Positions 1 to 64,000 of a stretch of DNA of 64,000 nucleotides are shown piece after piece. Below the pieces are notes generated by a model. It made no database searches. It had not been told where the DNA came from and saw only the letters and a list, made by a program, of their open reading frames with translations. This stretch comes from Cytobacillus oceanisediminis. Lineage in GTDB: Bacteria > Bacillota > Bacilli > Bacillales > Cytobacillaceae. The stretch's first letter is position 1; each line of letters starts with the position of its first letter. The stretch is from the NCBI RefSeq assembly GCF_022811925.1, contig NZ_CP065511.1:1853501-1917500 (forward strand), read 5' to 3'. The translations under genes were made by a program, and so were the position numbers.

Positions 1-284
1 TATACAAAGTAAAGGTTTCCATACATAATGAAAAACTGGCCGCTGCTCTTGGTACGGATGAGTTTGTTTATGGGGAGGACACTATAATCGATGGGGAATA
101 TATAGAGGTTAATAATGAAAAGGGAAACTATATCTTTATGAATCCCATTCCTCTTACACAGGACCTGCATGTTTTCGAAATAGAAGAAATGATCGTGAAT
201 GAAGATGCAGTATCTGTAGAAATCTTAAATGAGGATGAAGTGATTGCGAGAGCATTCTTAAATAATTTTTCTTCACAGCTTTAA
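1..284 (+). CDS. C-terminal part of an unrecognised acidic protein
   Basis: An open frame enters from the left edge (first full codon at 3) and ends with TAA at 282-284, giving the last 93 residues. The fragment is acidic, has no membrane segment or cysteine motif, and ends in FLNNFSSQL. A terminator hairpin follows at 363, which supports a real gene end. I do not recognise the family and the start lies outside the window. Its neighbour is the ykwC-like gene. Confidence 0.6.
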   Translation, partial: YKVKVSIHNEKLAAALGTDEFVYGEDTIIDGEYIEVNNEKGNYIFMNPIPLTQDLHVFEIEEMIVNEDAVSVEILNEDEVIARAFLNNFSSQL

Positions 285-362
285 AAGGATTCAATGTGAT
301 GACTGGAGTTTTGTTTTTATCTAATCTGGGTAATATAAATTACGCGCATAAAATTGGGGATG

Positions 363-392
363 GACCAGGTATTTGCCTGGTCTTTTGTCTTT
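363..392 (+). terminator. Intrinsic terminator of the left-edge gene
   Basis: Stem GACCAGG (363-369) pairs with CCTGGTC (376-382) over a 6-nt loop and is followed by TTTTGTCTTT. Confidence 0.75.
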
Positions 393-477
393 ATTGGGAC
401 ATCTAATATTTTTAATCTAAGATAAGTAATGGTAGAATTATTATAAAAAATTCAGATATTTCAAGGGAGTGGGTACG

Positions 478-1356
478 TTGATTTCACCTGAAAATACAGT
501 TATCGGTTTTGTGGGAACAGGGGTAATGGGCAAGAGCATGGCAGGACATCTGTTGAAAGCAGGTTATCCATTAGTTGTTTATACAAGAACCAAAGAAAAA
601 GCTTCTGAACTAATAGAGAATGGGGCAAAGTGGGCTGAGACGCCATTGGATGTTGCAAAGAAAGCAAATGTCATTATTACGATTGTTGGTTATCCGGCAG
701 ATGTAGAGGAAGTGTATCTTGGGGAAAATGGCATTATCACAAATGGCAGAGACAATACATATGTAATTGACATGACCACTTCGACACCTACATTGGCCAA
801 AAGGATATACGAAGAAGCAGGCAAAAAAGGCATGCATGCAATAGATGCCCCTGTTTCAGGAGGAGATATCGGCGCCAGGGATGCAAAGCTTTCAATAATG
901 GCCGGAGGAGACAGGGACGCATTTCTGGCTGTAGAACCGATTTTCAATCTTCTCGGAACAAATATCGTTTATCAAGGAAAAGCAGGAGCCGGACAACACA
1001 CGAAAATGTGTAATCAAATTGCGATTGCATCAAATATGATAGGGGTTTGTGAAGCGGTAGTTTATGCAGAAAAAGCAGGTTTGGACCCAAGTACAGTTCT
1101 GCAAAGCATATCATCTGGTGCAGCAGGCAGCTGGTCACTATCCAATCTTGCACCGAGAATCATTGATGGCAACTTTGAACCAGGCTTTTATATAAAACAT
1201 TTCATTAAGGACATGAATATCGCCTTAGATGAAGCAGAAGCAATGGGCATGATGACTCCAGGGCTTGCTCTTGCAAAAAAAATGTATGCCGAGCTTTCTG
1301 AAAAAGGGGAAGAAAACAGCGGTACACAGGCATTATATAAATATTGGAATATGTAA
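478..1356 (+). CDS. ykwC: NAD(P)-dependent beta-hydroxyacid dehydrogenase, YkwC-like
   Basis: This is a 292-residue member of the 3-hydroxyisobutyrate/tartronate-semialdehyde reductase family, a cytosolic NAD(P)-dependent oxidoreductase acting on short beta-hydroxyacids. The N-terminal Rossmann motif GFVGTGVMG lies near residues 10-18. The substrate loop DAPVSGG lies near 123-129, and the family's catalytic lysine is in GQHTKMCNQ near 176. I start at TTG 478 because AAGGGAG (463-469) sits 8 nt upstream; the upstream in-frame GTG at 469 overlaps that ribosome site. Family assignment is firm. The name ykwC rests on similarity plus its position just before patA, as in B. subtilis. The true substrate is unknown. 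Confidence 0.85.
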
Positions 1357-1430
1357 ATTGCGCCTGTTAATGTATAAGGCCTCTTTTTTCACTTCAAACT
1401 AATAAAGAAAGTGAATAGGGGGTTAGACAG

Positions 1431-1610
1431 GTGGCTAAAAGAAATAAGAAAAATGATCCTCAGCAAAAGAACAAAAAAGGCTTCGATTCCGCTGTCATTG
1501 ATTCTGAATTCTCCCATGAATTTGGAAGTGCTGACACGAATAAAATTCAAAAGGATAAAGCCAAAAAGGAAAAAGCATCAAAAAACAACGGGCAATATCA
1601 GGGACAGTAA
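1431..1610 (+). CDS. Small basic hydrophilic protein, possibly spore-associated
   Basis: This 59-residue frame has a GTG start 8 nt after AGGGGG (1417-1422) and ends just before a strong terminator. The product is Lys/Asn/Gln-rich with no membrane segment or cysteine. A central stretch EFSHEFGSADTN weakly recalls the EFASETN repeats of gamma-type small acid-soluble spore proteins, but I cannot confirm that. An overlapping frame starting at GTG 1411 reads 84 residues in another phase. It lacks a good ribosome site and runs through the terminator, so I prefer this one. The function is unknown. Confidence 0.55.
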   Translation: MAKRNKKNDPQQKNKKGFDSAVIDSEFSHEFGSADTNKIQKDKAKKEKASKNNGQYQGQ

Positions 1611-1615
1611 TGGTG

Positions 1616-1650
1616 AAAAAGGCAGGCAGAGGGCTTGCCTTTTTTCTTTT
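1616..1650 (+). terminator. Intrinsic terminator of the small basic gene
   Basis: AAAAAGGCAGGC pairs with GCTTGCCTTTTTT (one G-U) over a short loop, with a T-rich tail. Confidence 0.75.
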
Positions 1651-1684
1651 GTCGGATTGAAATAAGAAGCATTGAATATAAATA

Positions 1685-1722
1685 AAAGCGCCATCCCTCC
1701 AAAAAGGAAACTGGCGCTTTCG
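1685..1722 (-). terminator. Intrinsic terminator of patA
   Basis: AAGCGCCA (1686-1693) pairs with TGGCGCTT (1712-1719). Read on the minus strand the hairpin is followed by a TTTTATT run, 15 nt past the patA stop. Confidence 0.75.
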
Positions 1723-1736
1723 ACCGAGTGATCTTG

Positions 1737-2891
1737 TTACAATTTAATACCTTCCAGATACTTTTCGATCCGGTCAAGCCCTTCTTGTAATGTGTCCATG
1801 GAATAGGCAAAGGAAATTCGGAAATAACCTTCTCCATATGAGGAGAAGGCACTGCCAGGAACTACTGCAACTCCTGCATTTTCAACAAGAGAAAGGGCAA
1901 ATTCAAAGGAGTTCTTTGAAACATCTGGTATTTTTATAAAAAAATAAAAAGCGCCATCAGGTTTGACTACATCCAGGTTCATTTGTACTAAACGCTCATA
2001 AACATAGTCACGGCGTTTGGCATATTCATGCCTCATTGGCAGGGCGTCGTTAATTCCTGTTGTCAGCGCTTCAAGAGCTGCCATTTGGGAGACAGAAGCT
2101 GCGCATGTCACATTATACTGATGCACCTTCAAGATATGTTTTGCCAGGTTTTCCGGTGCGAATAAAAGACCAATGCGCCAGCCTGTCATTGAATGGGATT
2201 TTGAAAGTCCATTAATTACTATAGTCTGCTCCCGCAAAAGGGAAGCGATTGAGTGGTGCGTTTGATCATAGAGCAGTTCGCTGTAAATTTCATCAGCAAG
2301 GATAAAGATATCTTTGCCTTTAACAAGAGCAGCAATTTCCTCAAGCTCCTCCAAACTCAGACTGACACCTGTAGGATTCGATGGATATGGAAGAACAATG
2401 CACCTTGTTTTATCACTCATTTGTTCTGCAATTAAATCCGCAGTAAATCTAAACTTGTTTCTGGAAATATCAGTATGAACCGGAACTGAACCGCAAAGCT
2501 TTATGATTGGCTCATAACCGGGATAAACAGGACCAGGCAGAATTACTTCCGATCCTTCATCCAGAATTGTACGGAATGCAATATCGATAGCTTCACTTGC
2601 TCCTGATGTCACAATGACTTCTAATTCAGGGTTATATGTAAGGTTATATTTTGCTTTTACAAAAGAAGCTGCAGCTTGCCGCAATCGAATATCGCCCGCA
2701 TTGTGTGTATAGGAGGTAAAGTTCTCGTCAATTGCCTGTTTAGCTGCTTCTTTAACATGTAATGGCGTTGGGAAGTCAGGCTGTCCAATTGTAAGAGAAA
2801 TCATGCCTTTGGTGCCGGCAACCATATTGAAAAACTTTCTGATTCCAGAAATTTCGATGTCCTTCACTTTTTGATTGATTAAATGTTCCAA
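1737..2891 (-). CDS. patA: N-acetyl-L,L-diaminopimelate aminotransferase PatA
   Basis: This is a fold-type I PLP aminotransferase of about 384 residues that converts N-acetyl-2-amino-6-oxopimelate to N-acetyl-LL-DAP in the acetylase branch of lysine/DAP synthesis. Visible motifs are PYPSNPTG, ADEIYSEL and the PLP-lysine motif SLSKSHSMTGWRIG (Lys about 231). The sequence follows B. subtilis PatA closely, including the start MEHL. TTG 2891 is chosen as start because GAGGTG (2903-2898) lies 6 nt upstream; the GTG at 2900 is part of that ribosome site. The neighbouring pathway genes dapH and dapI lie 20 kb away in this window, so the branch is complete but split, as in B. subtilis. Confidence 0.93.
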   Translation of the reverse strand: MEHLINQKVKDIEISGIRKFFNMVAGTKGMISLTIGQPDFPTPLHVKEAAKQAIDENFTSYTHNAGDIRLRQAAASFVKAKYNLTYNPELEVIVTSGASEAIDIAFRTILDEGSEVILPGPVYPGYEPIIKLCGSVPVHTDISRNKFRFTADLIAEQMSDKTRCIVLPYPSNPTGVSLSLEELEEIAALVKGKDIFILADEIYSELLYDQTHHSIASLLREQTIVINGLSKSHSMTGWRIGLLFAPENLAKHILKVHQYNVTCAASVSQMAALEALTTGINDALPMRHEYAKRRDYVYERLVQMNLDVVKPDGAFYFFIKIPDVSKNSFEFALSLVENAGVAVVPGSAFSSYGEGYFRISFAYSMDTLQEGLDRIEKYLEGIKL

Positions 2892-2951
2892 TGTATTCAC
2901 CTCGTATAATTCTAATGTTTATTCTATCACTTTGATGCGGCAGCAAACAGA

Positions 2952-2990
2952 AAAAAAATAAAAAAGGCCCTGAATTCTATTCAGAGCCTG
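2952..2990 (-). terminator. Intrinsic terminator of the 67-residue gene
   Basis: AGGC-CTGAAT (2965-2975) pairs with ATTCAG-GCCT (2979-2989) with one mismatch. On the minus strand it is followed by a long T/A run. Confidence 0.7.
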
Positions 2991-3001
2991 CAGAAATATA
3001 A

Positions 3002-3205
3002 TCAGTATCCGTAATCCCAATCGACTTCATCTTCATGCCATAATACCGGGGATACAGCACCAAAATCGATAACTTTATTTTCTATATGGCATCGGCAATG
3101 TTTGTCGCCGCATTGATCTTTCATTTCCTCAAACACAGAATGCTCCACATTTTCCAGGATCGTAACTTTATGTTCATCATGGTAAAGGATTGCTGTACCT
3201 TTCAT
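3002..3205 (-). CDS. Small cysteine-containing protein of unknown function
   Basis: This is a 67-residue acidic protein with a central CGDKHCRCH cluster that could bind metal. It ends in DEVDWDYGY. ATG 3205 lies 9 nt after GAGGTG (3220-3215); the upstream GTG belongs to that ribosome site. It has its own terminator and sits between patA and a membrane-protein gene. I do not recognise the family; the metal-binding idea is inference from the Cys/His spacing only. Confidence 0.7.
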   Translation of the reverse strand: MKGTAILYHDEHKVTILENVEHSVFEEMKDQCGDKHCRCHIENKVIDFGAVSPVLWHEDEVDWDYGY

Positions 3206-3325
3206 GCCTGATCGCACCTCTTTTTTATTTTATGTAAAACTAACTTTCAGCTTTACAAACTTATTTTATGCCTTTGGAAAAATAGTGTCTACACTGTTAT
3301 AAGACTGTTCACAAAAAAGTCAAGA

Positions 3326-3339
3326 TGAAAACGTTTTAG
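3326..3339 (+). promoter_or_regulatory. Weak cre-like site upstream of the RDD gene
   Basis: TGAAAACGTTTTAG matches the left half and centre of the CcpA cre consensus but lacks the conserved C in the right half. It lies about 150 nt upstream of the RDD gene. It may be coincidental. Confidence 0.25.
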
Positions 3340-3483
3340 TGAGATATTTGTTTAAAAATAAATGAGTGTAAAATTTTACAAATAGTTGAATATAATTCAT
3401 TTAGAGATTAACATTAGTAGATAGTGGAAACTACATTTTTAGTTTGTTAGTTTTCCAGCTAACTATTTAAAGGAGGTTTTAAA

Positions 3484-4014
3484 GTGGAGACATCTTTAGA
3501 GAAGCAGCCTTATGAAAGCACAAAGGAATATGGCGGGTTCTGGCTCCGATTTGCGGCCTATTTAATCGATTCTATTATTGTTGGAATTCCGCTTACAATT
3601 CTAAGCATTGTTATCTTTATGATTTTCTTTGGCACTTCTGATGCTTTTAATACGATGATAAGCGACCCAACTTATATGGAAACAGAAATGACCGATGAAG
3701 AAGCTTTTGCATTCATGGGATCTTATTTTGGCGCACTTGGAGTAACCTTTCTTGTCAATCTTGTCGTTGCTGTTGCCTATTTTGCAGGCTTGCATGCATC
3801 CAAATGGCAGGGAACTGTGGGAAAAAAGCTGCTGGGATTAAAAGTGACTGACTTAAATGGCAACCGCATTTCTTTCTGGAGGGCGCTAGGAAGATATTTG
3901 GCCATGGCCATCCTGTCTGGAATTTTCCTTATTGGCTATATCATTGCTGCCTTTACAGAGAAAAAACAGGCATTGCATGATTTAATCGCAGGCACTGTCG
4001 TATTAAAGAAATAA
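3484..4014 (+). CDS. RDD-family membrane protein
   Basis: This 176-residue protein opens with YGGFWLRFAAYLIDSII, the Arg/Asp signature of the RDD family. It has about three hydrophobic membrane segments and closes with the typical TEKKQALHDLIAGTVVL. The conserved GKKLLGLKVTD segment precedes the last helix. RDD proteins are inner-membrane proteins; some act in ion or toxin tolerance, but the role here is unknown. GTG 3484 follows AAGGAGG (3470-3476) by 7 nt. The gene is monocistronic, with a 17-bp terminator directly downstream. Confidence 0.88.
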   Translation: METSLEKQPYESTKEYGGFWLRFAAYLIDSIIVGIPLTILSIVIFMIFFGTSDAFNTMISDPTYMETEMTDEEAFAFMGSYFGALGVTFLVNLVVAVAYFAGLHASKWQGTVGKKLLGLKVTDLNGNRISFWRALGRYLAMAILSGIFLIGYIIAAFTEKKQALHDLIAGTVVLKK

Positions 4015-4018
4015 TTCT

Positions 4019-4062
4019 TAAAAAAGCTGCAGGGCAGCTGAGTTGCCCTGCAGCTTTTTTGT
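4019..4062 (+). terminator. Strong intrinsic terminator of the RDD gene
   Basis: A roughly 17-bp stem, AAAAAAGCTGCAGGGCA against TGCCCTGCAGCTTTTTT, with a 7-nt loop and a U-run. Confidence 0.9.
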
Positions 4063-4127
4063 GGGTCAGCAATAAAAAGGATTTATTATTTGCATGCAGA
4101 ATATATTTTTAGGAAGGGAGGATGAAA

Positions 4128-4592
4128 ATGAAGAAGCAAGAAATTATTACTCACTATGAATCTTTTTCTGTATGGCTTGAGTCGCTAAAAGATCTTGGCC
4201 AGGAAAATTGGCTAAAGCCTGTCTCGGCTGGAAAATGGCCGGTTTCGGCAGTAGTTGCCCATCTGTTATTTTGGGATAGATATTCTCTTGAGGAGCGTTT
4301 CCCATTTTTTAAAGAGGGCTCAGTACTTGAGAGCTATCCTGATTTTCAAAGTGTAAATGATGCTGCAGGAGAATACGCTAAAAAGCATGCACAATTAGAG
4401 ATTATTGAAGAACTTTTATCAGTTCGGAGACAATTTCTTCGGATGCTTGAAGGCATGTCAGAAGAAAAACTGGATACAGCTTTTAAAATCGGCAGCACTA
4501 GCTTAACTGTGCGCGATTATTTTGCAGATTTTATTGAACATGACATTCACCATAAAAAGCAAATAATGCCGGCAGCCGGCATCAGTGTTTAA
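4128..4592 (+). CDS. DinB/YfiT-like four-helix metal-binding protein
   Basis: This 154-residue protein has the DinB_2 layout: an early histidine in VAHLLFWDRY (near residue 45) and the C-terminal HDIHHKKQIM. Together these give the three-histidine metal site of the DinB/YfiT superfamily. Members include bacillithiol- and mycothiol-dependent transferases and proteins of unknown role; the substrate cannot be told from sequence. ATG 4128 is chosen because GGGAGG (4116-4121) lies 6 nt upstream; ATG 4122 would touch the ribosome site. The remnant of a TetR gene lies downstream on the other strand. Confidence 0.8.
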   Translation: MKKQEIITHYESFSVWLESLKDLGQENWLKPVSAGKWPVSAVVAHLLFWDRYSLEERFPFFKEGSVLESYPDFQSVNDAAGEYAKKHAQLEIIEELLSVRRQFLRMLEGMSEEKLDTAFKIGSTSLTVRDYFADFIEHDIHHKKQIMPAAGISV

Positions 4593-4627
4593 CACCGGCT
4601 GACAGTCTCACTTTTAAGAACTGTAAT

Positions 4628-4840
4628 TTAGGATGCTATAACGTCATGCAGTAAAACAGGCAGAGGCTCCTGATCGGGATGATGCACCCAATAAAACAAA
4701 GTGCCAAAGAAAGAATTCACCATCATTGCGGCAATGCGGGAAGATTCTGCCTGTTCATTAAATTCCCCCTATTTTGGCCTTCACCAATCAGACTAGTAGA
4801 TTAATTGCTTTGTATATTCTTTTTGTTCCTTCCTTTTCAT
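4628..4840 (-). pseudogene. Internally deleted TetR-family regulator remnant
   Basis: A good ribosome site (AAGGGGAGG) and ATG at 4840 start MKRKEQKEYTKQLIY before a TAG at 4793-4795; this looks like the first residues of a TetR repressor. Further along the same strand, 4765 to the TAA at 4628 encodes about 45 residues ending the same kind of protein: EFNEQAESSRIAAMMVNSF followed by FGTLFYWVHH. These match the C-terminal end typical of TetR proteins. About 100-140 residues between the two parts are missing and stops separate them. The gene is divergent from the MFS transporter at 5005, which it may once have controlled. Confidence 0.65.
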
Positions 4841-5004
4841 TTTTCCTCCCCTTAAATTAATTTCTTGCATAATAAAAAATATTATTTAAATATTCATTAA
4901 ATTTTTAAAAAATTGCATTAAATAAAATTTGGTAAAATAAAAGGGTTTTACAGATAGGTCTTGAATAAGGAATAAGGTGTTTTTTACCTGAAGGAGCTGT
5001 TGAC

Positions 5005-6324
5005 ATGGAAATAGAAAAAACGGAGCTGCAGAAACAGGGGAAATTCAATTCCTGGCGGCTGTATATGACACTGCCCATTGTTTCATGGGCACTTTACGAT
5101 TTTGCGAATACTATTTTTTCCTCAAATATTAATACCATTTTCTTTCCTTTTTACCTGCAGGAAGTTATAGGAGAGAATGAAATTTTAAATCAGATAGCGA
5201 GTACCTTTATTTCTTATTCTAATGCGCTGGCAAGCTTTTTTCTTGTCCTGTTCTCTCCATTGTTTGGAGTTATGATAGACAGGACAGGAAGAAAAAAGAA
5301 ATATATCGTAATCTTTACGCTTATTACTGTAATGGCGACCATTTTAATGGGGGTTTTTGCATCAAGCCAGATTAGCGGGAAAATATTTGGGCTTCCTGTT
5401 TATCTTGCACTCGTTATTATATGTTTTATTATTGCAAAGTTTTTTTTTCATTCCAGTCTGGTTTTTTACGATGCCATGATTTCCGATCTGGGAACAAAGC
5501 AGGATATACCGCTGATTTCAGGTTTTGGAGTGGCAGTTGGCTATATCGGAACCCTTGTAGGCCTGACAGTTTATTTATTTATAGGAGATGACGGTTTTCA
5601 CGAATCTTTTATACCAACTGCTATATTATTTCTGGTGTTTTCTTTGCCGCTGTTTTTCTTTGTAAAAGATAAGCCTTACCAGGCAAAAGAAAAACAAAAA
5701 TTTTTATCAGGCTATAAGGAAATTTGGCAGACTTTTAAAGATATGAAACATTATAAGGCGATTTTCACATTTATGATTGCCTATTTTTTCTTAAACGATG
5801 CAATTGCCACAACGATTGCCATGATGGCCGTGTACGCAAAAACCATTGTAGGCTTTTCAACTGGCCAATTCATTTTGTTATATCTTGCTTCAACGGTGTC
5901 CAGTATAATTGGTTCTTTTGTATTTGGCTATATTACCAAGGCGAAAGGGCCCAACAAAGCGGTTAAGTACGTTGGGATCCTTCTTCTTGTTGCTCTGGCA
6001 ATTGCTGTTGGCGCTGTCAATGAAATCATGTTCTGGATTGCGGGCAGCATGTTTGGCGTCGCTCTGGGGTCCATGTGGGTTACCACAAGAACTTATATTG
6101 TGGAATTGACTCCAGAAGATAAAAGAGGGCAGTTTTTTGGTTTGTTTGCATTTTCAGGGAAAGTATCTTCCATAATCGGACCGGTTATTTATGGAAGCAT
6201 TACTTTGATCTTTGCCAGCTATGGAAACCTGGCAAGCAGACTTGCTTTAGGTTCATTGATGATTTTAACTATAATTGGTCTGTTCGTTCATTCAAAAATT
6301 AAGGACGAAAGCATTCCTAATTAA
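5005..6324 (+). CDS. MFS transporter of the UMF1 (Atg22-like) family
   Basis: This is a 439-residue integral membrane protein with about 12 hydrophobic segments. The N-terminal WALYDFANTIFSSNI motif is characteristic of UMF1/Atg22-like transporters. MIDRTGRKKK is the loop 2-3 motif A equivalent, and a second copy-like loop is near TPEDKRGQFFG. Substrates of bacterial UMF1 proteins are mostly unknown. ATG 5005 follows GAAGGAG (4990-4996) by 8 nt. A decayed divergent TetR gene lies upstream, so local repression may have been lost. Confidence 0.85.
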   Translation: MEIEKTELQKQGKFNSWRLYMTLPIVSWALYDFANTIFSSNINTIFFPFYLQEVIGENEILNQIASTFISYSNALASFFLVLFSPLFGVMIDRTGRKKKYIVIFTLITVMATILMGVFASSQISGKIFGLPVYLALVIICFIIAKFFFHSSLVFYDAMISDLGTKQDIPLISGFGVAVGYIGTLVGLTVYLFIGDDGFHESFIPTAILFLVFSLPLFFFVKDKPYQAKEKQKFLSGYKEIWQTFKDMKHYKAIFTFMIAYFFLNDAIATTIAMMAVYAKTIVGFSTGQFILLYLASTVSSIIGSFVFGYITKAKGPNKAVKYVGILLLVALAIAVGAVNEIMFWIAGSMFGVALGSMWVTTRTYIVELTPEDKRGQFFGLFAFSGKVSSIIGPVIYGSITLIFASYGNLASRLALGSLMILTIIGLFVHSKIKDESIPN

Positions 6325-6343
6325 GTTCTGTATTGCATTGAAG

Positions 6344-6371
6344 AAGCAAGCCGCCAAAGGCTTGCTTTTTG
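6344..6371 (+). terminator. Intrinsic terminator of the UMF1 transporter gene
   Basis: AAGCAAGCC (6344-6352) pairs with GGCTTGCTT (6359-6367), followed by TTT. Confidence 0.8.
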
Positions 6372-6590
6372 CTGTTTTAGCAAAGCAGCTGACTTCCTGT
6401 TCCAGAAATAAGGACTTTTTTCTTAATGAACTGAAATTTTCATAAGAAATTTTATCCATTCATGGTATATTAATAGAGAAAAAGATTCACGATGCATATT
6501 CGGCGCTGTCTTGCTGCTCTTAAAACAAGCGTCATACCACTGGAGCTGAGAACTTAGATATAAGCATATGAAAAAGGAAGGGCGAAAAAA

Positions 6591-7496
6591 GTGGAACAGA
6601 AAAAAGGCATTTTACTGGAAAGCGGAACGAATGAACTGGAAATTGTTGAATTTTCAATTGGAAGGATTAAATTTGGAATTAACGTTATTAAAGTGAAGGA
6701 AATTATTAATCCTGTACAAGTCATTCCTGTCCCGCATTCGCATAGAAATATTGAAGGGATCATTGAACTGAGGGGAGAGGTTCTTCCTGTAGTGGATGTG
6801 GCATCATCATTAAATATGGCGCCTTCAGAAAGCCCTCAGCAGGATAAGTTTATTGTGACAGAGTTTAATCAGCAGAAAATTGTTTTCCATGTTCATAATG
6901 TTTCAAAAATTCACCGCATTTCCTGGAACCAAATTGAAAAGCCTTCTGAAATGTATCAGGGCCATGAAAGCCAGATTATCGGAATCATAAAGCTTGAGGA
7001 TGAGATGGTGCTGCTGCTTGATTTTGAAAAAATGGTTACTGAAATAAATCCTGATTCAGGGATTAGCATCCAGAAGGTGCAGAAACTTGGAAAGCGTGAA
7101 AGGTCTGACAAGAAGCTGCTTATTGCAGAAGACTCTCCACTCCTAAGAAAGCTTTTGAATGATACTTTGAATGAAGCGGGTTTTTCTCAAATTGAATTCT
7201 TTGAAAATGGATACGATGCTTATGAATACTTGCATTCCTTAGCCGAGTCGGGGCGAGATGTCACTAAGGAAGTGCAGCTCATGATCACTGATATCGAAAT
7301 GCCGCAAATGGATGGGCATCACTTTACTAAAAAAGTTAAAGAACATCCTGTGCTTGCAAAAATTCCAGTTATTATTTTTTCTTCATTAATTACCGAAGAT
7401 CTTCGCCACAAGGGCCAAATGGTAGGAGCCAATGCACAGGTGAGCAAGCCTGAAATTGCAGAATTGGTGCTTTTGATAGATCAGCATGCATTATAG
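6591..7496 (+). CDS. cheV: Chemotaxis coupling/adaptation protein CheV
   Basis: This 301-residue protein joins an N-terminal CheW-like domain (about 15-155) to a C-terminal receiver domain (about 173-300). Receiver residues are visible: the acidic pair Glu180-Asp181 (IAEDSP), phosphoacceptor Asp234 (ITDIEMPQMDG), Ser/Thr near 265 and Lys286 (VSKPE). CheV couples chemoreceptors to CheA, and its phosphorylation by CheA takes part in adaptation. GTG 6591 follows AAGGAAGGG by 8 nt. The order patA...cheV-ykyB matches B. subtilis, although here four genes have been inserted between patA and cheV. Confidence 0.93.
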   Translation: MEQKKGILLESGTNELEIVEFSIGRIKFGINVIKVKEIINPVQVIPVPHSHRNIEGIIELRGEVLPVVDVASSLNMAPSESPQQDKFIVTEFNQQKIVFHVHNVSKIHRISWNQIEKPSEMYQGHESQIIGIIKLEDEMVLLLDFEKMVTEINPDSGISIQKVQKLGKRERSDKKLLIAEDSPLLRKLLNDTLNEAGFSQIEFFENGYDAYEYLHSLAESGRDVTKEVQLMITDIEMPQMDGHHFTKKVKEHPVLAKIPVIIFSSLITEDLRHKGQMVGANAQVSKPEIAELVLLIDQHAL

Positions 7497-7507
7497 GACC
7501 ATACAAA

Positions 7508-7538
7508 GAAAAGCTGGAATTTTCATTCCAGCTTTTTA
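7508..7538. terminator. Bidirectional terminator between cheV and ykyB
   Basis: AAAAGCTGGAA pairs with TTCCAGCTTTTT across a TTTTCA loop. T-rich tails exist on both strands, which suits the two convergent genes. Confidence 0.85.
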
Positions 7539-7542
7539 GTGA

Positions 7543-8010
7543 TTAAAAGTAACTTTCTCCTAATTTCTTAAATACAGGTTTTTCATAGCGGTGCTTTTTT
7601 TCGTTTGGCGTGCTATTAAGCTCTTTTAGCCCTGTATATGACATAAGCAATTTTTTCGCAGCATTAAGAGATAGTGAAGATTTTGGATTTCTGACGAAGG
7701 AATCGAGTTTGCCCAAATGGGGAAGCTCTGAAAAATCCTCTTTAGAGGGCGGAAGGTGGAAAGAATAATTCCCGCACTTTACCAGAACATCTGACTGCTG
7801 CTGGCTGTTTTTTGGATTGCCAGAATAGTGAAGGCCTGTTTTTTGGGCTTTTCCTTCTTTTATTAACTTTTGAAGTGCATCGTGCTTTAATTTATACAAA
7901 AATTTAGGATTTGGTGCTGTCTTTGCATGGCGGTTAACGGTGAAGATGGCTTGAGAGAGGTTTTCAACCGTTGGTTGCAGATGGGGATATTGTTTCTTAT
8001 CAGAATTCAA
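7543..8010 (-). CDS. ykyB: Conserved Bacillus protein YkyB
   Basis: This 155-residue basic cytosolic protein of unknown function is recognised as YkyB from sequence (PTVENLSQAIFTVNRHAKTA and LPHLGKLDSFVRNPK) and from its place between cheV and an MFS gene. TTG 8010 is chosen as start: AAAGGAG lies 8 nt upstream and the length then equals the 154-residue B. subtilis protein. It has no membrane segment. The family has no assigned biochemical role. Confidence 0.85.
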   Translation of the reverse strand: MNSDKKQYPHLQPTVENLSQAIFTVNRHAKTAPNPKFLYKLKHDALQKLIKEGKAQKTGLHYSGNPKNSQQQSDVLVKCGNYSFHLPPSKEDFSELPHLGKLDSFVRNPKSSLSLNAAKKLLMSYTGLKELNSTPNEKKHRYEKPVFKKLGESYF

Positions 8011-8106
8011 TTTCCAATCTCCTTTCAAGTTATAAAGGGGTATAATCATATTATACCCTTTTTAGTCAATAAAACCAACTTAGGATAGGGCTTTTATTAC
8101 AAAAGC

Positions 8107-9387
8107 TTATCCATCCAGCTGCTTTCCGCTTATGGGTTGGAAGGATCCTGATTTTTTCCATATAATCATTAGCATAGTTAAACCTAATAATGTTGTTGCC
8201 AAACCAGCGGCAATCATAACAAAAGAAGCGCCTAGCTGTTTTGCAAGAAGAGCTCCTGCCGCTGGTGCAATTAGCATGGAAAAGGTCTGCAGGGACATGG
8301 CGGCAGCAGAAACTCTGCCCATCATTTGCTTTGGTGTTTCAGATTGAAGAACATAGCCGTAGGGAACAGATTCTCCCGCCCCTAAGAGGCCTAAAAGACA
8401 TGCACCGATTATCCAGCCCAATTGTGGTAAATTAAGAAAACCTAAGCCTCCAAGCCCAACAGTTGCAATAAAAATGCCGCTTAATATGGCTGAAGAACTC
8501 ATTAAATGGATGGGTTTCCGGTTCCACCCTGTCCATTGGCCCAGCAAAAGTGAGCCCGCAACACTGCCTGCTCCCACTGCACTGATCAGCAATCCGAAAT
8601 TCCCCTCATTAAATCCAATCTGCTTTGCAATAAAAACAAATAACCCATCATAAAGGAAAATAATGAAAAACGCTGCAGAAGAAAGAATAATCGAGAGCTT
8701 TAAAAGGGGAGTATGAAAAATATGTTTGATGCCATCAGAAAAATCTTTCCAAAAATCCCCTTTGACTGCTTGGTCGCCAGCCATTATTTTATCTGACTCT
8801 TCAAAGGACTTTAAGCTGGGAAGAAACAGCAGGAAAATAACAGCTATAAAGAATCCAGCTGCTTCAAAAAGAAAAGGGCTTTTGGGTCCAAAAACAGCTA
8901 TAATTCCTCCTCCTAATGCCGGCCCGGCAATTTTCATCGTGTTGACTGAAAGCTGGCTTAAAGTTACTGCTTCAGGCAGCATGCTTTCAGGTACAATCAT
9001 CCGGATGGCACTCTGCCTTGCCGGATCATAAAGTGCTGATACGGTTCCTTTTAAAAACACAAATAATAGCAGAATGTATAGGTTAGGAGCGTAAAATAAG
9101 CCTGCTACAAAGACCATTCTTAAAAGGAGGCAAACGATCATAACTGCCTTCTTGGGCAATCTGTCCACAAACACACTTGCAAATGGGCCAATGATGACCC
9201 AAGGAAGACCGAGAACTATAATGACAGAGGCAATTGCCGTTTCATCCAGACCCCAGTGATAAGCGACAATAACCTGCAATGCAATTAAATCAAGCCAGTT
9301 CCCCAAGTCGGAAAATAACTGGGCGCCAAAAAGTGCGCGAAAGGATTTTAGCTTGAGCGGTTTAAAAATACCTGGTTTCGCTGTCAA
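8107..9387 (-). CDS. MFS efflux-type transporter (position of ykuC)
   Basis: This 426-residue protein has about 12 transmembrane segments and the MFS motif-A loop FVDRLPKKAV. It resembles the macrolide-efflux/enterobactin-exporter (MFS_3) branch, with the N-terminal FRALFGAQLFSDLGNWLDLIAL. Its TTG start overlaps the stop of the upstream PadR gene (TTGA), so the two are translationally coupled and co-transcribed. By position it equals B. subtilis ykuC. A drug or metabolite efflux role under PadR control is inference. Confidence 0.83.
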   Translation of the reverse strand: MTAKPGIFKPLKLKSFRALFGAQLFSDLGNWLDLIALQVIVAYHWGLDETAIASVIIVLGLPWVIIGPFASVFVDRLPKKAVMIVCLLLRMVFVAGLFYAPNLYILLLFVFLKGTVSALYDPARQSAIRMIVPESMLPEAVTLSQLSVNTMKIAGPALGGGIIAVFGPKSPFLFEAAGFFIAVIFLLFLPSLKSFEESDKIMAGDQAVKGDFWKDFSDGIKHIFHTPLLKLSIILSSAAFFIIFLYDGLFVFIAKQIGFNEGNFGLLISAVGAGSVAGSLLLGQWTGWNRKPIHLMSSSAILSGIFIATVGLGGLGFLNLPQLGWIIGACLLGLLGAGESVPYGYVLQSETPKQMMGRVSAAAMSLQTFSMLIAPAAGALLAKQLGASFVMIAAGLATTLLGLTMLMIIWKKSGSFQPISGKQLDG

Positions 9388-9992
9388 TTCCCTTCATCCC
9401 TTTCTATGGCCATCCTTCGCCTGTTCAGCAGCTTTTCAGTATTGCCATGAGGATCCTGGCCATCTGGCAAATTATCTTTTTGCAGCGCTTCGATTGATTC
9501 ATCGATCCATTTAATTTCTGTTTCCAGCTTCATTTCTGCATATCGAATCGAGAGGGTGCCAAGCTTGCTGACATAGGAATATCCATTTCTCGGCCAATCC
9601 TTTACGAATTTAAGAATATCTGAAGCTTCTTCTTTTCTTTTTAATAAATGGCTGATTAACACTTCATTATCCATATCTTCATGCCAGGTTGACATTTTCA
9701 TTAGCAGTTCATCTTTAATAACGGGGAAAGAAGGAGGAGTCTTCAGCCAATTCTCAAACTCTTTCCACCCTTTAGAAGTGAGCTCATACATTTTTTTCTT
9801 TCTTCCTTCATCTTCCTGTTCGATTGCATAGATAAAACCTTCTTCCTCAAGTTTTTTTAATTTGGGGTATATGCTCCCATAGCTCATTCCCCAATAAAGA
9901 CCAGCAGCTTTGTGTTCAAATTCAGATTTAATTTTATATCCTGTGCTGGGCCAAAAGCTTAATACAGCAAGAATTGTATGTTCTATAGACAA
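9384..9992 (-). CDS. PadR-family transcriptional regulator
   Basis: This 202-residue protein has an N-terminal winged-helix domain (about 1-95). The recognisable PadR pattern includes GLYWGMSYGSIYPKLKKLEEEGF and KKKMYELTSKG. A C-terminal helical dimerisation domain (Vir_act_alpha_C type) rich in Lys/Glu follows. TTG 9992 follows AAAGGAG by 8 nt, so the 13 residues upstream are not translated. It is the first gene of a two-gene operon with the MFS transporter. A 28-bp near-palindrome overlapping its -10 element suggests autorepression relieved by a ligand, as for LmrR-type regulators. Confidence 0.85.
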   Translation of the reverse strand: MSIEHTILAVLSFWPSTGYKIKSEFEHKAAGLYWGMSYGSIYPKLKKLEEEGFIYAIEQEDEGRKKKMYELTSKGWKEFENWLKTPPSFPVIKDELLMKMSTWHEDMDNEVLISHLLKRKEEASDILKFVKDWPRNGYSYVSKLGTLSIRYAEMKLETEIKWIDESIEALQKDNLPDGQDPHGNTEKLLNRRRMAIERDEGN

Positions 9993-10011
9993 AAATAAAA
10001 CTCCTTTCAAT

Positions 10012-10061
10012 ATATCATGTTGATATATCAATATGATATGTCTTGTTTAATAAAATATCAA
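10012..10061 (-). promoter_or_regulatory. Promoter and putative operator of the padR-MFS operon
   Basis: On the minus strand TTGATA (10061-10056), a 17-nt spacer and TATCAT (10038-10033) form a sigma-A promoter. A 28-bp inverted repeat with one mismatch pair spans 10012-10039, with arms ATATCATGTTGATA and TATCAATATGATAT. It covers the -10 element and the probable start site, where a bound PadR dimer would block transcription. Confidence 0.7.
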
Positions 10062-10065
10062 CAAA

Positions 10066-10101
10066 AAATAAAAACTTTCGCAATTTTTCAGCGAAAGTTT
10101 T
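10066..10101 (-). terminator. Intrinsic terminator of ykuD
   Basis: AAAACTTTCGC (10071-10081) pairs with GCGAAAGTTTT (10091-10101). The minus-strand tail is TTTTTATTTTTTG. Confidence 0.85.
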
Positions 10102-10127
10102 GTTGAAAGGACGATTGTAAGCAGCAG

Positions 10128-10634
10128 TTATGGCTGTATCCGTACCTTGGTGCCATTTGGCACTATGCGTGACAATTCGAGCACATCCTGGTTATACATG
10201 CGTATACAGCCTTTGGAAACAGATTGGCCAATTGAGGAAGGGTTATTGGTTCCGTGAATTCCATAGCCGGCTTTAGACAGGGAAAGCCACATGACCCCAT
10301 ATGGGCCGCCGGGATTGGGTTCTCTGTTCACAATAACAAACTCACCAATTGGGGTCTGTGTCAGCATTTTTCCGACGGCAATGGGATACACTTTTTGAAC
10401 GGCACCGTTATATAAAAGAGTTAAGCTTCTTTTGCCTTTTGAAACATTGATGGTATACGGAATGGAATCAGGTTCCGGCAGCCCTGGTATTACTATTCGC
10501 TGGCCGGGATAGATCAGGCCTGGGTTTACAATGGAAGGGTTTGCCGCCAGAAGCTCACGTAAAGGGCGGCGGTAATTTTTTGCGATGACAGACATTGTCT
10601 CACCAGGTTTTACTATATGGTAAATAACAATCAC
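10128..10634 (-). CDS. ykuD: LysM L,D-transpeptidase YkuD
   Basis: This protein of about 168 residues has an N-terminal LysM domain (4-49) that binds peptidoglycan and a YkuD catalytic domain (about 58-166). The active-site signature HGTN...SKGCIRM is intact: His127, Cys143 and Arg145. It cross-links peptidoglycan (3-3 linkages), mainly in spore-related wall in relatives. No signal peptide is visible, as in B. subtilis. The start is unusual: the only nearby GTG (10634) overlaps AAAGAGGTGA, and the best-spaced codon is ATT at 10625, so an ATT start is possible. It lies next to ykuE, as in B. subtilis. Confidence 0.93.
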
Positions 10635-10713
10635 CTCTTTCTGAAAGGTCTATTCAAATATATGCCTGCAAAAGTGATCTTGTAACTTATTGGATAAAAT
10701 GTGTCCCGAATGC

Positions 10714-10752
10714 AGCAAAAAAGGGAAAGCTGCAAAGAATTGCTTTCCCTTT
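10714..10752 (-). terminator. Intrinsic terminator of ykuE
   Basis: AAAGGGAAAGC (10720-10730) pairs with GCTTTCCCTTT (10742-10752). The stem begins inside the ykuE stop codon and the minus-strand tail is TTTTTTGC. Confidence 0.8.
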
Positions 10753-11626
10753 ACTTCCCGCTGTTTGATTGTAAGGTAAATACCGTCAGTTCAGGTTTGG
10801 ATAAAAACCGGAAGGGCAGCCGGGTTGTACCAAGCCCTCTGTTTACATAAAGAGTTAAAGGGCTTTGGCTGCCGATTTCATAGAAGCCTTCATAATATCT
10901 TTCAGCATGTGGCGGTTTAACTAACGCTCCAATGAACGGCAGTTTTATTTGTCCGCCATGACTATGGCCGCTCAACTGCAGATTGATGCTGAAAGCTGAG
11001 GCTGCATCTGCTAAATCCGGTGCGTGGGACAATAAAATGTTATATGATGCATCGTCCAAATTTTCGCTGGCCAGCTTTATGTCCGGCCTTCCCAGCATCG
11101 CATCGTCAATGCCGATAATCCCGATGCTGCTTCCGGAAAATTCGAGTTTGCGATTTTCATTCAGCAAAAGAATAAAGCCGGATTCTTCCATAATAGATTT
11201 ATAGATATCAGAACCATAGCCCCCGTGATCATGGTTTCCATAAATAGCAAACCTTCCAAGCGGCGCCTGAATTCTTTTCAGGAGGGGTGCAATTTGGTTT
11301 GCCTCTTTATATTTGTTAGGTTCATCCATCAGATCACCTGTAAAGAAGACAATATCAGGCTTCAAGCTGTTTATCTTTTCAATTAATTCTTCAAGCTGTT
11401 TCAGGTCATAATGAAATCCTAAATGGGTATCGCTGAATTGGATGATTTTTTTATTATGGAACGCTTGTGGAATAGCCTTATCAGAAATTTTGTAGTTTGT
11501 GATTTCCAAGAGCCGCGGCTCAATATCCCGTGCATAATAATAGCCGCCTGCACTAATACCAAAAACAGCAGCAAAAAAGCCGAGAGCTCTTTTTAAAAAA
11601 GATCTTCTGGACACTTTTTCCGGCAT
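10751..11626 (-). CDS. ykuE: Tat-exported metallophosphoesterase YkuE
   Basis: This 291-residue calcineurin-like phosphoesterase has a twin-arginine signal (SRRSFLKR at 6-13, then a hydrophobic stretch). Metal ligands of the family are visible: DTH (Asp66, His68), GD (Asp98), GNHD (Asn131, His132), His201 in LSHAPD and GHSH (His221, His223). In B. subtilis YkuE is a wall-associated Tat substrate exported by TatAyCy. The natural substrate is unclear. It may form a unit with ykuD but has its own terminator. Confidence 0.92.
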   Translation of the reverse strand: MPEKVSRRSFLKRALGFFAAVFGISAGGYYYARDIEPRLLEITNYKISDKAIPQAFHNKKIIQFSDTHLGFHYDLKQLEELIEKINSLKPDIVFFTGDLMDEPNKYKEANQIAPLLKRIQAPLGRFAIYGNHDHGGYGSDIYKSIMEESGFILLLNENRKLEFSGSSIGIIGIDDAMLGRPDIKLASENLDDASYNILLSHAPDLADAASAFSINLQLSGHSHGGQIKLPFIGALVKPPHAERYYEGFYEIGSQSPLTLYVNRGLGTTRLPFRFLSKPELTVFTLQSNSGK

Positions 11627-11827
11627 TTAGCATACCAACCTATCTATTAAAATGTTTTTCTGAAGTATTGGGCATGATAAAAGGCACTGCCTTCTCATAG
11701 CAGTATCTTTAATACTATCAAACTATCCTATTAAAAAGAAGAATTAACTATGCTTGTTTCTTATCCTTCATTTTCCTTAAAATTATTAATTTATTTGTAA
11801 ATAATAATTCGAAAATTCTATATTTAA

Positions 11828-11858
11828 TGGTAAAATGTAAATGAATGATCATTCATTT
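11828..11858 (+). promoter_or_regulatory. fadH promoter with FadR operator
   Basis: An extended -10 element TGGTAAAAT (11828-11836) is followed by a perfect 20-bp palindrome at 11839-11858 centred on ATGAATGATCATTCAT. It agrees with the Bacillus FadR consensus (TGAATGA-N4-TCATTCA type). Placed at the start of transcription, it would let FadR repress fadH until long-chain acyl-CoA appears. The sequence is directly visible; the regulator is inferred from the known consensus. Confidence 0.8.
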
Positions 11859-11876
11859 TTTGAGAGGGGAATTAGA

Positions 11877-12641
11877 ATGAAGAATAAAACAGTCATTGTT
11901 ACTGGCGGTTCCAGCGGCATGGGAAAATATATGGCAAAGCGGTTTGCTGAAGCTGGAGCGAATGTGGTGATAACAGGAAGGAACCCGGATCGCCTCGAGA
12001 CAGCAAAAGCTGAAATTGAAACATACCAGGGACAAGTTTTGACAATCCAAATGGATGTCCGTGAAATTGAACATGTTAAACATATGCTCAATGAAACACT
12101 GAGTGTCTTTGGACATATTGATTTTCTTGTTAATAATGCAGCGGGAAATTTTATATGCCCTGCAGAGCAGCTGAGTGCAAATGGATGGAATTCTGTTATT
12201 AATATTGTCCTGAATGGAACTTTTTATTGTTCGAGTGAAGTCGGTAAATATTGGATTGAAAAAGGAATTAAGGGAAGCATCATTAATATGGTGGCTACAT
12301 ATGCATGGGATGCTGGAGCGGGTGTTATACACTCCGCTGCCGCAAAAGCAGGTGTATTATCCATGACAAGAACATTGGCTGTAGAATGGGGAAGAAAATA
12401 CGGAATTAGAGTGAATGCAATAGCCCCAGGTCCGATTGAAAGGACAGGAGGGGCTGACAGGCTTTGGGAATCAGAAGATGCTGCAAACAGGACACTCCAA
12501 AGTGTGCCCCTTGGCAGGCTCGGCAAGCCGGAAGAAATCGCAGAATTGGCATTCTTCCTTTTCTCAGAGCATGCAGGTTATATTAATGGGGAGTGCATCA
12601 CAATGGATGGAGGACAGTGGCTGAATCAATTTCCATTTTGA
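11877..12641 (+). CDS. fadH: 2,4-dienoyl-CoA reductase FadH
   Basis: This 254-residue short-chain dehydrogenase uses NADPH to reduce 2,4-dienoyl-CoA in beta-oxidation of unsaturated fatty acids. The cofactor motif GGSSGMGK (10-17) and NNAAG (86-90) are present. The usual SDR Tyr-x3-Lys is replaced by Ser153-x3-Lys157, with Tyr142 eleven residues upstream. This is exactly the dienoyl-CoA reductase arrangement (Tyr199/Ser210/Lys214 in the human enzyme), so the change is functional. ATG 11877 follows GAGAGGGG by about 7 nt; the longer frame from 11841 starts inside the FadR operator and is rejected. Confidence 0.92.
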   Translation: MKNKTVIVTGGSSGMGKYMAKRFAEAGANVVITGRNPDRLETAKAEIETYQGQVLTIQMDVREIEHVKHMLNETLSVFGHIDFLVNNAAGNFICPAEQLSANGWNSVINIVLNGTFYCSSEVGKYWIEKGIKGSIINMVATYAWDAGAGVIHSAAAKAGVLSMTRTLAVEWGRKYGIRVNAIAPGPIERTGGADRLWESEDAANRTLQSVPLGRLGKPEEIAELAFFLFSEHAGYINGECITMDGGQWLNQFPF

Positions 12642-12646
12642 TGCTC

Positions 12647-12678
12647 ATAAAAACCGGCTGAATTGTTTTCAGCCGGTT
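12647..12678. terminator. Bidirectional terminator between fadH and the C39-like gene
   Basis: AACCGGCTGAA (12652-12662) pairs with TTCAGCCGGTT (12668-12678). The T-tail (TTTTTATG) is on the minus strand. Confidence 0.75.
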
Positions 12679-12686
12679 GACATTAT

Positions 12687-13469
12687 CTATTGGTAACTTA
12701 CTGCCCTGGATTGCAATGCTTTCCATGATGAGATGAACCGTTCTTTAGAAACCTTTACCTGTTTTTTCCCTGAGAGGGGGTCGTTTAGAATAACAAACTG
12801 TTCATCATAGCCTACTAATACGACTGCATGAAGATCTAATGGAGTTTTAATGGTTTTGCCGGAGTGAGTCCAGGACTCCCAGCGGTCAGGAAGCCTATAA
12901 TCTCCAGTTGTCCAGACCACAGCAGGGTATCCTTTGGATACATGCATAAGAACCGCATCAAAATTTTGGCCGGTTAAATTAACGGCTCTTCCAGGAAGGT
13001 ATTTATTCACTAATTCTTCAATTGGTTTATCAAAAACAGCGTAGCCCGCACTTTTCCCGGTCATATCTCCTACAAATCCTTCTGCTGGATTACCCCATTT
13101 CAAAATATCACCTTTTGAACGTATCAGCGGATCATTATCTTTCTTTACTGCAGTATACAAATCCATTTTCCCCACTTGCACACCTGCATGCCGCAGGACC
13201 ATTGTCAGGCTGGTTACTTCGCATCCATACTTCAGTTCGGGGTTTTGTCTGATTAGTGGAACATCAATGATGACAGATCGTTTTTTCACAGCCACAGGTG
13301 TTTCCGGATATTGGGCTGTTACTTTCTGCTGTACCTTCTTTGCCTTAACTGGTATTTGTGCATTCAGCTCTTTTGAGGCCATATCAGGCTTTTGCAAAGG
13401 ACTGGCTGGTTCTGAATGGCCGCAGCCAAGCAAAGGAATAAGAAGGGATATAAATAGGAGATTCCTCAA
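12687..13469 (-). CDS. Lipoprotein with C39-like cysteine peptidase domain
   Basis: This 260-residue protein has a signal peptide with lipobox LLGC near residues 14-17, so it should be anchored outside the membrane. A Peptidase_C39_2 (YvpB-type) domain follows: the catalytic Cys in KYGCEVTSLTM, His in LDLHAVVLVGYD and an Asp/Asn in VILNDPLSG. Its substrate is unknown. TTG 13469 is chosen because AAAGAGGG lies 7 nt upstream and gives a normal-length signal peptide. It sits between fadH and ykuI, in place of the B. subtilis ykuG/ykuH genes. Confidence 0.82.
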   Translation of the reverse strand: MRNLLFISLLIPLLGCGHSEPASPLQKPDMASKELNAQIPVKAKKVQQKVTAQYPETPVAVKKRSVIIDVPLIRQNPELKYGCEVTSLTMVLRHAGVQVGKMDLYTAVKKDNDPLIRSKGDILKWGNPAEGFVGDMTGKSAGYAVFDKPIEELVNKYLPGRAVNLTGQNFDAVLMHVSKGYPAVVWTTGDYRLPDRWESWTHSGKTIKTPLDLHAVVLVGYDEQFVILNDPLSGKKQVKVSKERFISSWKALQSRAVSYQ

Positions 13470-13610
13470 TGAAATACCCTCTTTCTTTGATGTCCTGATA
13501 TTAGCTTGTGAGAGAAGGCACGGCAATATGATGCAAAGCTTTTGCCAAACAATGATGTTTTATCAAAAAGTGGAATCTATATTTTGAATAGTAAAAGTTT
13601 TAAGCGAATA

Positions 13611-13619
13611 TGGTATAAT
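13611..13619 (+). promoter_or_regulatory. Extended -10 promoter element of ykuI
   Basis: TGGTATAAT forms an extended -10 (TGn-TATAAT) about 30 nt before the ykuI start. No good -35 is seen at the right spacing. Confidence 0.55.
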
Positions 13620-13650
13620 AACTCATTAATATACATAGGGAGGCTAGGAC

Positions 13651-14865
13651 ATGGATGCATTGGATATCCTTACAGATTTGGAAAATGTATTTCCTTATTT
13701 CCAGCCAATATTCAGTGCAGATGAGCATCGTGTCATTGGTTATGAGGTTTTAGGCCGATATAGAGGATCTGATGGAGTTGCCAGTCTGGGGCCGTTCTTC
13801 CAGGATGAGAATATTCCTGAAGAATACCGGATTGAAGTAGATTATGAAGTATTAAAAAAGGCTTTGGATAAGGCCCGGGACCTGGATAAAGATGTTTTGC
13901 TTTTTGTCAACAGGGATGCTGACTTGCTCATGTATAATGACGGGGAACAATTTTTAAATACCCTCCAGGAATTTGAAAAACACGGAATAAGCCTTGACCG
14001 GATTGTATTGGAAATTACAGAACGGAATTATAAGGGCGATATTGACCATCTGGACCATCTATTGAATTATTACAGGACATATGGAATCAAATTAGCAATA
14101 GATAAACTTGGCAATGAAAGCAGTCATCTCGATAGGATCGGGCAATTGGCTCCCGACATTTTAAAGGTGGATCTGGAGTCCATGAAATCAAATGCTTCTG
14201 CTTATAATTTTAATGATATCCTCTATTCTTTATCCATGCTTGCCAGGAAAATAGGAGCGAGCATGCTTTTTGAAAATATTGAAATGGTTTACCAGCTTCA
14301 GTTTGCCTGGAAAAATGGAGGCCGTTATTATCAAGGTTATTATTTGCAAAAACCTGCTGAAAATTTCACTGATAGAGATATTTTAAAGGAAAAATTACGA
14401 AGTGAATGCCATCGGTTCATTGTGCATGAAAAGAAAAAATTGGAGTCATTGTATCAGGTTACACTTGAGTTCAACGAAAAGCTGATTGATTTTGCAAATA
14501 AAAATAAAAAGGTTCTTGTATATGAAGAAACTTTGGAGCAGATTGCGGTTCTTCTGGATGGTGCGGCTTTTCGCCTGTATATTTGCGATGAAGACGGCTT
14601 CCAGAAATCTGCGAATTACTTCAAAAAGGATGGGAAATGGATAACCCAGGAAGAATATCTTCACAAAAATTGGAGCTGGCGACCATATTTTCTTGAAAAT
14701 ATAATGAAAATGCGAATAAATAAAAAAGGTATCCTCTCTGATTTGTATACCGATATTGAGACAGGTGAAACAATCAGGACATTTTCCTTCCCGCTTAACA
14801 CTAATGATTACTTATTTGTGGATTTATCGTACGAATTTTTATACAACCATGATGGGTTATTATAA
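13651..14865 (+). CDS. ykuI: Degenerate EAL-domain c-di-GMP-binding protein YkuI
   Basis: This 404-residue protein has an N-terminal EAL domain (about 1-255) and a C-terminal PAS/CACHE-like domain (about 290-404). The EAL signature reads EVL (Glu32 in YEVLGRY) and the key DDFG loop reads DKLG, so a catalytic aspartate is missing. In B. subtilis YkuI binds c-di-GMP but has no phosphodiesterase activity and affects exopolysaccharide under zinc stress. The sequence follows that protein through its C-terminal NWSWRPYFLENIM block. ATG 13651 has GGGAGG upstream. No membrane segment is present. Confidence 0.92.
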   Translation: MDALDILTDLENVFPYFQPIFSADEHRVIGYEVLGRYRGSDGVASLGPFFQDENIPEEYRIEVDYEVLKKALDKARDLDKDVLLFVNRDADLLMYNDGEQFLNTLQEFEKHGISLDRIVLEITERNYKGDIDHLDHLLNYYRTYGIKLAIDKLGNESSHLDRIGQLAPDILKVDLESMKSNASAYNFNDILYSLSMLARKIGASMLFENIEMVYQLQFAWKNGGRYYQGYYLQKPAENFTDRDILKEKLRSECHRFIVHEKKKLESLYQVTLEFNEKLIDFANKNKKVLVYEETLEQIAVLLDGAAFRLYICDEDGFQKSANYFKKDGKWITQEEYLHKNWSWRPYFLENIMKMRINKKGILSDLYTDIETGETIRTFSFPLNTNDYLFVDLSYEFLYNHDGLL

Positions 14866-14942
14866 GCAAGAATTTTAGAAGTATAAACAATCTTGATTTG
14901 AGGAAATGTAAGTGTAGAACTTTCCTTGAGGAGAGATTAGAC

Positions 14943-15182
14943 ATGAGTATGTACACATTGATCATATTAGTTATCGGTTTGGGGATTCTCGGTTACGCCC
15001 TGGCTTACACCCTGTTTGCTGCAAAAGAGCGAAAGGCTGTAAAAGGCGATATAGATGCAGAACTGCCTGATAATGTTCAAAAGCATGCTTATATCAGAAA
15101 TCCAATCTTTCTGACATATGCAATTTGCTTTGGAATTCTTCTTGTTATGATCACTTATTTTGCACTTACATGGAATTGGTAA
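14943..15182 (+). CDS. Small two-helix membrane protein, unknown function
   Basis: This 79-residue protein has an N-terminal hydrophobic helix (about 3-24), a charged cytoplasmic-type loop (KERKAVKGDIDAELPD) and a second helix (about 53-76). ATG 14943 lies 7 nt after GAGGAGAG; the longer frame from 14898 adds residues before the ribosome site and is not used. It follows ykuI and ends at a good terminator, so it may be co-transcribed with ykuI. The family is not recognised. Confidence 0.75.
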   Translation: MSMYTLIILVIGLGILGYALAYTLFAAKERKAVKGDIDAELPDNVQKHAYIRNPIFLTYAICFGILLVMITYFALTWNW

Positions 15183-15212
15183 AGACCCTCATAAGCAGGG
15201 TCTTTTTTTTAT
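15182..15212 (+). terminator. Intrinsic terminator after the two-helix membrane protein
   Basis: AAAGACCCT pairs with AGGGTCTTT over a 7-nt loop, followed by TTTTT. Confidence 0.85.
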
Positions 15213-15400
15213 TGAAATGGGTACATGCCCTGATTAACAATATTTACATCTTCATTTATATCTGCTTTTCCGCTTATTGCGTTAATTCTTTGTCAATACG
15301 GGTAGATTCATAACAAGAAAAGAATTTTTATGTCAAAACATAAGAGAATTTCGGGTACGAAAACCTGCAACAGCAGATTTATTTGCTGGTAAAATGGATG

Positions 15401-15416
15401 GTACACAATAGTGTAC
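15401..15416 (+). promoter_or_regulatory. Perfect inverted repeat, possible operator
   Basis: GTACAC-AATA-GTGTAC lies between a TAAAAT -10-like hexamer (15390-15395) and the ribosome site of the secreted-protein gene at 15438. A dimeric repressor could bind it. The regulator is unknown. Confidence 0.45.
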
Positions 15417-15437
15417 GATTAAGAAAGGGAGAGTGGA

Positions 15438-16145
15438 ATGTACAAGCACTTAACAGGAATTATTATCACAATTGCAGTCATGGTAGCAGCGATTCCTTCC
15501 CATACAAATGCCGAGAGAATTAACAATAAACAAGAGGTATACAAATTCTTGCAAGATGCATTTCATTCACAGGTTTCGCTGAGCGAGGAAGAGCGAAGCA
15601 TGAAGGAAGTCGACGAATTGCTTGACCCATATTTTTCTGAAGAACCTAAAGCTGAATTTCTGAATGAAAACCTTGTTTCAGAGAATGGCAAGTACTTTAC
15701 CCTTGGATCTGATGCTGCTGCATATTACATTCCCTTCTTTACGTATTCGGATCATACAAAAGTAGTTAAAGAAGGAAGCAAAGTTTATGTATATGAATAC
15801 TTTCCGGGAAATCATGACGGGCCAGTAGCATATGAAGGTCACTATGAAGGACTTTTGCTTGCGGAACAAGAAGGGGAATTTAAAGTTGCCAAATTCCTGG
15901 GTGAAAATATACCCGAGAAAATTTTAAAGAAAGCCGAGAGTAATGAAGAAGCAGCAAAACAAAGCTCCTTAAAAACTCCTGAAAATCCAATTTGGATTCA
16001 CAAACCGTCCTATCAATTCGGATTCCTGCTGAATCCATTTGACGCTTTGTTTCGTTCAGGCAGTATGCTTTTAACAGATAATAAACAAGGTATAATTGCT
16101 TTAATTGAACATCAGGAACTAAACGGGCAGCTGGCATCCAATTAG
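15438..16145 (+). CDS. Secreted protein, possibly DUF3993 family
   Basis: This 235-residue protein has a clear Sec signal peptide (MYKHLTGIIITIAVMVAAIP, cleavage after SHTNA near residue 25). The mature part begins with a helical EVYKFLQDAFHSQVSLSEEE segment and contains an aromatic beta-rich core (YYIPFFTYSDHTKVV and KVYVYEYFPG). It resembles Bacillus secreted proteins of the DUF3993 group, but I make that link from memory only. ATG 15438 has AAAGGGAGAG upstream. A perfect palindrome upstream suggests specific regulation, and a 15-bp terminator follows. The function is unknown. Confidence 0.75.
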   Translation: MYKHLTGIIITIAVMVAAIPSHTNAERINNKQEVYKFLQDAFHSQVSLSEEERSMKEVDELLDPYFSEEPKAEFLNENLVSENGKYFTLGSDAAAYYIPFFTYSDHTKVVKEGSKVYVYEYFPGNHDGPVAYEGHYEGLLLAEQEGEFKVAKFLGENIPEKILKKAESNEEAAKQSSLKTPENPIWIHKPSYQFGFLLNPFDALFRSGSMLLTDNKQGIIALIEHQELNGQLASN

Positions 16146-16149
16146 ATGG

Positions 16150-16187
16150 TAGGAGCTTAAAAGCTTAGCTTTTAAGCTCCTATTTTA
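16150..16187 (+). terminator. Strong intrinsic terminator of the secreted-protein gene
   Basis: A perfect 15-bp stem, TAGGAGCTTAAAAGC against GCTTTTAAGCTCCTA, with a TTA loop and a TTTTATT tail. Confidence 0.85.
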
Positions 16188-16226
16188 TTGTCGCAGTGAC
16201 AGGCAGGGATCCATGCAATTGAAGTT

Positions 16227-16469
16227 TCACTTTATGCCATCATCTAATGCAGATTGCAGTCTTTCCAGGTCAAATCCCCTAATAACAGTATCCCCGATGA
16301 CAATTGTTGGAGTGGAAAAAGAATTATATTGCCTGGTCAGCTCTTTGTGGGCTGCTGCATCTTTTTTTATGTCTTTTATCGTATAAGTATATCCGTTTTC
16401 ATTCAAAAACATCTTCGTTATCTCACAGGGCGGACAATCCGGCTGTGTATATAGAACAATTTCTTTCAA
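16227..16469 (-). CDS. Glutaredoxin-like protein
   Basis: This 80-residue thioredoxin-fold protein has a redox motif CPPC (residues 12-15, QPDCPPCE) and the cis-proline segment FSTPTIVIG with GF later (VIRGFDLERL). The overall pattern is that of NrdH/glutaredoxin-like small oxidoreductases. It probably reduces disulfides or mixed thiols (bacillithiol) in the cytosol. TTG 16469 follows AGGGGGA at normal spacing. It is downstream of, and may be co-transcribed with, the beta-lactamase-fold gene; the gap is 60 nt. Confidence 0.85.
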   Translation of the reverse strand: MKEIVLYTQPDCPPCEITKMFLNENGYTYTIKDIKKDAAAHKELTRQYNSFSTPTIVIGDTVIRGFDLERLQSALDDGIK

Positions 16470-16528
16470 AGTGCTTCCCCCTGAGTTTTTTGTTATTACA
16501 TCATAATGCAGGATCTTAAGTTAAGCAA

Positions 16529-17479
16529 TCAGTTTGTTTTTTGCAGATAATCGATCAATCCCATAGAGCAGACAGCGATATCAACAGAAAGGATCTTATA
16601 TACAGGGTGGTCAGATGGGATGCCTCTGCCATTTAGATAGGCTTTAATTTTTCCTTCAAGCATGGCTTGCGCTGCCTGTGTCTGCTGATCTATAGAGCCG
16701 CCTTCAGATAGGGCATTTTCACCTGCATGGATGAATATCTTTAGCCAATCTTTAATTTGCCTGTAGACCTCCTTGGGGTTTGAACTCTTGCCGTAATGGC
16801 CAAAGAAAATAAAATCAAGATCCATTTTTTCATACATGGCAATGGATTCGAGCATTTTGCCTGGATCGAATTGGTTTGGTGAAGTTGAGGGCAGATACAT
16901 TTCAATTCCATTTTCTTTTAATTGAGGATAAGATACACCAGCAGTGTCTCCTGTGAACATTCCATTTAAAGCAGGATGAAAGATACTGAAGTGGTGATTA
17001 GCGTGTCCAGGTGAATGATAAAATTTCAGGGTGCAATTTGGCCCTATTTCAAGCTCTTCTTCATGCTCTTTTGTGATAATCTTATCCTCCCGAACAGGCA
17101 AAATAGGATTAAATAGTCCATCGAATTTATCTCCGTAAACAGCTTTTGCACCAGCAATTAAGCGTGAAGGATCTGCTAAGTGCCTGCAGCCTTTCGGGTG
17201 GACAATAACCTTTGCATTGGGGCAGTGGGTTAGTAAAAGGCCTGTACCGCCTGCATGGTCAAGATGAATATGGGTAACGATGATATACTCAACTTCCTCC
17301 GGTGTAATGTGAAGCTGGCTTAGTCCTTCCAGTATGTAGGGAATTGAAGGACTTGCCGAAGTTTCGATCAGAGTCAGCTTTTCTTCTTTTAAGACATATG
17401 TACCGGTACGTTTTTCCAATGAAAGATCAAAATCATCAATTAAATATAGATTTTCCGCCAATTTTTCAGGTTTTGACAA
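16529..17479 (-). CDS. Metallo-beta-lactamase-fold hydrolase
   Basis: This 316-residue protein has the full MBL metal site: THIHLDHAGG (near 69-78), a downstream His in SPGHANHH, Asp in FTGDTAG and a late His in FFGHYG. These belong to the glyoxalase II/hydroxyacylglutathione hydrolase-like branch. The C-terminal part is helical. The substrate is unknown. TTG 17479 follows AAAGGATGTGA, a near-perfect ribosome site. The glutaredoxin-like gene downstream may point to thiol-linked chemistry, but that is inference. Confidence 0.85.
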   Translation of the reverse strand: MSKPEKLAENLYLIDDFDLSLEKRTGTYVLKEEKLTLIETSASPSIPYILEGLSQLHITPEEVEYIIVTHIHLDHAGGTGLLLTHCPNAKVIVHPKGCRHLADPSRLIAGAKAVYGDKFDGLFNPILPVREDKIITKEHEEELEIGPNCTLKFYHSPGHANHHFSIFHPALNGMFTGDTAGVSYPQLKENGIEMYLPSTSPNQFDPGKMLESIAMYEKMDLDFIFFGHYGKSSNPKEVYRQIKDWLKIFIHAGENALSEGGSIDQQTQAAQAMLEGKIKAYLNGRGIPSDHPVYKILSVDIAVCSMGLIDYLQKTN

Positions 17480-17663
17480 AAAAAATCACATCCTTTATTA
17501 AGCTTTTGCTTGTACAAACACCTGACAATATTTTATTCTGTTAATATTGGTATGTAAAGCATCCAGCTTGAATATTCTGAATTTATTTCTTTAGGATAGA
17601 AACATGCCAAAAGAGAAACCTAAATGTAGAATTATGGGTTTTGTTTTGGAAAGGAGAGAGAGC

Positions 17664-17900
17664 ATGTCACAGCTTCAAGGTATATTAACACGCTTAAAGA
17701 GCTTACAGGAACAAGCAACAGGCGGAGAGCCAATGCAAAGATTTTTTGAGGTGAATGGTGAAAGGAAATGCCAGGTAACTTTTCATCCGAAAAATGAAAC
17801 ATTTGAACTGGAAGTATATTACGATAAAGAAAAGCCAAAAAGATATCAATTCGACAACATTGATATGATCACGATCGAAATTTTCGATTTGATTCAATAA
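17664..17900 (+). CDS. ykuJ: Conserved small protein YkuJ
   Basis: This 78-residue protein is recognised as YkuJ from MSQLQGILTRL, PMQRFFEVNGE and the C-terminal FDNIDMITIEIFDLIQ. The B. subtilis protein has 79 residues and a solved small alpha/beta fold but no known function. ATG 17664 follows AAAGGAGAG; the longer frame from 17604 is not supported by a ribosome site. The next B. subtilis gene, ykuK, is missing here and is replaced by a short membrane peptide gene. Confidence 0.9.
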   Translation: MSQLQGILTRLKSLQEQATGGEPMQRFFEVNGERKCQVTFHPKNETFELEVYYDKEKPKRYQFDNIDMITIEIFDLIQ

Positions 17901-17967
17901 TCCACCACATACATAAGGGGCCTTCTGGGCCTCTTTTCTTATTAAAAATAGCTTGAAGAAAAAGCGT

Positions 17968-17975
17968 GCTATAAT
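17968..17975 (+). promoter_or_regulatory. Extended -10 element upstream of the 49-residue gene
   Basis: TGCTATAAT-like sequence (TG, one base, TATAAT) lies 30 nt before the small membrane gene. No clear -35 is present. Confidence 0.45.
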
Positions 17976-18005
17976 ATGGATTATCAATCTCCCAGAGGTG
18001 TGGAA

Positions 18006-18155
18006 ATGTATTATCTGCTCATGATTTTGCTGTTTTTTACAGTTCTTCTTTTGCTTGCAGATTTAATTAATACAAAAAAAGAAGTAATCCGGATCAGGAA
18101 AACTCTTGAAGAAATGAAAGAAATTTTAAAAGAAAATAAGGACTCGAAAAATTAG
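18006..18155 (+). CDS. 49-residue single-pass membrane peptide
   Basis: The frame starts MYYLLMILLFFTVLLLLADL, one hydrophobic helix, and continues with a charged coiled-coil-like tail (KKEVIRIRKTLEEMKEILKE). ATG 18006 follows AGAGGTG (17994-18000) by 5 nt, and an extended -10 element lies upstream. It sits just upstream of ykzF and ykuL, probably in one transcript. The family is not recognised. The layout, a helix plus an amphipathic coil, resembles small membrane adaptor proteins. Confidence 0.65.
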   Translation: MYYLLMILLFFTVLLLLADLINTKKEVIRIRKTLEEMKEILKENKDSKN

Positions 18156-18206
18156 GCATTGAGAACAATAAGTAAAAAAGGAACCTTTGATTTGAGGTGA
18201 AGCAGA

Positions 18207-18350
18207 ATGATGCCAGTTGTAACATGTCCAGGCTGCATGGCTGAAAAAGACATCGATGCAGTTTTAACCGCACAGTCCAATCAAAATGTTATTTTTCGCT
18301 GTCCTGACTGCGGCTATGAAGTAAAAGACATTCAAACCAGCAAAGGTTAA
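18207..18350 (+). CDS. ykzF: Small zinc-ribbon protein YkzF-like
   Basis: This 47-residue protein has two CxxC pairs, CPGC (7-10) and CPDC (36-39), that form a minimal zinc ribbon. ATG 18207 lies 6 nt after GAGGTGA. Position between the ykuJ area and ykuL matches B. subtilis ykzF, on which the symbol rests. It probably binds one zinc ion. The biological role is unknown. Confidence 0.75.
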   Translation: MMPVVTCPGCMAEKDIDAVLTAQSNQNVIFRCPDCGYEVKDIQTSKG

Positions 18351-18421
18351 TAGGGGCAAAATGCCGGAGACTATGATAAAATGGTTAAGAAGTATAACTA
18401 ATTTTTGAGGAGTTATCGGCG

Positions 18422-18868
18422 ATGATCAGTCTCCATAGCGAGGAATTTTTAGAATTTAACATTAGTGATTTCATGATTCCTTCTGAACGGGTAGCACATG
18501 TTCAGGTTGGCAATAACCTGGAGCATGCACTTTTAGTGCTAACGAAAAGCGGATATACAGCAATACCTGTACTAGACCCGCAATATAAGCTGCAGGGCTT
18601 AATCAGCACACCTATAATCATGGATTCCATTCTCGGGCTAGAGCGGATCGAATTTGAGGAGCTGGAGCAAAAAAGGGTTGAAGAGGCTATGAACAGAAAT
18701 ATCCCGCGGCTTGATGCTGAATCTTCCATACAGCAATCGATCACGCTTTTAGTTGACCATCCCTTTATATGTATAGAAAACAAGGAAGGCTACTTTGAGG
18801 GAATACTGACTCGCAGAACAGTATTGGATCAATTAAATAAGCACATCAGACGATTAAATAAGCGTTAA
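18422..18868 (+). CDS. darB: CBS-domain c-di-AMP receptor DarB (YkuL)
   Basis: This 148-residue protein is made of two CBS motifs (about 10-70 and 85-145). In B. subtilis this protein binds c-di-AMP. In its ligand-free state it contacts the (p)ppGpp synthetase Rel and pyruvate carboxylase PycA. Recognisable segments are DFMIPSERVAHVQVGNNLEHAL and HPFICIENKEGYFEGILTRR. ATG 18422 has GAGGAG about 9 nt upstream. The partner enzyme PycA is encoded 41 kb away in the same window, and KtrC, another c-di-AMP target, 10 kb away. Confidence 0.9.
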   Translation: MISLHSEEFLEFNISDFMIPSERVAHVQVGNNLEHALLVLTKSGYTAIPVLDPQYKLQGLISTPIIMDSILGLERIEFEELEQKRVEEAMNRNIPRLDAESSIQQSITLLVDHPFICIENKEGYFEGILTRRTVLDQLNKHIRRLNKR

Positions 18869-18876
18869 ATATCATT

Positions 18877-18910
18877 TCAGCTCCCCGCAGTGGGAGCTTG
18901 CTTTATTTTC
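18877..18910 (+). terminator. Possible terminator after darB
   Basis: AGCTCCC (18879-18885) pairs with GGGAGCT (18892-18898), followed by TGCTTTATTTT. The tail is imperfect. Confidence 0.5.
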
Positions 18911-18989
18911 AATGATGAGAGTCCCGGTGGTTTTATTGCGGTCACTTGAGGCGTTATTCATGTTTTTATTGATTTTGGAGGGGAAATGC

Positions 18990-20513
18990 TTGAGTCAAAC
19001 TTTACATAAAAAAATGCCGGAAGGAAAGAGAAAAGTTACGAAAAAGCCTTTTGTGCTTGCTTCAGTGATGCTTGCCATGTTTATGGGGGCTATAGAGGCA
19101 ACCATTGTTTCAACTGCAATGCCTGCCATTGTTGGGGATTTAGGCGGATTTGCTTTATATAGCTGGGTGTTTTCAGCTTACCTGTTAATGAATGCTGTGA
19201 CTGTTTTGATTTACGGTAAGCTTTCTGACTTATTTGGGCGGAAGCCCGTTTTGACATTCGGGATTATCATATTTTTAATTGGTTCAATTCTATGCGGTTT
19301 TGCGGAATCGATGACTGCACTGATCATTTTCCGATTAATCCAGGGGTTTGGTGCTGGAGCAGTCATGCCGATTGCAACCACCATTGTCGGGGATATTTAC
19401 ACAAAAGAGGAAAGGGCACAGGTCCAGGGTTATTTATCAAGCGTATGGGGAATTTCAGCCATCATGGGTCCTGCAATAGGCGGGCTTCTTGTTGAATTCG
19501 TCAGCTGGCGATATGTTTTTTGGGTTAACATTCCGCTTGGCATCATGGCTATTGCAGGCTTATGGCTTTTCCTTCATGAAAATGTGGAAAGAAAAAAGCA
19601 TCAGATTGATTATGCAGGTGCTGTGCTATTAACGGTTTCCATTTCATCTCTAATGTTTGTGCTTGTAGAAGGAGGAACAAATTGGGCCTGGAATTCCATT
19701 GAGGCAATCAGCCTTTTAGCGGTTAGTGTAATTGCCTTTATTTTATTTATCCTGCAGGAACAAAAAGCTGCTGAGCCAATGATGCCTTTTAATATTTGGA
19801 AGGAAAAGCCGATTTTAATTGCTAATTTGGCTTCACTGACAACTGGTGTGATGCTGATAGGGATTTCCAGTTTTCTGCCGGCATTTGTGCAGGGTGTCAT
19901 GGAAAGATCGCCGATTGTAGCCGGCTTTACACTTACGACCATGTCGATCGGATGGCCGATAGCTTCTGCAGCTGCAGGCAAGCTTCTTCTGAAAATTGGT
20001 TTTAGAAGCACCTCTGTAATAGGAGGAGTATTTTTAATTGCAGGGAGTATTTTATTTGTCACACTCACTCCTGAAGCTGGACCTGTATGGGCGGCGGCGG
20101 GAAGCTTTTTGGTCGGGGCAGGCATGGGATTAACGAGCACTGCTTTTATTGTATCCATTCAGAGTACAGTGGAATGGAAGCAAAGGGGAATTGCCACTGC
20201 TGCCAATATGTTTATGAGAAACCTTGGCAACACGATAGGAGCAGCCTTGCTGGGCGGAATCCTGAACAGCCAGATCAAATCATATATACAGAAGAATGGT
20301 GAAGGCATAGATGACAGCCTATCTTTAGATTCAGCAAATGTACTTTTAAATGAAGAAGCGAGAAACAGCCTGAATACGGGAGTGAAGGAACTCCTGCAAA
20401 ATGGTCTCACCGTTTCACTTCATTCGGTGTATTATGCAGTGCTATTATTTGCTGTTATAAGCTTCTTATTGGTAATTGCTCTCCCAAAGCATGAAAAAGA
20501 AATTGCCGATTAA
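18990..20513 (+). CDS. DHA2 (EmrB/QacA-type) MFS multidrug transporter
   Basis: This protein of about 507 residues has roughly 14 membrane segments, typical of DHA2 drug:proton antiporters. The first helix carries AIEATIVSTAMPAI (Glu where QacA has Asp). Motif A is GKLSDLFGRKPV and the antiporter motif C region is GVGxxxGPxxGG-like (SSVWGISAIMGPAIGG). TTG 18990 follows GGAGGGG by 6 nt; the 26 residues encoded upstream are not used. It is inserted between darB and ccpC relative to B. subtilis and has its own terminator. The substrate range is unknown. Confidence 0.85.
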   Translation: MSQTLHKKMPEGKRKVTKKPFVLASVMLAMFMGAIEATIVSTAMPAIVGDLGGFALYSWVFSAYLLMNAVTVLIYGKLSDLFGRKPVLTFGIIIFLIGSILCGFAESMTALIIFRLIQGFGAGAVMPIATTIVGDIYTKEERAQVQGYLSSVWGISAIMGPAIGGLLVEFVSWRYVFWVNIPLGIMAIAGLWLFLHENVERKKHQIDYAGAVLLTVSISSLMFVLVEGGTNWAWNSIEAISLLAVSVIAFILFILQEQKAAEPMMPFNIWKEKPILIANLASLTTGVMLIGISSFLPAFVQGVMERSPIVAGFTLTTMSIGWPIASAAAGKLLLKIGFRSTSVIGGVFLIAGSILFVTLTPEAGPVWAAAGSFLVGAGMGLTSTAFIVSIQSTVEWKQRGIATAANMFMRNLGNTIGAALLGGILNSQIKSYIQKNGEGIDDSLSLDSANVLLNEEARNSLNTGVKELLQNGLTVSLHSVYYAVLLFAVISFLLVIALPKHEKEIAD

Positions 20514-20522
20514 GCGGTCAGA

Positions 20523-20556
20523 AGTCTCTGCATTTACCGTGCAGAGATTTTTATAT
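20523..20556 (+). terminator. Intrinsic terminator of the DHA2 transporter gene
   Basis: TCTCTGCA (20525-20532) pairs with TGCAGAGA (20540-20547), followed by TTTTTAT. Confidence 0.8.
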
Positions 20557-20665
20557 TTCCAAAAGAACTCTGCGCATTTAAGGAACTGCTGTCCATTTTA
20601 ATGATAATGAAACTCTAATACAATTAAGATATACTATAAGAAAAAGTTATGAAGGGAAGATGTTT

Positions 20666-21550
20666 ATGTCTTCACTTACGGAATTTCACCTTTTATCAGT
20701 GCTGGCACAGGAAATGAATATGAGGAAAGCGGCTGAACGTTTATTTGTTTCACAGCCAGCCCTTTCACAGCGTCTTGTAAATATTGAAAAGGAATGGGGC
20801 AGTAAACTATTCCTCCGCTCACAAAAGGGTTTGTCACTGACGCCCGCTGGAGAAATCGTATTACAATTCATTAATGAGGTTCTTGCGAAGGAAGAAAAGG
20901 TCAGGGAGTCAATTACAGCCTTGAATTCAGAGGTCCATGGCACCTTAAAAATAGCAGTTGCTTCAATCGTAGGGCAGAATTGGCTGCCTCAAGTTCTTAA
21001 GAAGTTTGTCAGCCGCTATCCCCAGGCAAAAATTTCTCTGATTACCGGCTGGAGCAGTGAAATATTAAAATCGCTCTATGATGATCAGGTTCATATTGGA
21101 ATTATTAGAGGGACTCCGGACTGGAAGGGGATTAAAATCCCTTTATTTAAGGACAGTCTTTTTCTAGTGGATACAGAGATTACAAGGCCGGAGCAGGTCC
21201 TTGAAACAGACAGGCCGTTTATTCAGTTTAAGAGTGATTCCAACTATTATCAGGAAATTCAGGACTGGTGGCTGCGGCAGTTCAAAACGTCTCCAAAACG
21301 GACTATAGTAGTTGATCAAATTGAGACGTGCAAGCAAATGACTTTCAATGGAATAGGATATGCCATTCTTCCGGCCATTACGCTGAATGGTGCGGAGAAA
21401 AATATTTTTAAGATCCCGCTGCTGGATGAAAATAATTTGCCGATTAAGCGTGATACATGGCTGCTGGGATATGAATCCGCCTTTCAGCTCAAGCAGGTTC
21501 AGGCATTTGTTGAGTTAATTAAGGAGCATATTGAAGAAGAAGGGAAATGA
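20666..21550 (+). CDS. ccpC: LysR-type regulator CcpC
   Basis: This 294-residue LysR regulator has an N-terminal winged helix (MRKAAERLFVSQPALSQRL about 18-36) and a C-terminal inducer domain. CcpC represses citZ and citB (citrate synthase, aconitase) and responds to citrate. Long stretches match B. subtilis CcpC, such as KISLITGWSSE, DQVHIGIIRG and VDQIETCKQM. ATG 20666 lies 6 nt after GAAGGGAAG; ATG 20660 touches the ribosome site. In B. subtilis it also lies among the yku genes upstream of dapH. Confidence 0.93.
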   Translation: MSSLTEFHLLSVLAQEMNMRKAAERLFVSQPALSQRLVNIEKEWGSKLFLRSQKGLSLTPAGEIVLQFINEVLAKEEKVRESITALNSEVHGTLKIAVASIVGQNWLPQVLKKFVSRYPQAKISLITGWSSEILKSLYDDQVHIGIIRGTPDWKGIKIPLFKDSLFLVDTEITRPEQVLETDRPFIQFKSDSNYYQEIQDWWLRQFKTSPKRTIVVDQIETCKQMTFNGIGYAILPAITLNGAEKNIFKIPLLDENNLPIKRDTWLLGYESAFQLKQVQAFVELIKEHIEEEGK

Positions 21551-21664
21551 TATCACCCATGAACTTCTATTTTCATCGCGACCATTTATTTTTCTTGTTT
21601 TCAGCGCTTTTGTTTGTTAAAGTAATGCTAGTTGCAATGTTATACATAGAGGAGGATTCTTAAT

Positions 21665-22375
21665 ATGAAAATGATGGATGCCAATGAGATTATTTCATTT
21701 ATCCAGAACAGCACAAAATCAACACCTGTAAAGGTTTATATTAAAGGTGAATTAGAAGGAATCGACTTCGGAGCCTCAGCAAAGGCCTTTATAAATGGCA
21801 GCACCGGCGTTGTATTTGGTGAATGGTCTGAAATTAGCCAGGCGATTGAATCAAACCAGGCAAAAATTGAAGATTATGTTATTGAGAATGACCGCAGAAA
21901 CTCAGCGATTCCATTGCTTGATATGAAAAATATTAAAGCCCGCATTGAGCCGGGTGCAATCATCCGTGATCAGGTTGAAATCGGCGATAACGCTGTAATC
22001 ATGATGGGGGCATCTATTAATATTGGTTCAGTGATCGGTGAAGGTACAATGATTGACATGAATGTTGTCCTTGGCGGAAGAGCTACAGTTGGGAAGAATT
22101 GCCATATTGGAGCAGGAACTGTATTGGCAGGAGTTATTGAGCCTCCTTCAGCAAAACCTGTTGTTGTAGAAGATGATGTAGTAATCGGAGCCAATGCAGT
22201 GGTTCTGGAAGGTGTAACTGTTGGCAAGGGAGCCGTAGTTGCTGCAGGTGCGATTGTCATTGATGATGTGCCTCCATATACTGTGGTGGCAGGAACACCA
22301 GCTCGTGTAATTAAAGAGATTGATGAAAAGACTAAGTCAAAAACAGAAATTAAGCAGGAACTTCGCCAATTATAA
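21665..22375 (+). CDS. dapH: Tetrahydrodipicolinate N-acetyltransferase DapH
   Basis: This 236-residue protein is the acetyl-CoA-dependent enzyme that makes N-acetyl-2-amino-6-oxopimelate in DAP/lysine synthesis. An N-terminal helical domain (about 1-80) is followed by a left-handed beta-helix of hexapeptide repeats ([19 protein letters not shown] and [19 protein letters not shown]), then a short C-terminal helix. Length equals B. subtilis DapH (YkuQ). ATG 21665 follows GAGGAGG by 8 nt. dapI lies downstream beyond a hairpin, so read-through or separate transcription are both possible. Confidence 0.95.
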
Positions 22376-22383
22376 GAGTTTAG

Positions 22384-22413
22384 AAAGCGTGGATTGCGAT
22401 CCGCGCTTTTTCT
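22384..22413 (+). terminator. Hairpin terminator between dapH and dapI
   Basis: AAAGCGTGGAT (22384-22394) pairs with ATCCGCGCTTT (22399-22409, one G-U), followed by TTCT. It may attenuate rather than fully stop transcription into dapI. Confidence 0.65.
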
Positions 22414-22497
22414 AAAGGTGAAAATCTTTTGGTTACCCAAGACTACTATAGCTTGAATGAAATATAAGTGGCATTTTTAACAAGGGGGAAGAAAGTT

Positions 22498-23622
22498 TTG
22501 GTCACAAACAATCCATTCGTTGCATTACGGCGGGAGCTGCACAAAATACCGGAGTTAGGGTTCCGTGAATTTAAAACACAGCAGTTTCTATTAAATTACC
22601 TGTATTCCCTTCCTCAGGACAGCATGGAAATTAAAACTTGGAAAACGGGTATTTTTGTGAAAATCAGCGGCAGGAATCCTTCCAGGATGATTGGGTATCG
22701 TGCTGATATAGACGGTCTTCCAATTATTGAGGAAACAGGCCTGCCGTTCAAATCCGAGCATAGTGAACAAATGCATGCCTGCGGACATGATTTTCATATG
22801 TCGATTGCACTTGGCCTAATAACAAAATTCATAGAAGAACGCATTAACGATGATTTACTGTTTATATTTCAGCCAGCTGAAGAAGGGCCTGGCGGAGCAG
22901 AACCCATGCTTAAAACTGACATAATGAAGGAATGGAAGCCGGATATGATAATGGCCCTCCATATTGCTCCAGAATATCCGGTTGGAACAATCGCATTGAG
23001 AGAAGGGTTGCTGTTTGCAAACACCTCGGAACTTTTCATTGATTTAAAAGGAAAAGGGGGACATGCAGCATATCCGCATAATACCAATGATATGGTCGTG
23101 GCAGCATGTACCCTGGTCAGCCAGCTTCAGTCCATCATTTCAAGGAACATTGATCCCTTGGACAGCGCAGTCGTTACAATCGGAAAAATCACAGGTGGCA
23201 CCGTTCAAAACATTATAGCTGAAAAAGCAAGGCTTGAAGGTACCATTCGCACTCTATCTCCAGAATCAATGAAGAAAGTAAAGAGCAGAATTCAGGCACT
23301 TGTCAAAGGAATTGAAGTTGGGTATGAATGTGAAGCTTCAATCGACTACGGAAGCATGTATCACCAGGTTTACAATGAGGAAACCTTAACAAAGGAATTC
23401 ATGGAGTTTGTCCGCTCCAGTACAGATATCAACGTGGTTGAATGCCGGGAAGCCATGACAGGTGAGGACTTTGGATATATGCTTGAAGAAATTCCAGGCT
23501 TCATGTTTTGGCTTGGCGTCGATTCAGAATACGGACTTCATCATGCCAGGCTGAATCCAAATGAAGCGGCAATCGAGAAAGCGATTGAATTGATTGCAGC
23601 TTTTTTAAGGTATAAAGGTTAA
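22498..23622 (+). CDS. dapI: N-acetyldiaminopimelate deacetylase DapI
   Basis: This 374-residue M20-family metallohydrolase removes acetate from N-acetyl-LL-DAP, the last specific step of the acetylase branch. Metal and catalytic motifs are [21 protein letters not shown], the lid-domain TNDMVVAA region and [11 protein letters not shown] 22498 has AAGGGGGA upstream at 8 nt and gives exactly the B. subtilis YkuR length. Together with dapH and patA the whole acetylase branch is in the window. The ykuS gene that follows in B. subtilis is absent here. Confidence 0.93.
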
Positions 23623-23679
23623 AGCAGGTGCCCGTTTTGCAGTAAGCATTTGCTAAACAAAATTTAAAATTGGAAATGG

Positions 23680-23735
23680 GAAAAAAGCTGATTTCAAGGA
23701 CCCTTTTTAGGTTCTGCAAAATCAGCTTTTTGCTT
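23680..23735. terminator. Bidirectional terminator between dapI and ykuT
   Basis: AAAAAGCTGATTT pairs with AAATCAGCTTTTT over a 24-nt loop. T-runs exist on both strands and the genes converge. Confidence 0.75.
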
Positions 23736-23741
23736 ACGGTT

Positions 23742-24602
23742 TTATCCGGCAGCACTTTCGGGCCCTGCCTGTTTTTGAATGAGCACCTGATGAGGGAATG
23801 GGATTTCGATTCCGTTTGCTTCCAAAGCTTCCTTCAGTGCTTTTCTCAGCTGCCGTTCGACAGCCCACTGTTCCATGTTTTCTGTCTTCGCAATAATCCT
23901 TAATACAACATCCGATGAGCCTAATGTTTGCACGCCAATGACATTAGGTCCTTCAACAATCGCCGTGTTTTCTTCAGCGATCTTGTCGCAGGTTTCCTGA
24001 AGAACTGTGATAGCTTCATCAATATTGTCATCATAGGAAATTCCTATATCAACCAGTGCGCGCATATTGCCTCGGGAATGATTGCTCAGACTGGTAATCT
24101 CCCGGTTGGGGATATAATGCAATGTTCCGTCAAAACCGCGGATTTGAGTAGTTTTTAATCCGATTTGCTCCACTATTCCCGAGTAGCTTCCAGTTGTAAC
24201 ATAATCCCCGACATCAATTTGCCTTTCCAGCAATATAAAAAATCCTGTTACTACATCGCTGACAAGGCCCTGAGCTCCAAAGCCGACTGCTAATCCGACT
24301 ACCCCGGCACCGGCAAGAATGGCAGTTGCTTTTATACCGAAAATCTGCAAGATCGTAACAGCAAAAATAAAAATAAGTACGTAAGAGAATACGTTTTTAG
24401 CAAGACTTTGCAGTGTCTTCGATCTTCCCGGAGATATCCTTTCCTTCCTCCCGATTCCCTCGAAACTTTTATGTATGATTTTATTCCCCGCAGACTTAAC
24501 GATTAAAAAGGCAAAATAGATAGCTGCAAGCTTTAATAGAATAAGTCCGGCATCAATCAGCAGGGCTTCCCAATTTATTTGCGATAAATTTAGATTTTCC
24601 AT
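23742..24602 (-). CDS. ykuT: MscS-family mechanosensitive channel YkuT
   Basis: This 286-residue protein has three N-terminal membrane helices. The third carries the Gly/Ala pore pattern GAGVVGLAVGFGAQGLVSD, and the MscS beta domain (RQIDVGDYVTTGSYSGIVEQIGL) and C-terminal alpha/beta domain follow. It would release solutes on hypo-osmotic shock. ATG 24602 follows AAAGGAAG at normal spacing; 30 further in-frame residues upstream are not supported. Position after dapI equals B. subtilis ykuT. Confidence 0.92.
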   Translation of the reverse strand: MENLNLSQINWEALLIDAGLILLKLAAIYFAFLIVKSAGNKIIHKSFEGIGRKERISPGRSKTLQSLAKNVFSYVLIFIFAVTILQIFGIKATAILAGAGVVGLAVGFGAQGLVSDVVTGFFILLERQIDVGDYVTTGSYSGIVEQIGLKTTQIRGFDGTLHYIPNREITSLSNHSRGNMRALVDIGISYDDNIDEAITVLQETCDKIAEENTAIVEGPNVIGVQTLGSSDVVLRIIAKTENMEQWAVERQLRKALKEALEANGIEIPFPHQVLIQKQAGPESAAG

Positions 24603-24927
24603 CCTAACGCTTCCTTTCAGTATGATTAAAGTCATCATTTTATCGCAACAGGGCTTTATATGCAAACGGTTAGCCTTTCTACCATGCGGCAAAGCCCTAT
24701 ATAACCGCTGGATGTGGAATACCAGATTACTGATCTGAAGTTCTTTGGATTGTTAGCCTTTATTACAAATATAGATTAGGAGTTTGAATAGACTGATTAA
24801 AAAGATAGGCTTCAAAAAAAGTGGAAAAATCAAACAAAAAGGGGTGGAAAAATACTTCGAAACTCGATATATTTAATATTACGTTCTAACTTTTCTAATT
24901 TTTCGGCAAATTAAAGGAGGAATGCAG
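24603..24927. other. Intergenic region between ykuT and the ABC genes
   Basis: This AT-rich region separates divergent genes. An inverted repeat AGGGCTTT...AAAGCCCT lies near 24650-24700. I see no gene or convincing promoter pair. Confidence 0.5.
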
Positions 24928-26682
24928 ATGGAAACATTTAAAAAGTTAAAGCAATATTACTGGCCATTTAAACATTACTTTATCTGGTCCATATTCTTTC
25001 TGTTTATTGTGACAGCGATAACGGTTGTGTATCCAATGATCCTGCAGCTGACAATTGATGAGGTGGTCATTGGGGGGAATTATGGATGGATACCTTATTT
25101 GGCTTTAGGCTTCATTGCCATAATGGCTGTAAAAGGGGCAGCGACTTATATCCATCAGTACACCGGTGATTTGTTTGGGATCACATCGGTCTATGAACTT
25201 AGAAATGTACTTTATGAAAAGCTGCAGTTCTTGCCGTTTAGATATTATGACAATGCAAAAACAGGCGATTTAATGTCCCGGCTTACTGCAGATGTTGAGG
25301 GGTTCCGTTTTTTTCTTTCATTCGGATTTTCTGAACTCATTCGTTTTGTTTTACTGATCCTTATCAGTGTTTCTGTCATGTTTTATTATTCTATTCCGCT
25401 GGCGATTGTCACTCTTATTACGCTGCCTTTCCTGGCAGTAGTCACCTTTAAATTCGATAAAGCTGTGCATCCGGCATTCCGGAGCATCCGCAAATCCTTT
25501 GGGCGACTGAATACAAAAGTCCAGGAGAATATAAGCGGAATTAATACAGTGAAGTCATTATCACGGGAAGATTTTGAGATTAATAAATTCAATGACTCTA
25601 ACAGTGACTATAAAGATAAATATCTTTTTACATCGGATATTTGGGCTAAGTATTTTCCGTTAATGGAGTTTCTGGGCAATTTAAGTGTTGTATTGCTCCT
25701 GGCTTACGGTGGTTATCTTGTTATGGCTGGCAGTCTTAAGCCAGGGGAACTTGTCGCTTTTTATAGCCTTGTCTGGTATATTATGTGGCCTATTATGAAT
25801 CTTGGGTTCATCGTTAATCTATTTTCGCAGTCTAAAGCTTCCGGAGAGCGTCTCATCGAGATCCTTGAGGCAGATAATGAGATTGAGGATATAGAATCAT
25901 GTGTTAAAGCAGAACGTTTGCTGGGTGAGGTGGAATTTCGCAATGTTACTCTGAAATATAGCAAGGATGATAATGACGCTTTATCCAGTATCTCTTTTCA
26001 TGCTGAGCCAGGAAAGGTGATCGGGTTAATAGGCTCGACGGGATCAGGGAAAACGAGCCTAACACAGCTTATGACAAGATTTTATGAGCCGGTTGAAGGT
26101 CATGTGATTATTGATGGGGTAAATGTGCAGGAATACTCTCTTCAATCACTGAGAAGAAACATAGGCTTTGTTCTCCAGGAATCTTTTTTGTTTTCTTCTT
26201 CGATTAAAGCGAATATTGCATTTGGGAAACCTGATTCCACCATGGAGGAAATCATTGAAGCTGCCAAACGTGCACAGGCACATGAATTTATCATGGAGCT
26301 TCCTGATAAATACGATACAGTACTTGGCGAGAGGGGCATGGGGCTTTCAGGCGGCCAGAAGCAAAGGATTGCGATAGCAAGGGCCATCTGTGCAGATCCC
26401 AGCATTTTAGTTTTGGATGATGCAACAAGTGCTGTGGATATGGAAACAGAATTCAGAATACAAAAAGCTTTGAAAGAAGTAATGTCTGATCGAACTACCT
26501 TTATCATTACCCACCGGATTTCTTCCCTGAAGCATGCAGATGAAATACTTGTACTAGAGAACGGGAGAGTGGCTGAACGGGGAACACATGAAAAGCTTCT
26601 TAAAAATAATGGCCCATATCAGCGGATTTACGATATTCAATATCAGGACCGCGATAAGGTTCTCCAATCAAATGCAGGCTAG
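24928..26682 (+). CDS. ABC exporter subunit with degenerate Walker B
   Basis: This 584-residue half-transporter has six membrane helices (about 15-310) and a nucleotide-binding domain (about 335-575). Walker A GSTGSGKT (about 368), signature LSGGQ and H-loop ITHRIS are normal. Walker B reads LVLDDATS, with Asp replacing the catalytic Glu, the mark of the non-catalytic half of heterodimeric exporters such as BmrC/TmrA-type proteins. ATG 24928 follows AAAGGAGG by 7-8 nt. It is paired with the next gene; drug, lipid or peptide export is inferred, and the substrate is unknown. Confidence 0.9.
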   Translation: METFKKLKQYYWPFKHYFIWSIFFLFIVTAITVVYPMILQLTIDEVVIGGNYGWIPYLALGFIAIMAVKGAATYIHQYTGDLFGITSVYELRNVLYEKLQFLPFRYYDNAKTGDLMSRLTADVEGFRFFLSFGFSELIRFVLLILISVSVMFYYSIPLAIVTLITLPFLAVVTFKFDKAVHPAFRSIRKSFGRLNTKVQENISGINTVKSLSREDFEINKFNDSNSDYKDKYLFTSDIWAKYFPLMEFLGNLSVVLLLAYGGYLVMAGSLKPGELVAFYSLVWYIMWPIMNLGFIVNLFSQSKASGERLIEILEADNEIEDIESCVKAERLLGEVEFRNVTLKYSKDDNDALSSISFHAEPGKVIGLIGSTGSGKTSLTQLMTRFYEPVEGHVIIDGVNVQEYSLQSLRRNIGFVLQESFLFSSSIKANIAFGKPDSTMEEIIEAAKRAQAHEFIMELPDKYDTVLGERGMGLSGGQKQRIAIARAICADPSILVLDDATSAVDMETEFRIQKALKEVMSDRTTFIITHRISSLKHADEILVLENGRVAERGTHEKLLKNNGPYQRIYDIQYQDRDKVLQSNAG

Positions 26683-26694
26683 GAGGTGCCTCCT
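26681..26694 (+). promoter_or_regulatory. SD-masking hairpin between the ABC subunit genes
   Basis: AGGAGGTGCCTCCT is a perfect palindrome that overlaps the stop codon of the first subunit (TAG 26680-26682) and contains the ribosome site of the second. Its last base is the first base of the second gene's TTG. AGGAG pairs with CTCCT over a GTGC loop. It would hide the ribosome site until a ribosome finishes the first gene, giving translational coupling. Confidence 0.5.
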
Positions 26695-28517
26695 TGAAAA
26701 AAACTAAAACTAAAAATGATAATGTGCTAAATAGATTTCAATACTCTGCCGACGAAGTCATTGAGAAGCCATTTAATTGGAAGCAGATGCTGCGCTTGTT
26801 CAGTTATATGGAGCCATACAGAAAAAATTTACTTCCGCTCTCTATTATTATGGTATTAATAAATACAGCAGTCAGGCTGATCATTCCCATCTTAATCGGT
26901 GTGTATACGTTAGATAAAGCTTTGATTGAAAAGGACGGCCAGCTGCTTGCCATTCTGGTTTCAGTGATTGCGGTACTCTACACCATTTCATATGCTGCAA
27001 ACTATTACAGGATTAAATGGATGAATAAGCTTGGCCAAAGTGTAATTTATGATCTTCGGAAACATTTATTTACACACGTACAGACGCTTTCGCATCGTTT
27101 TTTTGATCAGCGTTCGGCAGGATCCATACTGGTAAGGATCATGAATGACATAAATTCGCTTCAGGAGCTGTTTACCAATGGAGTCATAAATCTTCTGATG
27201 GATCTGATCATGCTGGCAGGGATTTTTATTATTTTATTTACACTTAGCCCTGAACTGACTCTGGCTATAATGGTCATCCTGCCCATCATGTTTTTTATTT
27301 CCACTAGTTTGCGGAGAAATATCCGCAGATCATGGCAAAACGTCCGGTTAAAACAATCCAAATTGAATTCTCACTTAAATGAAAGCATTCAGGGGATAAG
27401 GATTACCCAGTCTTTTACACAGGAAAAAGAGAATATGGCATTCTTTGATGGTGTGAATACTGAAAATTTTGAAAGCTGGAGAATTGCATCCCAGAAAAAT
27501 GCGATGTTCAGGCCGCTGGTTGAATTGACCAATGCCCTGGGTACGGCTGTACTGATTTGGTTTGGGGCACATCTGATTCAGGATGGGTCAATCTCGATCG
27601 GTGTATTTGTTTCTTTTGCTTTTTATTTAGGGATGTTCTGGGAGCCTATTTCCCGGCTTGGTATGGTTTATAACCAGCTGCTCATGGGAATGGCTTCCTC
27701 TGAAAGAATCTTTGAGTTTCTCGATGAGAAACCAATCGTATCAGAAAGGAACGATGCCTTTCATTTGCAGGAGATAAAAGGGAAGATTGGATTTGAGAAT
27801 GTCACATTTTCTTATGATGAAAAAAGAACAGCCTTAAATGGGGTTTCTCTTGAGATAAAAGCAGGGCAAACCGCGGCGCTTGTCGGGCATACAGGATCGG
27901 GTAAAACGACGATAGCGAATTTAATCAGCCGTTTTTATGATCCTTCGGGAGGTTCTGTAAAAATAGATGGCTATGACTTAAAGGATGTTTCCTTATCAAG
28001 TTTGCGCAAGCAAATTAGTGTGGTGCTGCAGGATACTTTCATATTTTCTGGAACAATCTATGATAACATCCGTTTTGGCAGACCTGATGCAACTGACGAA
28101 AAAGTGGTGGAAGCAGCCAAAGCTGTTGGTGCACACGGATTTATTGAAAAACTTTCAAAGGGATACGAGACTGAAGTGGAAGAAAGAGGAAATATATTAT
28201 CAGTGGGAGAGAGGCAGCTCCTCTCTTTTGCCCGTGCTTTGCTTGCAGATCCGCGCATTCTTATACTTGATGAAGCTACTGCCAGTATTGACACTGAGAC
28301 AGAGGTGAAAATTCAGCATGCTTTAAAAACACTTCTGAAGGGCAGAACGGCCATTATTATTGCCCATAGGCTATCTACGATCCGTGAATCCGATCAAATC
28401 TTTGTGCTGGATCATGGAAATATATTAGAACAAGGAAATCATGAAGAATTGATGAATGCAAAAGGTGAATATTATCATTTGGTTAAAGCGCAATTCAATA
28501 TGCTTGATGCAATGTGA
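26694..28517 (+). CDS. ABC exporter subunit with catalytic Walker B
   Basis: This 607-residue half-transporter has six membrane helices (about 40-330) and a nucleotide-binding domain (about 360-595). Walker A is GHTGSGKT (about 400) and Walker B ILILDEATAS keeps the catalytic Glu; the H-loop is IAHRLST. The signature is LSVGE instead of LSGGQ. That, with the Asp in the partner's Walker B, places the degenerate ATP site at one interface. TTG 26694 follows AGGAGGTG. It resembles YfiC/YheH-type subunits; I do not assign a symbol. Confidence 0.9.
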   Translation: MKKTKTKNDNVLNRFQYSADEVIEKPFNWKQMLRLFSYMEPYRKNLLPLSIIMVLINTAVRLIIPILIGVYTLDKALIEKDGQLLAILVSVIAVLYTISYAANYYRIKWMNKLGQSVIYDLRKHLFTHVQTLSHRFFDQRSAGSILVRIMNDINSLQELFTNGVINLLMDLIMLAGIFIILFTLSPELTLAIMVILPIMFFISTSLRRNIRRSWQNVRLKQSKLNSHLNESIQGIRITQSFTQEKENMAFFDGVNTENFESWRIASQKNAMFRPLVELTNALGTAVLIWFGAHLIQDGSISIGVFVSFAFYLGMFWEPISRLGMVYNQLLMGMASSERIFEFLDEKPIVSERNDAFHLQEIKGKIGFENVTFSYDEKRTALNGVSLEIKAGQTAALVGHTGSGKTTIANLISRFYDPSGGSVKIDGYDLKDVSLSSLRKQISVVLQDTFIFSGTIYDNIRFGRPDATDEKVVEAAKAVGAHGFIEKLSKGYETEVEERGNILSVGERQLLSFARALLADPRILILDEATASIDTETEVKIQHALKTLLKGRTAIIIAHRLSTIRESDQIFVLDHGNILEQGNHEELMNAKGEYYHLVKAQFNMLDAM

Positions 28518-28529
28518 ATCAACAAAATG

Positions 28530-28556
28530 AAACCTCCGAGCGGAGGTTTTATTTTG
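28530..28556 (+). terminator. Intrinsic terminator of the ABC operon
   Basis: AAACCTCC (28530-28537) pairs with GGAGGTTT (28542-28549), followed by TATTTTG. Confidence 0.8.
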
Positions 28557-28644
28557 TCAGGAAGGAACATATTATGGAAAGACTCCTGTATGTGCTATTA
28601 TGGTATTATTGTCTATATTGCTAACTTTGCTGGGGGAAGATAGG

Positions 28645-29304
28645 ATGAAAAAAGAATTTGCTGTTATCGGACTTGGACGTTTTGGAGGAAGCATCTGCCA
28701 TGCTCTGGCTGAAGAAGGCATGGAAGTAATGGCGATTGATGTAAATGAAGACCGTGTGAACGAATTTGCGAGAATCGCTTCGCACGCAGTGGTTGGCGAT
28801 ACCACGGATGAATCCGTTATCAAGAGTTTGGGAATACGCAATTTTGACCATGTTATAGTGGCGATCGGCGATAATATTCAGGCCTCTATCCTGACCACTT
28901 TAATTTTAAAAGAGGTAGGAGTAAAAAAGATTACGGTTAAAGCTCAAAATGATTATCATGAAAAGGTATTGAGGAAAATAGGGGCAGATCATGTTGTTCA
29001 TCCTGAAAGGGATATGGGCAGAAGGATTGCCCATAGTATCGTTTCAAATAATGTTCTGGATTATTTGGAACTATCGGATGAGCATAGTATAGTAGAAATC
29101 GTGGCTAATGAAAAACTTGCTGGCCATAGCATTATTGATCTTGATATCCGTGCAAAGTACGGAATCAACATTGTTGCAATCAAAAGAAAAAATGAAATTA
29201 TCGTATCTCCGCAGGCGAATGAAAAAATACAATTTGACGACATCCTTATTGTTATTGGAGCAGACGTAGATATCAACCGTTTTGAAAAGAAAGTGATGTC
29301 TTAA
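28645..29304 (+). CDS. ktrC: Potassium-uptake RCK regulator KtrC
   Basis: This 219-residue cytosolic gating subunit of a Ktr potassium channel has an RCK_N Rossmann domain (GLGRFGGSICHALAEEG, about 8-24; acidic end Asp about 32) and an RCK_C domain (about 135-219). RCK_N binds ATP/ADP, and RCK_C of KtrC binds c-di-AMP in relatives. ATG 28645 follows GGGGGAAG; residues from 28600 precede the ribosome site. It is monocistronic, as for ktrC (ykqB) in B. subtilis, and its membrane partner KtrD is not in the window. Confidence 0.9.
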   Translation: MKKEFAVIGLGRFGGSICHALAEEGMEVMAIDVNEDRVNEFARIASHAVVGDTTDESVIKSLGIRNFDHVIVAIGDNIQASILTTLILKEVGVKKITVKAQNDYHEKVLRKIGADHVVHPERDMGRRIAHSIVSNNVLDYLELSDEHSIVEIVANEKLAGHSIIDLDIRAKYGINIVAIKRKNEIIVSPQANEKIQFDDILIVIGADVDINRFEKKVMS

Positions 29305-29308
29305 TTTG

Positions 29309-29349
29309 AAAAAGGCTGTATCTCTCAAACGAGCGATACAGCCTTTTTC
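29309..29349. terminator. Terminator between ktrC and rnjA
   Basis: A 14-bp stem AAAAAGGCTGTATC/GATACAGCCTTTTT over a 12-nt loop. It can serve both convergent genes. Confidence 0.85.
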
Positions 29350-29414
29350 ATATAAAAGCTCCACACATTCCCAAATTAGGTTTAAAAAGGAATGGGGCAT
29401 GCCCTGGAGGTTTT

Positions 29415-31082
29415 TTAAACTTCCATGATAATCGGTAAAATCATTGGACGACGCTTTGTTTTTTCATAAAGAAATGGTGCAAGTGTGTCAGTGATTTCAT
29501 TCTTGATTTCTGACCATTGAGTTGTTCTGCGTTCCATTACCTTGCTTAAGTGTTTTGTAATAAGTGCCTGTGCATCATTGATTAAATCTCCGGATTCCCT
29601 CATGTAGACGAATCCGCGGGAAATTAAATCAGGACCGGCGGCAATTTTGAAATCCTTCATATTGATGCTCACTACGACAACCACTAAACCTTCTTCAGAA
29701 AGAATGCGGCGGTCCCGTAAAACGATATTGCCGATATCACCGATTCCGCTTCCATCAATATAGACAGAACCAGACGGTATTTTTCCTGCTACTTGAGCAG
29801 AATCTTCGCTGAGGGCCAGGACTTCACCATTGTCCATGATAAAGCAGTTCTCTTCATCCACTCCACAATCCACAGCTAATTTGGCATGCATTTTCTGCAT
29901 TCTGTATTCACCATGAATCGGCATGAAGAATTTTGGCTTAATTAAACGAAGCATTAGTTTTTGTTCTTCCTGGCCGCCATGACCGGATGTATGAATATCG
30001 CTTAATTTGCCATAAATGACTTCTGCACCTGCACGGGAAAGTCTGTCAATAGTTCTGCTGACACTAATTGTGTTCCCGGGAATAGGTGAAGAAGAGAATA
30101 CAACAGTGTCGCCAGGAATGATTTGGATCTGGCGATGCGTTCCGTTAGCAATTCTTGATAGGGCCGCCATGGGCTCTCCCTGGCTTCCTGTACATAGGAT
30201 AGTCACCTGGTTGGCTGGAAGTCTATTAATTTGATGCGCATCAATAAAGGTGTCTTTTGGTGCCTGAATATAACCTAATTCCTGTCCGATATTTATAGCT
30301 GCTTCCATGCTTCTTCCAAAAACAGCAATTTTTCTCCCATTCGTGACGGCCGCTTCAGTCACCTGCTGTAGACGGTGGATATTAGAAGCGAAAGTGGCAA
30401 AGATAATCCGTCCTTCAACTTTGCGGAAGATATCATGAATACTGTCGCCAACTCGGCGTTCAGACATGGTGAATTCAGGTATTTCGCTGTTTGTGCTGTC
30501 AGAAAGCAGGCAAAGGACGCCTTCCTTTCCTATTTCAGCCATTTTTGTCAGGTTGGCCGGTTCTCCCACAGGAGTGAAGTCGAATTTGAAGTCCCCAGTG
30601 TGAACAACTTGACCAGGCGGTGTTTTAACAACGATGCCATATGAATCAGGGATACTGTGAGTCGTCCGGAAAAAAGTCACGGAAGTTTTTCTGAACTTAA
30701 TGATATCGTCTTCCTTGATTTCATGAAGAGTGGTTTGTCTCAAGAGTCCGTGTTCTTCAAGTTTATTTCTCAGTAGGCCAAGGGCCAGCTTTCCGCCGTA
30801 GACCGGGATGTTAACTTCTCTTAGGAGATATGGAATTCCTCCGATATGGTCTTCATGTCCATGAGTGATAAATAATCCCTTGATCTTATCTTCGTTTTTC
30901 ACTAAGTAAGTGTAATCAGGAATAACATAATCGATTCCGAGAAGTTCGTCCTCAGGGAATTTAATTCCAGCATCAATCAGGATAATTTCATCCTGAAATT
31001 GCACAGCGTAAGTATTTTTTCCGATTTCACCCAGTCCGCCCAGGGCAAAGACGGCTGTTTGATCATTTTTAACAAATTTCAT
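29415..31082 (-). CDS. rnjA: Ribonuclease J1
   Basis: This 555-residue 5'-3' exoribonuclease/endoribonuclease is central to mRNA decay and 16S rRNA 5' maturation. It is a metallo-beta-lactamase/beta-CASP enzyme with zinc ligands HGHEDH (74-79, as in B. subtilis), then Asp in HTGDFKFD, Ser in SDSTNS, the beta-CASP domain and a late His in PIHGEYR. The C-terminal domain is complete. It starts 3 nt after the rpoY stop, so the two genes form one operon, conserved in Bacillus. Confidence 0.97.
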
Positions 31083-31085
31083 AAA

Positions 31086-31298
31086 TTACTCAATCTCCAA
31101 TACTTTAAAGTCTTCATTTTGTTTTTCATATTCCAGGAATTCTCCTTGGACAGATGTTACAAATTCAATATTATAGTTGCGGTCAGCCAGTTTTTTGCGT
31201 ACGTCTCTTTCAGAATCGCCTTCCACAAAAATAGTTTTTGTTTTTTCTCTAACCGGTACCTCTGTCTTAGAATCCTGATAATATACCTTGAAAATCAT
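31086..31298 (-). CDS. rpoY: RNA polymerase epsilon subunit RpoY
   Basis: This 70-residue protein is the small Firmicutes RNA polymerase subunit (YkzG). It has the family's compact alpha/beta pattern, starting [20 protein letters not shown] and carrying [17 protein letters not shown]. It binds near the beta' jaw and resembles phage Gp2-like folds. It is directly upstream of rnjA with 3 nt between, the standard arrangement. Confidence 0.93.
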
Positions 31299-31463
31299 TT
31301 CTATCTCTCCTTAATCCGATAAAAAATCTTTTATCTAATATATAAAATAATAACATGTATTACATGTTTTTTCCTGCCGGATATGAATAATAAATTCTTC
31401 TCAGTGCTAATATGCTCCCGAATCTATGTAAAAAAGTATACTGATAACCAATTTACAATAAGG

Positions 31464-31493
31464 AAGGAGCCCTTCGCAAGTTTGAAGGGCTCA
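31464..31493 (-). terminator. Hairpin downstream of the 23-residue frame
   Basis: GAGCCCTTC pairs with GAAGGGCTC over an 8-nt loop. The minus-strand tail CTTCCTTATTG is only moderately T-rich. Confidence 0.45.
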
Positions 31494-31499
31494 AATTTG

Positions 31500-31571
31500 T
31501 CAGGCAATAGATTTTTTTCGAAGCATTTCATTCCACTGTTTTAAAAGCTTCTTTCTCAGCTTCTTTAACAT
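31500..31571 (-). CDS. Possible 23-residue basic peptide
   Basis: ATG at 31571 follows TAAGGAG at about 10 nt and encodes MLKKLRKKLLKQWNEMLRKK plus three more residues. This is a strongly basic amphipathic helix. A TAAAAT -10-like element lies upstream and a hairpin follows the stop, so it looks like a compact transcription unit in the rpoY-ykrA gap. It resembles no family I can name. It could be a regulatory peptide or a chance frame. Confidence 0.35.
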   Translation of the reverse strand: MLKKLRKKLLKQWNEMLRKKSIA

Positions 31572-31677
31572 AGTGGATCAACTCCTTACTTTCTATTTTA
31601 AACTATCCTTGTCCAAAGTAAAGGCAGCAAGGGCGTTTTAAACAGATTTTTGTAAATAATGAGGTCTCTTTTTAATA

Positions 31678-31712
31678 ACTGTCTAGGGCAAGGCGCTTCC
31701 GCTTTTCTTAAT
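31678..31712 (+). repeat. Truncated copy of a dispersed intergenic repeat
   Basis: CTGTCTAG followed by GGCAAGGCGCTTCCGCTTTT looks like the two ends of a Bacillaceae intergenic palindromic repeat that I remember from related genomes, with the middle deleted. The assignment is from memory; only the CTGTCTAG end is shared with the longer element at 46772. Confidence 0.4.
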
Positions 31713-31878
31713 TATATTATATGGTAAAATAGTTAAATCTCTCGTGGGTAAAAATGGAAACACTATATGTTAATAGCAAGGAAATTGACTTTTTAACTTT
31801 GTGGGTTTAGTGTTTTATTACGATAAATCATGTAATAGCAGCCAGCAAAATAACGCTTGAAAGGAAGTTAATTTTAAA

Positions 31879-32655
31879 ATGAAAAAGATTGTTTTCTTTG
31901 ATATAGACGGGACCTTATTGGATCACGATAAAAACTTGCCGGACAGTACGAAAGAGGCAATCGGCAAGCTGAAAAAGAACGGAACTTTCGTGGCAATTGC
32001 CACCGGCAGGGCGCCTTTCATGTTTGAAAGTCTTCGCAGCGAACTTGATATTGATTCATTTGTCAGCTTTAATGGCCAATATGTTGTATTCGAAAACGAA
32101 CCCATTTATCGAAATCCTCTTAAATCATCTGAGATTGAAAAGCTATATCTTCATGCACAGTCAAACGGACATCCTTTGGTGTTTATGAATGAGAAAACGA
32201 TGAAATCTTCCGTACACCACCATGCCTTTATTGAGAAAAGCATGGGCAGCTTAAAGTTTCCGCATCCTGAGGAAGATCGTGAGTTTTACAGCGGCAGGGA
32301 ATTATATCAATCGCTGCTGTTCTGTGAGGAAAAGGATGAGGAAAAGTATATTTCTTCTTCTATATATCCTGATTTTGGCTTTATCAGATGGCATCCATAC
32401 TCTGTTGATGTTTTGCCTGCAGGCGGGTCTAAAGCTGAGGGGATAAAACAAATGATAAAAAGGCTTGGGTTTGATTTGAAGGATGTATACGCGTTTGGAG
32501 ATGGACTAAATGATATAGAGATGCTGAACGCTGTCGGAACTGGGATAGCAATGGGCAATGCAGAAGATGTGGTTAAGAAGGCAGCAGACCATGTAACCTC
32601 CGGCGTGGACGATGAAGGAATTTGGAAGGGACTAAAGGAACTTCAATTAATATAG
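31879..32655 (+). CDS. ykrA: Cof-type HAD phosphatase YkrA
   Basis: This 258-residue HAD-superfamily hydrolase of the Cof/type IIB group has motif I FFDIDGTLLD (Asp8, Asp10), motif II Thr in IATGRAP, a large cap domain (about 80-185) and the motif III/IV lysine and GDGLNDIEM. It probably dephosphorylates small phosphorylated metabolites. Length and position between rnjA and defB match B. subtilis YkrA. ATG 31879 has GAAAGGAAG upstream. Confidence 0.9.
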   Translation: MKKIVFFDIDGTLLDHDKNLPDSTKEAIGKLKKNGTFVAIATGRAPFMFESLRSELDIDSFVSFNGQYVVFENEPIYRNPLKSSEIEKLYLHAQSNGHPLVFMNEKTMKSSVHHHAFIEKSMGSLKFPHPEEDREFYSGRELYQSLLFCEEKDEEKYISSSIYPDFGFIRWHPYSVDVLPAGGSKAEGIKQMIKRLGFDLKDVYAFGDGLNDIEMLNAVGTGIAMGNAEDVVKKAADHVTSGVDDEGIWKGLKELQLI

Positions 32656-32722
32656 CAAATGAAGGAAAGCATCCGTTTAATTAGCTGGAGGCTTTCCTTT
32701 TGTTATGCTATGCAGCAGCAAT

Positions 32723-33274
32723 CTACCGTTCTATAGCAATTGCATTTTCAATTGGCTGAAACGGATTTTGTTTATTGATGTGATCGTAAAACATGATTCC
32801 GTTGAGATGATCAATTTCGTGCTGAAATACAATGGCTGGGAGCTCTTTGAGCTTGAGTTTTACTTCATTGCCCTCCAGATCGGTACCTTTTACAGTCACT
32901 TTTGCATATCTGGGCACAAAACCGGGTATGAATTCATCAACAGATAGACAGCCTTCTCCTGCAGCCAGATAAGAACGCTGCACAGAATGGCTGATGATCT
33001 TAGGGTTGAAGAGAGCATAACTGTATAGCTCCTGGTTATAGGTTACATGAACAGCGATCATCCGCCTCGAAATATTAATTTGAGGAGCAGCTAAACCAAT
33101 GCCAGCCCTTAAGCCATATTTTGCAGAAAGCTCTGGATCCTGGCTGTTTTTTACATATTCCATCATTTCTTTTAAGATTTGTATTTCTTCTGCAGATGGA
33201 GGCATGTTCACTTCCGCGGCAATTTTCCTTAAAGTTGGGTGGCCGTCGCGAATAATATCTTTCATGCTCAGCAT
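32723..33274 (-). CDS. defB: Peptide deformylase DefB
   Basis: This 183-residue metalloenzyme removes the formyl group from nascent proteins. The three motifs are intact: GIGLAAPQ (58-65), EGCLS (107-111, metal Cys109) and HEIDH (152-156). An insertion of about a dozen residues between strands is typical of type 2 deformylases of Gram-positives. ATG 33274 has GGGAG 8 nt upstream. It corresponds to B. subtilis YkrB. Confidence 0.95.
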   Translation of the reverse strand: MLSMKDIIRDGHPTLRKIAAEVNMPPSAEEIQILKEMMEYVKNSQDPELSAKYGLRAGIGLAAPQINISRRMIAVHVTYNQELYSYALFNPKIISHSVQRSYLAAGEGCLSVDEFIPGFVPRYAKVTVKGTDLEGNEVKLKLKELPAIVFQHEIDHLNGIMFYDHINKQNPFQPIENAIAIER

Positions 33275-33395
33275 GATTATCACTCCCGCTAAGTAATAAA
33301 GAATAGAAAAATGGCTAAATTATTGGCAAGAAGATCAAATGGCATAGACCAAAAAAGCCATGTGTCTATTTAATTATATTCAGTCTATCAGAGCG

Positions 33396-33438
33396 GGGCA
33401 AAAAAGTTAATAAGAGAAGGCGCCTTTGGCACCTTCTC
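33396..33438 (-). terminator. Intrinsic terminator of the YjcZ-like gene
   Basis: GAGAAGGCGCC (33414-33424) pairs with GGCACCTTCTC (33428-33438) over a 3-nt loop. The minus-strand tail is TTATTAACTTTTTT. Confidence 0.75.
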
Positions 33439-33444
33439 AAGTAA

Positions 33445-33579
33445 TTAAAACTTCCAGCAAGCGCAGCCAACTATGATTAAGAGAATGAATAATACTACAA
33501 TTAACGCAAAACCACTGCCGCAGCCGGCTCCTGCTACTGGATAACCGCATCCATAACCGTATCCGCCATATCCGTACAT
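33445..33579 (-). CDS. YjcZ-family small sporulation protein
   Basis: This 44-residue peptide has a Gly/Tyr-rich start ([14 protein letters not shown]) and a C-terminal hydrophobic helix ending [19 protein letters not shown]. That is the hallmark of YjcZ/SscA-type spore or membrane peptides found in many copies in Bacillus. ATG 33579 follows GGGAGG by 9 nt and a clear terminator follows. It probably sits in a membrane during sporulation. It is too short for usual gene calling. Confidence 0.85.
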
Positions 33580-33843
33580 GAAGGATAACCTCCCTAAAGT
33601 AAGATTATCGTCCATTTTTTTTGACTTGCCGCATCGGACGATTAATATAGCCTATGTTTCATATGATGTTTGGTGTAGGCCCTTGCCCAAGTCATAAAGG
33701 AAAAATGAAGTGAATAGATTTAAATTATACGTGAAATAAGGACAAGCTCTGCAATGGTGCGAAGAGTGTCAAACCAAAGGGCTATTGTCAAACCGGGCAG
33801 GTACCTTTATAGTTAAAAATGTTATTAGTAAGGAGGTTTCAAC

Positions 33844-34512
33844 GTGTCGATTTTGAACAAAAGCAGACTGCTGCTTGTTTTTATCATAGGGGCTTTCATC
33901 CTCACAGGCTGTATGAACAGTCCTGATCCCGAGGAAAAAATGTATGATGTGCTGGAGAATGTAGTAGCTAAAGAAAAGGATTTTGAAAAGCAGCAAGAAC
34001 CGCTCGTGAAGCTGGAGAAAAGAGAAAAGGAATTATACGATAAAATTATCAACCTGGGAATGAAGGATTTCGAGGAAATTAAAAAGCTGTCTGATGAAGC
34101 TTCCTCTATTGTGGAGCAGCGGGTAACTCATATGGAGAAAGAGCAGGAAAGCATCCAGGCGTCAAAAAAAGAATTTGAATCATTATCTCCGATCATAGAG
34201 GAGATAGAGGATCAAAAATTGAAAGATAAAGCCAAAGAACTATATGAAATTATGATGGACAGGTATAAAATCCATGACACTCTTTACGAGGATTATTCGA
34301 AAGCGACCCAATTAGATAAAGAGTTATATGCCATGTTTAAAAAGGAAGATCTTACTCTAGAACAGCTGGAAGACCAGGTAAGCAAAATAAATGACATGTA
34401 TGAAAAGATACTGGCTTCAAATAAGCAGTTCAATGAAAAAACAAAAGAGTATAATGAAGCTAAACTGGATTTCTATAAAGAAGCAGGTCTTGAAATAAAT
34501 ACAGAAAAATAA
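33844..34512 (+). CDS. ykyA: YkyA-family lipoprotein
   Basis: This 222-residue lipoprotein has a signal peptide ending in lipobox LTGC (about 20-23). The rest is a highly charged, helical, probably coiled-coil protein. It belongs to the YkyA family, whose member lies just before pdhA in B. subtilis too. GTG 33844 has AAGGAGG upstream. The function is unknown, though related PccL/YkyA-type proteins have been linked to the envelope. Its terminator separates it from pdhA. Confidence 0.87.
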   Translation: MSILNKSRLLLVFIIGAFILTGCMNSPDPEEKMYDVLENVVAKEKDFEKQQEPLVKLEKREKELYDKIINLGMKDFEEIKKLSDEASSIVEQRVTHMEKEQESIQASKKEFESLSPIIEEIEDQKLKDKAKELYEIMMDRYKIHDTLYEDYSKATQLDKELYAMFKKEDLTLEQLEDQVSKINDMYEKILASNKQFNEKTKEYNEAKLDFYKEAGLEINTEK

Positions 34513-34516
34513 TATT

Positions 34517-34549
34517 AATGCCGGCATATTAATGTCCGGCATTTTTTTG
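34517..34549 (+). terminator. Intrinsic terminator of ykyA
   Basis: AATGCCGG (34517-34524) pairs with CCGGCATT (34536-34543), followed by TTTTTG. Confidence 0.85.
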
Positions 34550-34790
34550 CTTTTTGGCTATTCTTAAAGCAAAAGAATGGAAGGAAACGGCGGCACATGA
34601 TGAATCCGCTTTCTTCCTGAGAGCAGTACTTTTTATTTTAAGATAATGACAGGCGGCTTTTCTTTACTATAACACATCAAAATATAAGAGTTTTTTATAG
34701 TACAGATGTAAAAAAGCCGATAATACAGTTTTGATTATCAATAAAAAATATAAAAAGTATGCAAACTGTGAAAAACAAAAGGCAAGGTAA

Positions 34791-34820
34791 TTGACTAAGG
34801 TCTTAAAGGTGTATTAAACT
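34791..34820 (+). promoter_or_regulatory. Probable sigma-A promoter of pdhABCD
   Basis: TTGACT (34791-34796), an 18-nt spacer and TAAACT (34815-34820). Confidence 0.6.
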
Positions 34821-34835
34821 AAATCTCGTAATTAT

Positions 34836-34874
34836 TTCTGTATCAATTATGTTGCAAAATAAACTGATACAGAA
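34836..34874 (+). promoter_or_regulatory. 10-bp inverted repeat in the pdh leader
   Basis: TTCTGTATCA (34836-34845) and TGATACAGAA (34865-34874) are perfect inverted copies 19 nt apart, starting about 16 nt after the -10. They could form an RNA hairpin or a two-site operator. Confidence 0.5.
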
Positions 34875-35100
34875 TATGATAGTTAAAGATGAACAGAAAG
34901 ACGTTTTTTTAGAAGTGATCTGTGGAACACTATTTAAAAGTATGCATATGGCAGAAACGAACGTTCTGCTATTTAGAGATGCTTAATAAAACATGCCTGA
35001 AAGAGAAAACTTTATGCCTTTGAAAGAGTATCTAATATGGCTTCGTTTTGGGTAACCTAAATTTTGTGTATAAAAACTCTTAATTAACGTCTTTTTATGA

Positions 35101-36234
<1,134 letters not shown>

Positions 36235-36237
36235 GCC

Positions 36238-37215
36238 ATGGCGCAAATGACAATGATTCAGGCAATTACTGATGCTCTTCGCACAGAATTGCGCAACGAT
36301 CCGAATGTATTGGTATTCGGTGAAGATGTGGGCGTAAACGGCGGCGTTTTCCGTGCTACCGAAGGCCTTCAAAAAGAATTCGGCGAAGAGCGTGTATTTG
36401 ATACACCGCTAGCTGAATCCGGAATCGGCGGTCTGGCAGTCGGTCTTGGTTTACAGGGCTTCCGTCCAGTTCCTGAAATTCAATTCTTTGGATTCGTTTA
36501 TGAAGTAATGGATTCTATCTCCGGCCAGCTGGCGCGTATGCGTTATCGCTCCGGGGGAAGATACAGTGCACCGGTTACAATCCGTTCACCATTCGGAGGA
36601 GGCGTACATACTCCTGAAATGCATGCGGACAGCCTAGAAGGCCTTATGGCTCAGCAGCCAGGGTTAAAGGTTGTAATTCCATCAACTCCATATGATGCGA
36701 AAGGGCTTCTTATTTCAGCTATCCGTGATAACGACCCTGTTATCTTTCTTGAGCACATGAAATTATACCGTTCTTTCCGCCAGGAAGTGCCAGAAGAGGA
36801 ATATTCAATTCCGCTTGGCAAGGCAGAAGTAAAACGTGAAGGCTCAGACCTTACAATTGTGACTTATGGCGCAATGGTTCATGAGTCACTAAAAGCGGCT
36901 GAAGAGCTTGAAAAAGAAGGCAAGTCTGTTGAAGTAATCGACTTGCGTACAGTTGCTCCTCTTGATATTGAAACAATCATTGCTTCTGTTGAAAAGACAG
37001 GAAGAGCAATTGTTGTTCAGGAGGCACAAAAGCAAGCTGGTATTGCAGCAAATGTCGTTGCGGAAATCAATGATCGTGCAATTCTCAGCCTGGAAGCACC
37101 AGTTCTCCGTGTAGCTGCACCAGATACTGTATTTGCTTTCCCGCAAGCTGAAACAGTTTGGCTTCCTAACTATAAAGATGTTATCGTAACTGCTAAAAAA
37201 GTTCTTGAATTTTAA
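36238..37215 (+). CDS. pdhB: Pyruvate dehydrogenase E1 beta subunit
   Basis: This 325-residue partner of PdhA completes the alpha2beta2 E1 heterotetramer. The N-terminal pyrimidine-binding domain contains [18 protein letters not shown] and the C-terminal transketolase domain contains [11 protein letters not shown]. It starts 3 nt after the pdhA stop, with its ribosome site AAAGGAG inside the end of pdhA. The genes are thus coupled for equal output. Confidence 0.97.
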
Positions 37216-37231
37216 TCGCATATGACTGATG

Positions 37232-37263
37232 ACACAAGGGGGAAAATATCCCCCTGACGTGTT
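37232..37263 (+). promoter_or_regulatory. Stem-loop between pdhB and pdhC
   Basis: AGGGGG (37237-37242) pairs with CCCCCT (37250-37255) over a 7-nt A/T loop, extended by ACAC/GTGT flanks. It lacks a proper U-run and the operon continues, so it is more likely an RNA-stability or processing element than a full terminator. Confidence 0.5.
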
Positions 37264-37302
37264 TTACTATGAACGATCGAAATAATAGGAGGGTGAATTC
37301 CA

Positions 37303-38649
37303 TTGGCATTCCAATTTAGATTGCCTGATATCGGTGAAGGTATCCATGAAGGTGAAATCGTCAAGTGGTTTGTAAAGCCAGGTGACGAAGTACAAGAAGA
37401 TGACGTGCTTTGTGAAGTTCAAAATGATAAAGCGGTTGTAGAGATTCCTTCCCCAGTTAAAGGTAAAGTTGAAGAAATCCTTGTTGAAGAAGGTACAGTA
37501 GCAACTGTAGGTCAAGTATTGATTACTTTTGATGCTCCAGGATATGAAGACCTTAAATTCAAGGGAGACCATGAAGATGAGGCTCCTAAAGAAGAAAAAA
37601 CAGAAGCGCAAGTACAGGCAACTGCTGAAGCTGGCCAGGATGTGAAGAAGGAAGAAGCTCCTGCACAAGATGCACCAAAAGAAGGAGTAGTTATTTCCGA
37701 GACGGATGTAGATCCTAACCGCCGCATTATTGCTATGCCTTCTGTTAGAAAATACGCTCGTGACAAAGGTGTAGATATTCGCCAGGTAGCTGGAAGCGGC
37801 AAAAATGGACGCATCCAGAAAGATGATATTGATGCATTCCAGAATGGCGGAGCAAAAGCTGCTGAAGCCACTGCTAAAGAAGACGCACCAAAAGCTGAAG
37901 CAAAAGAAACTGCACCGGCAGCTGCACAGGCGATTCCTGCTGGACAATATCCAGAAACTCGCGAGAAAATGAGCGGAATCCGTAAAGCAATTGCAAAAGC
38001 TATGGTAAACTCTAAGCATACAGCTCCACACGTAACATTAATGGATGAAATTGATGTTACGAAACTTGTTGCACACCGCAAGAAGTTTAAAGAAGTTGCA
38101 GCTAACAAAGGAATTAAGCTTACATTCCTTCCTTATGTGGTAAAAGCTTTAACAAGTGCATTGCGTGAATTCCCAGCACTTAACACTTCAATCGATGATG
38201 CAGCGGGTGAAATCATCCAGAAGCATTACTACAACATCGGTATTGCAGCGGATACTGAAAAAGGTCTTCTTGTACCAGTTGTTAAGGATGCAGACCGCAA
38301 GTCTACATTTGCCATTTCAAATGAAATCAATGAGCTAGCTGGTAAAGCGCGTGATGGCAAGCTTGCTCCAGATGAAATGAAGGGTGCTTCATGCACAATT
38401 ACAAATATCGGTTCTGCCGGCGGTCAATGGTTTACTCCGGTTATCAATCATCCTGAAGTTGCCATTCTTGGAATTGGCCGCATTGCTGAAAAGCCAGTAG
38501 TGAAGGATGGAGAAATTGTTGCTGCTCCAGTATTGGCATTGTCACTAAGCTTTGACCACAGAATTATTGATGGAGCAACTGCACAAAATGCATTAAATCA
38601 CATCAAGCGTTTACTGAACGATCCAGAACTATTGTTAATGGAGGCGTAA
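37303..38649 (+). CDS. pdhC: Pyruvate dehydrogenase E2, dihydrolipoamide acetyltransferase
   Basis: This 448-residue E2 core has one lipoyl domain (1-80, lipoyl-Lys43 in QNDKAVVEI), an Ala/Glu/Lys-rich linker, a peripheral-subunit-binding domain (about 143-180), a second Ala-rich linker and the catalytic acetyltransferase domain (about 220-448). The catalytic motif SFDHRIIDG carries His419 and Asp423. It transfers acetyl groups to CoA. The start is TTG 37303 after AGGAGGGTGA. The linker is richer in Ala/Lys/Glu than the domains. Confidence 0.97.
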
Positions 38650-38655
38650 TAACAA

Positions 38656-40065
38656 ATGGTAGTAGGAGATTTCCCAATCGAAACAGATACTATAGTCATT
38701 GGTGCGGGTCCTGGTGGATATGTTGCAGCGATTCGTGCAGCACAGCTTGGACAAAAAGTTACAATCGTAGAAAAAGCTAATATGGGCGGAGTTTGCTTAA
38801 ACGTTGGATGTATTCCTTCAAAAGCTTTAATCGCAGCAGGCCACCGCTACGAAAATGCAAAGCACTCGGATGTAATGGGTATTACAGCTGAAAACGTAAA
38901 AGTTGACTTCACAAAAGTACAAGAATTTAAATCCGGTGTAGTAAAGAAGCTTACTGGTGGAGTAGAAGGTCTTTTAAAGGGCAATAAAGTTGACATCGTA
39001 CGCGGTGAAGCTTACTTTGTTGATGCGAATACCCTTCGTGTAATGGATGATAATTCCGCACAAACTTATACGTTTAAAAATGCGATCATTGCTACAGGAT
39101 CTCGTCCAATTGAATTGCCAACGTTTAAATTCTCTAAACGTGTTCTTGATTCAACAGGTGCCCTTGCACTTCAAGAGATTCCAGAGAAAATCGTCGTTAT
39201 TGGCGGCGGTGTTATTGGAATTGAACTTGGAGGAGCTTATGCGAACTTTGGTTCCCAAGTAACGATTCTTGAAGGTGCAGATGATATCCTTATCGGCTTT
39301 GAGAAGCAGATGTCATCTCTTGTCAAACGGAACTTAAAGAAAAAAGGCGTTGAATTCATTACGAAGGCACTTGCTAAAGGTGTTGAAGAGAATGAAAATG
39401 GAGTTACCGTTAAGTTTGAAGAAAAAGGCGAAGAGAAATCTCTTGATGCAGATTATGTGTTTGTAATGGTTGGAAGACGTCCAAATACAGACGAACTGGG
39501 CTTAGAGCAAGCCGGCATTAAGATGACTGAACGCGGTGTTATTGAAATCGATAAACAATGCCGTACGAATGTAAGCAACATTTATGCTATTGGTGATATT
39601 GTTGCAGGTCCTCAATTGGCTCATAAAGCTTCTTACGAAGGTAAGATTGCTGCAGAAGCAATTGCAGGCCATAACGCAGAAATTGATTACTTAGCTATCC
39701 CAGCTGTGGTATTCTCAGAGCCTGAATTGGCTTCTGTAGGATATACCGAGCAGCAGGCTAAAGAAGAAGGAATCGAAGTAATGGCAGCGAAGTTCCCATT
39801 CGCAGCCAATGGCCGTGCCCTTGCACTTGATTCTACTGACGGTTTTTTAAAGCTAGTGACACGCAAAGAGGATGGCCTTGTAATCGGTGCGCAAATCGCT
39901 GGTGCAAGTGCATCTGATATGATTGCTGAGCTTGGATTGGCTATTGAAGCAGGCATGACTGCAGAAGATCTTGCCATGACTATTCATGCTCATCCAACAT
40001 TGGGCGAAATCACAATGGAAGCAGCAGAAGTTGCTATTGGAAGCCCAATTCATATAGTAAAATAA
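38656..40065 (+). CDS. pdhD: Dihydrolipoamide dehydrogenase (E3)
   Basis: This 469-residue FAD/NAD disulfide oxidoreductase reoxidises E2 dihydrolipoamide. The FAD motif [10 protein letters not shown] (16-25), redox disulfide GGVCLNVGC (Cys47, Cys52), NAD motif [10 protein letters not shown] and the C-terminal His-Glu motif HAHPTLGE (His446, Glu451) are intact. It starts 6 nt after pdhC; the ribosome site overlaps the end of pdhC. It may also serve the 2-oxoglutarate or branched-chain complexes. Confidence 0.97.
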
Positions 40066-40066
40066 T

Positions 40067-40103
40067 TAAAAAAATCCTTCCTTGCCAGGGAGGATTTTTT
40101 TTG
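40067..40103 (+). terminator. Intrinsic terminator of the pdh operon
   Basis: AATCCTTCC pairs with GGGAGGATT (one G-U), followed by a long T-run. Confidence 0.85.
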
Positions 40104-40113
40104 TATATGATGA

Positions 40114-40500
40114 CTACTTTTTGTCCTTTTCATCCATTGCATCGGCAAGCGGATTAATAATCTTCTCTTTAGGTACAGTGCCTTTAATTTCTACAATCAC
40201 TTTATCTTGATATACCAGCAGCATGGCAGGGCAGTTTTCTACATTATAATTGCTTATATGGCTGGATTCTGATGCTGTTATGACTTTCATATTCTTGATC
40301 AGATCCGGATAGCTTCTCTTTAATTCGATGATGGCATCATAATAGGATATTTCCTGTTCATATTGTTTATTATCCGTGAAAAAAATGAGCTGTTTAACAC
40401 TATCGTCTATCTTCAGCTCTTTTTTTACTTCCTTATGATTGCATGAAGAGGTCACAAACAAGAGTGCAGTAATTAATATCAGCGGCAGACCTTTCATCAT
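40114..40500 (-). CDS. Small lipoprotein, perhaps thioredoxin-like
   Basis: This 128-residue protein has a signal peptide and lipobox TSSC (about 17-20). The mature part reads LIFFTDNKQYEQE..., a helix, and NYNVENCPAMLLVYQDKVIVEIKG, which resembles the cis-proline strand of a thioredoxin fold. It lacks a CxxC active site, so it would not be a normal disulfide oxidoreductase. ATG follows GTGAGGG. The gene is convergent with pdhD. The fold guess is inference and the function is unknown. Confidence 0.65.
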   Translation of the reverse strand: MMKGLPLILITALLFVTSSCNHKEVKKELKIDDSVKQLIFFTDNKQYEQEISYYDAIIELKRSYPDLIKNMKVITASESSHISNYNVENCPAMLLVYQDKVIVEIKGTVPKEKIINPLADAMDEKDKK

Positions 40501-40788
40501 TTTGCCCTCACTTTATTATAAATTCCACCGTATGACATAAGATCGTTTTATCTGAAGTAGTATAGAAGTCTCGGTAATTTGCCAGTCTTCTAACAGTTAG
40601 TGAGCAATTCATAATAAGCACCTAATATTTATGAGTATTTTATCATATAGTGAAAGAAAATTTTGGCTTGTCATTCAAATGTTACAGAAATGAAAAATAA
40701 GAATATCCTTTTCAACATATATTACATACACAAGTGTTTCTTCTATTAAAATAAAGGGTAAGGATTAAAAAATTTGGTGGTGGAGTGC

Positions 40789-41034
40789 ATGAAGATTTAT
40801 ACAGCTCTTTTGCTGCAGATGTTAATTTGGAGCGGATATACTTTCATTGAATGGCTGTCAAAATATGACCAGCTCATATATAAAGTCATTATGTTTTTTG
40901 TTTTTTTCTATTTGGCAATAAACATTGGAAATTGGGTAATTAAGTCTGCTAAAAAAACATTTATGGTAACTGTTATGAGCTTAAGCTTATATGCATCTTT
41001 CCATTTTGCAATGTCCTACTTGTCTCATTGGTAA
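40789..41034 (+). CDS. Small membrane protein, three helices
   Basis: This 81-residue hydrophobic protein has three predicted membrane segments (about 3-20, 30-50 and 58-78). ATG 40789 follows a purine-rich GGTGGTGGAG site; the upstream in-frame GTG at 40774 is less well placed. It ends at a terminator shared with the BCCT gene on the other strand. The family is not recognised. Confidence 0.65.
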   Translation: MKIYTALLLQMLIWSGYTFIEWLSKYDQLIYKVIMFFVFFYLAINIGNWVIKSAKKTFMVTVMSLSLYASFHFAMSYLSHW

Positions 41035-41052
41035 AGTTACGAGAAAATATAA

Positions 41053-41083
41053 AGAATCGGCACCTTTTGCAGGTGCCGATTTT
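41053..41083. terminator. Bidirectional terminator before the BCCT gene end
   Basis: AATCGGCACCT (41055-41065) pairs with AGGTGCCGATT (41071-41081), followed by TTTATT. Confidence 0.85.
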
Positions 41084-41085
41084 TA

Positions 41086-42609
41086 TTAGGCTTTATCAGC
41101 TGTTTTTTTCGGGGTGACTTCTTCTTTAAACGATTTAGCCAGCGATACCACAATTAGAAGCATAATGACGGTAAAAGGAAGTGCAGCTATAATGGAAGCC
41201 CTTTGGAGTGCTTCCAGACCTCCAGTCCATAAAAGGATGGCTGCAGATGCTGATTGAATAATGCCCCAGACAAATTTCACTTTACCCGGAGGGTTCAGGC
41301 TTCCGTTTGTCGTCTGCATCCCTAGAACAAAAGTAGCTGAGTCTGCAGAAGTAATAAAGAATGTACTGATTAAGAAAATAGCCAATGAGCTAAGAACAGT
41401 GCTGAAAGGGAAGTTATCGAACACAGTAAACAGTGCTACTTCCATTCCCTGCTGCTCGATTGTTTCCATGATAGGCTTAGCCTCGAAGAATTCAAGGTAT
41501 ATACCTGTTCCTCCAAAAACAGAGAACCAAAGGGCTCCAAATAGAGTTGGAACAGCAAGCACACCAATGACGAATTCTCTTATTGTCCTTCCACGGGATA
41601 TTCTGGCTATGAACGTACCGACAAACGGCGCCCAGGCAATCCACCATGCCCAATAAAAAATGGTCCAATCCTGAAACCATGTCAGCTCCTGATCAAAAGG
41701 GCTGAGCCTAAAGCTCATGGATGGAAGATTTTGAAGATAAGAGCCAATCGTCGTTGTGAACAGATCCATAATAAAGTTAGACGGACCAACAAACAGCAGA
41801 AATAACAATAAAGATATTGCTAAGATAATATTTAAATTACTTAAATATTTTATTCCCTTGTTTAAACCGGTTTGTGCTGAAAACATAAACAAGATCGTTA
41901 CAACGACAATAATAATTAATTGAGTGGTGAAATTATTACCGATACTGTCGAATATTCCAGAAAGTCCTCCTGAAATCTGAATGGCACCGAGGCCTAATGA
42001 TGTCGCAACCCCGAAAACAGTTGCAAAGACGGCAATAAAATCAATTAATACACCCAGAGGCCCGTCCACTTTGCTCCCTAAAATTGGCCTCAAAATGGAG
42101 CTGATAACTCCCGGTGCTCCTTTTCTGAACTGGAAATAAGCGAGTGCAAGTCCAATGACAGCATAAATAGCCCAAGGGTGAAGACCCCAATGGAAAAAGG
42201 AGTATCTCATGGCAGCTCTTGCTGCTTCTGGTGTCTGTCCTTCCAGAAAGGGAGGTGCATAAAAGTGATACATAGGTTCCGACACTCCCCAAAAAACCAG
42301 GCCAATTCCCATCCCGGCACTGAAAAGCATGGCAAACCAAGTTAAGTAGCTATATTCAGGCCTATCTGAATCCTTACCCAGACGAATATTCCCATATTTG
42401 CTGAATGCTAATAGGATTGAAAAAATTAAAAAGATAGAAGCTGATAAAAGGTAAAACCAGCCGAACTTCTCCAATATGAATCCTTGAACAGTTGCTGTAA
42501 CAGAATCAAGGTTGCCTTTTGGCAGTATGGTCTCCGGGACAAGTCCCCATAAAATAAATATTGCTGTGAATATGACTGATACCGTAAAAACGGGTGTCAG
42601 TTTCTTCAT
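41086..42609 (-). CDS. BCCT betaine/choline-type transporter, OpuD-like
   Basis: This 507-residue protein of the betaine-choline-carnitine transporter family has 12 membrane helices. The BCCT signature is seen in FYWAWWIAWAPFVGTFIARISRGRTIREF, with the sodium/betaine site region SAGMGIGLVFWGVSEPMYH. The C-terminal tail is short, as in OpuD. It would import glycine betaine with sodium under osmotic stress. ATG 42609 follows GGAGGG by 5 nt. OpuD identity is likely but other BCCT substrates are possible. Confidence 0.9.
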   Translation of the reverse strand: MKKLTPVFTVSVIFTAIFILWGLVPETILPKGNLDSVTATVQGFILEKFGWFYLLSASIFLIFSILLAFSKYGNIRLGKDSDRPEYSYLTWFAMLFSAGMGIGLVFWGVSEPMYHFYAPPFLEGQTPEAARAAMRYSFFHWGLHPWAIYAVIGLALAYFQFRKGAPGVISSILRPILGSKVDGPLGVLIDFIAVFATVFGVATSLGLGAIQISGGLSGIFDSIGNNFTTQLIIIVVVTILFMFSAQTGLNKGIKYLSNLNIILAISLLLFLLFVGPSNFIMDLFTTTIGSYLQNLPSMSFRLSPFDQELTWFQDWTIFYWAWWIAWAPFVGTFIARISRGRTIREFVIGVLAVPTLFGALWFSVFGGTGIYLEFFEAKPIMETIEQQGMEVALFTVFDNFPFSTVLSSLAIFLISTFFITSADSATFVLGMQTTNGSLNPPGKVKFVWGIIQSASAAILLWTGGLEALQRASIIAALPFTVIMLLIVVSLAKSFKEEVTPKKTADKA

Positions 42610-42612
42610 CAA

Positions 42613-42979
42613 ATCCCTCCAATTCTTAATAAAATGAACCTAAATAAAATAATTCTGTAAAACTCCCGATCCTAAAAATGCAGGAAAATAAGTATCCCGC
42701 TTTCCTGACAGTTATAGTTTGATTTTTTAAAGCATTTTGAAGCTCAGCAGGGGAGAGCAGCTTCCCGAAAAAGATCGCCTATGTAAAATCCAAAGGATGT
42801 ATAGATCCAAACTGAATTCTAAATTTTACTTTTGAATGTTCAAAACGGACCTATTTCGGGTAAAATCAGTAGATAATGGTAAGGTGTCAAAAAGGGGAAC
42901 AACTCTTTTAAAAAGGCCATTTTACATACTAACACTTATTGGGGTGAGTTTAAAGGAATATGCACTAGAGGAGGCCGAT
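42613..42979. other. Region between the BCCT and deacetylase genes
   Basis: This 367-nt divergent intergenic region presumably holds both promoters. I see no gene: the in-frame extension upstream of the deacetylase (from 42836) lacks a ribosome site. No clear operator is seen. Confidence 0.5.
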
Positions 42980-43840
42980 ATGAGAATAACAGGACTTATA
43001 ATAGGTGTTTTTTTCTTACTAATTCTGGCTGCATGTACGGATTTTATTGCGGTTGAAAGTAAGCAATCTGAATTGGAAAAAGAAGAGAATAAGCAAGAAA
43101 AAAATAATTCGGATGATCATTCTAAAGTTCATGAATCCAAATCGGAGAAGAACAAAGGCGAAGCCGAAGAAGAGCCGAAAGAAGAAGCAGTAACCTTATC
43201 AAAGCCGCAATACAAGATAAATTCAAATAATTGGACAATAGAACCAGTGAATCAGGCCAACCCAAAAGTTGTATTACTGACCATTGACGATGCTCCGGAT
43301 AAAAATGCATTGGAGATGGCCAGGATCTTAAAAAAACTTTCAACGCCGGCCATCTTTTTTGTTAATGGGCATTTCATTGATACTCCGGAAGAAGCAAAAG
43401 TTTTGAAGGATATTCATGAACTTGGTTTTGCTATTGGTAATCACACATATAGCCACCCCAACCTGAAAACCTTATCCGAGGCACAGCAATATAAAGAGAT
43501 TGTTGGTCTTAATGATCGAGTTGAAGAGATTATTGGAGAGAGGCCAAAATTCTTCCGGGCACCATTCGGATCCATTACAGATTACAGCAGAGAGGTTGCT
43601 AAAGATGAAAACATGCTCCTTATGAATTGGACATACGGGTATGACTGGGAAAAGGAATATCAATCAAAAGAAGCTTTAGCAGAAATAATGATTAATTCAC
43701 CTTATTTAGTGAATGGTGCAAATTTATTAATGCATGATAGGCAATGGACAAAAGAAGCATTAGAGGATATTGTGAAAGGGCTGCAGAATAAAGGATTTAC
43801 GCCAGTCGATCCCGCTCGGATCAGCCAGGAAATAGAATGA
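42980..43840 (+). CDS. Polysaccharide deacetylase lipoprotein
   Basis: This 286-residue protein has a signal peptide with lipobox LAAC (about 16-19), a long Lys/Glu/Asn-rich linker (about 25-75) and a NodB deacetylase domain (about 95-285). The metal motifs are TIDDAPD (usually TFDDGP), HTYSHPNL and RAPFG; the late catalytic His is in LLMHD. It should de-N-acetylate peptidoglycan or another wall polymer outside the membrane. ATG 42980 follows AGAGGAGG. The Gly-to-Ala change in motif 1 is unusual but the aspartates remain. Confidence 0.88.
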   Translation: MRITGLIIGVFFLLILAACTDFIAVESKQSELEKEENKQEKNNSDDHSKVHESKSEKNKGEAEEEPKEEAVTLSKPQYKINSNNWTIEPVNQANPKVVLLTIDDAPDKNALEMARILKKLSTPAIFFVNGHFIDTPEEAKVLKDIHELGFAIGNHTYSHPNLKTLSEAQQYKEIVGLNDRVEEIIGERPKFFRAPFGSITDYSREVAKDENMLLMNWTYGYDWEKEYQSKEALAEIMINSPYLVNGANLLMHDRQWTKEALEDIVKGLQNKGFTPVDPARISQEIE

Positions 43841-43870
43841 GAACAGCAGCTGCTGTTCTCAACGTTTTTT
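43839..43870 (+). terminator. Intrinsic terminator of the deacetylase gene
   Basis: GAGAACAGC (43839-43847) pairs with GCTGTTCTC (43852-43860), followed by AACGTTTTTT. Confidence 0.8.
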
Positions 43871-43878
43871 GAAATCAA

Positions 43879-44313
43879 TTATTTTCTGTTATAAAAGTAC
43901 ATGATTCTTCCATTGAAGAGATGTAATTCACCTTGCAGCTTTTTAGCGAGAAATTTGCATAATTCATTTGCTTTACCTTTATCTCCAAATGTTGCACCTT
44001 CCGGCAATGTAACCTGTATGTACGCCTGTTCCCGTTCAGAACCGTCATCCTCTCTAACTAATTCTTTATTAATGCCAAGCAATATGGCGTTATATCGGTC
44101 ATGTTCTGAATTTAGGTAAAACCAGGTTCCTTTTGCTTCAGGCTTCTCTTTAATCTCATAAGGAAAAGCAGCATCATTATATTCCCATTTAATCTGGCTG
44201 CCTGTTTTGCCTGTAATATCCTTATAATATAAAAAAAGTTCTTTTAGCTCTTCTGTTGATATATTTTCCTTAACTGATGAAGGAACCAGCTTGATAAAAG
44301 AATTAGCTGCCAA
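43879..44313 (-). CDS. DUF1885-like conserved protein
   Basis: This soluble protein of about 144 residues resembles the DUF1885 family: LAANSFIKLVPSSVKENIS at the start, then YKDITGKTGSQIKWEY and AAFPYEIKEK. A structure exists for a family member but the function is unknown. TTG 44313 follows GGGGGG by 7 nt; the 14 residues encoded upstream start inside other sequence. It is convergent with the deacetylase. Confidence 0.75.
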   Translation of the reverse strand: MAANSFIKLVPSSVKENISTEELKELFLYYKDITGKTGSQIKWEYNDAAFPYEIKEKPEAKGTWFYLNSEHDRYNAILLGINKELVREDDGSEREQAYIQVTLPEGATFGDKGKANELCKFLAKKLQGELHLFNGRIMYFYNRK

Positions 44314-44486
44314 CTTCTTTCCCCCCATTATCCCCATAATTATGGTAATGAACATTCTCCTTCATTCTAGCATTAGATAAAATCTTATGACAACTTAAAA
44401 TAGTAAGGTAAATTTAAATTACTTGTCAAAGCGCCTATTTTGAATTATAATAATATTCTAAATACTTATTTAAAAGGAGGAATTTT

Positions 44487-44786
44487 ATGGATTATTTTGA
44501 GAAGCTCTATGATGAGCATGAAAACGTGAATGTCCGTTTTGTTGGCTTTACGACCGAGTCAACACGTTATGATTTTGGAATTGTTTATACAAACCTCTTC
44601 TTCTCTAAGCCTCTGGTTATTTGTATGCAGACCGGCCGCTCAACTCTCCTCGACCCTAAAGATCTCGAAGACATCGAATACTTGCAAAAGGCATTTAAGC
44701 TTGATTTATATGAACAGGCGGCTGATTTAAGCGAGTTTTTCATAGAAGCAATCCCTGGTGCGCGTTTCGAAGAACAATACGATTAA
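44487..44786 (+). CDS. DUF3055-like conserved protein
   Basis: This small acidic soluble protein of 99 residues contains VNVRFVGFTTESTRYDFGIVYT and an acidic helical C-terminus, resembling the DUF3055 family of Bacillus and Staphylococcus. ATG 44487 follows AAAAGGAGG. It lies just upstream of the SR1 locus and has its own terminator. The function is unknown. Confidence 0.72.
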   Translation: MDYFEKLYDEHENVNVRFVGFTTESTRYDFGIVYTNLFFSKPLVICMQTGRSTLLDPKDLEDIEYLQKAFKLDLYEQAADLSEFFIEAIPGARFEEQYD

Positions 44787-44790
44787 ACAA

Positions 44791-44824
44791 TAAAAAAACA
44801 GGCCGAATTGGTCTGTTTTTTTTA
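44791..44824 (+). terminator. Intrinsic terminator of the DUF3055-like gene
   Basis: AAAACAGGCC (44795-44804) pairs with GGTCTGTTTT (44810-44819, one G-U), followed by TTTT. Confidence 0.8.
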
Positions 44825-44825
44825 T

Positions 44826-44836
44826 TATGTCATACT
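44826..44836 (+). promoter_or_regulatory. Putative distal CcpN operator of sr1
   Basis: TATGTCATACT matches the CcpN consensus TRTGHYATAYW at every position. It lies about 108-118 nt upstream of the likely start of SR1 transcription. Confidence 0.65.
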
Positions 44837-44890
44837 ATTAATAAATGTCTATAAATGCTATTAACGTAAATACCAATAAAAAACAATAAT

Positions 44891-44901
44891 TATGTTATAC
44901 A
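44891..44901 (+). promoter_or_regulatory. Putative proximal CcpN operator of sr1
   Basis: TATGTTATACA also matches TRTGHYATAYW exactly and ends 7 nt before the -35 hexamer of the SR1 promoter. Confidence 0.7.
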
Positions 44902-44908
44902 ATTAGGC

Positions 44909-44937
44909 TTGATAATTTAATAATGTTATATTATTAT
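44909..44937 (+). promoter_or_regulatory. sr1 promoter
   Basis: TTGATA (44909-44914), a 17-nt spacer and TATTAT (44932-44937). Transcription should start near 44944. Confidence 0.75.
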
Positions 44938-44947
44938 TGATTTATAG

Positions 44948-44961
44948 ATAAAGCGCTTTCA
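44948..44961 (+). promoter_or_regulatory. cre site over the start of sr1 transcription
   Basis: ATAAAGCGCTTTCA (TGAAAGCGCTTTAT on the other strand) is a near-perfect CcpA operator, placed just after the predicted +1. CcpA also represses sr1 in B. subtilis. Confidence 0.7.
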
Positions 44962-44998
44962 ATTACCACTAAAACTCATTGAAAAGGAGAATGAAAAG

Positions 44999-45133
44999 AT
45001 GGGTACAATCGTATGCCAGGCTTGCAATTCAACTATTGATCACTTTGAGGATGAAAAAGTAACTGTATTATATTCAAAAAAATGCAATTGCTGTGACGGA
45101 GAAAAAACAGAGAATACTAAAAATAGCCGCTAA
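44999..45133 (+). CDS. sr1P: GapA-binding peptide SR1P
   Basis: This 44-residue peptide starts MGTIVCQACNSTIDHFEDEK and continues VTVLYSKKCNCC, which follows B. subtilis SR1P (MGTIVCQDCNEAIHYFEDEK). SR1P binds the glycolytic GAPDH GapA, helps stabilise gapA operon mRNA and promotes GapA-RNase J1 contact. The N-terminal half with CxxC is conserved; the C-terminal tail differs and is longer. ATG 44999 follows AAAAGGAGAATGAAAAG. Interestingly, rnjA, encoding RNase J1, is in this window. Confidence 0.88.
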   Translation: MGTIVCQACNSTIDHFEDEKVTVLYSKKCNCCDGEKTENTKNSR

Positions 45134-45138
45134 TAATA

Positions 45139-45175
45139 AAAAGAGCCTTTCCTAAAAATGGAAGGCTCTTTTGCA
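45139..45175. terminator. Terminator of sr1, shared with speA
   Basis: AAAAGAGCCTTTCC pairs with GGAAGGCTCTTTT over a TAAAAAT-type loop. T-runs exist on both sides and the genes converge. Confidence 0.85.
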
Positions 45176-45178
45176 TTT

Positions 45179-46648
45179 TTATCTGATGGCCCGGTGCTCT
45201 TCAATAACGCGAAGATATTTGAAGTCGTAATCTTCCGGTCCTTGTACTGGAAGTCCCGCTTCCATATTCGTTTTTATATAACGCAGGTTTTCCTTAGTAA
45301 TGATTTCTCCTGGAATAAATATAGGTATTCCGGGTGGATAAACCATGATGAATTCGGCGATAATTCTTCCTTCTGACTCGTCAAATGGAACCAGTTCTGT
45401 ATCAGCATAAAATGCGTCACGAGGTGTAAGCGATAAAACGGGAATATCAGGCAGCAGCACTTGAGTTTCAAGCTTTTCAGTATTCCCTTTGCGCTCATTA
45501 GCGAGTTCGGCAAGAGCGGAAACTAAAATATCAGCTTCTCTTTCAGTGTCGCCTGGGGTAACGATGCAAAGAATATTATATAAATCGGACATTTCTACTT
45601 CAATATTATGATGTTCCCGAAGCCAATTTTCCACATCGAAACCATTCATGCCAAGTTCTTTGACAGAAATAATCAATTTGGTCGGATCGTAGTCATGCGC
45701 CGCTTTTGTTTCCAGTATTTCTTCACCGACACAATATAGCCGGTCAATTTCATTGATGCGGCGGCGAATGGATTGGGCCAAATCAATAGTCTTTTGAATA
45801 AGTTCCTTTCCTTCAGTGGCAAGACGTTTTCTGGCAACATCCAAGGAGGCAAGCAATAAATAAGAAGTGGAAGTTGTTGTCAGCATGCTTAAAATGGATT
45901 GTACCCTTTTGGCCGAAACAAGATTCCCTTTCATATTTAAGATTGAACTTTGTGTCATGGACCCGCCCAGTTTGTGGACTGATGTTGCTGCTAAATCAGC
46001 GCCGGCTTGCATGGCTGATAATGGAAGCTCGTCATGGAAGTGAATATGCACACCATGGGCTTCATCCACAAGTACAGGCACATTGTATGAATGGGCTATT
46101 TCTACAATTTTTTTTAGATCGGCAGAAATACCGAAATAAGTAGGATTAATCACTAAAACCCCTTTGGCATCCGGATGAAGTTCCAGGGCTTTAGAGACTG
46201 ATTCAGTTGTTATACCGTGAGATATACCCAAGTTTTCATCAATTTCAGGGTGTATAAAAATAGGGGTTGCCCCTGAAAACACAATTGCAGACATGACGGA
46301 TTTATGAACATTCCTCGGAACAATGATTTTATCCCCGGGCCCGCAGACAGCCATAACCATGGTCATGATGGCTCCGCTCGTTCCTTGTACAGAGAAGAAT
46401 GTTTTATCTGCCCCAAAGGCCTCTGCTGCAAGATCCTGTGCTTCTTTTATAATGCCTTTGGGCTGATGAAGATCATCAAGGGGACCAATGTTGATCAGGT
46501 CAATAGCGAGTGCATTATCACCAATATATTCCCTGAATTCCGGATCAATCCCGGCACCTTTTTTGTGGCCAGGTATATGAAACTGTACCGGATCCTTTTT
46601 TGCGTGTGCAAGCAAACCGCTGAACAGCGGTGTTTTGTATTGAGACAA
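45179..46648 (-). CDS. speA: Arginine decarboxylase SpeA
   Basis: This 489-residue fold-type I PLP decarboxylase (Orn/Lys/Arg group) makes agmatine for polyamine synthesis. The PLP site is VDEAHGVHIHF (Asp195, Glu196, His198) with Lys226 in SVHKLGGSMTQSS; the C-terminal domain ends after PPGIPIFIPGE. It is the short Bacillus form lacking the N-terminal wing domain. TTG 46648 is the start, with AGAGGTGTGGG upstream. It lies next to sr1, as in B. subtilis. Confidence 0.93.
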   Translation of the reverse strand: MSQYKTPLFSGLLAHAKKDPVQFHIPGHKKGAGIDPEFREYIGDNALAIDLINIGPLDDLHQPKGIIKEAQDLAAEAFGADKTFFSVQGTSGAIMTMVMAVCGPGDKIIVPRNVHKSVMSAIVFSGATPIFIHPEIDENLGISHGITTESVSKALELHPDAKGVLVINPTYFGISADLKKIVEIAHSYNVPVLVDEAHGVHIHFHDELPLSAMQAGADLAATSVHKLGGSMTQSSILNMKGNLVSAKRVQSILSMLTTTSTSYLLLASLDVARKRLATEGKELIQKTIDLAQSIRRRINEIDRLYCVGEEILETKAAHDYDPTKLIISVKELGMNGFDVENWLREHHNIEVEMSDLYNILCIVTPGDTEREADILVSALAELANERKGNTEKLETQVLLPDIPVLSLTPRDAFYADTELVPFDESEGRIIAEFIMVYPPGIPIFIPGEIITKENLRYIKTNMEAGLPVQGPEDYDFKYLRVIEEHRAIR

Positions 46649-46771
46649 CTTATTCCCACACCTCTTTAATAATAATATTTCAATATGCTCATGTTGTTAT
46701 AAAACATTTGCATTATAGCATTATTCAATCCCTTTGCATAGAAAGTTTTATTGCATATTCATTCTGTTAAA

Positions 46772-46884
46772 GCCTGTCTAGTTACCGCTCCTAGGGGCGA
46801 AGGACTTGCCAATCCCTTCCAGAAGGAAAGAACACCTCCTTGCAGGGCTCGTCTTATGCTTGTCGTCCCTGGGCAGTCGCCTCC
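46772..46884. repeat. Dispersed intergenic palindromic repeat (divergent copy)
   Basis: This non-coding block begins CTGTCTAG, contains an AAGGGATT-like inverted segment and GGGCTCGTCTTATGCTTGTCG, and ends near GGGCAGTCGCC. It is GC-richer than its flanks and lies between speA and the nitronate monooxygenase gene. Very similar intergenic elements are abundant in related Bacillaceae as far as I remember. Only one full copy and one stub (31678) are in this window, so repetition cannot be shown here. Confidence 0.5.
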
Positions 46885-46976
46885 ATATTTCGGTTTGCCA
46901 TTAGTTTTAGAAGTTAACAGGAATTTAAACCTTATAAATAGAAATAAAAAGTTAGGAAGAAATGGAGGGTATATAA

Positions 46977-47939
46977 ATGAACTGGAACACACGTGTGACA
47001 GAATTATTAAAAATTAAATATCCAATTATACAGGGCGGCCTTGCCCATCTTGCCTATTCAGATTTGGCTGCAGCTGTTTCAAATGCAGGAGGATTAGGGC
47101 AGGTTACCGCAATGTCTCTCAGCAGCCCGGAAAAATTAAGAGACGAGATCCAAAAGGTTAAGAAATTGACAGATAAGCCATTTGGGGTTAATTTTGCTAT
47201 TGGACAGCATGGAAGGCTATTTTCTCACTACCTGGATGTTGCAATTGAAGAAGAAGTTCCTGTTATTTCTATGACAGGGGGTAATCCTGCGCCTATTTTT
47301 GATCAATTAAAGGGTGTAAATGTTAAGAAACTTGTACTTGTGGCGGCAAAACGGCAGGCAGTAAAGGCAGAGGAACTTGGGGCCGATGCTGTGATGGTTG
47401 TCGGGCAGGAAGGCGGCGGACATTTAGGCAGGGATGATATTGGAACCTTCGTTCTAGTTCCTCAGGTGGCTGATGCTGTATCCATTCCTGTGATTGCCTC
47501 AGGAGGAATCGGAGACGGCAGGGGCCTGATGGCAGCATTAAGTCTTGGAGCAGAGGGCATTGAGATGGGGACAAGATTTGTTGCGACTAAGGAATGCGTC
47601 CATGCTTCTGAATTATATAAAAATCGTTTAGTCGAAGGAACAGAAAATGACACAGTAGTAATAAAAAGAACTATAGGTGCACCTGCAAGGGTTATCGCTA
47701 ACTCATGGTCGGAAAAAATACTCGAAATCGAAAAACAAAACGGCGGCTATGAGCAGTTAAAAGACTACATTAGCGGGAATGCTAATAAAAAATATATATA
47801 TGAAGGGAACGACCGTGAAGGATTTGCATGGGCTGGACAAGTTATGGGATTAATTAAGGATATCCCCTCTGTTGAAGAACTATTCCAGCGGATCATTACA
47901 GAAGGAGAATCAATTAGGGGGAGATGGGTTAAATATTGA
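46977..47939 (+). CDS. Nitronate monooxygenase/FabK-like FMN enzyme
   Basis: This 320-residue TIM-barrel flavoprotein is of the 2-nitropropane dioxygenase family. FMN-site motifs are YPIIQGGLAHLA, NAGGLGQ, VVGQEGGGHLGR and IASGGIGDGRG with GAEGIEMGTRF. Members either oxidise toxic nitronates or act as enoyl-ACP reductase FabK. The clear GQEGGGHLGR loop fits the nitronate monooxygenase group but does not exclude FabK. ATG 46977 follows TGGAGGG. Confidence 0.85.
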   Translation: MNWNTRVTELLKIKYPIIQGGLAHLAYSDLAAAVSNAGGLGQVTAMSLSSPEKLRDEIQKVKKLTDKPFGVNFAIGQHGRLFSHYLDVAIEEEVPVISMTGGNPAPIFDQLKGVNVKKLVLVAAKRQAVKAEELGADAVMVVGQEGGGHLGRDDIGTFVLVPQVADAVSIPVIASGGIGDGRGLMAALSLGAEGIEMGTRFVATKECVHASELYKNRLVEGTENDTVVIKRTIGAPARVIANSWSEKILEIEKQNGGYEQLKDYISGNANKKYIYEGNDREGFAWAGQVMGLIKDIPSVEELFQRIITEGESIRGRWVKY

Positions 47940-47989
47940 TAAAATAATGTGAAAATGCATCATGATTATCATAAATGAGGTGAAGTGAA

Positions 47990-48265
47990 ATGGAATATCA
48001 GTACCCGATTGACCAGGATTGGTCAACAGAAGAAATAGTTGACGTTATTAAATACTTTGAAAGCATTGAAATGGCATACGAAAAAGGAATTGAGCGGGAA
48101 CAATTCATGAATGCATATAGACGCTTTAAGGAAATCGTTCCGGGAAAAGCCCAGGAGAAAAACATCTGTGATGAATTTGAAGAACAAAGCGGCTATTCCT
48201 CTTACCGGACAGTTAAATTGGCCAAAGAACGTTCAGCAGGGGATAAAGTAAGAATGCAGAAATAG
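47990..48265 (+). CDS. yktA: UPF0223 protein YktA
   Basis: This 91-residue acidic helical protein is recognised as UPF0223/YktA from [20 protein letters not shown], the KGI...F segment and [11 protein letters not shown]. It belongs to a Firmicutes family with solved structure but no known role. ATG 47990 follows GAGGTGA. It is convergent with yktB, as in B. subtilis. Confidence 0.92.
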
Positions 48266-48272
48266 ACTTAGT

Positions 48273-48311
48273 AAAAAAACAAAACCTTCATATTGAAGGT
48301 TTTGTTTTTTT
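48273..48311. terminator. Bidirectional terminator between yktA and yktB
   Basis: A perfect 17-bp stem AAAAAACAAAACCTTCA/TGAAGGTTTTGTTTTTT with a TAT loop. Confidence 0.9.
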
Positions 48312-48343
48312 GAACTGCCTAATCCACGTTATGCGAAACATGT

Positions 48344-48964
48344 TTATGCCATTTTGTATAGGGGTAATAAATTTCTAAATACAGATTCAGCTTTTTCAAT
48401 AAACTGATCAGGTGACAAATGAACGGCATCTTCTCGTGAAATATGATAGCCGCAAAGAATTTCAGCTTTTTTTACATTTTGCAGGCGCTGAAACATGGAT
48501 TTCAATTCTTCTTTTGACATTTGATTATGCGGAACAGCATCTGGTTTTGTGTGATCGCCGGACCAGACATAATCTTTGGGTATTTCTTTATAAAATTTAT
48601 CCAGGCTGTTCTCAAAAGACTTGCCTGCAGCAGCTTTATTCGGTGCTTCATAGATGATGGCAAACCAGATGAAGACATGCGTTTCCCATAAACCTATCTG
48701 GAAATGAGGAAGCATTTTGTATCCCCTTGCATTGCTTGCAAATGCGACCCAAGTATCATTTGGCGGATTCTTTGTTCTTCTCGCATGCTTAGCAACATGA
48801 GGAAACATTTCATCTCCGGACAGGTTTGAGAGAGAGGGTGCAAAATGGCGTCCCAACTCTTCTAACTTTGGCCTAATAACAGATTTTAACCTGTCCATTC
48901 TTTCATCAAGTCCATCTATTTTAAAGACATCGAAATCATCGTTTGTAAAACCAGAAAAAGACAT
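48344..48964 (-). CDS. yktB: UPF0637 protein YktB
   Basis: This 206-residue soluble protein is recognised as UPF0637/YktB by FTNDDFDVFKIDGLDERM, HVAKHARRTKNPPNDTWVAF and FQIGLWETHVF. The family has an alpha/beta structure and no known activity. ATG 48964 follows GGAGGTTAG. No signal or membrane segment is present. Confidence 0.92.
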   Translation of the reverse strand: MSFSGFTNDDFDVFKIDGLDERMDRLKSVIRPKLEELGRHFAPSLSNLSGDEMFPHVAKHARRTKNPPNDTWVAFASNARGYKMLPHFQIGLWETHVFIWFAIIYEAPNKAAAGKSFENSLDKFYKEIPKDYVWSGDHTKPDAVPHNQMSKEELKSMFQRLQNVKKAEILCGYHISREDAVHLSPDQFIEKAESVFRNLLPLYKMA

Positions 48965-49159
48965 AAGCTAACCTCCTATATGCTTTGTCAAATATTGTAG
49001 CATAACCTCGAACAATCCAAAAATTTTAAGCACTAATGAAGAGACTAAATAAAGTTTTAGGTTATCGCACAAATTAGTTGCAACTGAGAATTGTCCTTCA
49101 TATGATAATAGTAAAAATAATCAGAAAATTAAACACTATTGGAAGGGGTGTACTGTCTA

Positions 49160-49354
49160 ATGAAACAACTTATGAATACAGTGAAAAAGAAAAATGGTGA
49201 TAGGGAAAGAACAGCGGTCTTAAGGCTGGAAATGGATTATGAGTTAGCTACTTTGTTTGATGCCATGTCAGAAAAAAATGAAGATCTCCAGAAGCAATCA
49301 AAACTAAAGCTTGAAAAAATCAGGCAGGAACTTCTTAGATTAAAAGCACTTTAA
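49160..49354 (+). CDS. ykzI: Small helical protein, YkzI-like
   Basis: This 64-residue charged helical protein (MKQLMNTVKKKNGDRERTAV, then RLEMDYELATLFDAMSEKN) fits a coiled coil. ATG 49160 has GGAAGGGGTG upstream, while the longer frame from 49139 begins inside that region. Position between yktB and suhB matches B. subtilis ykzI, on which the symbol rests. The function is unknown. Confidence 0.72.
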   Translation: MKQLMNTVKKKNGDRERTAVLRLEMDYELATLFDAMSEKNEDLQKQSKLKLEKIRQELLRLKAL

Positions 49355-49416
49355 GATGAATTGTGAATAAAGGAGAAAAGGCAGAAAAAATGCAAATGAA
49401 AAGAAAGAATAATTAG

Positions 49417-49457
49417 AAACGGACTCCCTGATTACATGAGGAGTTCGTTTATTATTT
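49417..49457 (+). terminator. Intrinsic terminator after ykzI
   Basis: AAACGGACTCC (49417-49427) pairs with GGAGTTCGTTT (49440-49450, one G-U), followed by ATTATTTT. Confidence 0.7.
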
Positions 49458-49579
49458 TGGCAATTATTTTTAACTGCAAATGATAACCCTCATCATAGGA
49501 AAGTATATAACTTGAAGAACCTTGCTAATTCATTTAAGCTAGTTATATTTTAATGATATACCAAGCGGAGGGCGGACCA

Positions 49580-50380
49580 ATGACAAATTGGAGTGAAATT
49601 CATACATATGCCAAAGCCTTGATTAGAGAGGCCGGCGAGAATATTAAAAATTCTTTCAGCAAAACTTTGACCATCACCACCAAGTCAAATGCAAACGATT
49701 TAGTGACAGATATAGATCAGGAAACAGAACAATTCTTCATAAAAAATATTAATGAAAAATATCCTGGCCATCGAATCCTTGGTGAAGAGGGTTTCGGTGA
49801 TAAGTTAAGCGATATGGAAGGGATTGTCTGGATTATTGATCCAATTGACGGAACAATGAATTTTGTCCATCAGCAGAGAAACTTTGCGATATCAGTAGGC
49901 GTCTATGAAAATGGAAAGGGGAAAATTGGATTAATTTATGATGTAGTCCATGATGAGTTATATCATTGCATGAAGGGGCAGGGTGTTTTCATGAATGAAT
50001 TGAAACTTCCGCCATTAAAGGAAACGGATGTATCAAAGGCAATAATCGGATTGAATGCTACGTGGGTTACGGAAAATAGAAGAATTGATCCATCACTCCT
50101 GGCTCCCCTCGTAAGAAATGCAAGAGGAACCCGATCCTATGGTTCAGCAGCAATTGAAATGGCATATATTGCATCCGGGAGGGTTGATGCATACATAACA
50201 ATGCGTCTGGCTCCATGGGATTTCGCCGCTGGTGTCATCATGATTGAGGAATTGGGAGGAATTGCAACAACCGTTAAAGGTGATCCGCTGAACTATCTTG
50301 AAAACAATTCTGTTTTTGTCTCTAAGCCAGGGTTACATCAGGAAATTATGAAAGAATACTTAAAAAATGGCAATTGGTAA
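49580..50380 (+). CDS. suhB: Inositol monophosphatase-family protein SuhB
   Basis: This 266-residue magnesium-dependent phosphatase hydrolyses inositol monophosphate or related sugar phosphates. Metal motifs are GEEG (about 68-71), DPIDGTMNF (87-95) and WDFAAG near residue 213. ATG 49580 has GGAGGGCGG upstream and gives a length within a residue of B. subtilis YktC; the frame from 49553 adds residues before that site. A GNAT gene overlaps its end by 14 nt. Confidence 0.93.
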   Translation: MTNWSEIHTYAKALIREAGENIKNSFSKTLTITTKSNANDLVTDIDQETEQFFIKNINEKYPGHRILGEEGFGDKLSDMEGIVWIIDPIDGTMNFVHQQRNFAISVGVYENGKGKIGLIYDVVHDELYHCMKGQGVFMNELKLPPLKETDVSKAIIGLNATWVTENRRIDPSLLAPLVRNARGTRSYGSAAIEMAYIASGRVDAYITMRLAPWDFAAGVIMIEELGGIATTVKGDPLNYLENNSVFVSKPGLHQEIMKEYLKNGNW

Positions 50381-50837
50381 TATATCAAGCAGCAGGTTCA
50401 CAGATGAAGACTTGCCATTTTTTTTAGAGGTCATCAAGGATAGTGCTGCTTGGGAAGAAGAAGAAAAAAGCGGGCATAACCTAAGGGATTATATGGCCAG
50501 GTATCAGGAACTGAATGGGGAGTGGAGAATTTGGAGGCTTGATGGAGAACGGATAGCCGTCACATTCCATGTGAATTCATCTCCTTCTAACCGGAAACCA
50601 TGGCTGGGTACCATTCTGGTTAAGAACAATATTCGCAGGAAAGGTATCGGCACTAAGGTTATCGAGCTGTTAGCCGCAGAATTAAAGGAAAAAGGAGAAA
50701 AGTCTTTCTTTGCGGGTGTTCCTGAAAACCGGCACAATTGGATATATTTTTTAGCTGATGCCGGTTTTGAGCAATTCAAAATGGAGGCTTATCCCGATGG
50801 AAAAGACTTCTTAATAATGGTCTGTCCATTAATCTGA
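50367..50837 (+). CDS. GNAT-family N-acetyltransferase
   Basis: This 156-residue acetyltransferase has acetyl-CoA loop RRKGIGTKVI (about 92-101) and ENRHNWIYFLADAGFEQF as the C-terminal motif B region. The substrate is unknown. The ATG at 50367 lies inside the last codons of suhB (14-nt overlap) and has only a weak ribosome site, so it is probably translated by coupling to suhB. It is not at this place in B. subtilis. Confidence 0.85.
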   Translation: MAIGNISSSRFTDEDLPFFLEVIKDSAAWEEEEKSGHNLRDYMARYQELNGEWRIWRLDGERIAVTFHVNSSPSNRKPWLGTILVKNNIRRKGIGTKVIELLAAELKEKGEKSFFAGVPENRHNWIYFLADAGFEQFKMEAYPDGKDFLIMVCPLI

Positions 50838-50870
50838 AAAAGCTGCAGCGCAGAGCTGCAGCTTTTAAGC
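50838..50870. terminator. Bidirectional terminator between the GNAT gene and ylaF
   Basis: AAAAGCTGCAG (50838-50848) pairs with CTGCAGCTTTT (50856-50866) over a 7-nt loop. Confidence 0.8.
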
Positions 50871-50875
50871 CGTTT

Positions 50876-51061
50876 CTATAATAAACCGTCTTCCCTCATT
50901 TTCTTCTTTGTTTTGAAACCGTATCCCATTACAAAAATTAAAGCAATGATGGCAAAGATCATCCCTATAATGCTTCTTTCAGCTATAGCAACGCCTATGC
51001 CCATCATGCATAGAGCTGCCCCAATCGCAAAGGCTAATAAAGGCCACTTGATTTTGTTCAT
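50876..51061 (-). CDS. ylaF: Small two-helix membrane protein YlaF
   Basis: This 61-residue protein has two hydrophobic helices (about 5-27 and 30-48) and a basic C-terminal tail GFKTKKKMRE. It resembles B. subtilis YlaF (62 residues, DUF5325) in length, layout and position directly before typA. The ribosome site GGGAGTG is about 11 nt from ATG. The function is unknown. Confidence 0.8.
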   Translation of the reverse strand: MNKIKWPLLAFAIGAALCMMGIGVAIAERSIIGMIFAIIALIFVMGYGFKTKKKMREDGLL

Positions 51062-51274
51062 AAATTTTTTACACTCCCAAGCGGATTATTTTAAGTAAAT
51101 ACTGGCGAAAAATATGTAAAGAGAAAAAAAAAAACAGCAAACATCAGAAATAAATCCTTTTCTACATTATTTTACACAAAAAGCATTTAGGTTTCTATAG
51201 TAATTGTGATATAATGTATCAGTTGTGAAAAATGTTGAAAAGTGATTCAGTTTTTATAAATAGGAGGAAATCTT

Positions 51275-53113
51275 TTGAAATTAAGAGAAGATATTCGAAA
51301 TATTGCAATTATAGCCCACGTTGACCATGGTAAAACAACATTGGTTGACGAGCTTTTAAAACAGTCCGGGACTTTCCGTTCTAATGAGCACGTGGAAGAG
51401 CGCGCGATGGATTCAAATGATCTGGAAAGAGAACGCGGTATTACGATTTTAGCTAAAAACACTGCAGTTAAATATAAAGATACAAGAATTAACATTCTGG
51501 ATACGCCTGGACACGCAGATTTCGGCGGTGAAGTGGAACGTATCATGAAAATGGTTGATGGTGTTTTATTGGTAGTTGATGCATATGAAGGCTGTATGCC
51601 TCAAACACGTTTCGTACTCAAAAAGGCTTTGGAGCAAAAATTAACACCAATCGTAGTAGTAAATAAAATTGACAAAGAATCTGCCCGCCCAACAGAAGTT
51701 GTTGATGAGGTTATCGATTTATTTATCGAACTTGGTGCAGACGAAGACCAGCTTGAATTTCCGGTTATTTATGCTTCTGCTATTGCTGGGACTGCAAGTA
51801 CAACTCCTGATAAACAGGATGATGATATGCATTCGGTTTATGAAGCAATTATTGACCATATACCAGCACCTACTGATAATCGTGAAGAGCCGCTCCAATT
51901 CCAGGTTGCCCTTTTAGATTACAATGATTATGTGGGAAGAATCGGAATTGGCCGTGTATTCCGGGGAACAATCAAGGTCGGCCAGCAAGTTGCCTTAATG
52001 AAGCTTGATGGTTCGGTCAAGCAATTCCGGGTTACAAAAATCTTTGGCTTCTTCGGCCTTAAGCGCGAGGAAATTCAAGAAGCGTTTCCTGGAGATTTGA
52101 TCGCTGTTTCCGGAATGGAAGACATCAACGTCGGGGAAACAATCTGCCCTGTCGAGCATCAGGAAGCACTTCCTGTTCTAAGAATAGATGAGCCAACATT
52201 GCAAATGACTTTCGTTGTAAATAACAGCCCATTCGCAGGAAGAGAAGGCAAGTATATTACAGCCAGAAAAGTTGAAGAAAGATTGCGTGCCCAGCTTGAG
52301 ACAGATGTGAGTCTTCGTGTCGAAAATACTGATTCACCTGACGCTTGGGTTGTATCTGGACGTGGAGAACTTCATTTATCAATACTCATTGAAAATATGC
52401 GCCGTGAAGGTTTTGAATTGCAGGTTTCCAAGCCGGAAGTAATTATTAGAGAAATTGATGGTGTTCGCTGTGAACCGGTAGAACGTGTTCAAATTGATGT
52501 GCCAGAGGATAATACCGGCTCAATCATTGAATCAATGGGTACACGTAAAGGTGAAATGCTTGATATGGTCAATAACGGAAATGGCCAAGTGCGACTAACA
52601 TTCAACGTCCCAGCCCGCGGACTAATTGGCTACTCCACAGAATTTATGACGCTTACTCGCGGATATGGTATTATCAATCACACATTTGACAGCTACCAGC
52701 CTGAAATTAAAGGACAAATCGGAGGCAGAAGCAAAGGTGTGCTTGTGTCCATGGAAAGCGGAAAGTCATCCACATATGGTATTATGCAAGTAGAGGATAG
52801 AGGTACCATTTTCGTTGAACCAGGTACTGAAATCTATGAAGGAATGATTGTTGGAGAGCATACTCGCGAAAATGACCTTACTGTCAATATCACAAAAGTG
52901 AAGCATGCAACCAACATCCGTTCTGCTAATAAGGATCAAACGAATGTAATTAAAAAGCCGCGTATTTTGACACTTGAAGAAGCGCTGGAATACTTGAATG
53001 ATGATGAGCTACTTGAAGTAACACCTGAGTCAATCAGACTACGCAAGAAAATTCTTGATAAAAATGAACGTGAAAGAATGGCCAAGAAGAAGAAATACGC
53101 TGAAACTAACTAA
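51275..53113 (+). CDS. typA: Ribosome-associated GTPase TypA/BipA
   Basis: This 612-residue translational GTPase, related to EF-G and LepA, acts in ribosome assembly and stress adaptation. G motifs are AHVDHGKTT (14-22), [13 protein letters not shown] and NKID; EF-G-like domains II, III and V follow, with the TypA-specific C-terminal domain. Length equals the B. subtilis protein. TTG 51275 follows AGGAGG by 7 nt. ylaH and another small gene follow closely on the same strand. Confidence 0.97.
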
Positions 53114-53139
53114 GGCTAAGAAGGGGAGGAGAGAAGGAT

Positions 53140-53454
53140 ATGGATGTTTCACAGCGCCTGTCTTTTTTCGCTGCTTTGTTCAAAGTCCATGAGAATCCCA
53201 CAACTGGAATGTGGCTTCTATATATAACAATTGTTCTACTGTCCATACTGGTTTTTAAATTGGGGTTTGCCAAGAAACTTCCTATAATAAAATCAGCTGT
53301 TATATATACCTTCTTGATTTTAGGATGTACCGTGTTGACATTTCTTGGGGTATTCCTTCCTGTAGCAGAAGGCCTTGTTGTTGCTGCGTTAATTTTGATT
53401 ATCTATAAAATCCGCCTTCACCAGGAAAAGAAGGAACAGGCAAAGGCGGAATAA
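53140..53454 (+). CDS. ylaH: YlaH-like membrane protein
   Basis: This 104-residue protein has three membrane helices (about 23-43, 48-68 and 74-92) and a charged C-terminus KKEQAKAE. It matches YlaH in pattern ([20 protein letters not shown] and [14 protein letters not shown]) and in position after typA. ATG 53140 follows GGGAGGAGAG. It is probably in the typA transcript. The function is unknown. Confidence 0.88.
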
Positions 53455-53469
53455 CCGGGAGAGGCTGAG

Positions 53470-53760
53470 ATGAAATCTTTGCAGGATTCACTGTATAACT
53501 GGTTAACGATAAAAATTGTCTGTGATGAACGTCCGGATGATACAGCAGCAGCAGACACAGAAAGAGTGTTTTTTAACATTCTAGCAGAAGAGCATAAGAT
53601 TTCTGATATCGAAGTTGAAAAAGATGATGTCATGTACTTTGTGCATTATACTAAGGATGAAGAACGGAAGAAGAGCCGTTTTTCCCGTGAATTAATAGAA
53701 GTGATGCTTAATCAGATTCAAAATGAACCTGAAAAGTATATGAATTATCCAAAGGATTAA
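53470..53760 (+). CDS. Conserved acidic protein of unknown function
   Basis: This soluble 96-residue protein is rich in Asp/Glu, with LTIKIVCDERPDDTAAADT and FVHYTKDEERKKSRFSRE segments. It starts 15 nt after ylaH with GGGAGAGG as ribosome site, so it belongs to the typA-ylaH unit. A 15-bp terminator ends that unit. I do not recognise the family. Confidence 0.8.
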   Translation: MKSLQDSLYNWLTIKIVCDERPDDTAAADTERVFFNILAEEHKISDIEVEKDDVMYFVHYTKDEERKKSRFSRELIEVMLNQIQNEPEKYMNYPKD

Positions 53761-53799
53761 GAAAAGCCGTCCCTAAATGATGTTAGGGACGGCTTTTTT
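53761..53799. terminator. Terminator ending the typA unit, shared with ylaI
   Basis: A 15-bp stem AAAAGCCGTCCCTAA/TTAGGGACGGCTTTT over ATGATG, with a T-run. Confidence 0.9.
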
Positions 53800-53815
53800 A
53801 TGCTCTTCGTCTGAT

Positions 53816-54016
53816 TTACCATTCTTCCTCCTGGACTTTGCTTCGATAGAGGTTAAAGTTTCCGGTATCTGCTCTTTTTTGTGTTTTTTCTGTAATTCTT
53901 GATTCGCATGGTTTGCACATATATGTGTGAATTGGGCGGTTTCGAAGGCGTTTAGCCTGTAAGGACTCGTTTTCAATTGATTCGATTTTATCACAAAGTA
54001 CACATTTTACTCGCAT
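53816..54016 (-). CDS. ylaI: Zinc-finger-like protein YlaI
   Basis: This small protein of 66 residues has two CxxC pairs, CVLC (5-8) and CKPC (34-37), separated by a basic stretch; this is the DUF2197/YlaI pattern. It probably binds zinc. ATG 54016 follows GAGGTG. A longer overlapping frame on the same strand (53773-54003) lacks a ribosome site and is rejected. The role is unknown. Confidence 0.85.
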   Translation of the reverse strand: MRVKCVLCDKIESIENESLQAKRLRNRPIHTYMCKPCESRITEKTQKRADTGNFNLYRSKVQEEEW

Positions 54017-54252
54017 AGGACACCTCTTATTGTTTAGCTGTTGTTAATACCATTATAGTATAAGTTAAGGATTGATTCGAATGCTTTGCGGCAAATTAAA
54101 TTTTTTAGGGTCAGGCCGTATTGGGTTTATTGTGTTAGTTCATATTAGTATAGAAAGCGCAAAGGCTTCAAACAGACTTGAGGAAAAGGATGTTATTGGT
54201 TGAAAGAAAAGCGTTATCATACTATGATGAAATTAATAAAGGAGGGAAAAGA

Positions 54253-54708
54253 ATGGCAAATCAGGTAGAACCGAAATTAATTAAACCATTATATGACGAA
54301 CTGCAAAAGGAACGTTTTGTTACACTTGCCACTGTTGATTTTGAAACCGGCGGACCTAATGTCAATGCGATTTCATGGGTATTGGCAAAAAATGAGGAAA
54401 CATTGTATTTTGCAGTCGATAACCGTTCCAGGATTGTTCAAAACATAAATAGCAATAACAAGGTTGTTCTGAATATTATTGCGAATGAATCTACATACTC
54501 CATCGCTGGTGAAGCTTCGGTTAAGGCAGAAAAGATGGAGGGAGTACCTCTTAAGCTTGCACTTATGGAAATCACTGTGAAAGAAGTCCGTGATGTCATG
54601 TTTTACGGGTCTAAAATCACTGTAGAGCCGCAATATGACAAAACATATGATAAAGACGCAGCAGCCCGTTTGGACAAACAGGTTATGGAAGCGATGAAAA
54701 ATGCTTAG
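54253..54708 (+). CDS. Pyridoxamine 5'-phosphate oxidase-family protein
   Basis: This 151-residue flavin-binding split-barrel protein has the signature FVTLATVDFETGGPNVNAIS in its first third, RIVQNINSNNKVVLN in the middle and a charged C-terminal helix. Family members bind FMN or F420-like flavins; the substrate is unknown. ATG 54253 follows AAAGGAGGG by 7 nt, so the 25 residues read from 54178 are leader sequence. A strong terminator follows. Confidence 0.85.
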   Translation: MANQVEPKLIKPLYDELQKERFVTLATVDFETGGPNVNAISWVLAKNEETLYFAVDNRSRIVQNINSNNKVVLNIIANESTYSIAGEASVKAEKMEGVPLKLALMEITVKEVRDVMFYGSKITVEPQYDKTYDKDAAARLDKQVMEAMKNA

Positions 54709-54736
54709 TTCCCCCCTGGGAACTAAGTTTTTTTTG
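54704..54736 (+). terminator. Intrinsic terminator of the PPOX-family gene
   Basis: CTTAGTTCCC (54704-54713) pairs with GGGAACTAAG (54718-54727), followed by eight Ts. Confidence 0.9.
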
Positions 54737-54792
54737 GCTAAAAAAGCGGCAGGCACCTATGCCGCTTAGCTGAAATGGCATAGGTGCCTGTT
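54737..54792 (-). terminator. 14-bp stem-loop downstream of ylaJ
   Basis: CAGGCACCTATGCC (54750-54763) and GGCATAGGTGCCTG (54777-54790) are perfect inverted copies. On the minus strand they are followed by CCGCTTTTTTAG, so this can end ylaJ transcription. The GGTGCCTG core resembles a common Bacillaceae intergenic palindrome. Confidence 0.6.
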
Positions 54793-54798
54793 ACCCTT

Positions 54799-55404
54799 TT
54801 ATTTATGATAATTCGAATGTTCTTCCTGTTTTTGTTCAAGCTGTTTTTCCTGATTATTGTCGAGCTTTTTCTTGGGATCTTCGGTTGCGTTTTTCTCATT
54901 TTTCTTTTTTGGATCAACTAAGTCGGCGGGAACTTCAGGCATAAGCCGGCCCGCGATATCTGCCAGTTCATTCATGATTCCTTGCAAGGGCTCACCGTTT
55001 TGAATGTCTTCAGCTATTTCTCGCAGCCTTGCGTTAATATCCGGATCAGCCACTACAATGGCTCTTGCACCATGAGGATCATTTTTGAGGCTTTCGGCAA
55101 CTGAATATTTAATTGTTCCAACCTCAGAACGGTCGAGGTTTTTGTTCACATCTACTCCGACTATAGCAAAGCGTCCAAGGACAACAGCAGTCGCATCATT
55201 CACATTAGGAACTCGGGTAGCCAAGTTGACAAGATGCCTGGAAACTTGCTGTCCAGTTTCCCTGTCAACTTCCTGTATTGTACTATTTTTAACATTTATG
55301 GTGTTGGTATTTTGCTGTTCCTGATGGTCTAGCGCCTGATTGTCGTTCATACCGCACCCTGTTAATAGTAATCCTGTCATGCATATCAGCAGCCATCTAT
55401 TCAT
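54799..55404 (-). CDS. ylaJ: YhcN/YlaJ-family spore lipoprotein
   Basis: This 201-residue lipoprotein has lipobox LTGC (about 14-17), a YhcN/YlaJ domain (about 55-150: ATAVVLGRFAIVGVDVNK and YSVAESLKNDPHGARAIVVADPDIN) and a Lys/Glu/Gln-rich tail. In B. subtilis YlaJ affects spore germination or the spore inner membrane. ATG 55404 follows GGAGGTG by 6 nt. The long charged tail is more extended than usual. Confidence 0.9.
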   Translation of the reverse strand: MNRWLLICMTGLLLTGCGMNDNQALDHQEQQNTNTINVKNSTIQEVDRETGQQVSRHLVNLATRVPNVNDATAVVLGRFAIVGVDVNKNLDRSEVGTIKYSVAESLKNDPHGARAIVVADPDINARLREIAEDIQNGEPLQGIMNELADIAGRLMPEVPADLVDPKKKNEKNATEDPKKKLDNNQEKQLEQKQEEHSNYHK

Positions 55405-55665
55405 ATTTGACACCTCCGGCCCATCAAAATTTTCCTTGAAATTGAAAGTGGTCACTTGACTTTTTCAGGTTCAGGAATAATGAGGATTATTTAATGTTAT
55501 TGTGCAAAATTTCTTCTATCTTTATTCGGCATTACATATATTTTTACCAAGATAGATTTGTCCACTTCATAAGAAAGCCTTTATTCGTATTTATCAACAT
55601 CTTTAAAAGAATGAATAATATAAACAACAGGATAATATTCCATCAAGATTGAAGGTGATTCTTTC

Positions 55666-55707
55666 ATGAAGCTGCAAATCCGCAAGCAGGGGACCTCGCT
55701 TTTGTAA
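55666..55707 (+). CDS. Possible 13-residue leader peptide upstream of ylaK
   Basis: GAAGGTGAT followed at 6 nt by ATG encodes MKLQIRKQGTSLL and TAA, ending 40 nt before the ylaK start. It may be a chance frame. No attenuator structure is obvious. Confidence 0.2.
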   Translation: MKLQIRKQGTSLL

Positions 55708-55747
55708 TTTGCTTTATAAAGACACAAGAGGAGCAGGAGGCATCATA

Positions 55748-57076
55748 TTGAGTAAAATTTACGTATTAGATACCAATGTCTTGTTGCAGGATCCTAATTC
55801 CATATTTTCATTCGAAGAAAATGAAGTAGTCATTCCGGCTGTAGTCCTGGAAGAAGTTGATTCTAAGAAAAGGTATATGGATGAAATTGGGAGGAACGCA
55901 AGGCAAGTATCCCGGCTGATTGACAGCATGAGGGAGACGGGTAAGCTGCATGAGAAAATACCTCTTGAAAATGGCGGAAGCCTGCGAATTGAGTTAAATC
56001 ATAGATCATTTCATGAACTTCAAGAGATCTTTGTTGAAAAAACAAATGATAATCGGATTTTGGCAGTTGCAAAAAACTTATCACTTGAGGAAGAGACAAA
56101 AGAAAATGGACGAACAGTAATTCTTGTAAGCAAAGATGCCCTTGTCAGAGTTAAAGCGGATGCTATCGGGCTAATTTCAGAAGACTTCTTAAGTGACCGG
56201 GTAGTTGAAAATGATCATTTATATCCTGGGTTTCTGGAAGTCTATATCGGCCTCGATATTATGAACCGCTTTTATGAAAAAGGAGAACTCCCGCTATCAG
56301 AGATTGCGAACCATCCTTTCTACCCTAATCAGTTTCTGGTGATGAAAGATGCGCTGGGTTCATCTTCGTCTGCACTTGGTATTGTGGACAAAAGTGGAAA
56401 GAAAGTGAAAAAGCTCATTTTTGACCATGATCATATCTGGGGGATCAAGCCCAGGAACGTCCAGCAGACAATGGCCCTCGAGCTCTTGCTGAGAAATGAT
56501 CTGCCGCTTGTTACGCTTATCGGAAAGGCGGGGACTGGGAAAACTCTTCTGGCGCTGGCATCCGGCTTAATGCAGACAGAAGATTATGGCCAGTACAAAA
56601 AATTGCTGGTGGCTCGCCCCATTGTGCCTGTAGGAAAGGATTTGGGATTCCTTCCCGGAGAAAAAGAGGAGAAGTTAAGGCCGTGGATGCAGCCGATTTT
56701 TGATAATTTGGAGTACTTGTTTAATGTCAAAAAGCCAGGTGAATTGGATGCAATATTGGCTGGTATGGGCTCTATTGAGGTAGAAGCTCTGACTTATATC
56801 AGGGGCAGAAGCATACCAGATCAATTTATCATTATAGACGAAGCGCAGAACCTGACAAAACATGAAGTAAAAACCATTTTAACCAGGGTGGGGGAAGGAA
56901 GTAAAATTGTCCTGATGGGAGACCCTGAGCAAATTGATCATCCCTACTTGGATGCTTATAACAACGGTCTCACCTATGTCGTTGAAAGATTCAAAGATCA
57001 GGTTATCTCAGGCCATGTCAAGCTTGTTAAAGGTGAGAGATCAGGTCTTGCCCAGCTTGCTGCTGACCTATTATAG
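55748..57076 (+). CDS. ylaK: PIN-PhoH protein YlaK (PhoH2)
   Basis: This 442-residue fusion has an N-terminal PIN ribonuclease domain (1-150; Asp8 in YVLDTNVL, Glu in EEVDSKK, Asp in KTNDNRI) and a C-terminal PhoH ATPase (about 230-440; Walker A GKAGTGKT at 259-266, Walker B FIIIDEAQN). PhoH2 proteins unwind and cut RNA with ATP. TTG 55748 follows AGGAGG by 7 nt and gives the B. subtilis length; the frame from 55709 is longer by unsupported residues. Confidence 0.93.
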   Translation: MSKIYVLDTNVLLQDPNSIFSFEENEVVIPAVVLEEVDSKKRYMDEIGRNARQVSRLIDSMRETGKLHEKIPLENGGSLRIELNHRSFHELQEIFVEKTNDNRILAVAKNLSLEEETKENGRTVILVSKDALVRVKADAIGLISEDFLSDRVVENDHLYPGFLEVYIGLDIMNRFYEKGELPLSEIANHPFYPNQFLVMKDALGSSSSALGIVDKSGKKVKKLIFDHDHIWGIKPRNVQQTMALELLLRNDLPLVTLIGKAGTGKTLLALASGLMQTEDYGQYKKLLVARPIVPVGKDLGFLPGEKEEKLRPWMQPIFDNLEYLFNVKKPGELDAILAGMGSIEVEALTYIRGRSIPDQFIIIDEAQNLTKHEVKTILTRVGEGSKIVLMGDPEQIDHPYLDAYNNGLTYVVERFKDQVISGHVKLVKGERSGLAQLAADLL

Positions 57077-57147
57077 CCAGCATGAAGAAGCTTTGAAATC
57101 TGCAGACTTTATGCCGGGGGAGGTCTATGTCCGTCTGGCTCCCAAAA

Positions 57148-57174
57148 TAAAAAGGGCGATGCACAATCGCCCTC
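57148..57174 (-). terminator. Intrinsic terminator of ylaL
   Basis: AGGGCGAT (57153-57160) pairs with ATCGCCCT (57166-57173). The minus-strand tail is TTTTATTTT. Confidence 0.8.
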
Positions 57175-57179
57175 TCCGG

Positions 57180-57677
57180 TCATTCCACTCTAAATGCCTT
57201 CACTCTTTTTATGGGGGAGTTTTGATTGCTTCCATCTCCATAATAGACATGAACTGGCCCATCTTCTTTTAAAGGCTTTCCATCCTTTGAGAACCCCAAT
57301 ATTAATTCCTCGGCTTGAGGCAGAGTTAATCGGGCCTCCCCATCTTCGCTTTCAATGATAACGATTTCTGCATTCTCCTTCGGTTCTGCATTCATAAGGA
57401 ATGGTTTAAAAGGGATACCGAATGTCCCTGTAAGAACCTTTTCTTTTTCAAATTTCTTTTCTGTTTTAAGTGTTGGAGGAAATACTGCACCTTCCATGAT
57501 TTCTCTATCCCAATGCTTTGAGACTGCTTTGGTATATTCCTCAAGTTCATTTTTCCTGTTATATTCTTGAGTAAAGTATGTTGTCAAATCGATTCTTCGA
57601 TCATCGAATATCCAGACTCCTGGATCTAAGGTGATTTGGTATTTAACGTTTCCTTTAAAGGCAATTATATTCTCCAT
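57180..57677 (-). CDS. ylaL: Conserved protein YlaL
   Basis: This soluble protein of 165 residues has IAFKGNVKYQITLDPGVWIFDDRRID and a C-terminal GPVHVYYGDG segment. It matches YlaL by position between ylaK and ylaN and by general sequence. ATG 57677 follows GCAGGAGG by 6 nt; 10 upstream residues are excluded. It has no signal peptide. The function is unknown. Confidence 0.82.
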   Translation of the reverse strand: MENIIAFKGNVKYQITLDPGVWIFDDRRIDLTTYFTQEYNRKNELEEYTKAVSKHWDREIMEGAVFPPTLKTEKKFEKEKVLTGTFGIPFKPFLMNAEPKENAEIVIIESEDGEARLTLPQAEELILGFSKDGKPLKEDGPVHVYYGDGSNQNSPIKRVKAFRVE

Positions 57678-57947
57678 ATTGAACCTCCTGCAGCTCCATG
57701 TATGCAATAAGTATGTATGTTTAAGTATACAGATTTTTAAGCTGCTTGTCAGTCGCTCATTTGGTTAAGACGATATTAATGAACTGAACGAATCCTGGAG
57801 TGCGCTGATGACATGCCATAATAGCGGTATTCTGCAGAAAAACCAGAATCATTTCTCTTTGGAATCCCTTATTATCCTTGCTTTTTTCCAAGCTTAAGTA
57901 TAAAATTTATAGATAGGATAATCGCTCGGAAATGGAGGGATTGAAAG

Positions 57948-58229
57948 TTGGCTTCTGACATGATTATTGATCACAAAGAAAAAGCAAATGCTCTATTAAA
58001 GGCGGATGCTGCTAAAATATTAAAATTAATTAAGGTGCAAATGGATAACCTGACTATGCCTCAATGTCCTCTATATGAGGAGGTTCTTGATACCCAGATG
58101 TTTGGCTTATCCAGAGAAATAGATTTTGCTGTCCGTCTTGGATTAATTGAAGAGGCTGAAGGCAAGGCTATTTTAGATGAATTGGAAAGGGAGCTATCCA
58201 TGCTCCACGAAGCCTCAGTAAAAAAATAA
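57948..58229 (+). CDS. ylaN: YlaN, iron-dependent Fur antagonist
   Basis: This 93-residue UPF0358 protein has a helical fold with [28 protein letters not shown] as the conserved core. In B. subtilis and Staphylococcus, YlaN binds iron and relieves Fur repression when iron is scarce. TTG 57948 follows TGGAGGG. It is monocistronic, with a terminator directly after, and precedes ftsW as in B. subtilis. Confidence 0.93.
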
Positions 58230-58272
58230 AAAAAAACTCAAACATCTTTTAAAGATTGTTTGAGTTTTTTTA
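58229..58272 (+). terminator. Intrinsic terminator of ylaN
   Basis: AAAAAACTCAAACA pairs with TTGTTTGAGTTTTTT, extended by TCTTT/AAAGA, with one bulged base. Confidence 0.85.
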
Positions 58273-58487
58273 TAACCGGATGAACTTTTAAAAGGATTGA
58301 AATAGTATATCCATAAGGAAAGAATAGTTAAATTTGTATAACTTAATTTAAAATTAGTATGACATAAATATAGAATTTTTTTCATTGCTGTGTTACATTT
58401 AAATTAACTTTTCTTTTCTTCAAAGCAGGATATTCAATACTATAGTAGAATAAGTAATAAACTTAGAAGATAAGGGAAGAGGGCTGG

Positions 58488-59690
58488 ATGTTTAAAAAAA
58501 TATTAAAATCATATGATTATACCCTGATTATTGCAGTAGCCCTGTTATCTGTTTTTGGACTCATTATGGTTTTCAGTGCAAGCATGGTAACAGCTGTGCA
58601 GATCTATGGTCAGGAAAGCGACTTTTTTTATAATAAGCAAAAAATGCATTTAATTATCTCAGCAATTGTTTTTATTATTGTCGCTCTATTTCCTTACAAA
58701 GCTATGCAAAGCAATAAATTTCTTGTTCCGATGGTGTTCATTTCGTTATTCGGCCTGATTGCGCTATTCATCTTTGGAAAAGTAGCCGGAGGAGCGATGA
58801 GCTGGTTTGAAATCGGGAGCAGAAGCCTTCAGCCTGCAGAATTTGTCAAGCTTTCAGTCATTATATATTTAGCAGCTGTCTATGCAAAAAAGCAGCCCTA
58901 TATTAATGAGTTTAATAAAGGGGTTCTTCCCCCGCTTGCTTATCTGATTCTAGCCGCTTTGCTTGTTGCAGTTCAGCCTGACTTTGGTTCGGCGATGATT
59001 ATTTTTTTGGTAGCTGCTGCCGTAATTTTTACTTCAGGCATGAATTTCAAAAACATATTTAGACTTGGACTATTCGGAGTTTTGTTAGCTGCGCCTTTTA
59101 TCCTTCTGTTAAAAGATAAGATATTCGCACCTTATCGAATGGGCAGGGTCGAAGCATTTAGAGATCCTTTTGGTTCAGAATTTGGGTATCAGCTTTCGAA
59201 TTCCTATATTGCCCTTGGTGCAGGGGGATTAAAAGGGCTGGGCCTTGGTGAAAGTATACAAAAGCTTGGTTATCTTCCTGAAGCGCATACAGACTTCATT
59301 ATGGCTGTAATTGCTGAAGAGCTTGGGGCATTTGGAGTAGGTTTTGTGATTTTGCTTCTCGGGTATATTGTCCTGAGGGGAATCTTTATTAGTTTAAAGT
59401 GTAAAGATGCTTTTGGCAGCTTATTGGCTATTGGCATATCCGCCATGATAGGTATTCAGGCATTCATCAATCTTGCAGGGATTTCCGGTGTTATGCCGCT
59501 GACTGGTGTCACACTACCTTTTATCAGCTATGGAGGTTCATCTCTGCTTCAGCTTTCGATTGCAATGGGGATTTTAGTAAATGTATCTATGTTTGTAAAT
59601 TATGAACAAAAATACAAAAATAACAATGAGCAGACAAAACCGGAATCCATGGAACTGGCTTCTGAAAAATCATTTTCCATTCGTAAATAA
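58488..59690 (+). CDS. ftsW: Septal peptidoglycan polymerase FtsW
   Basis: This 400-residue SEDS-family glycosyltransferase has 10 membrane helices. It polymerises lipid II at the division septum with a class B PBP. SEDS motifs include SASM...QK, SRSLQPAEFVKL, QPDFGSAM, LGYLPEAHTDFIMAV and TLPFISYGGSS. The short cytosolic tail is Lys/Asn-rich. ATG 58488 has AAGGGAAGAGGG upstream. Position before pycA equals B. subtilis ylaO/ftsW. Confidence 0.95.
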   Translation: MFKKILKSYDYTLIIAVALLSVFGLIMVFSASMVTAVQIYGQESDFFYNKQKMHLIISAIVFIIVALFPYKAMQSNKFLVPMVFISLFGLIALFIFGKVAGGAMSWFEIGSRSLQPAEFVKLSVIIYLAAVYAKKQPYINEFNKGVLPPLAYLILAALLVAVQPDFGSAMIIFLVAAAVIFTSGMNFKNIFRLGLFGVLLAAPFILLLKDKIFAPYRMGRVEAFRDPFGSEFGYQLSNSYIALGAGGLKGLGLGESIQKLGYLPEAHTDFIMAVIAEELGAFGVGFVILLLGYIVLRGIFISLKCKDAFGSLLAIGISAMIGIQAFINLAGISGVMPLTGVTLPFISYGGSSLLQLSIAMGILVNVSMFVNYEQKYKNNNEQTKPESMELASEKSFSIRK

Positions 59691-59722
59691 GCACAGAAAA
59701 CTTTTCAGTGCTTTATTTATAT
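59689..59722 (+). terminator. Possible weak terminator of ftsW
   Basis: AGCAC-GAAAA pairs with TTTTC-GTGCT with one A-A mismatch, followed by TTATTTAT. Confidence 0.45.
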
Positions 59723-59785
59723 ATCAATCAGCAGAAGCTGATTACATAATTACTTCCATCTGGGAGCAGTCAATCAAAGTTATTT

Positions 59786-59817
59786 AGGCCGGCTAGCGGG
59801 AAACCCACCCGGCCTCA
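59786..59817 (+). promoter_or_regulatory. GC-rich hairpin in the pycA leader
   Basis: AGGCCGG pairs with CCGGCCT, with an inner GGG-AAA-CCC helix. It lies about 55 nt before the pycA start and has no U-run. It may end ftsW mRNA or act in the pycA leader. Confidence 0.4.
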
Positions 59818-59870
59818 ACTTGAATTTGGCAGAATATTGCCAAAAAATACATAAAGACGGGGTGTTTTGT

Positions 59871-62800
59871 TTGAGCCGAAGAATTAACAAGGTATTAGTA
59901 GCCAACAGAGGAGAAATTGCCATTCGTGTGTTCCGTGCCTGCACAGAGCTGGATATTCGCACGGTAGCCATCTATTCTAAAGAGGACTCCGGATCCTATC
60001 ATCGCTATAAAGCAGATGAAGCTTATCTGGTAGGGGAGGGTAAAAAACCGATTGATGCCTATCTTGATATTGAAGGAATCATTGATATTGCGAAAAGCAG
60101 TGATGTTGATGCCATTCATCCAGGATACGGATTCCTGTCTGAAAATATAGAATTCGCAAAACGCTGCGAGGAAGAGGGCATCATATTCATCGGTCCTGCT
60201 TCTAAGCATCTGGACATGTTTGGAGATAAAGTTAAAGCAAGAACGCAAGCACAGCTTGCTGAAATTCCGGTTATTCCAGGCAGTGATGGCCCTGCAGAAA
60301 GCCTGGATGAAGTGATTAGCTTTGGCAAAAATCATGGATTCCCGATTATCATTAAAGCTTCACTTGGCGGCGGCGGAAGAGGCATGCGCATCGTAAGGAG
60401 CCTGGAAGAAGTAAAGGAATCATATGAGCGTGCAAAGTCGGAAGCTAAAGCAGCTTTTGGCAATGATGAAGTTTATGTTGAAAGATTCATAGAAAGGCCA
60501 AAACATATAGAGGTTCAAATCATTGGTGACCATGAAGGAAATATTGTCCACCTATATGAAAGAGATTGTTCAGTCCAGAGGCGTCACCAAAAGGTTGTAG
60601 AAGTTGCACCTTGCGTATCCCTTTCTGAAAAATTAAGAGATGATATATGCCAGGCTGCTGTCAATCTTATGAAGAATGTAGACTATATTAATGCAGGAAC
60701 TGTGGAATTCCTGGTATCAGGTGATCAGTTTTATTTCATTGAAGTAAATCCGCGTGTGCAAGTTGAGCATACGATCACCGAAATGGTAACAGGAGTTGAT
60801 ATTGTACAAACACAAATTTTAGTGGCTGAAGGATACGCGCTGCACAGCAAAGAAGTGGGTGTTCCTGAACAGGAAAATATTCATATTCATGGATTTGCCA
60901 TTCAATCACGTGTTACAACAGAAGATCCTTTAAATAACTTCATGCCTGATACTGGCCGGTTAATGGCTTACAGATCGGGCGGCGGTTTCGGTGTGCGGCT
61001 TGATGCGGGGAACGGGTTCCAGGGGGCAGTGATCACACCATATTATGATTCACTGCTTGTTAAACTCTCAACGCACGCTATGACTTTCCGGCAGGCAGCA
61101 TCAAAAATGGTGCGGAACCTGCAGGAGTTCCGAATCAGGGGCATTAAAACAAATATTCCTTTCCTTGAGAATGTAGTAAAACACGAGAAATTCTTAAGAG
61201 GAGAATATGATACATCATTTATTGATGAAACTCCTGAACTATTCCTGTTCCCGAAAAGGAAAGACCGCGGGACGAAGATGCTGAATTATATAGGGAATGT
61301 AACTGTTAATGGATTCCCGGGAATTGAAAAGAAAAAACGTCCGGTATTTGATGAGCCACGGGTGCCAAAATTAAAATACAGCACAGATTACCAGGACGGC
61401 ACAAAACAAATTTTAGACAATCATGGTCCTGAAGGGCTTGTTAAATGGATTAAAGACCAAAAAGAAGTTTTAATTACTGATACGACCTTCCGTGACGCCC
61501 ATCAATCATTGCTGGCGACAAGAGTAAGGACAAATGACTTGAAGCATATCGCAGAACCGACAGCAAAATTGCTTCCGGATATGTTTTCCTTTGAAATGTG
61601 GGGCGGTGCAACTTTTGATGTTGCGTATAGATTCCTGAAAGAAGATCCTTGGGGAAGGCTGCTGACATTGCGCGAAAAAATGCCAAATGTTTTATTCCAG
61701 ATGCTTCTTCGTGCTTCAAATGCAGTTGGATATAAAAACTATCCGGATAATGTAATTAGAGAGTTTGTTGAAAAATCAGCCTACGCTGGCATCGATGTCT
61801 TCCGGATTTTCGATAGCCTTAACTGGGTTAAAGGGATGGAAGTCGCAATTGACGCTGTCCGCCAGACAGGAAAAATTGCAGAAGCCTCCATGTGTTATAC
61901 AGGTGATATTTTGGATCCTGCCAGAACAAAGTACAATCTTAAATACTATAAAGATCTGGCAAAAGAGTTAGAGAATCAGGGAGCTCATATACTGGCCATC
62001 AAAGATATGGCTGGTTTATTGAAGCCGCAATCAGCCTACACCCTTATTTCTGAATTGAAAGAGACTGTTGACATTCCGATCCATCTTCATACTCATGATA
62101 CGAGCGGAAATGGAATTTTCACATATGCAAAGGCTATTGAAGCTGGAGTGGATATTGTGGATACGGCTCTAAGCACAATGGCAGGCTTAACATCCCAGCC
62201 AAGTGCTAATTCTTTATATTACGCACTGCAGGGGAATAACAGACAGCCAAAAATTGATATCCAGGCGCTTGAGCAGTTATCTTACTATTGGGAGGATGTG
62301 CGCAAATACTACCAGGACTTCGAAAGCGGCATGAAGGCTCCTCATTCAGAAGTCTATCAGCATGAGATGCCCGGCGGACAATACAGTAATCTTCAGCAGC
62401 AGGCTAAAGCTGTTGGCCTTGGAGATAAGTGGGATGAAGTTAAGGACATGTATTCCCGTGTGAATCAAATGTTTGGTGATATCGTTAAAGTTACACCTTC
62501 TTCCAAGGTAGTTGGTGATATGGCGTTATTTATGGTCCAGAATCAGCTGACAGAGCAGGATGTTTTGAATAAAGGCAAATCTCTGGATTTTCCTGACTCA
62601 GTTGTAGAATTGTTTGAAGGGTACTTAGGGCAGCCATATGGAGGATTCCCGGCAGAACTGCAAAAGGTCATATTGAAGGACAGGGAGCCAATCACTGTCC
62701 GCCCGGGGGAACTTCTTGAAGATGTGGACTTCGATGCTTTAAAAGAAAAACTCTTTAAAGAATTGGGCAGGCAGGTTACAAGCTTTGATGCGATTGCTTA

Positions 62801-63311
62801 TGCACTGTATCCAAAAGTATTTATGGACTATATTAAGACCTGTGAACAGTTTGGTGATATTTCTGTCCTTGACACCCCAACATTCCTATATGGTTTAAGA
62901 CTGGGTGAGGAAGTGGAAATAGAAATTGAGACAGGTAAAACATTGATAGTTAAATTAGTTTCTATTGGCCAGCCTCAAGCTGATGGCACAAGAATTGTGT
63001 ATTTTGAGCTAAATGGCCAGCCTCGTGAAGTAAGCATAAAAGATGAAAGCATTAAAGCAACTGTAGCCTCCAAGGCAAAAGCTGATCCGCATAATGAAAG
63101 TCATATTGCTGCCAGCATGCCGGGAACTGTAATCAAGGTGCTTGCGGAAAAAGGTGAAAAAGTCGAAAAAGGCGATCACTTAATGATTACAGAAGCTATG
63201 AAAATGGAAACAACTGTACAGGCGCCATTCTCTGGAACAGTTAAAGACATCCACGTCTCGAACGGTGAAGCAATTCAAACTGGAGACTTATTGCTGGAGC
63301 TGTCAAAATAA
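59871..63311 (+). CDS. pycA: Pyruvate carboxylase
   Basis: This 1146-residue biotin enzyme converts pyruvate, bicarbonate and ATP to oxaloacetate. Domains in order are biotin carboxylase (about 1-455, ATP-grasp loop GGGGRGM), carboxyltransferase (about 530-800, DTTFRDAHQSL with metal-site HLHTHD), the tetramerisation/allosteric domain and the C-terminal biotin carrier with biotinyl-Lys1111 in EAMKMET. TTG 59871 follows ACGGGGTG by 6 nt; the upstream 17 residues are excluded. In B. subtilis the c-di-AMP receptor DarB stimulates PycA, and darB lies in this window. Confidence 0.97.
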   Translation: MSRRINKVLVANRGEIAIRVFRACTELDIRTVAIYSKEDSGSYHRYKADEAYLVGEGKKPIDAYLDIEGIIDIAKSSDVDAIHPGYGFLSENIEFAKRCEEEGIIFIGPASKHLDMFGDKVKARTQAQLAEIPVIPGSDGPAESLDEVISFGKNHGFPIIIKASLGGGGRGMRIVRSLEEVKESYERAKSEAKAAFGNDEVYVERFIERPKHIEVQIIGDHEGNIVHLYERDCSVQRRHQKVVEVAPCVSLSEKLRDDICQAAVNLMKNVDYINAGTVEFLVSGDQFYFIEVNPRVQVEHTITEMVTGVDIVQTQILVAEGYALHSKEVGVPEQENIHIHGFAIQSRVTTEDPLNNFMPDTGRLMAYRSGGGFGVRLDAGNGFQGAVITPYYDSLLVKLSTHAMTFRQAASKMVRNLQEFRIRGIKTNIPFLENVVKHEKFLRGEYDTSFIDETPELFLFPKRKDRGTKMLNYIGNVTVNGFPGIEKKKRPVFDEPRVPKLKYSTDYQDGTKQILDNHGPEGLVKWIKDQKEVLITDTTFRDAHQSLLATRVRTNDLKHIAEPTAKLLPDMFSFEMWGGATFDVAYRFLKEDPWGRLLTLREKMPNVLFQMLLRASNAVGYKNYPDNVIREFVEKSAYAGIDVFRIFDSLNWVKGMEVAIDAVRQTGKIAEASMCYTGDILDPARTKYNLKYYKDLAKELENQGAHILAIKDMAGLLKPQSAYTLISELKETVDIPIHLHTHDTSGNGIFTYAKAIEAGVDIVDTALSTMAGLTSQPSANSLYYALQGNNRQPKIDIQALEQLSYYWEDVRKYYQDFESGMKAPHSEVYQHEMPGGQYSNLQQQAKAVGLGDKWDEVKDMYSRVNQMFGDIVKVTPSSKVVGDMALFMVQNQLTEQDVLNKGKSLDFPDSVVELFEGYLGQPYGGFPAELQKVILKDREPITVRPGELLEDVDFDALKEKLFKELGRQVTSFDAIAYALYPKVFMDYIKTCEQFGDISVLDTPTFLYGLRLGEEVEIEIETGKTLIVKLVSIGQPQADGTRIVYFELNGQPREVSIKDESIKATVASKAKADPHNESHIAASMPGTVIKVLAEKGEKVEKGDHLMITEAMKMETTVQAPFSGTVKDIHVSNGEAIQTGDLLLELSK

Positions 63312-63321
63312 AGTGAAACTT

Positions 63322-63480
63322 CAATCAGTGGGGGTTCTTATCCCCGCTGATTGTTAGTTGAGGCCCACAGGACAAAGAAGGCTTCGTCAGCATGATCTTC
63401 GTACGACCAAAAGCGACAGCTTTTGGGAGGAAGTGGGTCACAAAGACGTTGCCACAGGACGTGGCGTTCTTAGTCTTTGT
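63322..63480 (+). repeat. Three-hairpin element downstream of pycA
   Basis: The first hairpin, CAATCAGTGGGG/CCCCGCTGATTG (63322-63353), could end pycA but lacks a U-run. The second is CCAAAAGC-GACA-GCTTTTGG (63407-63426). The third is ACAAAGAC (63440-63447) with GTCTTTGT (63473-63480), enclosing GCCAC/GTGGC. The block has no coding potential. I recall similar blocks as repeated intergenic elements in related genomes; only one copy is here. Confidence 0.55.
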
Positions 63481-63523
63481 TCTTCTTTTCGGCCTTTACG
63501 GGCAGTAAGACTGCGATAAATAT

Positions 63524-63562
63524 AACAAAAGAGCTTCGGCAATTTGCCGAAGCTCTTTTGTT
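63524..63562 (-). terminator. Intrinsic terminator of ctaA
   Basis: A 17-bp stem AACAAAAGAGCTTCGGC/GCCGAAGCTCTTTTGTT with an AATTT loop. It is placed 8 nt past the ctaA stop on the minus strand. Confidence 0.88.
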
Positions 63563-63570
63563 TAAAGCAA

Positions 63571-64000
63571 TTATGGAATGGAAGTAATGGTCGGGATAGC
63601 TGATTCATCATTTTTCTCTTTTTCCCTAACAGCTGAAACAGCAAGCTCATTCTTCCTGCTCCGTGAGGATAGAAGGATAAAATAGCTTAATACTCCAAAT
63701 AAGCAGGAAATAAAGAAAGCGTGGGCAAGAGCTATATACAAATTAAGTCTGGTTAAAACAACTAATGCACCAGCAGCAACCTGCAGCGATACTAAGATAA
63801 ATGAAATGATCCAGCCCCAATAAACAACTTTCTGTTCCTTGTAATGATTTATTGCAAGATAAGTAATGTAACCGATCCATATAAAAATTAATCCGGCAGC
63901 AGCTCGGTGGCCCATTTGCACCCATTCGTACATATTGTCCGGAAGAGCGAAAGAACCGTTAAAGCAAAGCGGCCAGTCTCGGCAGACAAGACTTGCATTA
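63571..64000 (-). CDS. ctaA: Heme A synthase CtaA, C-terminal half
   Basis: The frame runs off the right edge and gives about the last 143 residues. The visible part begins with the extracytoplasmic cysteine pair (VCRDWPLC). [13 protein letters not shown] follows, with the heme-ligand His, and then helices 6-8 with LAHAFF carrying a second His, and a charged tail. CtaA oxidises heme O to heme A for cytochrome oxidase. It is divergent from the usual ctaB-F genes and convergent with pycA, as in B. subtilis. Confidence 0.92.

Follow-up and report, generated by a model that had tools for sequence, protein, structure and literature searches.

An sr1 locus of a Cytobacillus-like bacterium with a third, distal CcpN-type site and a cre-like site at the transcript start

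The sr1 locus and its peptide

The locus was confirmed as a genuine sr1 gene of a Cytobacillus-like bacterium, encoding the dual-function RNA SR1 and the peptide SR1P. It lies in a 64-kb stretch of DNA, the whole of which is called the window here, and the genome carrying the window has a size of 5.58 Mb. A sigma-A-type promoter (TTGATA-17-TATTAT, 44909–44937, plus strand) was detected with 10 of 12 consensus positions in a consensus scan, which puts the predicted +1 near 44944. The SR1 RNA was accordingly placed at 44944–45176 on the plus strand (approximately 230 nt, both ends being predicted), and the Rfam covariance model of SR1, RF02376, matched at 44938–45074 with 47.6 bits, just over the gathering threshold of 45. 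The SR1P coding sequence of 44 amino acids, with AAAAGGAG standing ahead of it, occupies 44999–45133 on the same strand, and its match to Pfam PF13790 (SR1P) was far above the cut-off of 26 bits (71.7 bits, E 5.7e-20); a search with the 44-aa peptide returned no NCBIfam match. An intrinsic terminator with a 13-pair stem, including 5 G-C pairs, and a T-rich tail follows at 45139–45172 (plus strand). The promoter, the 44-codon SR1P-like gene and the terminator had all been proposed in an earlier sequence-only reading, and each of them was recovered. In the same window, an Rfam Bacillaceae-1 RNA was also detected on the minus strand at 63413–63489 with 58.7 bits.

The gene speA (Orn/Lys/Arg decarboxylase, 45179–46648, minus strand) adjoins sr1 in convergent orientation, and a position beside speA is presumably also the place of sr1 in B. 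subtilis. Judged by the SpeA protein, the closest named records include Bacillus sp. NTK034, Cytobacillus firmus and C. oceanisediminis at 98–99% identity, with a few otherwise-named entries beside them, and the genus is called Cytobacillus here for this reason. A SAV0927-like gene at 44487–44786 is the upstream neighbour. The locus had been described as lying between pdhD and speA; speA is indeed adjacent, but pdhD (38656–40065) is separated from sr1 by several open reading frames (ORFs). The available text of PMC8152036 describes an identical genomic location for SR1/SR1P homologues. Because two family models exceeded their cut-offs, the gene stands beside speA, and ccpN, ccpA, ahrC and two GAPDH genes are present in the genome, the SR1/SR1P identity that had been read from the letters is well supported.

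The gene itself is ordinary, since SR1P was matched in all 36 genus genomes, in 178 of 193 genomes of the family and in 325 of 397 sampled genomes of the order. In the family survey, none of the 13 genomes listed under the genus label g20 (G165–G177) had an SR1P match, which makes them candidates for a clade-wide loss. Multiple SR1P genes were also observed, with five matches in G157, four in G048 and seven in G503; two further copies of G157 (L099 and L100) each have their own perfect CcpN pair. For the comparisons below, 292 sr1-region loci were collected, nine of which had no SR1P ORF by pattern, and the remaining 283 gave 239 distinct upstream regions. Loci outside the genus comprised a default set and picks from capped, best-first lists (67 of 142 matching genomes for the other genera of the family, and 109 loci of other families); thus, these samples favour well-conserved SR1Ps.

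Compared with the SR1/SR1P system of B. subtilis, the locus is alike in its promoter with CcpN sites, its peptide core, its terminator and its above-cut-off matches to the family models, whereas the peptide has 44 aa here and 39 aa in B. subtilis (PMC8152036, in the part available) and carries a different tail. The sequence-only reading had noted a kept core, which holds, and a Lys/Asn-rich tail with CNCC as new, which does not, as tails vary widely and CNCC occurs in 41 of 214 distinct SR1Ps. A new SR1P type was also considered and rejected, as the tails of the 214 vary in many ways, with exactly CxCC in 65 of them. At least two tail cysteines were present in all 214, mostly not by construction (one of the five points used to select the ORF was given for a tail pair), whereas the CxxC near the N-terminus in 214 of 214 arises by construction because the ORF pattern demands it. 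The ORF pattern missed L227, L230, L232 and L253, which all carry genus label g66 and have a Pfam SR1P match, and these four loci stand outside the counts; their peptides also escaped a search for the F/Y-D/E-x-EKV core and possibly form a divergent SR1P group.

With the CxxC motif and two or more cysteines in the tail, SR1P would be suited to binding one metal ion, which suggests, as a lead only, a metal-binding mini-protein. The AlphaFold model of SR1P has three strands (pLDDT 78), and its fold matches, which include PerR with a Zn(Cys)4 site named in the entry title, were weak and non-significant. In the papers that contain both "SR1P" and "zinc", neither word stands in the title or abstract. 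By analogy with B. subtilis, the peptide would bind GapA and promote RNase J1 activity. The GapA candidate of the genome ends in AQKGL, and its lysine, matched by position, is taken here to be Lys 332 of B. subtilis GapA. This residue was reported to be decisive in B. subtilis in the available part of PMC8152036.

A search for pairing with the ahrC mRNA had been suggested as a check. The whole-length SR1–ahrC duplex had an energy of −60.5 kcal/mol, which was equalled in 54 of 100 shuffles and at 40 of 52 ORF starts of the window, and local 16-nt windows were matched at 7 of 60 ORF starts when the 3' tail was used and at 23 of 60 when the whole RNA was used. The duplex energies, computed with site accessibility left out of account, were thus not above background and speak neither for nor against pairing. 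In the accessible part of PMC8501984, pairing of SR1 with the kinA mRNA was reported to be limited to nine Bacillus species.

CcpN-type sites and the CcpN regulon

Three sites resembling TRTGHYATAYW, which we take to be the CcpN consensus, are found on the plus strand at sr1. The distal site D (TATGTCATACT, 44826–44836) is an exact match at approximately −118 to −108 from the predicted +1, 65 bp upstream of site U. Site U (TATGTTATACA, 44891–44901) is also exact and stands upstream of the −35 box, and site S (AATGTTATATT, 44922–44932), with one mismatch at its first base, lies in the promoter spacer and overlaps the first base of the −10 box; the positions of U and S are both canonical. The two exact matches and the imperfect third had been seen in the sequence-only reading, and they were matched as described. 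Exact consensus matches amounted to five in the window, while shuffled sequences gave a mean of 1.6 and reached five in 2 of 100 cases. A longer motif, WRTGHYATAYWATT, which was derived after D, U and S had been seen, gave no match in the window beyond these three. Genome-wide, it gave 11 matches, three of them at sr1, and its reversed-pattern control gave 10; therefore, the other eight genomic matches look like background. The grouping of three CcpN-type sites within 107 bp at sr1, however, is not due to chance.

According to the available part of PMC8464778, the CcpN sites of B. subtilis sr1 are located directly upstream of the −35 box and in the spacer. U and S correspond to this classical pair and are 31 bp (three helical turns) apart, and D is additional. 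The arrangement of a CcpN-repressed promoter was thus found, with an exact site upstream of the −35 box and a site with one mismatch in the spacer. Moreover, a U/S pair 31–33 bp apart, with at most four mismatches per pair, was detected in 224 of the 239 distinct sr1 upstream regions; the 15 regions lacking a pair at 30–33 bp were left out, and distances and cre counts were determined on the 224 loci. A pattern search for two exact consensus sites 15–25 bp apart gave no hit in the genome and one in the control, but this pattern also misses the U/S pair of sr1 itself because S has one mismatch. In L245, L248, L249 and L275, two CcpN-type sites are 43 bp apart, about one helical turn beyond the usual 31–33 bp.

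The sequence-only reading depended on the presence of a ccpN gene, and one was found next to a yqfL-type gene, with 349.9 bits against the cut-off of 260 for the equivalog model NF053704. The genome also encodes ccpA (535.9 bits against 442), ahrC, two GAPDH genes and pckA. The GAPDH gene beside pgk-like and CggR-like ORFs is probably gapA, and the other would then be gapB. Exact CcpN sites were located at −65 of the gapB-like gene and at −69 of pckA, and a scan of the retrieved gapA locus gave no exact site. A second exact site was absent within 300 bp on the coding strand of gapB and pckA, and pckA has a one-mismatch site 60 bp further up. Thus, the genome resembles B. subtilis and its CcpN regulon (gapB, pckA and sr1) in having ccpN next to a yqfL-type gene and exact sites upstream of the gapB-like gene and pckA, whereas the three-site array was found only at sr1 among these three.

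Conservation and spacing of the distal site D

The distal site had been called unusual from its spacing, and the comparison strengthened this view. Of the 36 genus genomes, 32 carry an exact copy of D upstream of U; the exceptions were L064, L066, L068 and L067, the last of which also has no U/S pair. When exact sites 20–110 bp upstream of U were counted, D was found at 38 of the 224 loci, namely at 31 of the 34 distinct genus loci, 6 of the 67 sampled from other genera of the family (67 of 142, best-first), 1 of the 37 additional named loci (L177, from Peribacillus glennii) and none of the 86 sampled from other families. Within 12–200 bp upstream of U, exact hits occurred in 40 of 224 loci on the same strand and in 5 of 224 on the opposite strand, and two of these five (L013 and L070) sit over D itself. 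Same-strand hits outside the distance clusters were L077 at 186 bp and L108 at 19 bp. A conservation profile showed that D was retained while the DNA between D and U diverged, and that D varies mainly at the free positions of the consensus. The high conservation at its fixed positions is partly by construction because the profile loci were chosen for an exact D; accordingly, the case for D rests on the counts with full denominators. The B. subtilis sr1 promoter, as described in the available part of PMC8464778, has two proximal sites, whereas a third CcpN-type site lies about 110 bp upstream of +1 here.

This last difference would also fit an ordinary SR1/SR1P locus in which D is unused and has persisted through the shared ancestry of close relatives or as part of the terminator tail of the upstream gene. 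Within the genus, many genomes are near relatives of one another, and D starts three bases past the terminator stem and T stretch of the SAV0927-like gene (44792–44822). However, the consensus has been kept although the distance to U varies from 30 to 74 bp by lineage and the intervening DNA has diverged, and D also occurs in P. glennii and three further genera of the family, so that an unused D is considered unlikely.

D might instead be the operator of another transcript, for example, one from a leftward promoter or from a second promoter upstream of sr1. A minus-strand promoter-like site over D (44851–44824) scored 10 of 12, equal to the score of the sr1 promoter in the same scan, and a plus-strand site between D and U (44861–44890) scored 9 of 12; promoter-like sites numbered 6 in 421 bp against 2.4 expected. 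In addition, among the 31 distinct D loci of the genus, 26 have a −10-like hexamer overlapping D on the minus strand, and for B. subtilis, the accessible part of PMC8501984 mentions a second, very weak promoter ahead of psr1. Nevertheless, a matching −35 box at 16–18 bp accompanies this hexamer in only 3 of the 31 loci, the minus-strand −10 letters coincide with the CcpN motif itself, and no ORF of at least 30 aa starts between D and the sr1 promoter. A leftward promoter over D is therefore a weaker alternative, and an operator of another transcript appears quite improbable.

The distances between D and U in the genus were 30 bp (three genomes), 42, 51, 53, 62, 63, 64, 65 and 66 bp; elsewhere, they were 71–74 bp in the three other family genera and 51 bp in P. 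glennii. Their clusters fall near 3, 4, 5, 6 and 7 turns of 10.5 bp. At this period, R was 0.78, with p values of 0.002, 0.019 and 0.037 for nine lineages, six lineages and five clusters, respectively, and when the period was scanned over 9–13 bp, the corresponding p values were 0.013, 0.073 and 0.131; the lineage grouping was made after the distances were known. The commonest spacing, 65–66 bp, which is also that of the window, is 2–3 bp off six turns. The helical phasing of D relative to U is thus suggestive and is not proof of a constraint.

CcpN has been described from a few two-site promoters, and an extra site that moved by nearly whole turns between lineages provides a natural test of CcpN cooperation along the DNA.

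The cre-like site and the proposed control of sr1

A cre site just past +1 had also been proposed, and a cre-like match was found at 44948–44961 (approximately +5 to +18), where TGAAAGCGCTTTAT on the minus strand agrees with the 14-position cre consensus at 13 of 14. This was the only match in the window with at most one mismatch, and 2.6 such matches were expected by chance; on its own, the site is therefore no better than chance and is credible only through its conservation. Across the 224 loci, 152 carry a match with no more than one mismatch immediately after the promoter; by group, as sampled, these are 25 of 34 genus loci, 53 of 67 from other genera of the family, 32 of 37 named loci and 42 of 86 from other families. 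With at most two mismatches, 68 of the 86 sampled loci of other families had it, and the site is weaker there than inside the family. As controls at the same threshold of one mismatch, the interior of the ORF gave 1 of 224 and the region upstream of U gave 0 of 223, while 60 permuted cre consensi gave a mean of 0.1 and at most 1 of 224. The pattern was also found in three loci with a B. subtilis-type SR1P (L204, L209 and L215).

If CcpA binds at this position, it would be expected to block transcription at +5 to +18. The position differs from that in B. subtilis, where the review PMC8464778, in its available part, places cre approximately 260 bp upstream, and the B. subtilis sr1 descriptions, as far as their available parts go, make no mention of a CcpA site on the initially transcribed sequence. 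This difference, together with the location of the element within the predicted transcript, would suit a conserved RNA or 5' UTR element rather than a CcpA site. However, the loci conform to the cre pattern but not to permuted versions of it, and an RNA element is regarded as rather unlikely. In view of the conserved cre-like site, the control of sr1 by CcpA deserves a fresh look, the B. subtilis group included. A third CcpN site or a downstream cre at sr1 may already be in print.

We favour, with a probability of roughly three in four, an sr1 gene with the canonical CcpN pair U and S, an extra site D that is probably cooperative and a cre just past +1 as a probable CcpA brake, with SR1 and SR1P acting as in B. 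subtilis. On a glycolytic carbon source, CcpN would repress sr1 at U and S, as described for B. subtilis. D, a few helical turns upstream and on roughly the same face of the DNA, would most likely add cooperative repression through side-by-side assembly or a small loop, and CcpA would probably be a second glucose brake at the cre directly downstream of +1. Once repression is lifted, the peptide would target GapA and RNase J1, and the RNA itself would serve as an antisense RNA, both as in B. subtilis. In this picture, the identity of the gene, the sites with their conservation and the presence of the regulators' genes are observations, and binding, cooperativity, a constraint by helical phase and the downstream functions are predictions. 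D may perhaps also compensate for imperfect U and S sites: an imperfect pair was found in 35 of 38 loci with D, the other three having a perfect one, and in 84 of 186 loci without D. D could thus make up for weaker U/S sites, but this association is confounded by shared descent.

A broader reading is more tentative and falls slightly short of an even chance. In Cytobacillus and some neighbours, three CcpN sites in helical phase would govern the sr1 promoter, the third of them still cooperating from three to seven turns upstream of the U/S pair, and a CcpA site on the initially transcribed sequence, itself widely conserved, would act alongside them. As a separate observation, CcpN control may have been lost at L067 and L068, where no credible CcpN pair is found at sr1, yet the promoter is followed by a cre-like site that has no more than one mismatch.
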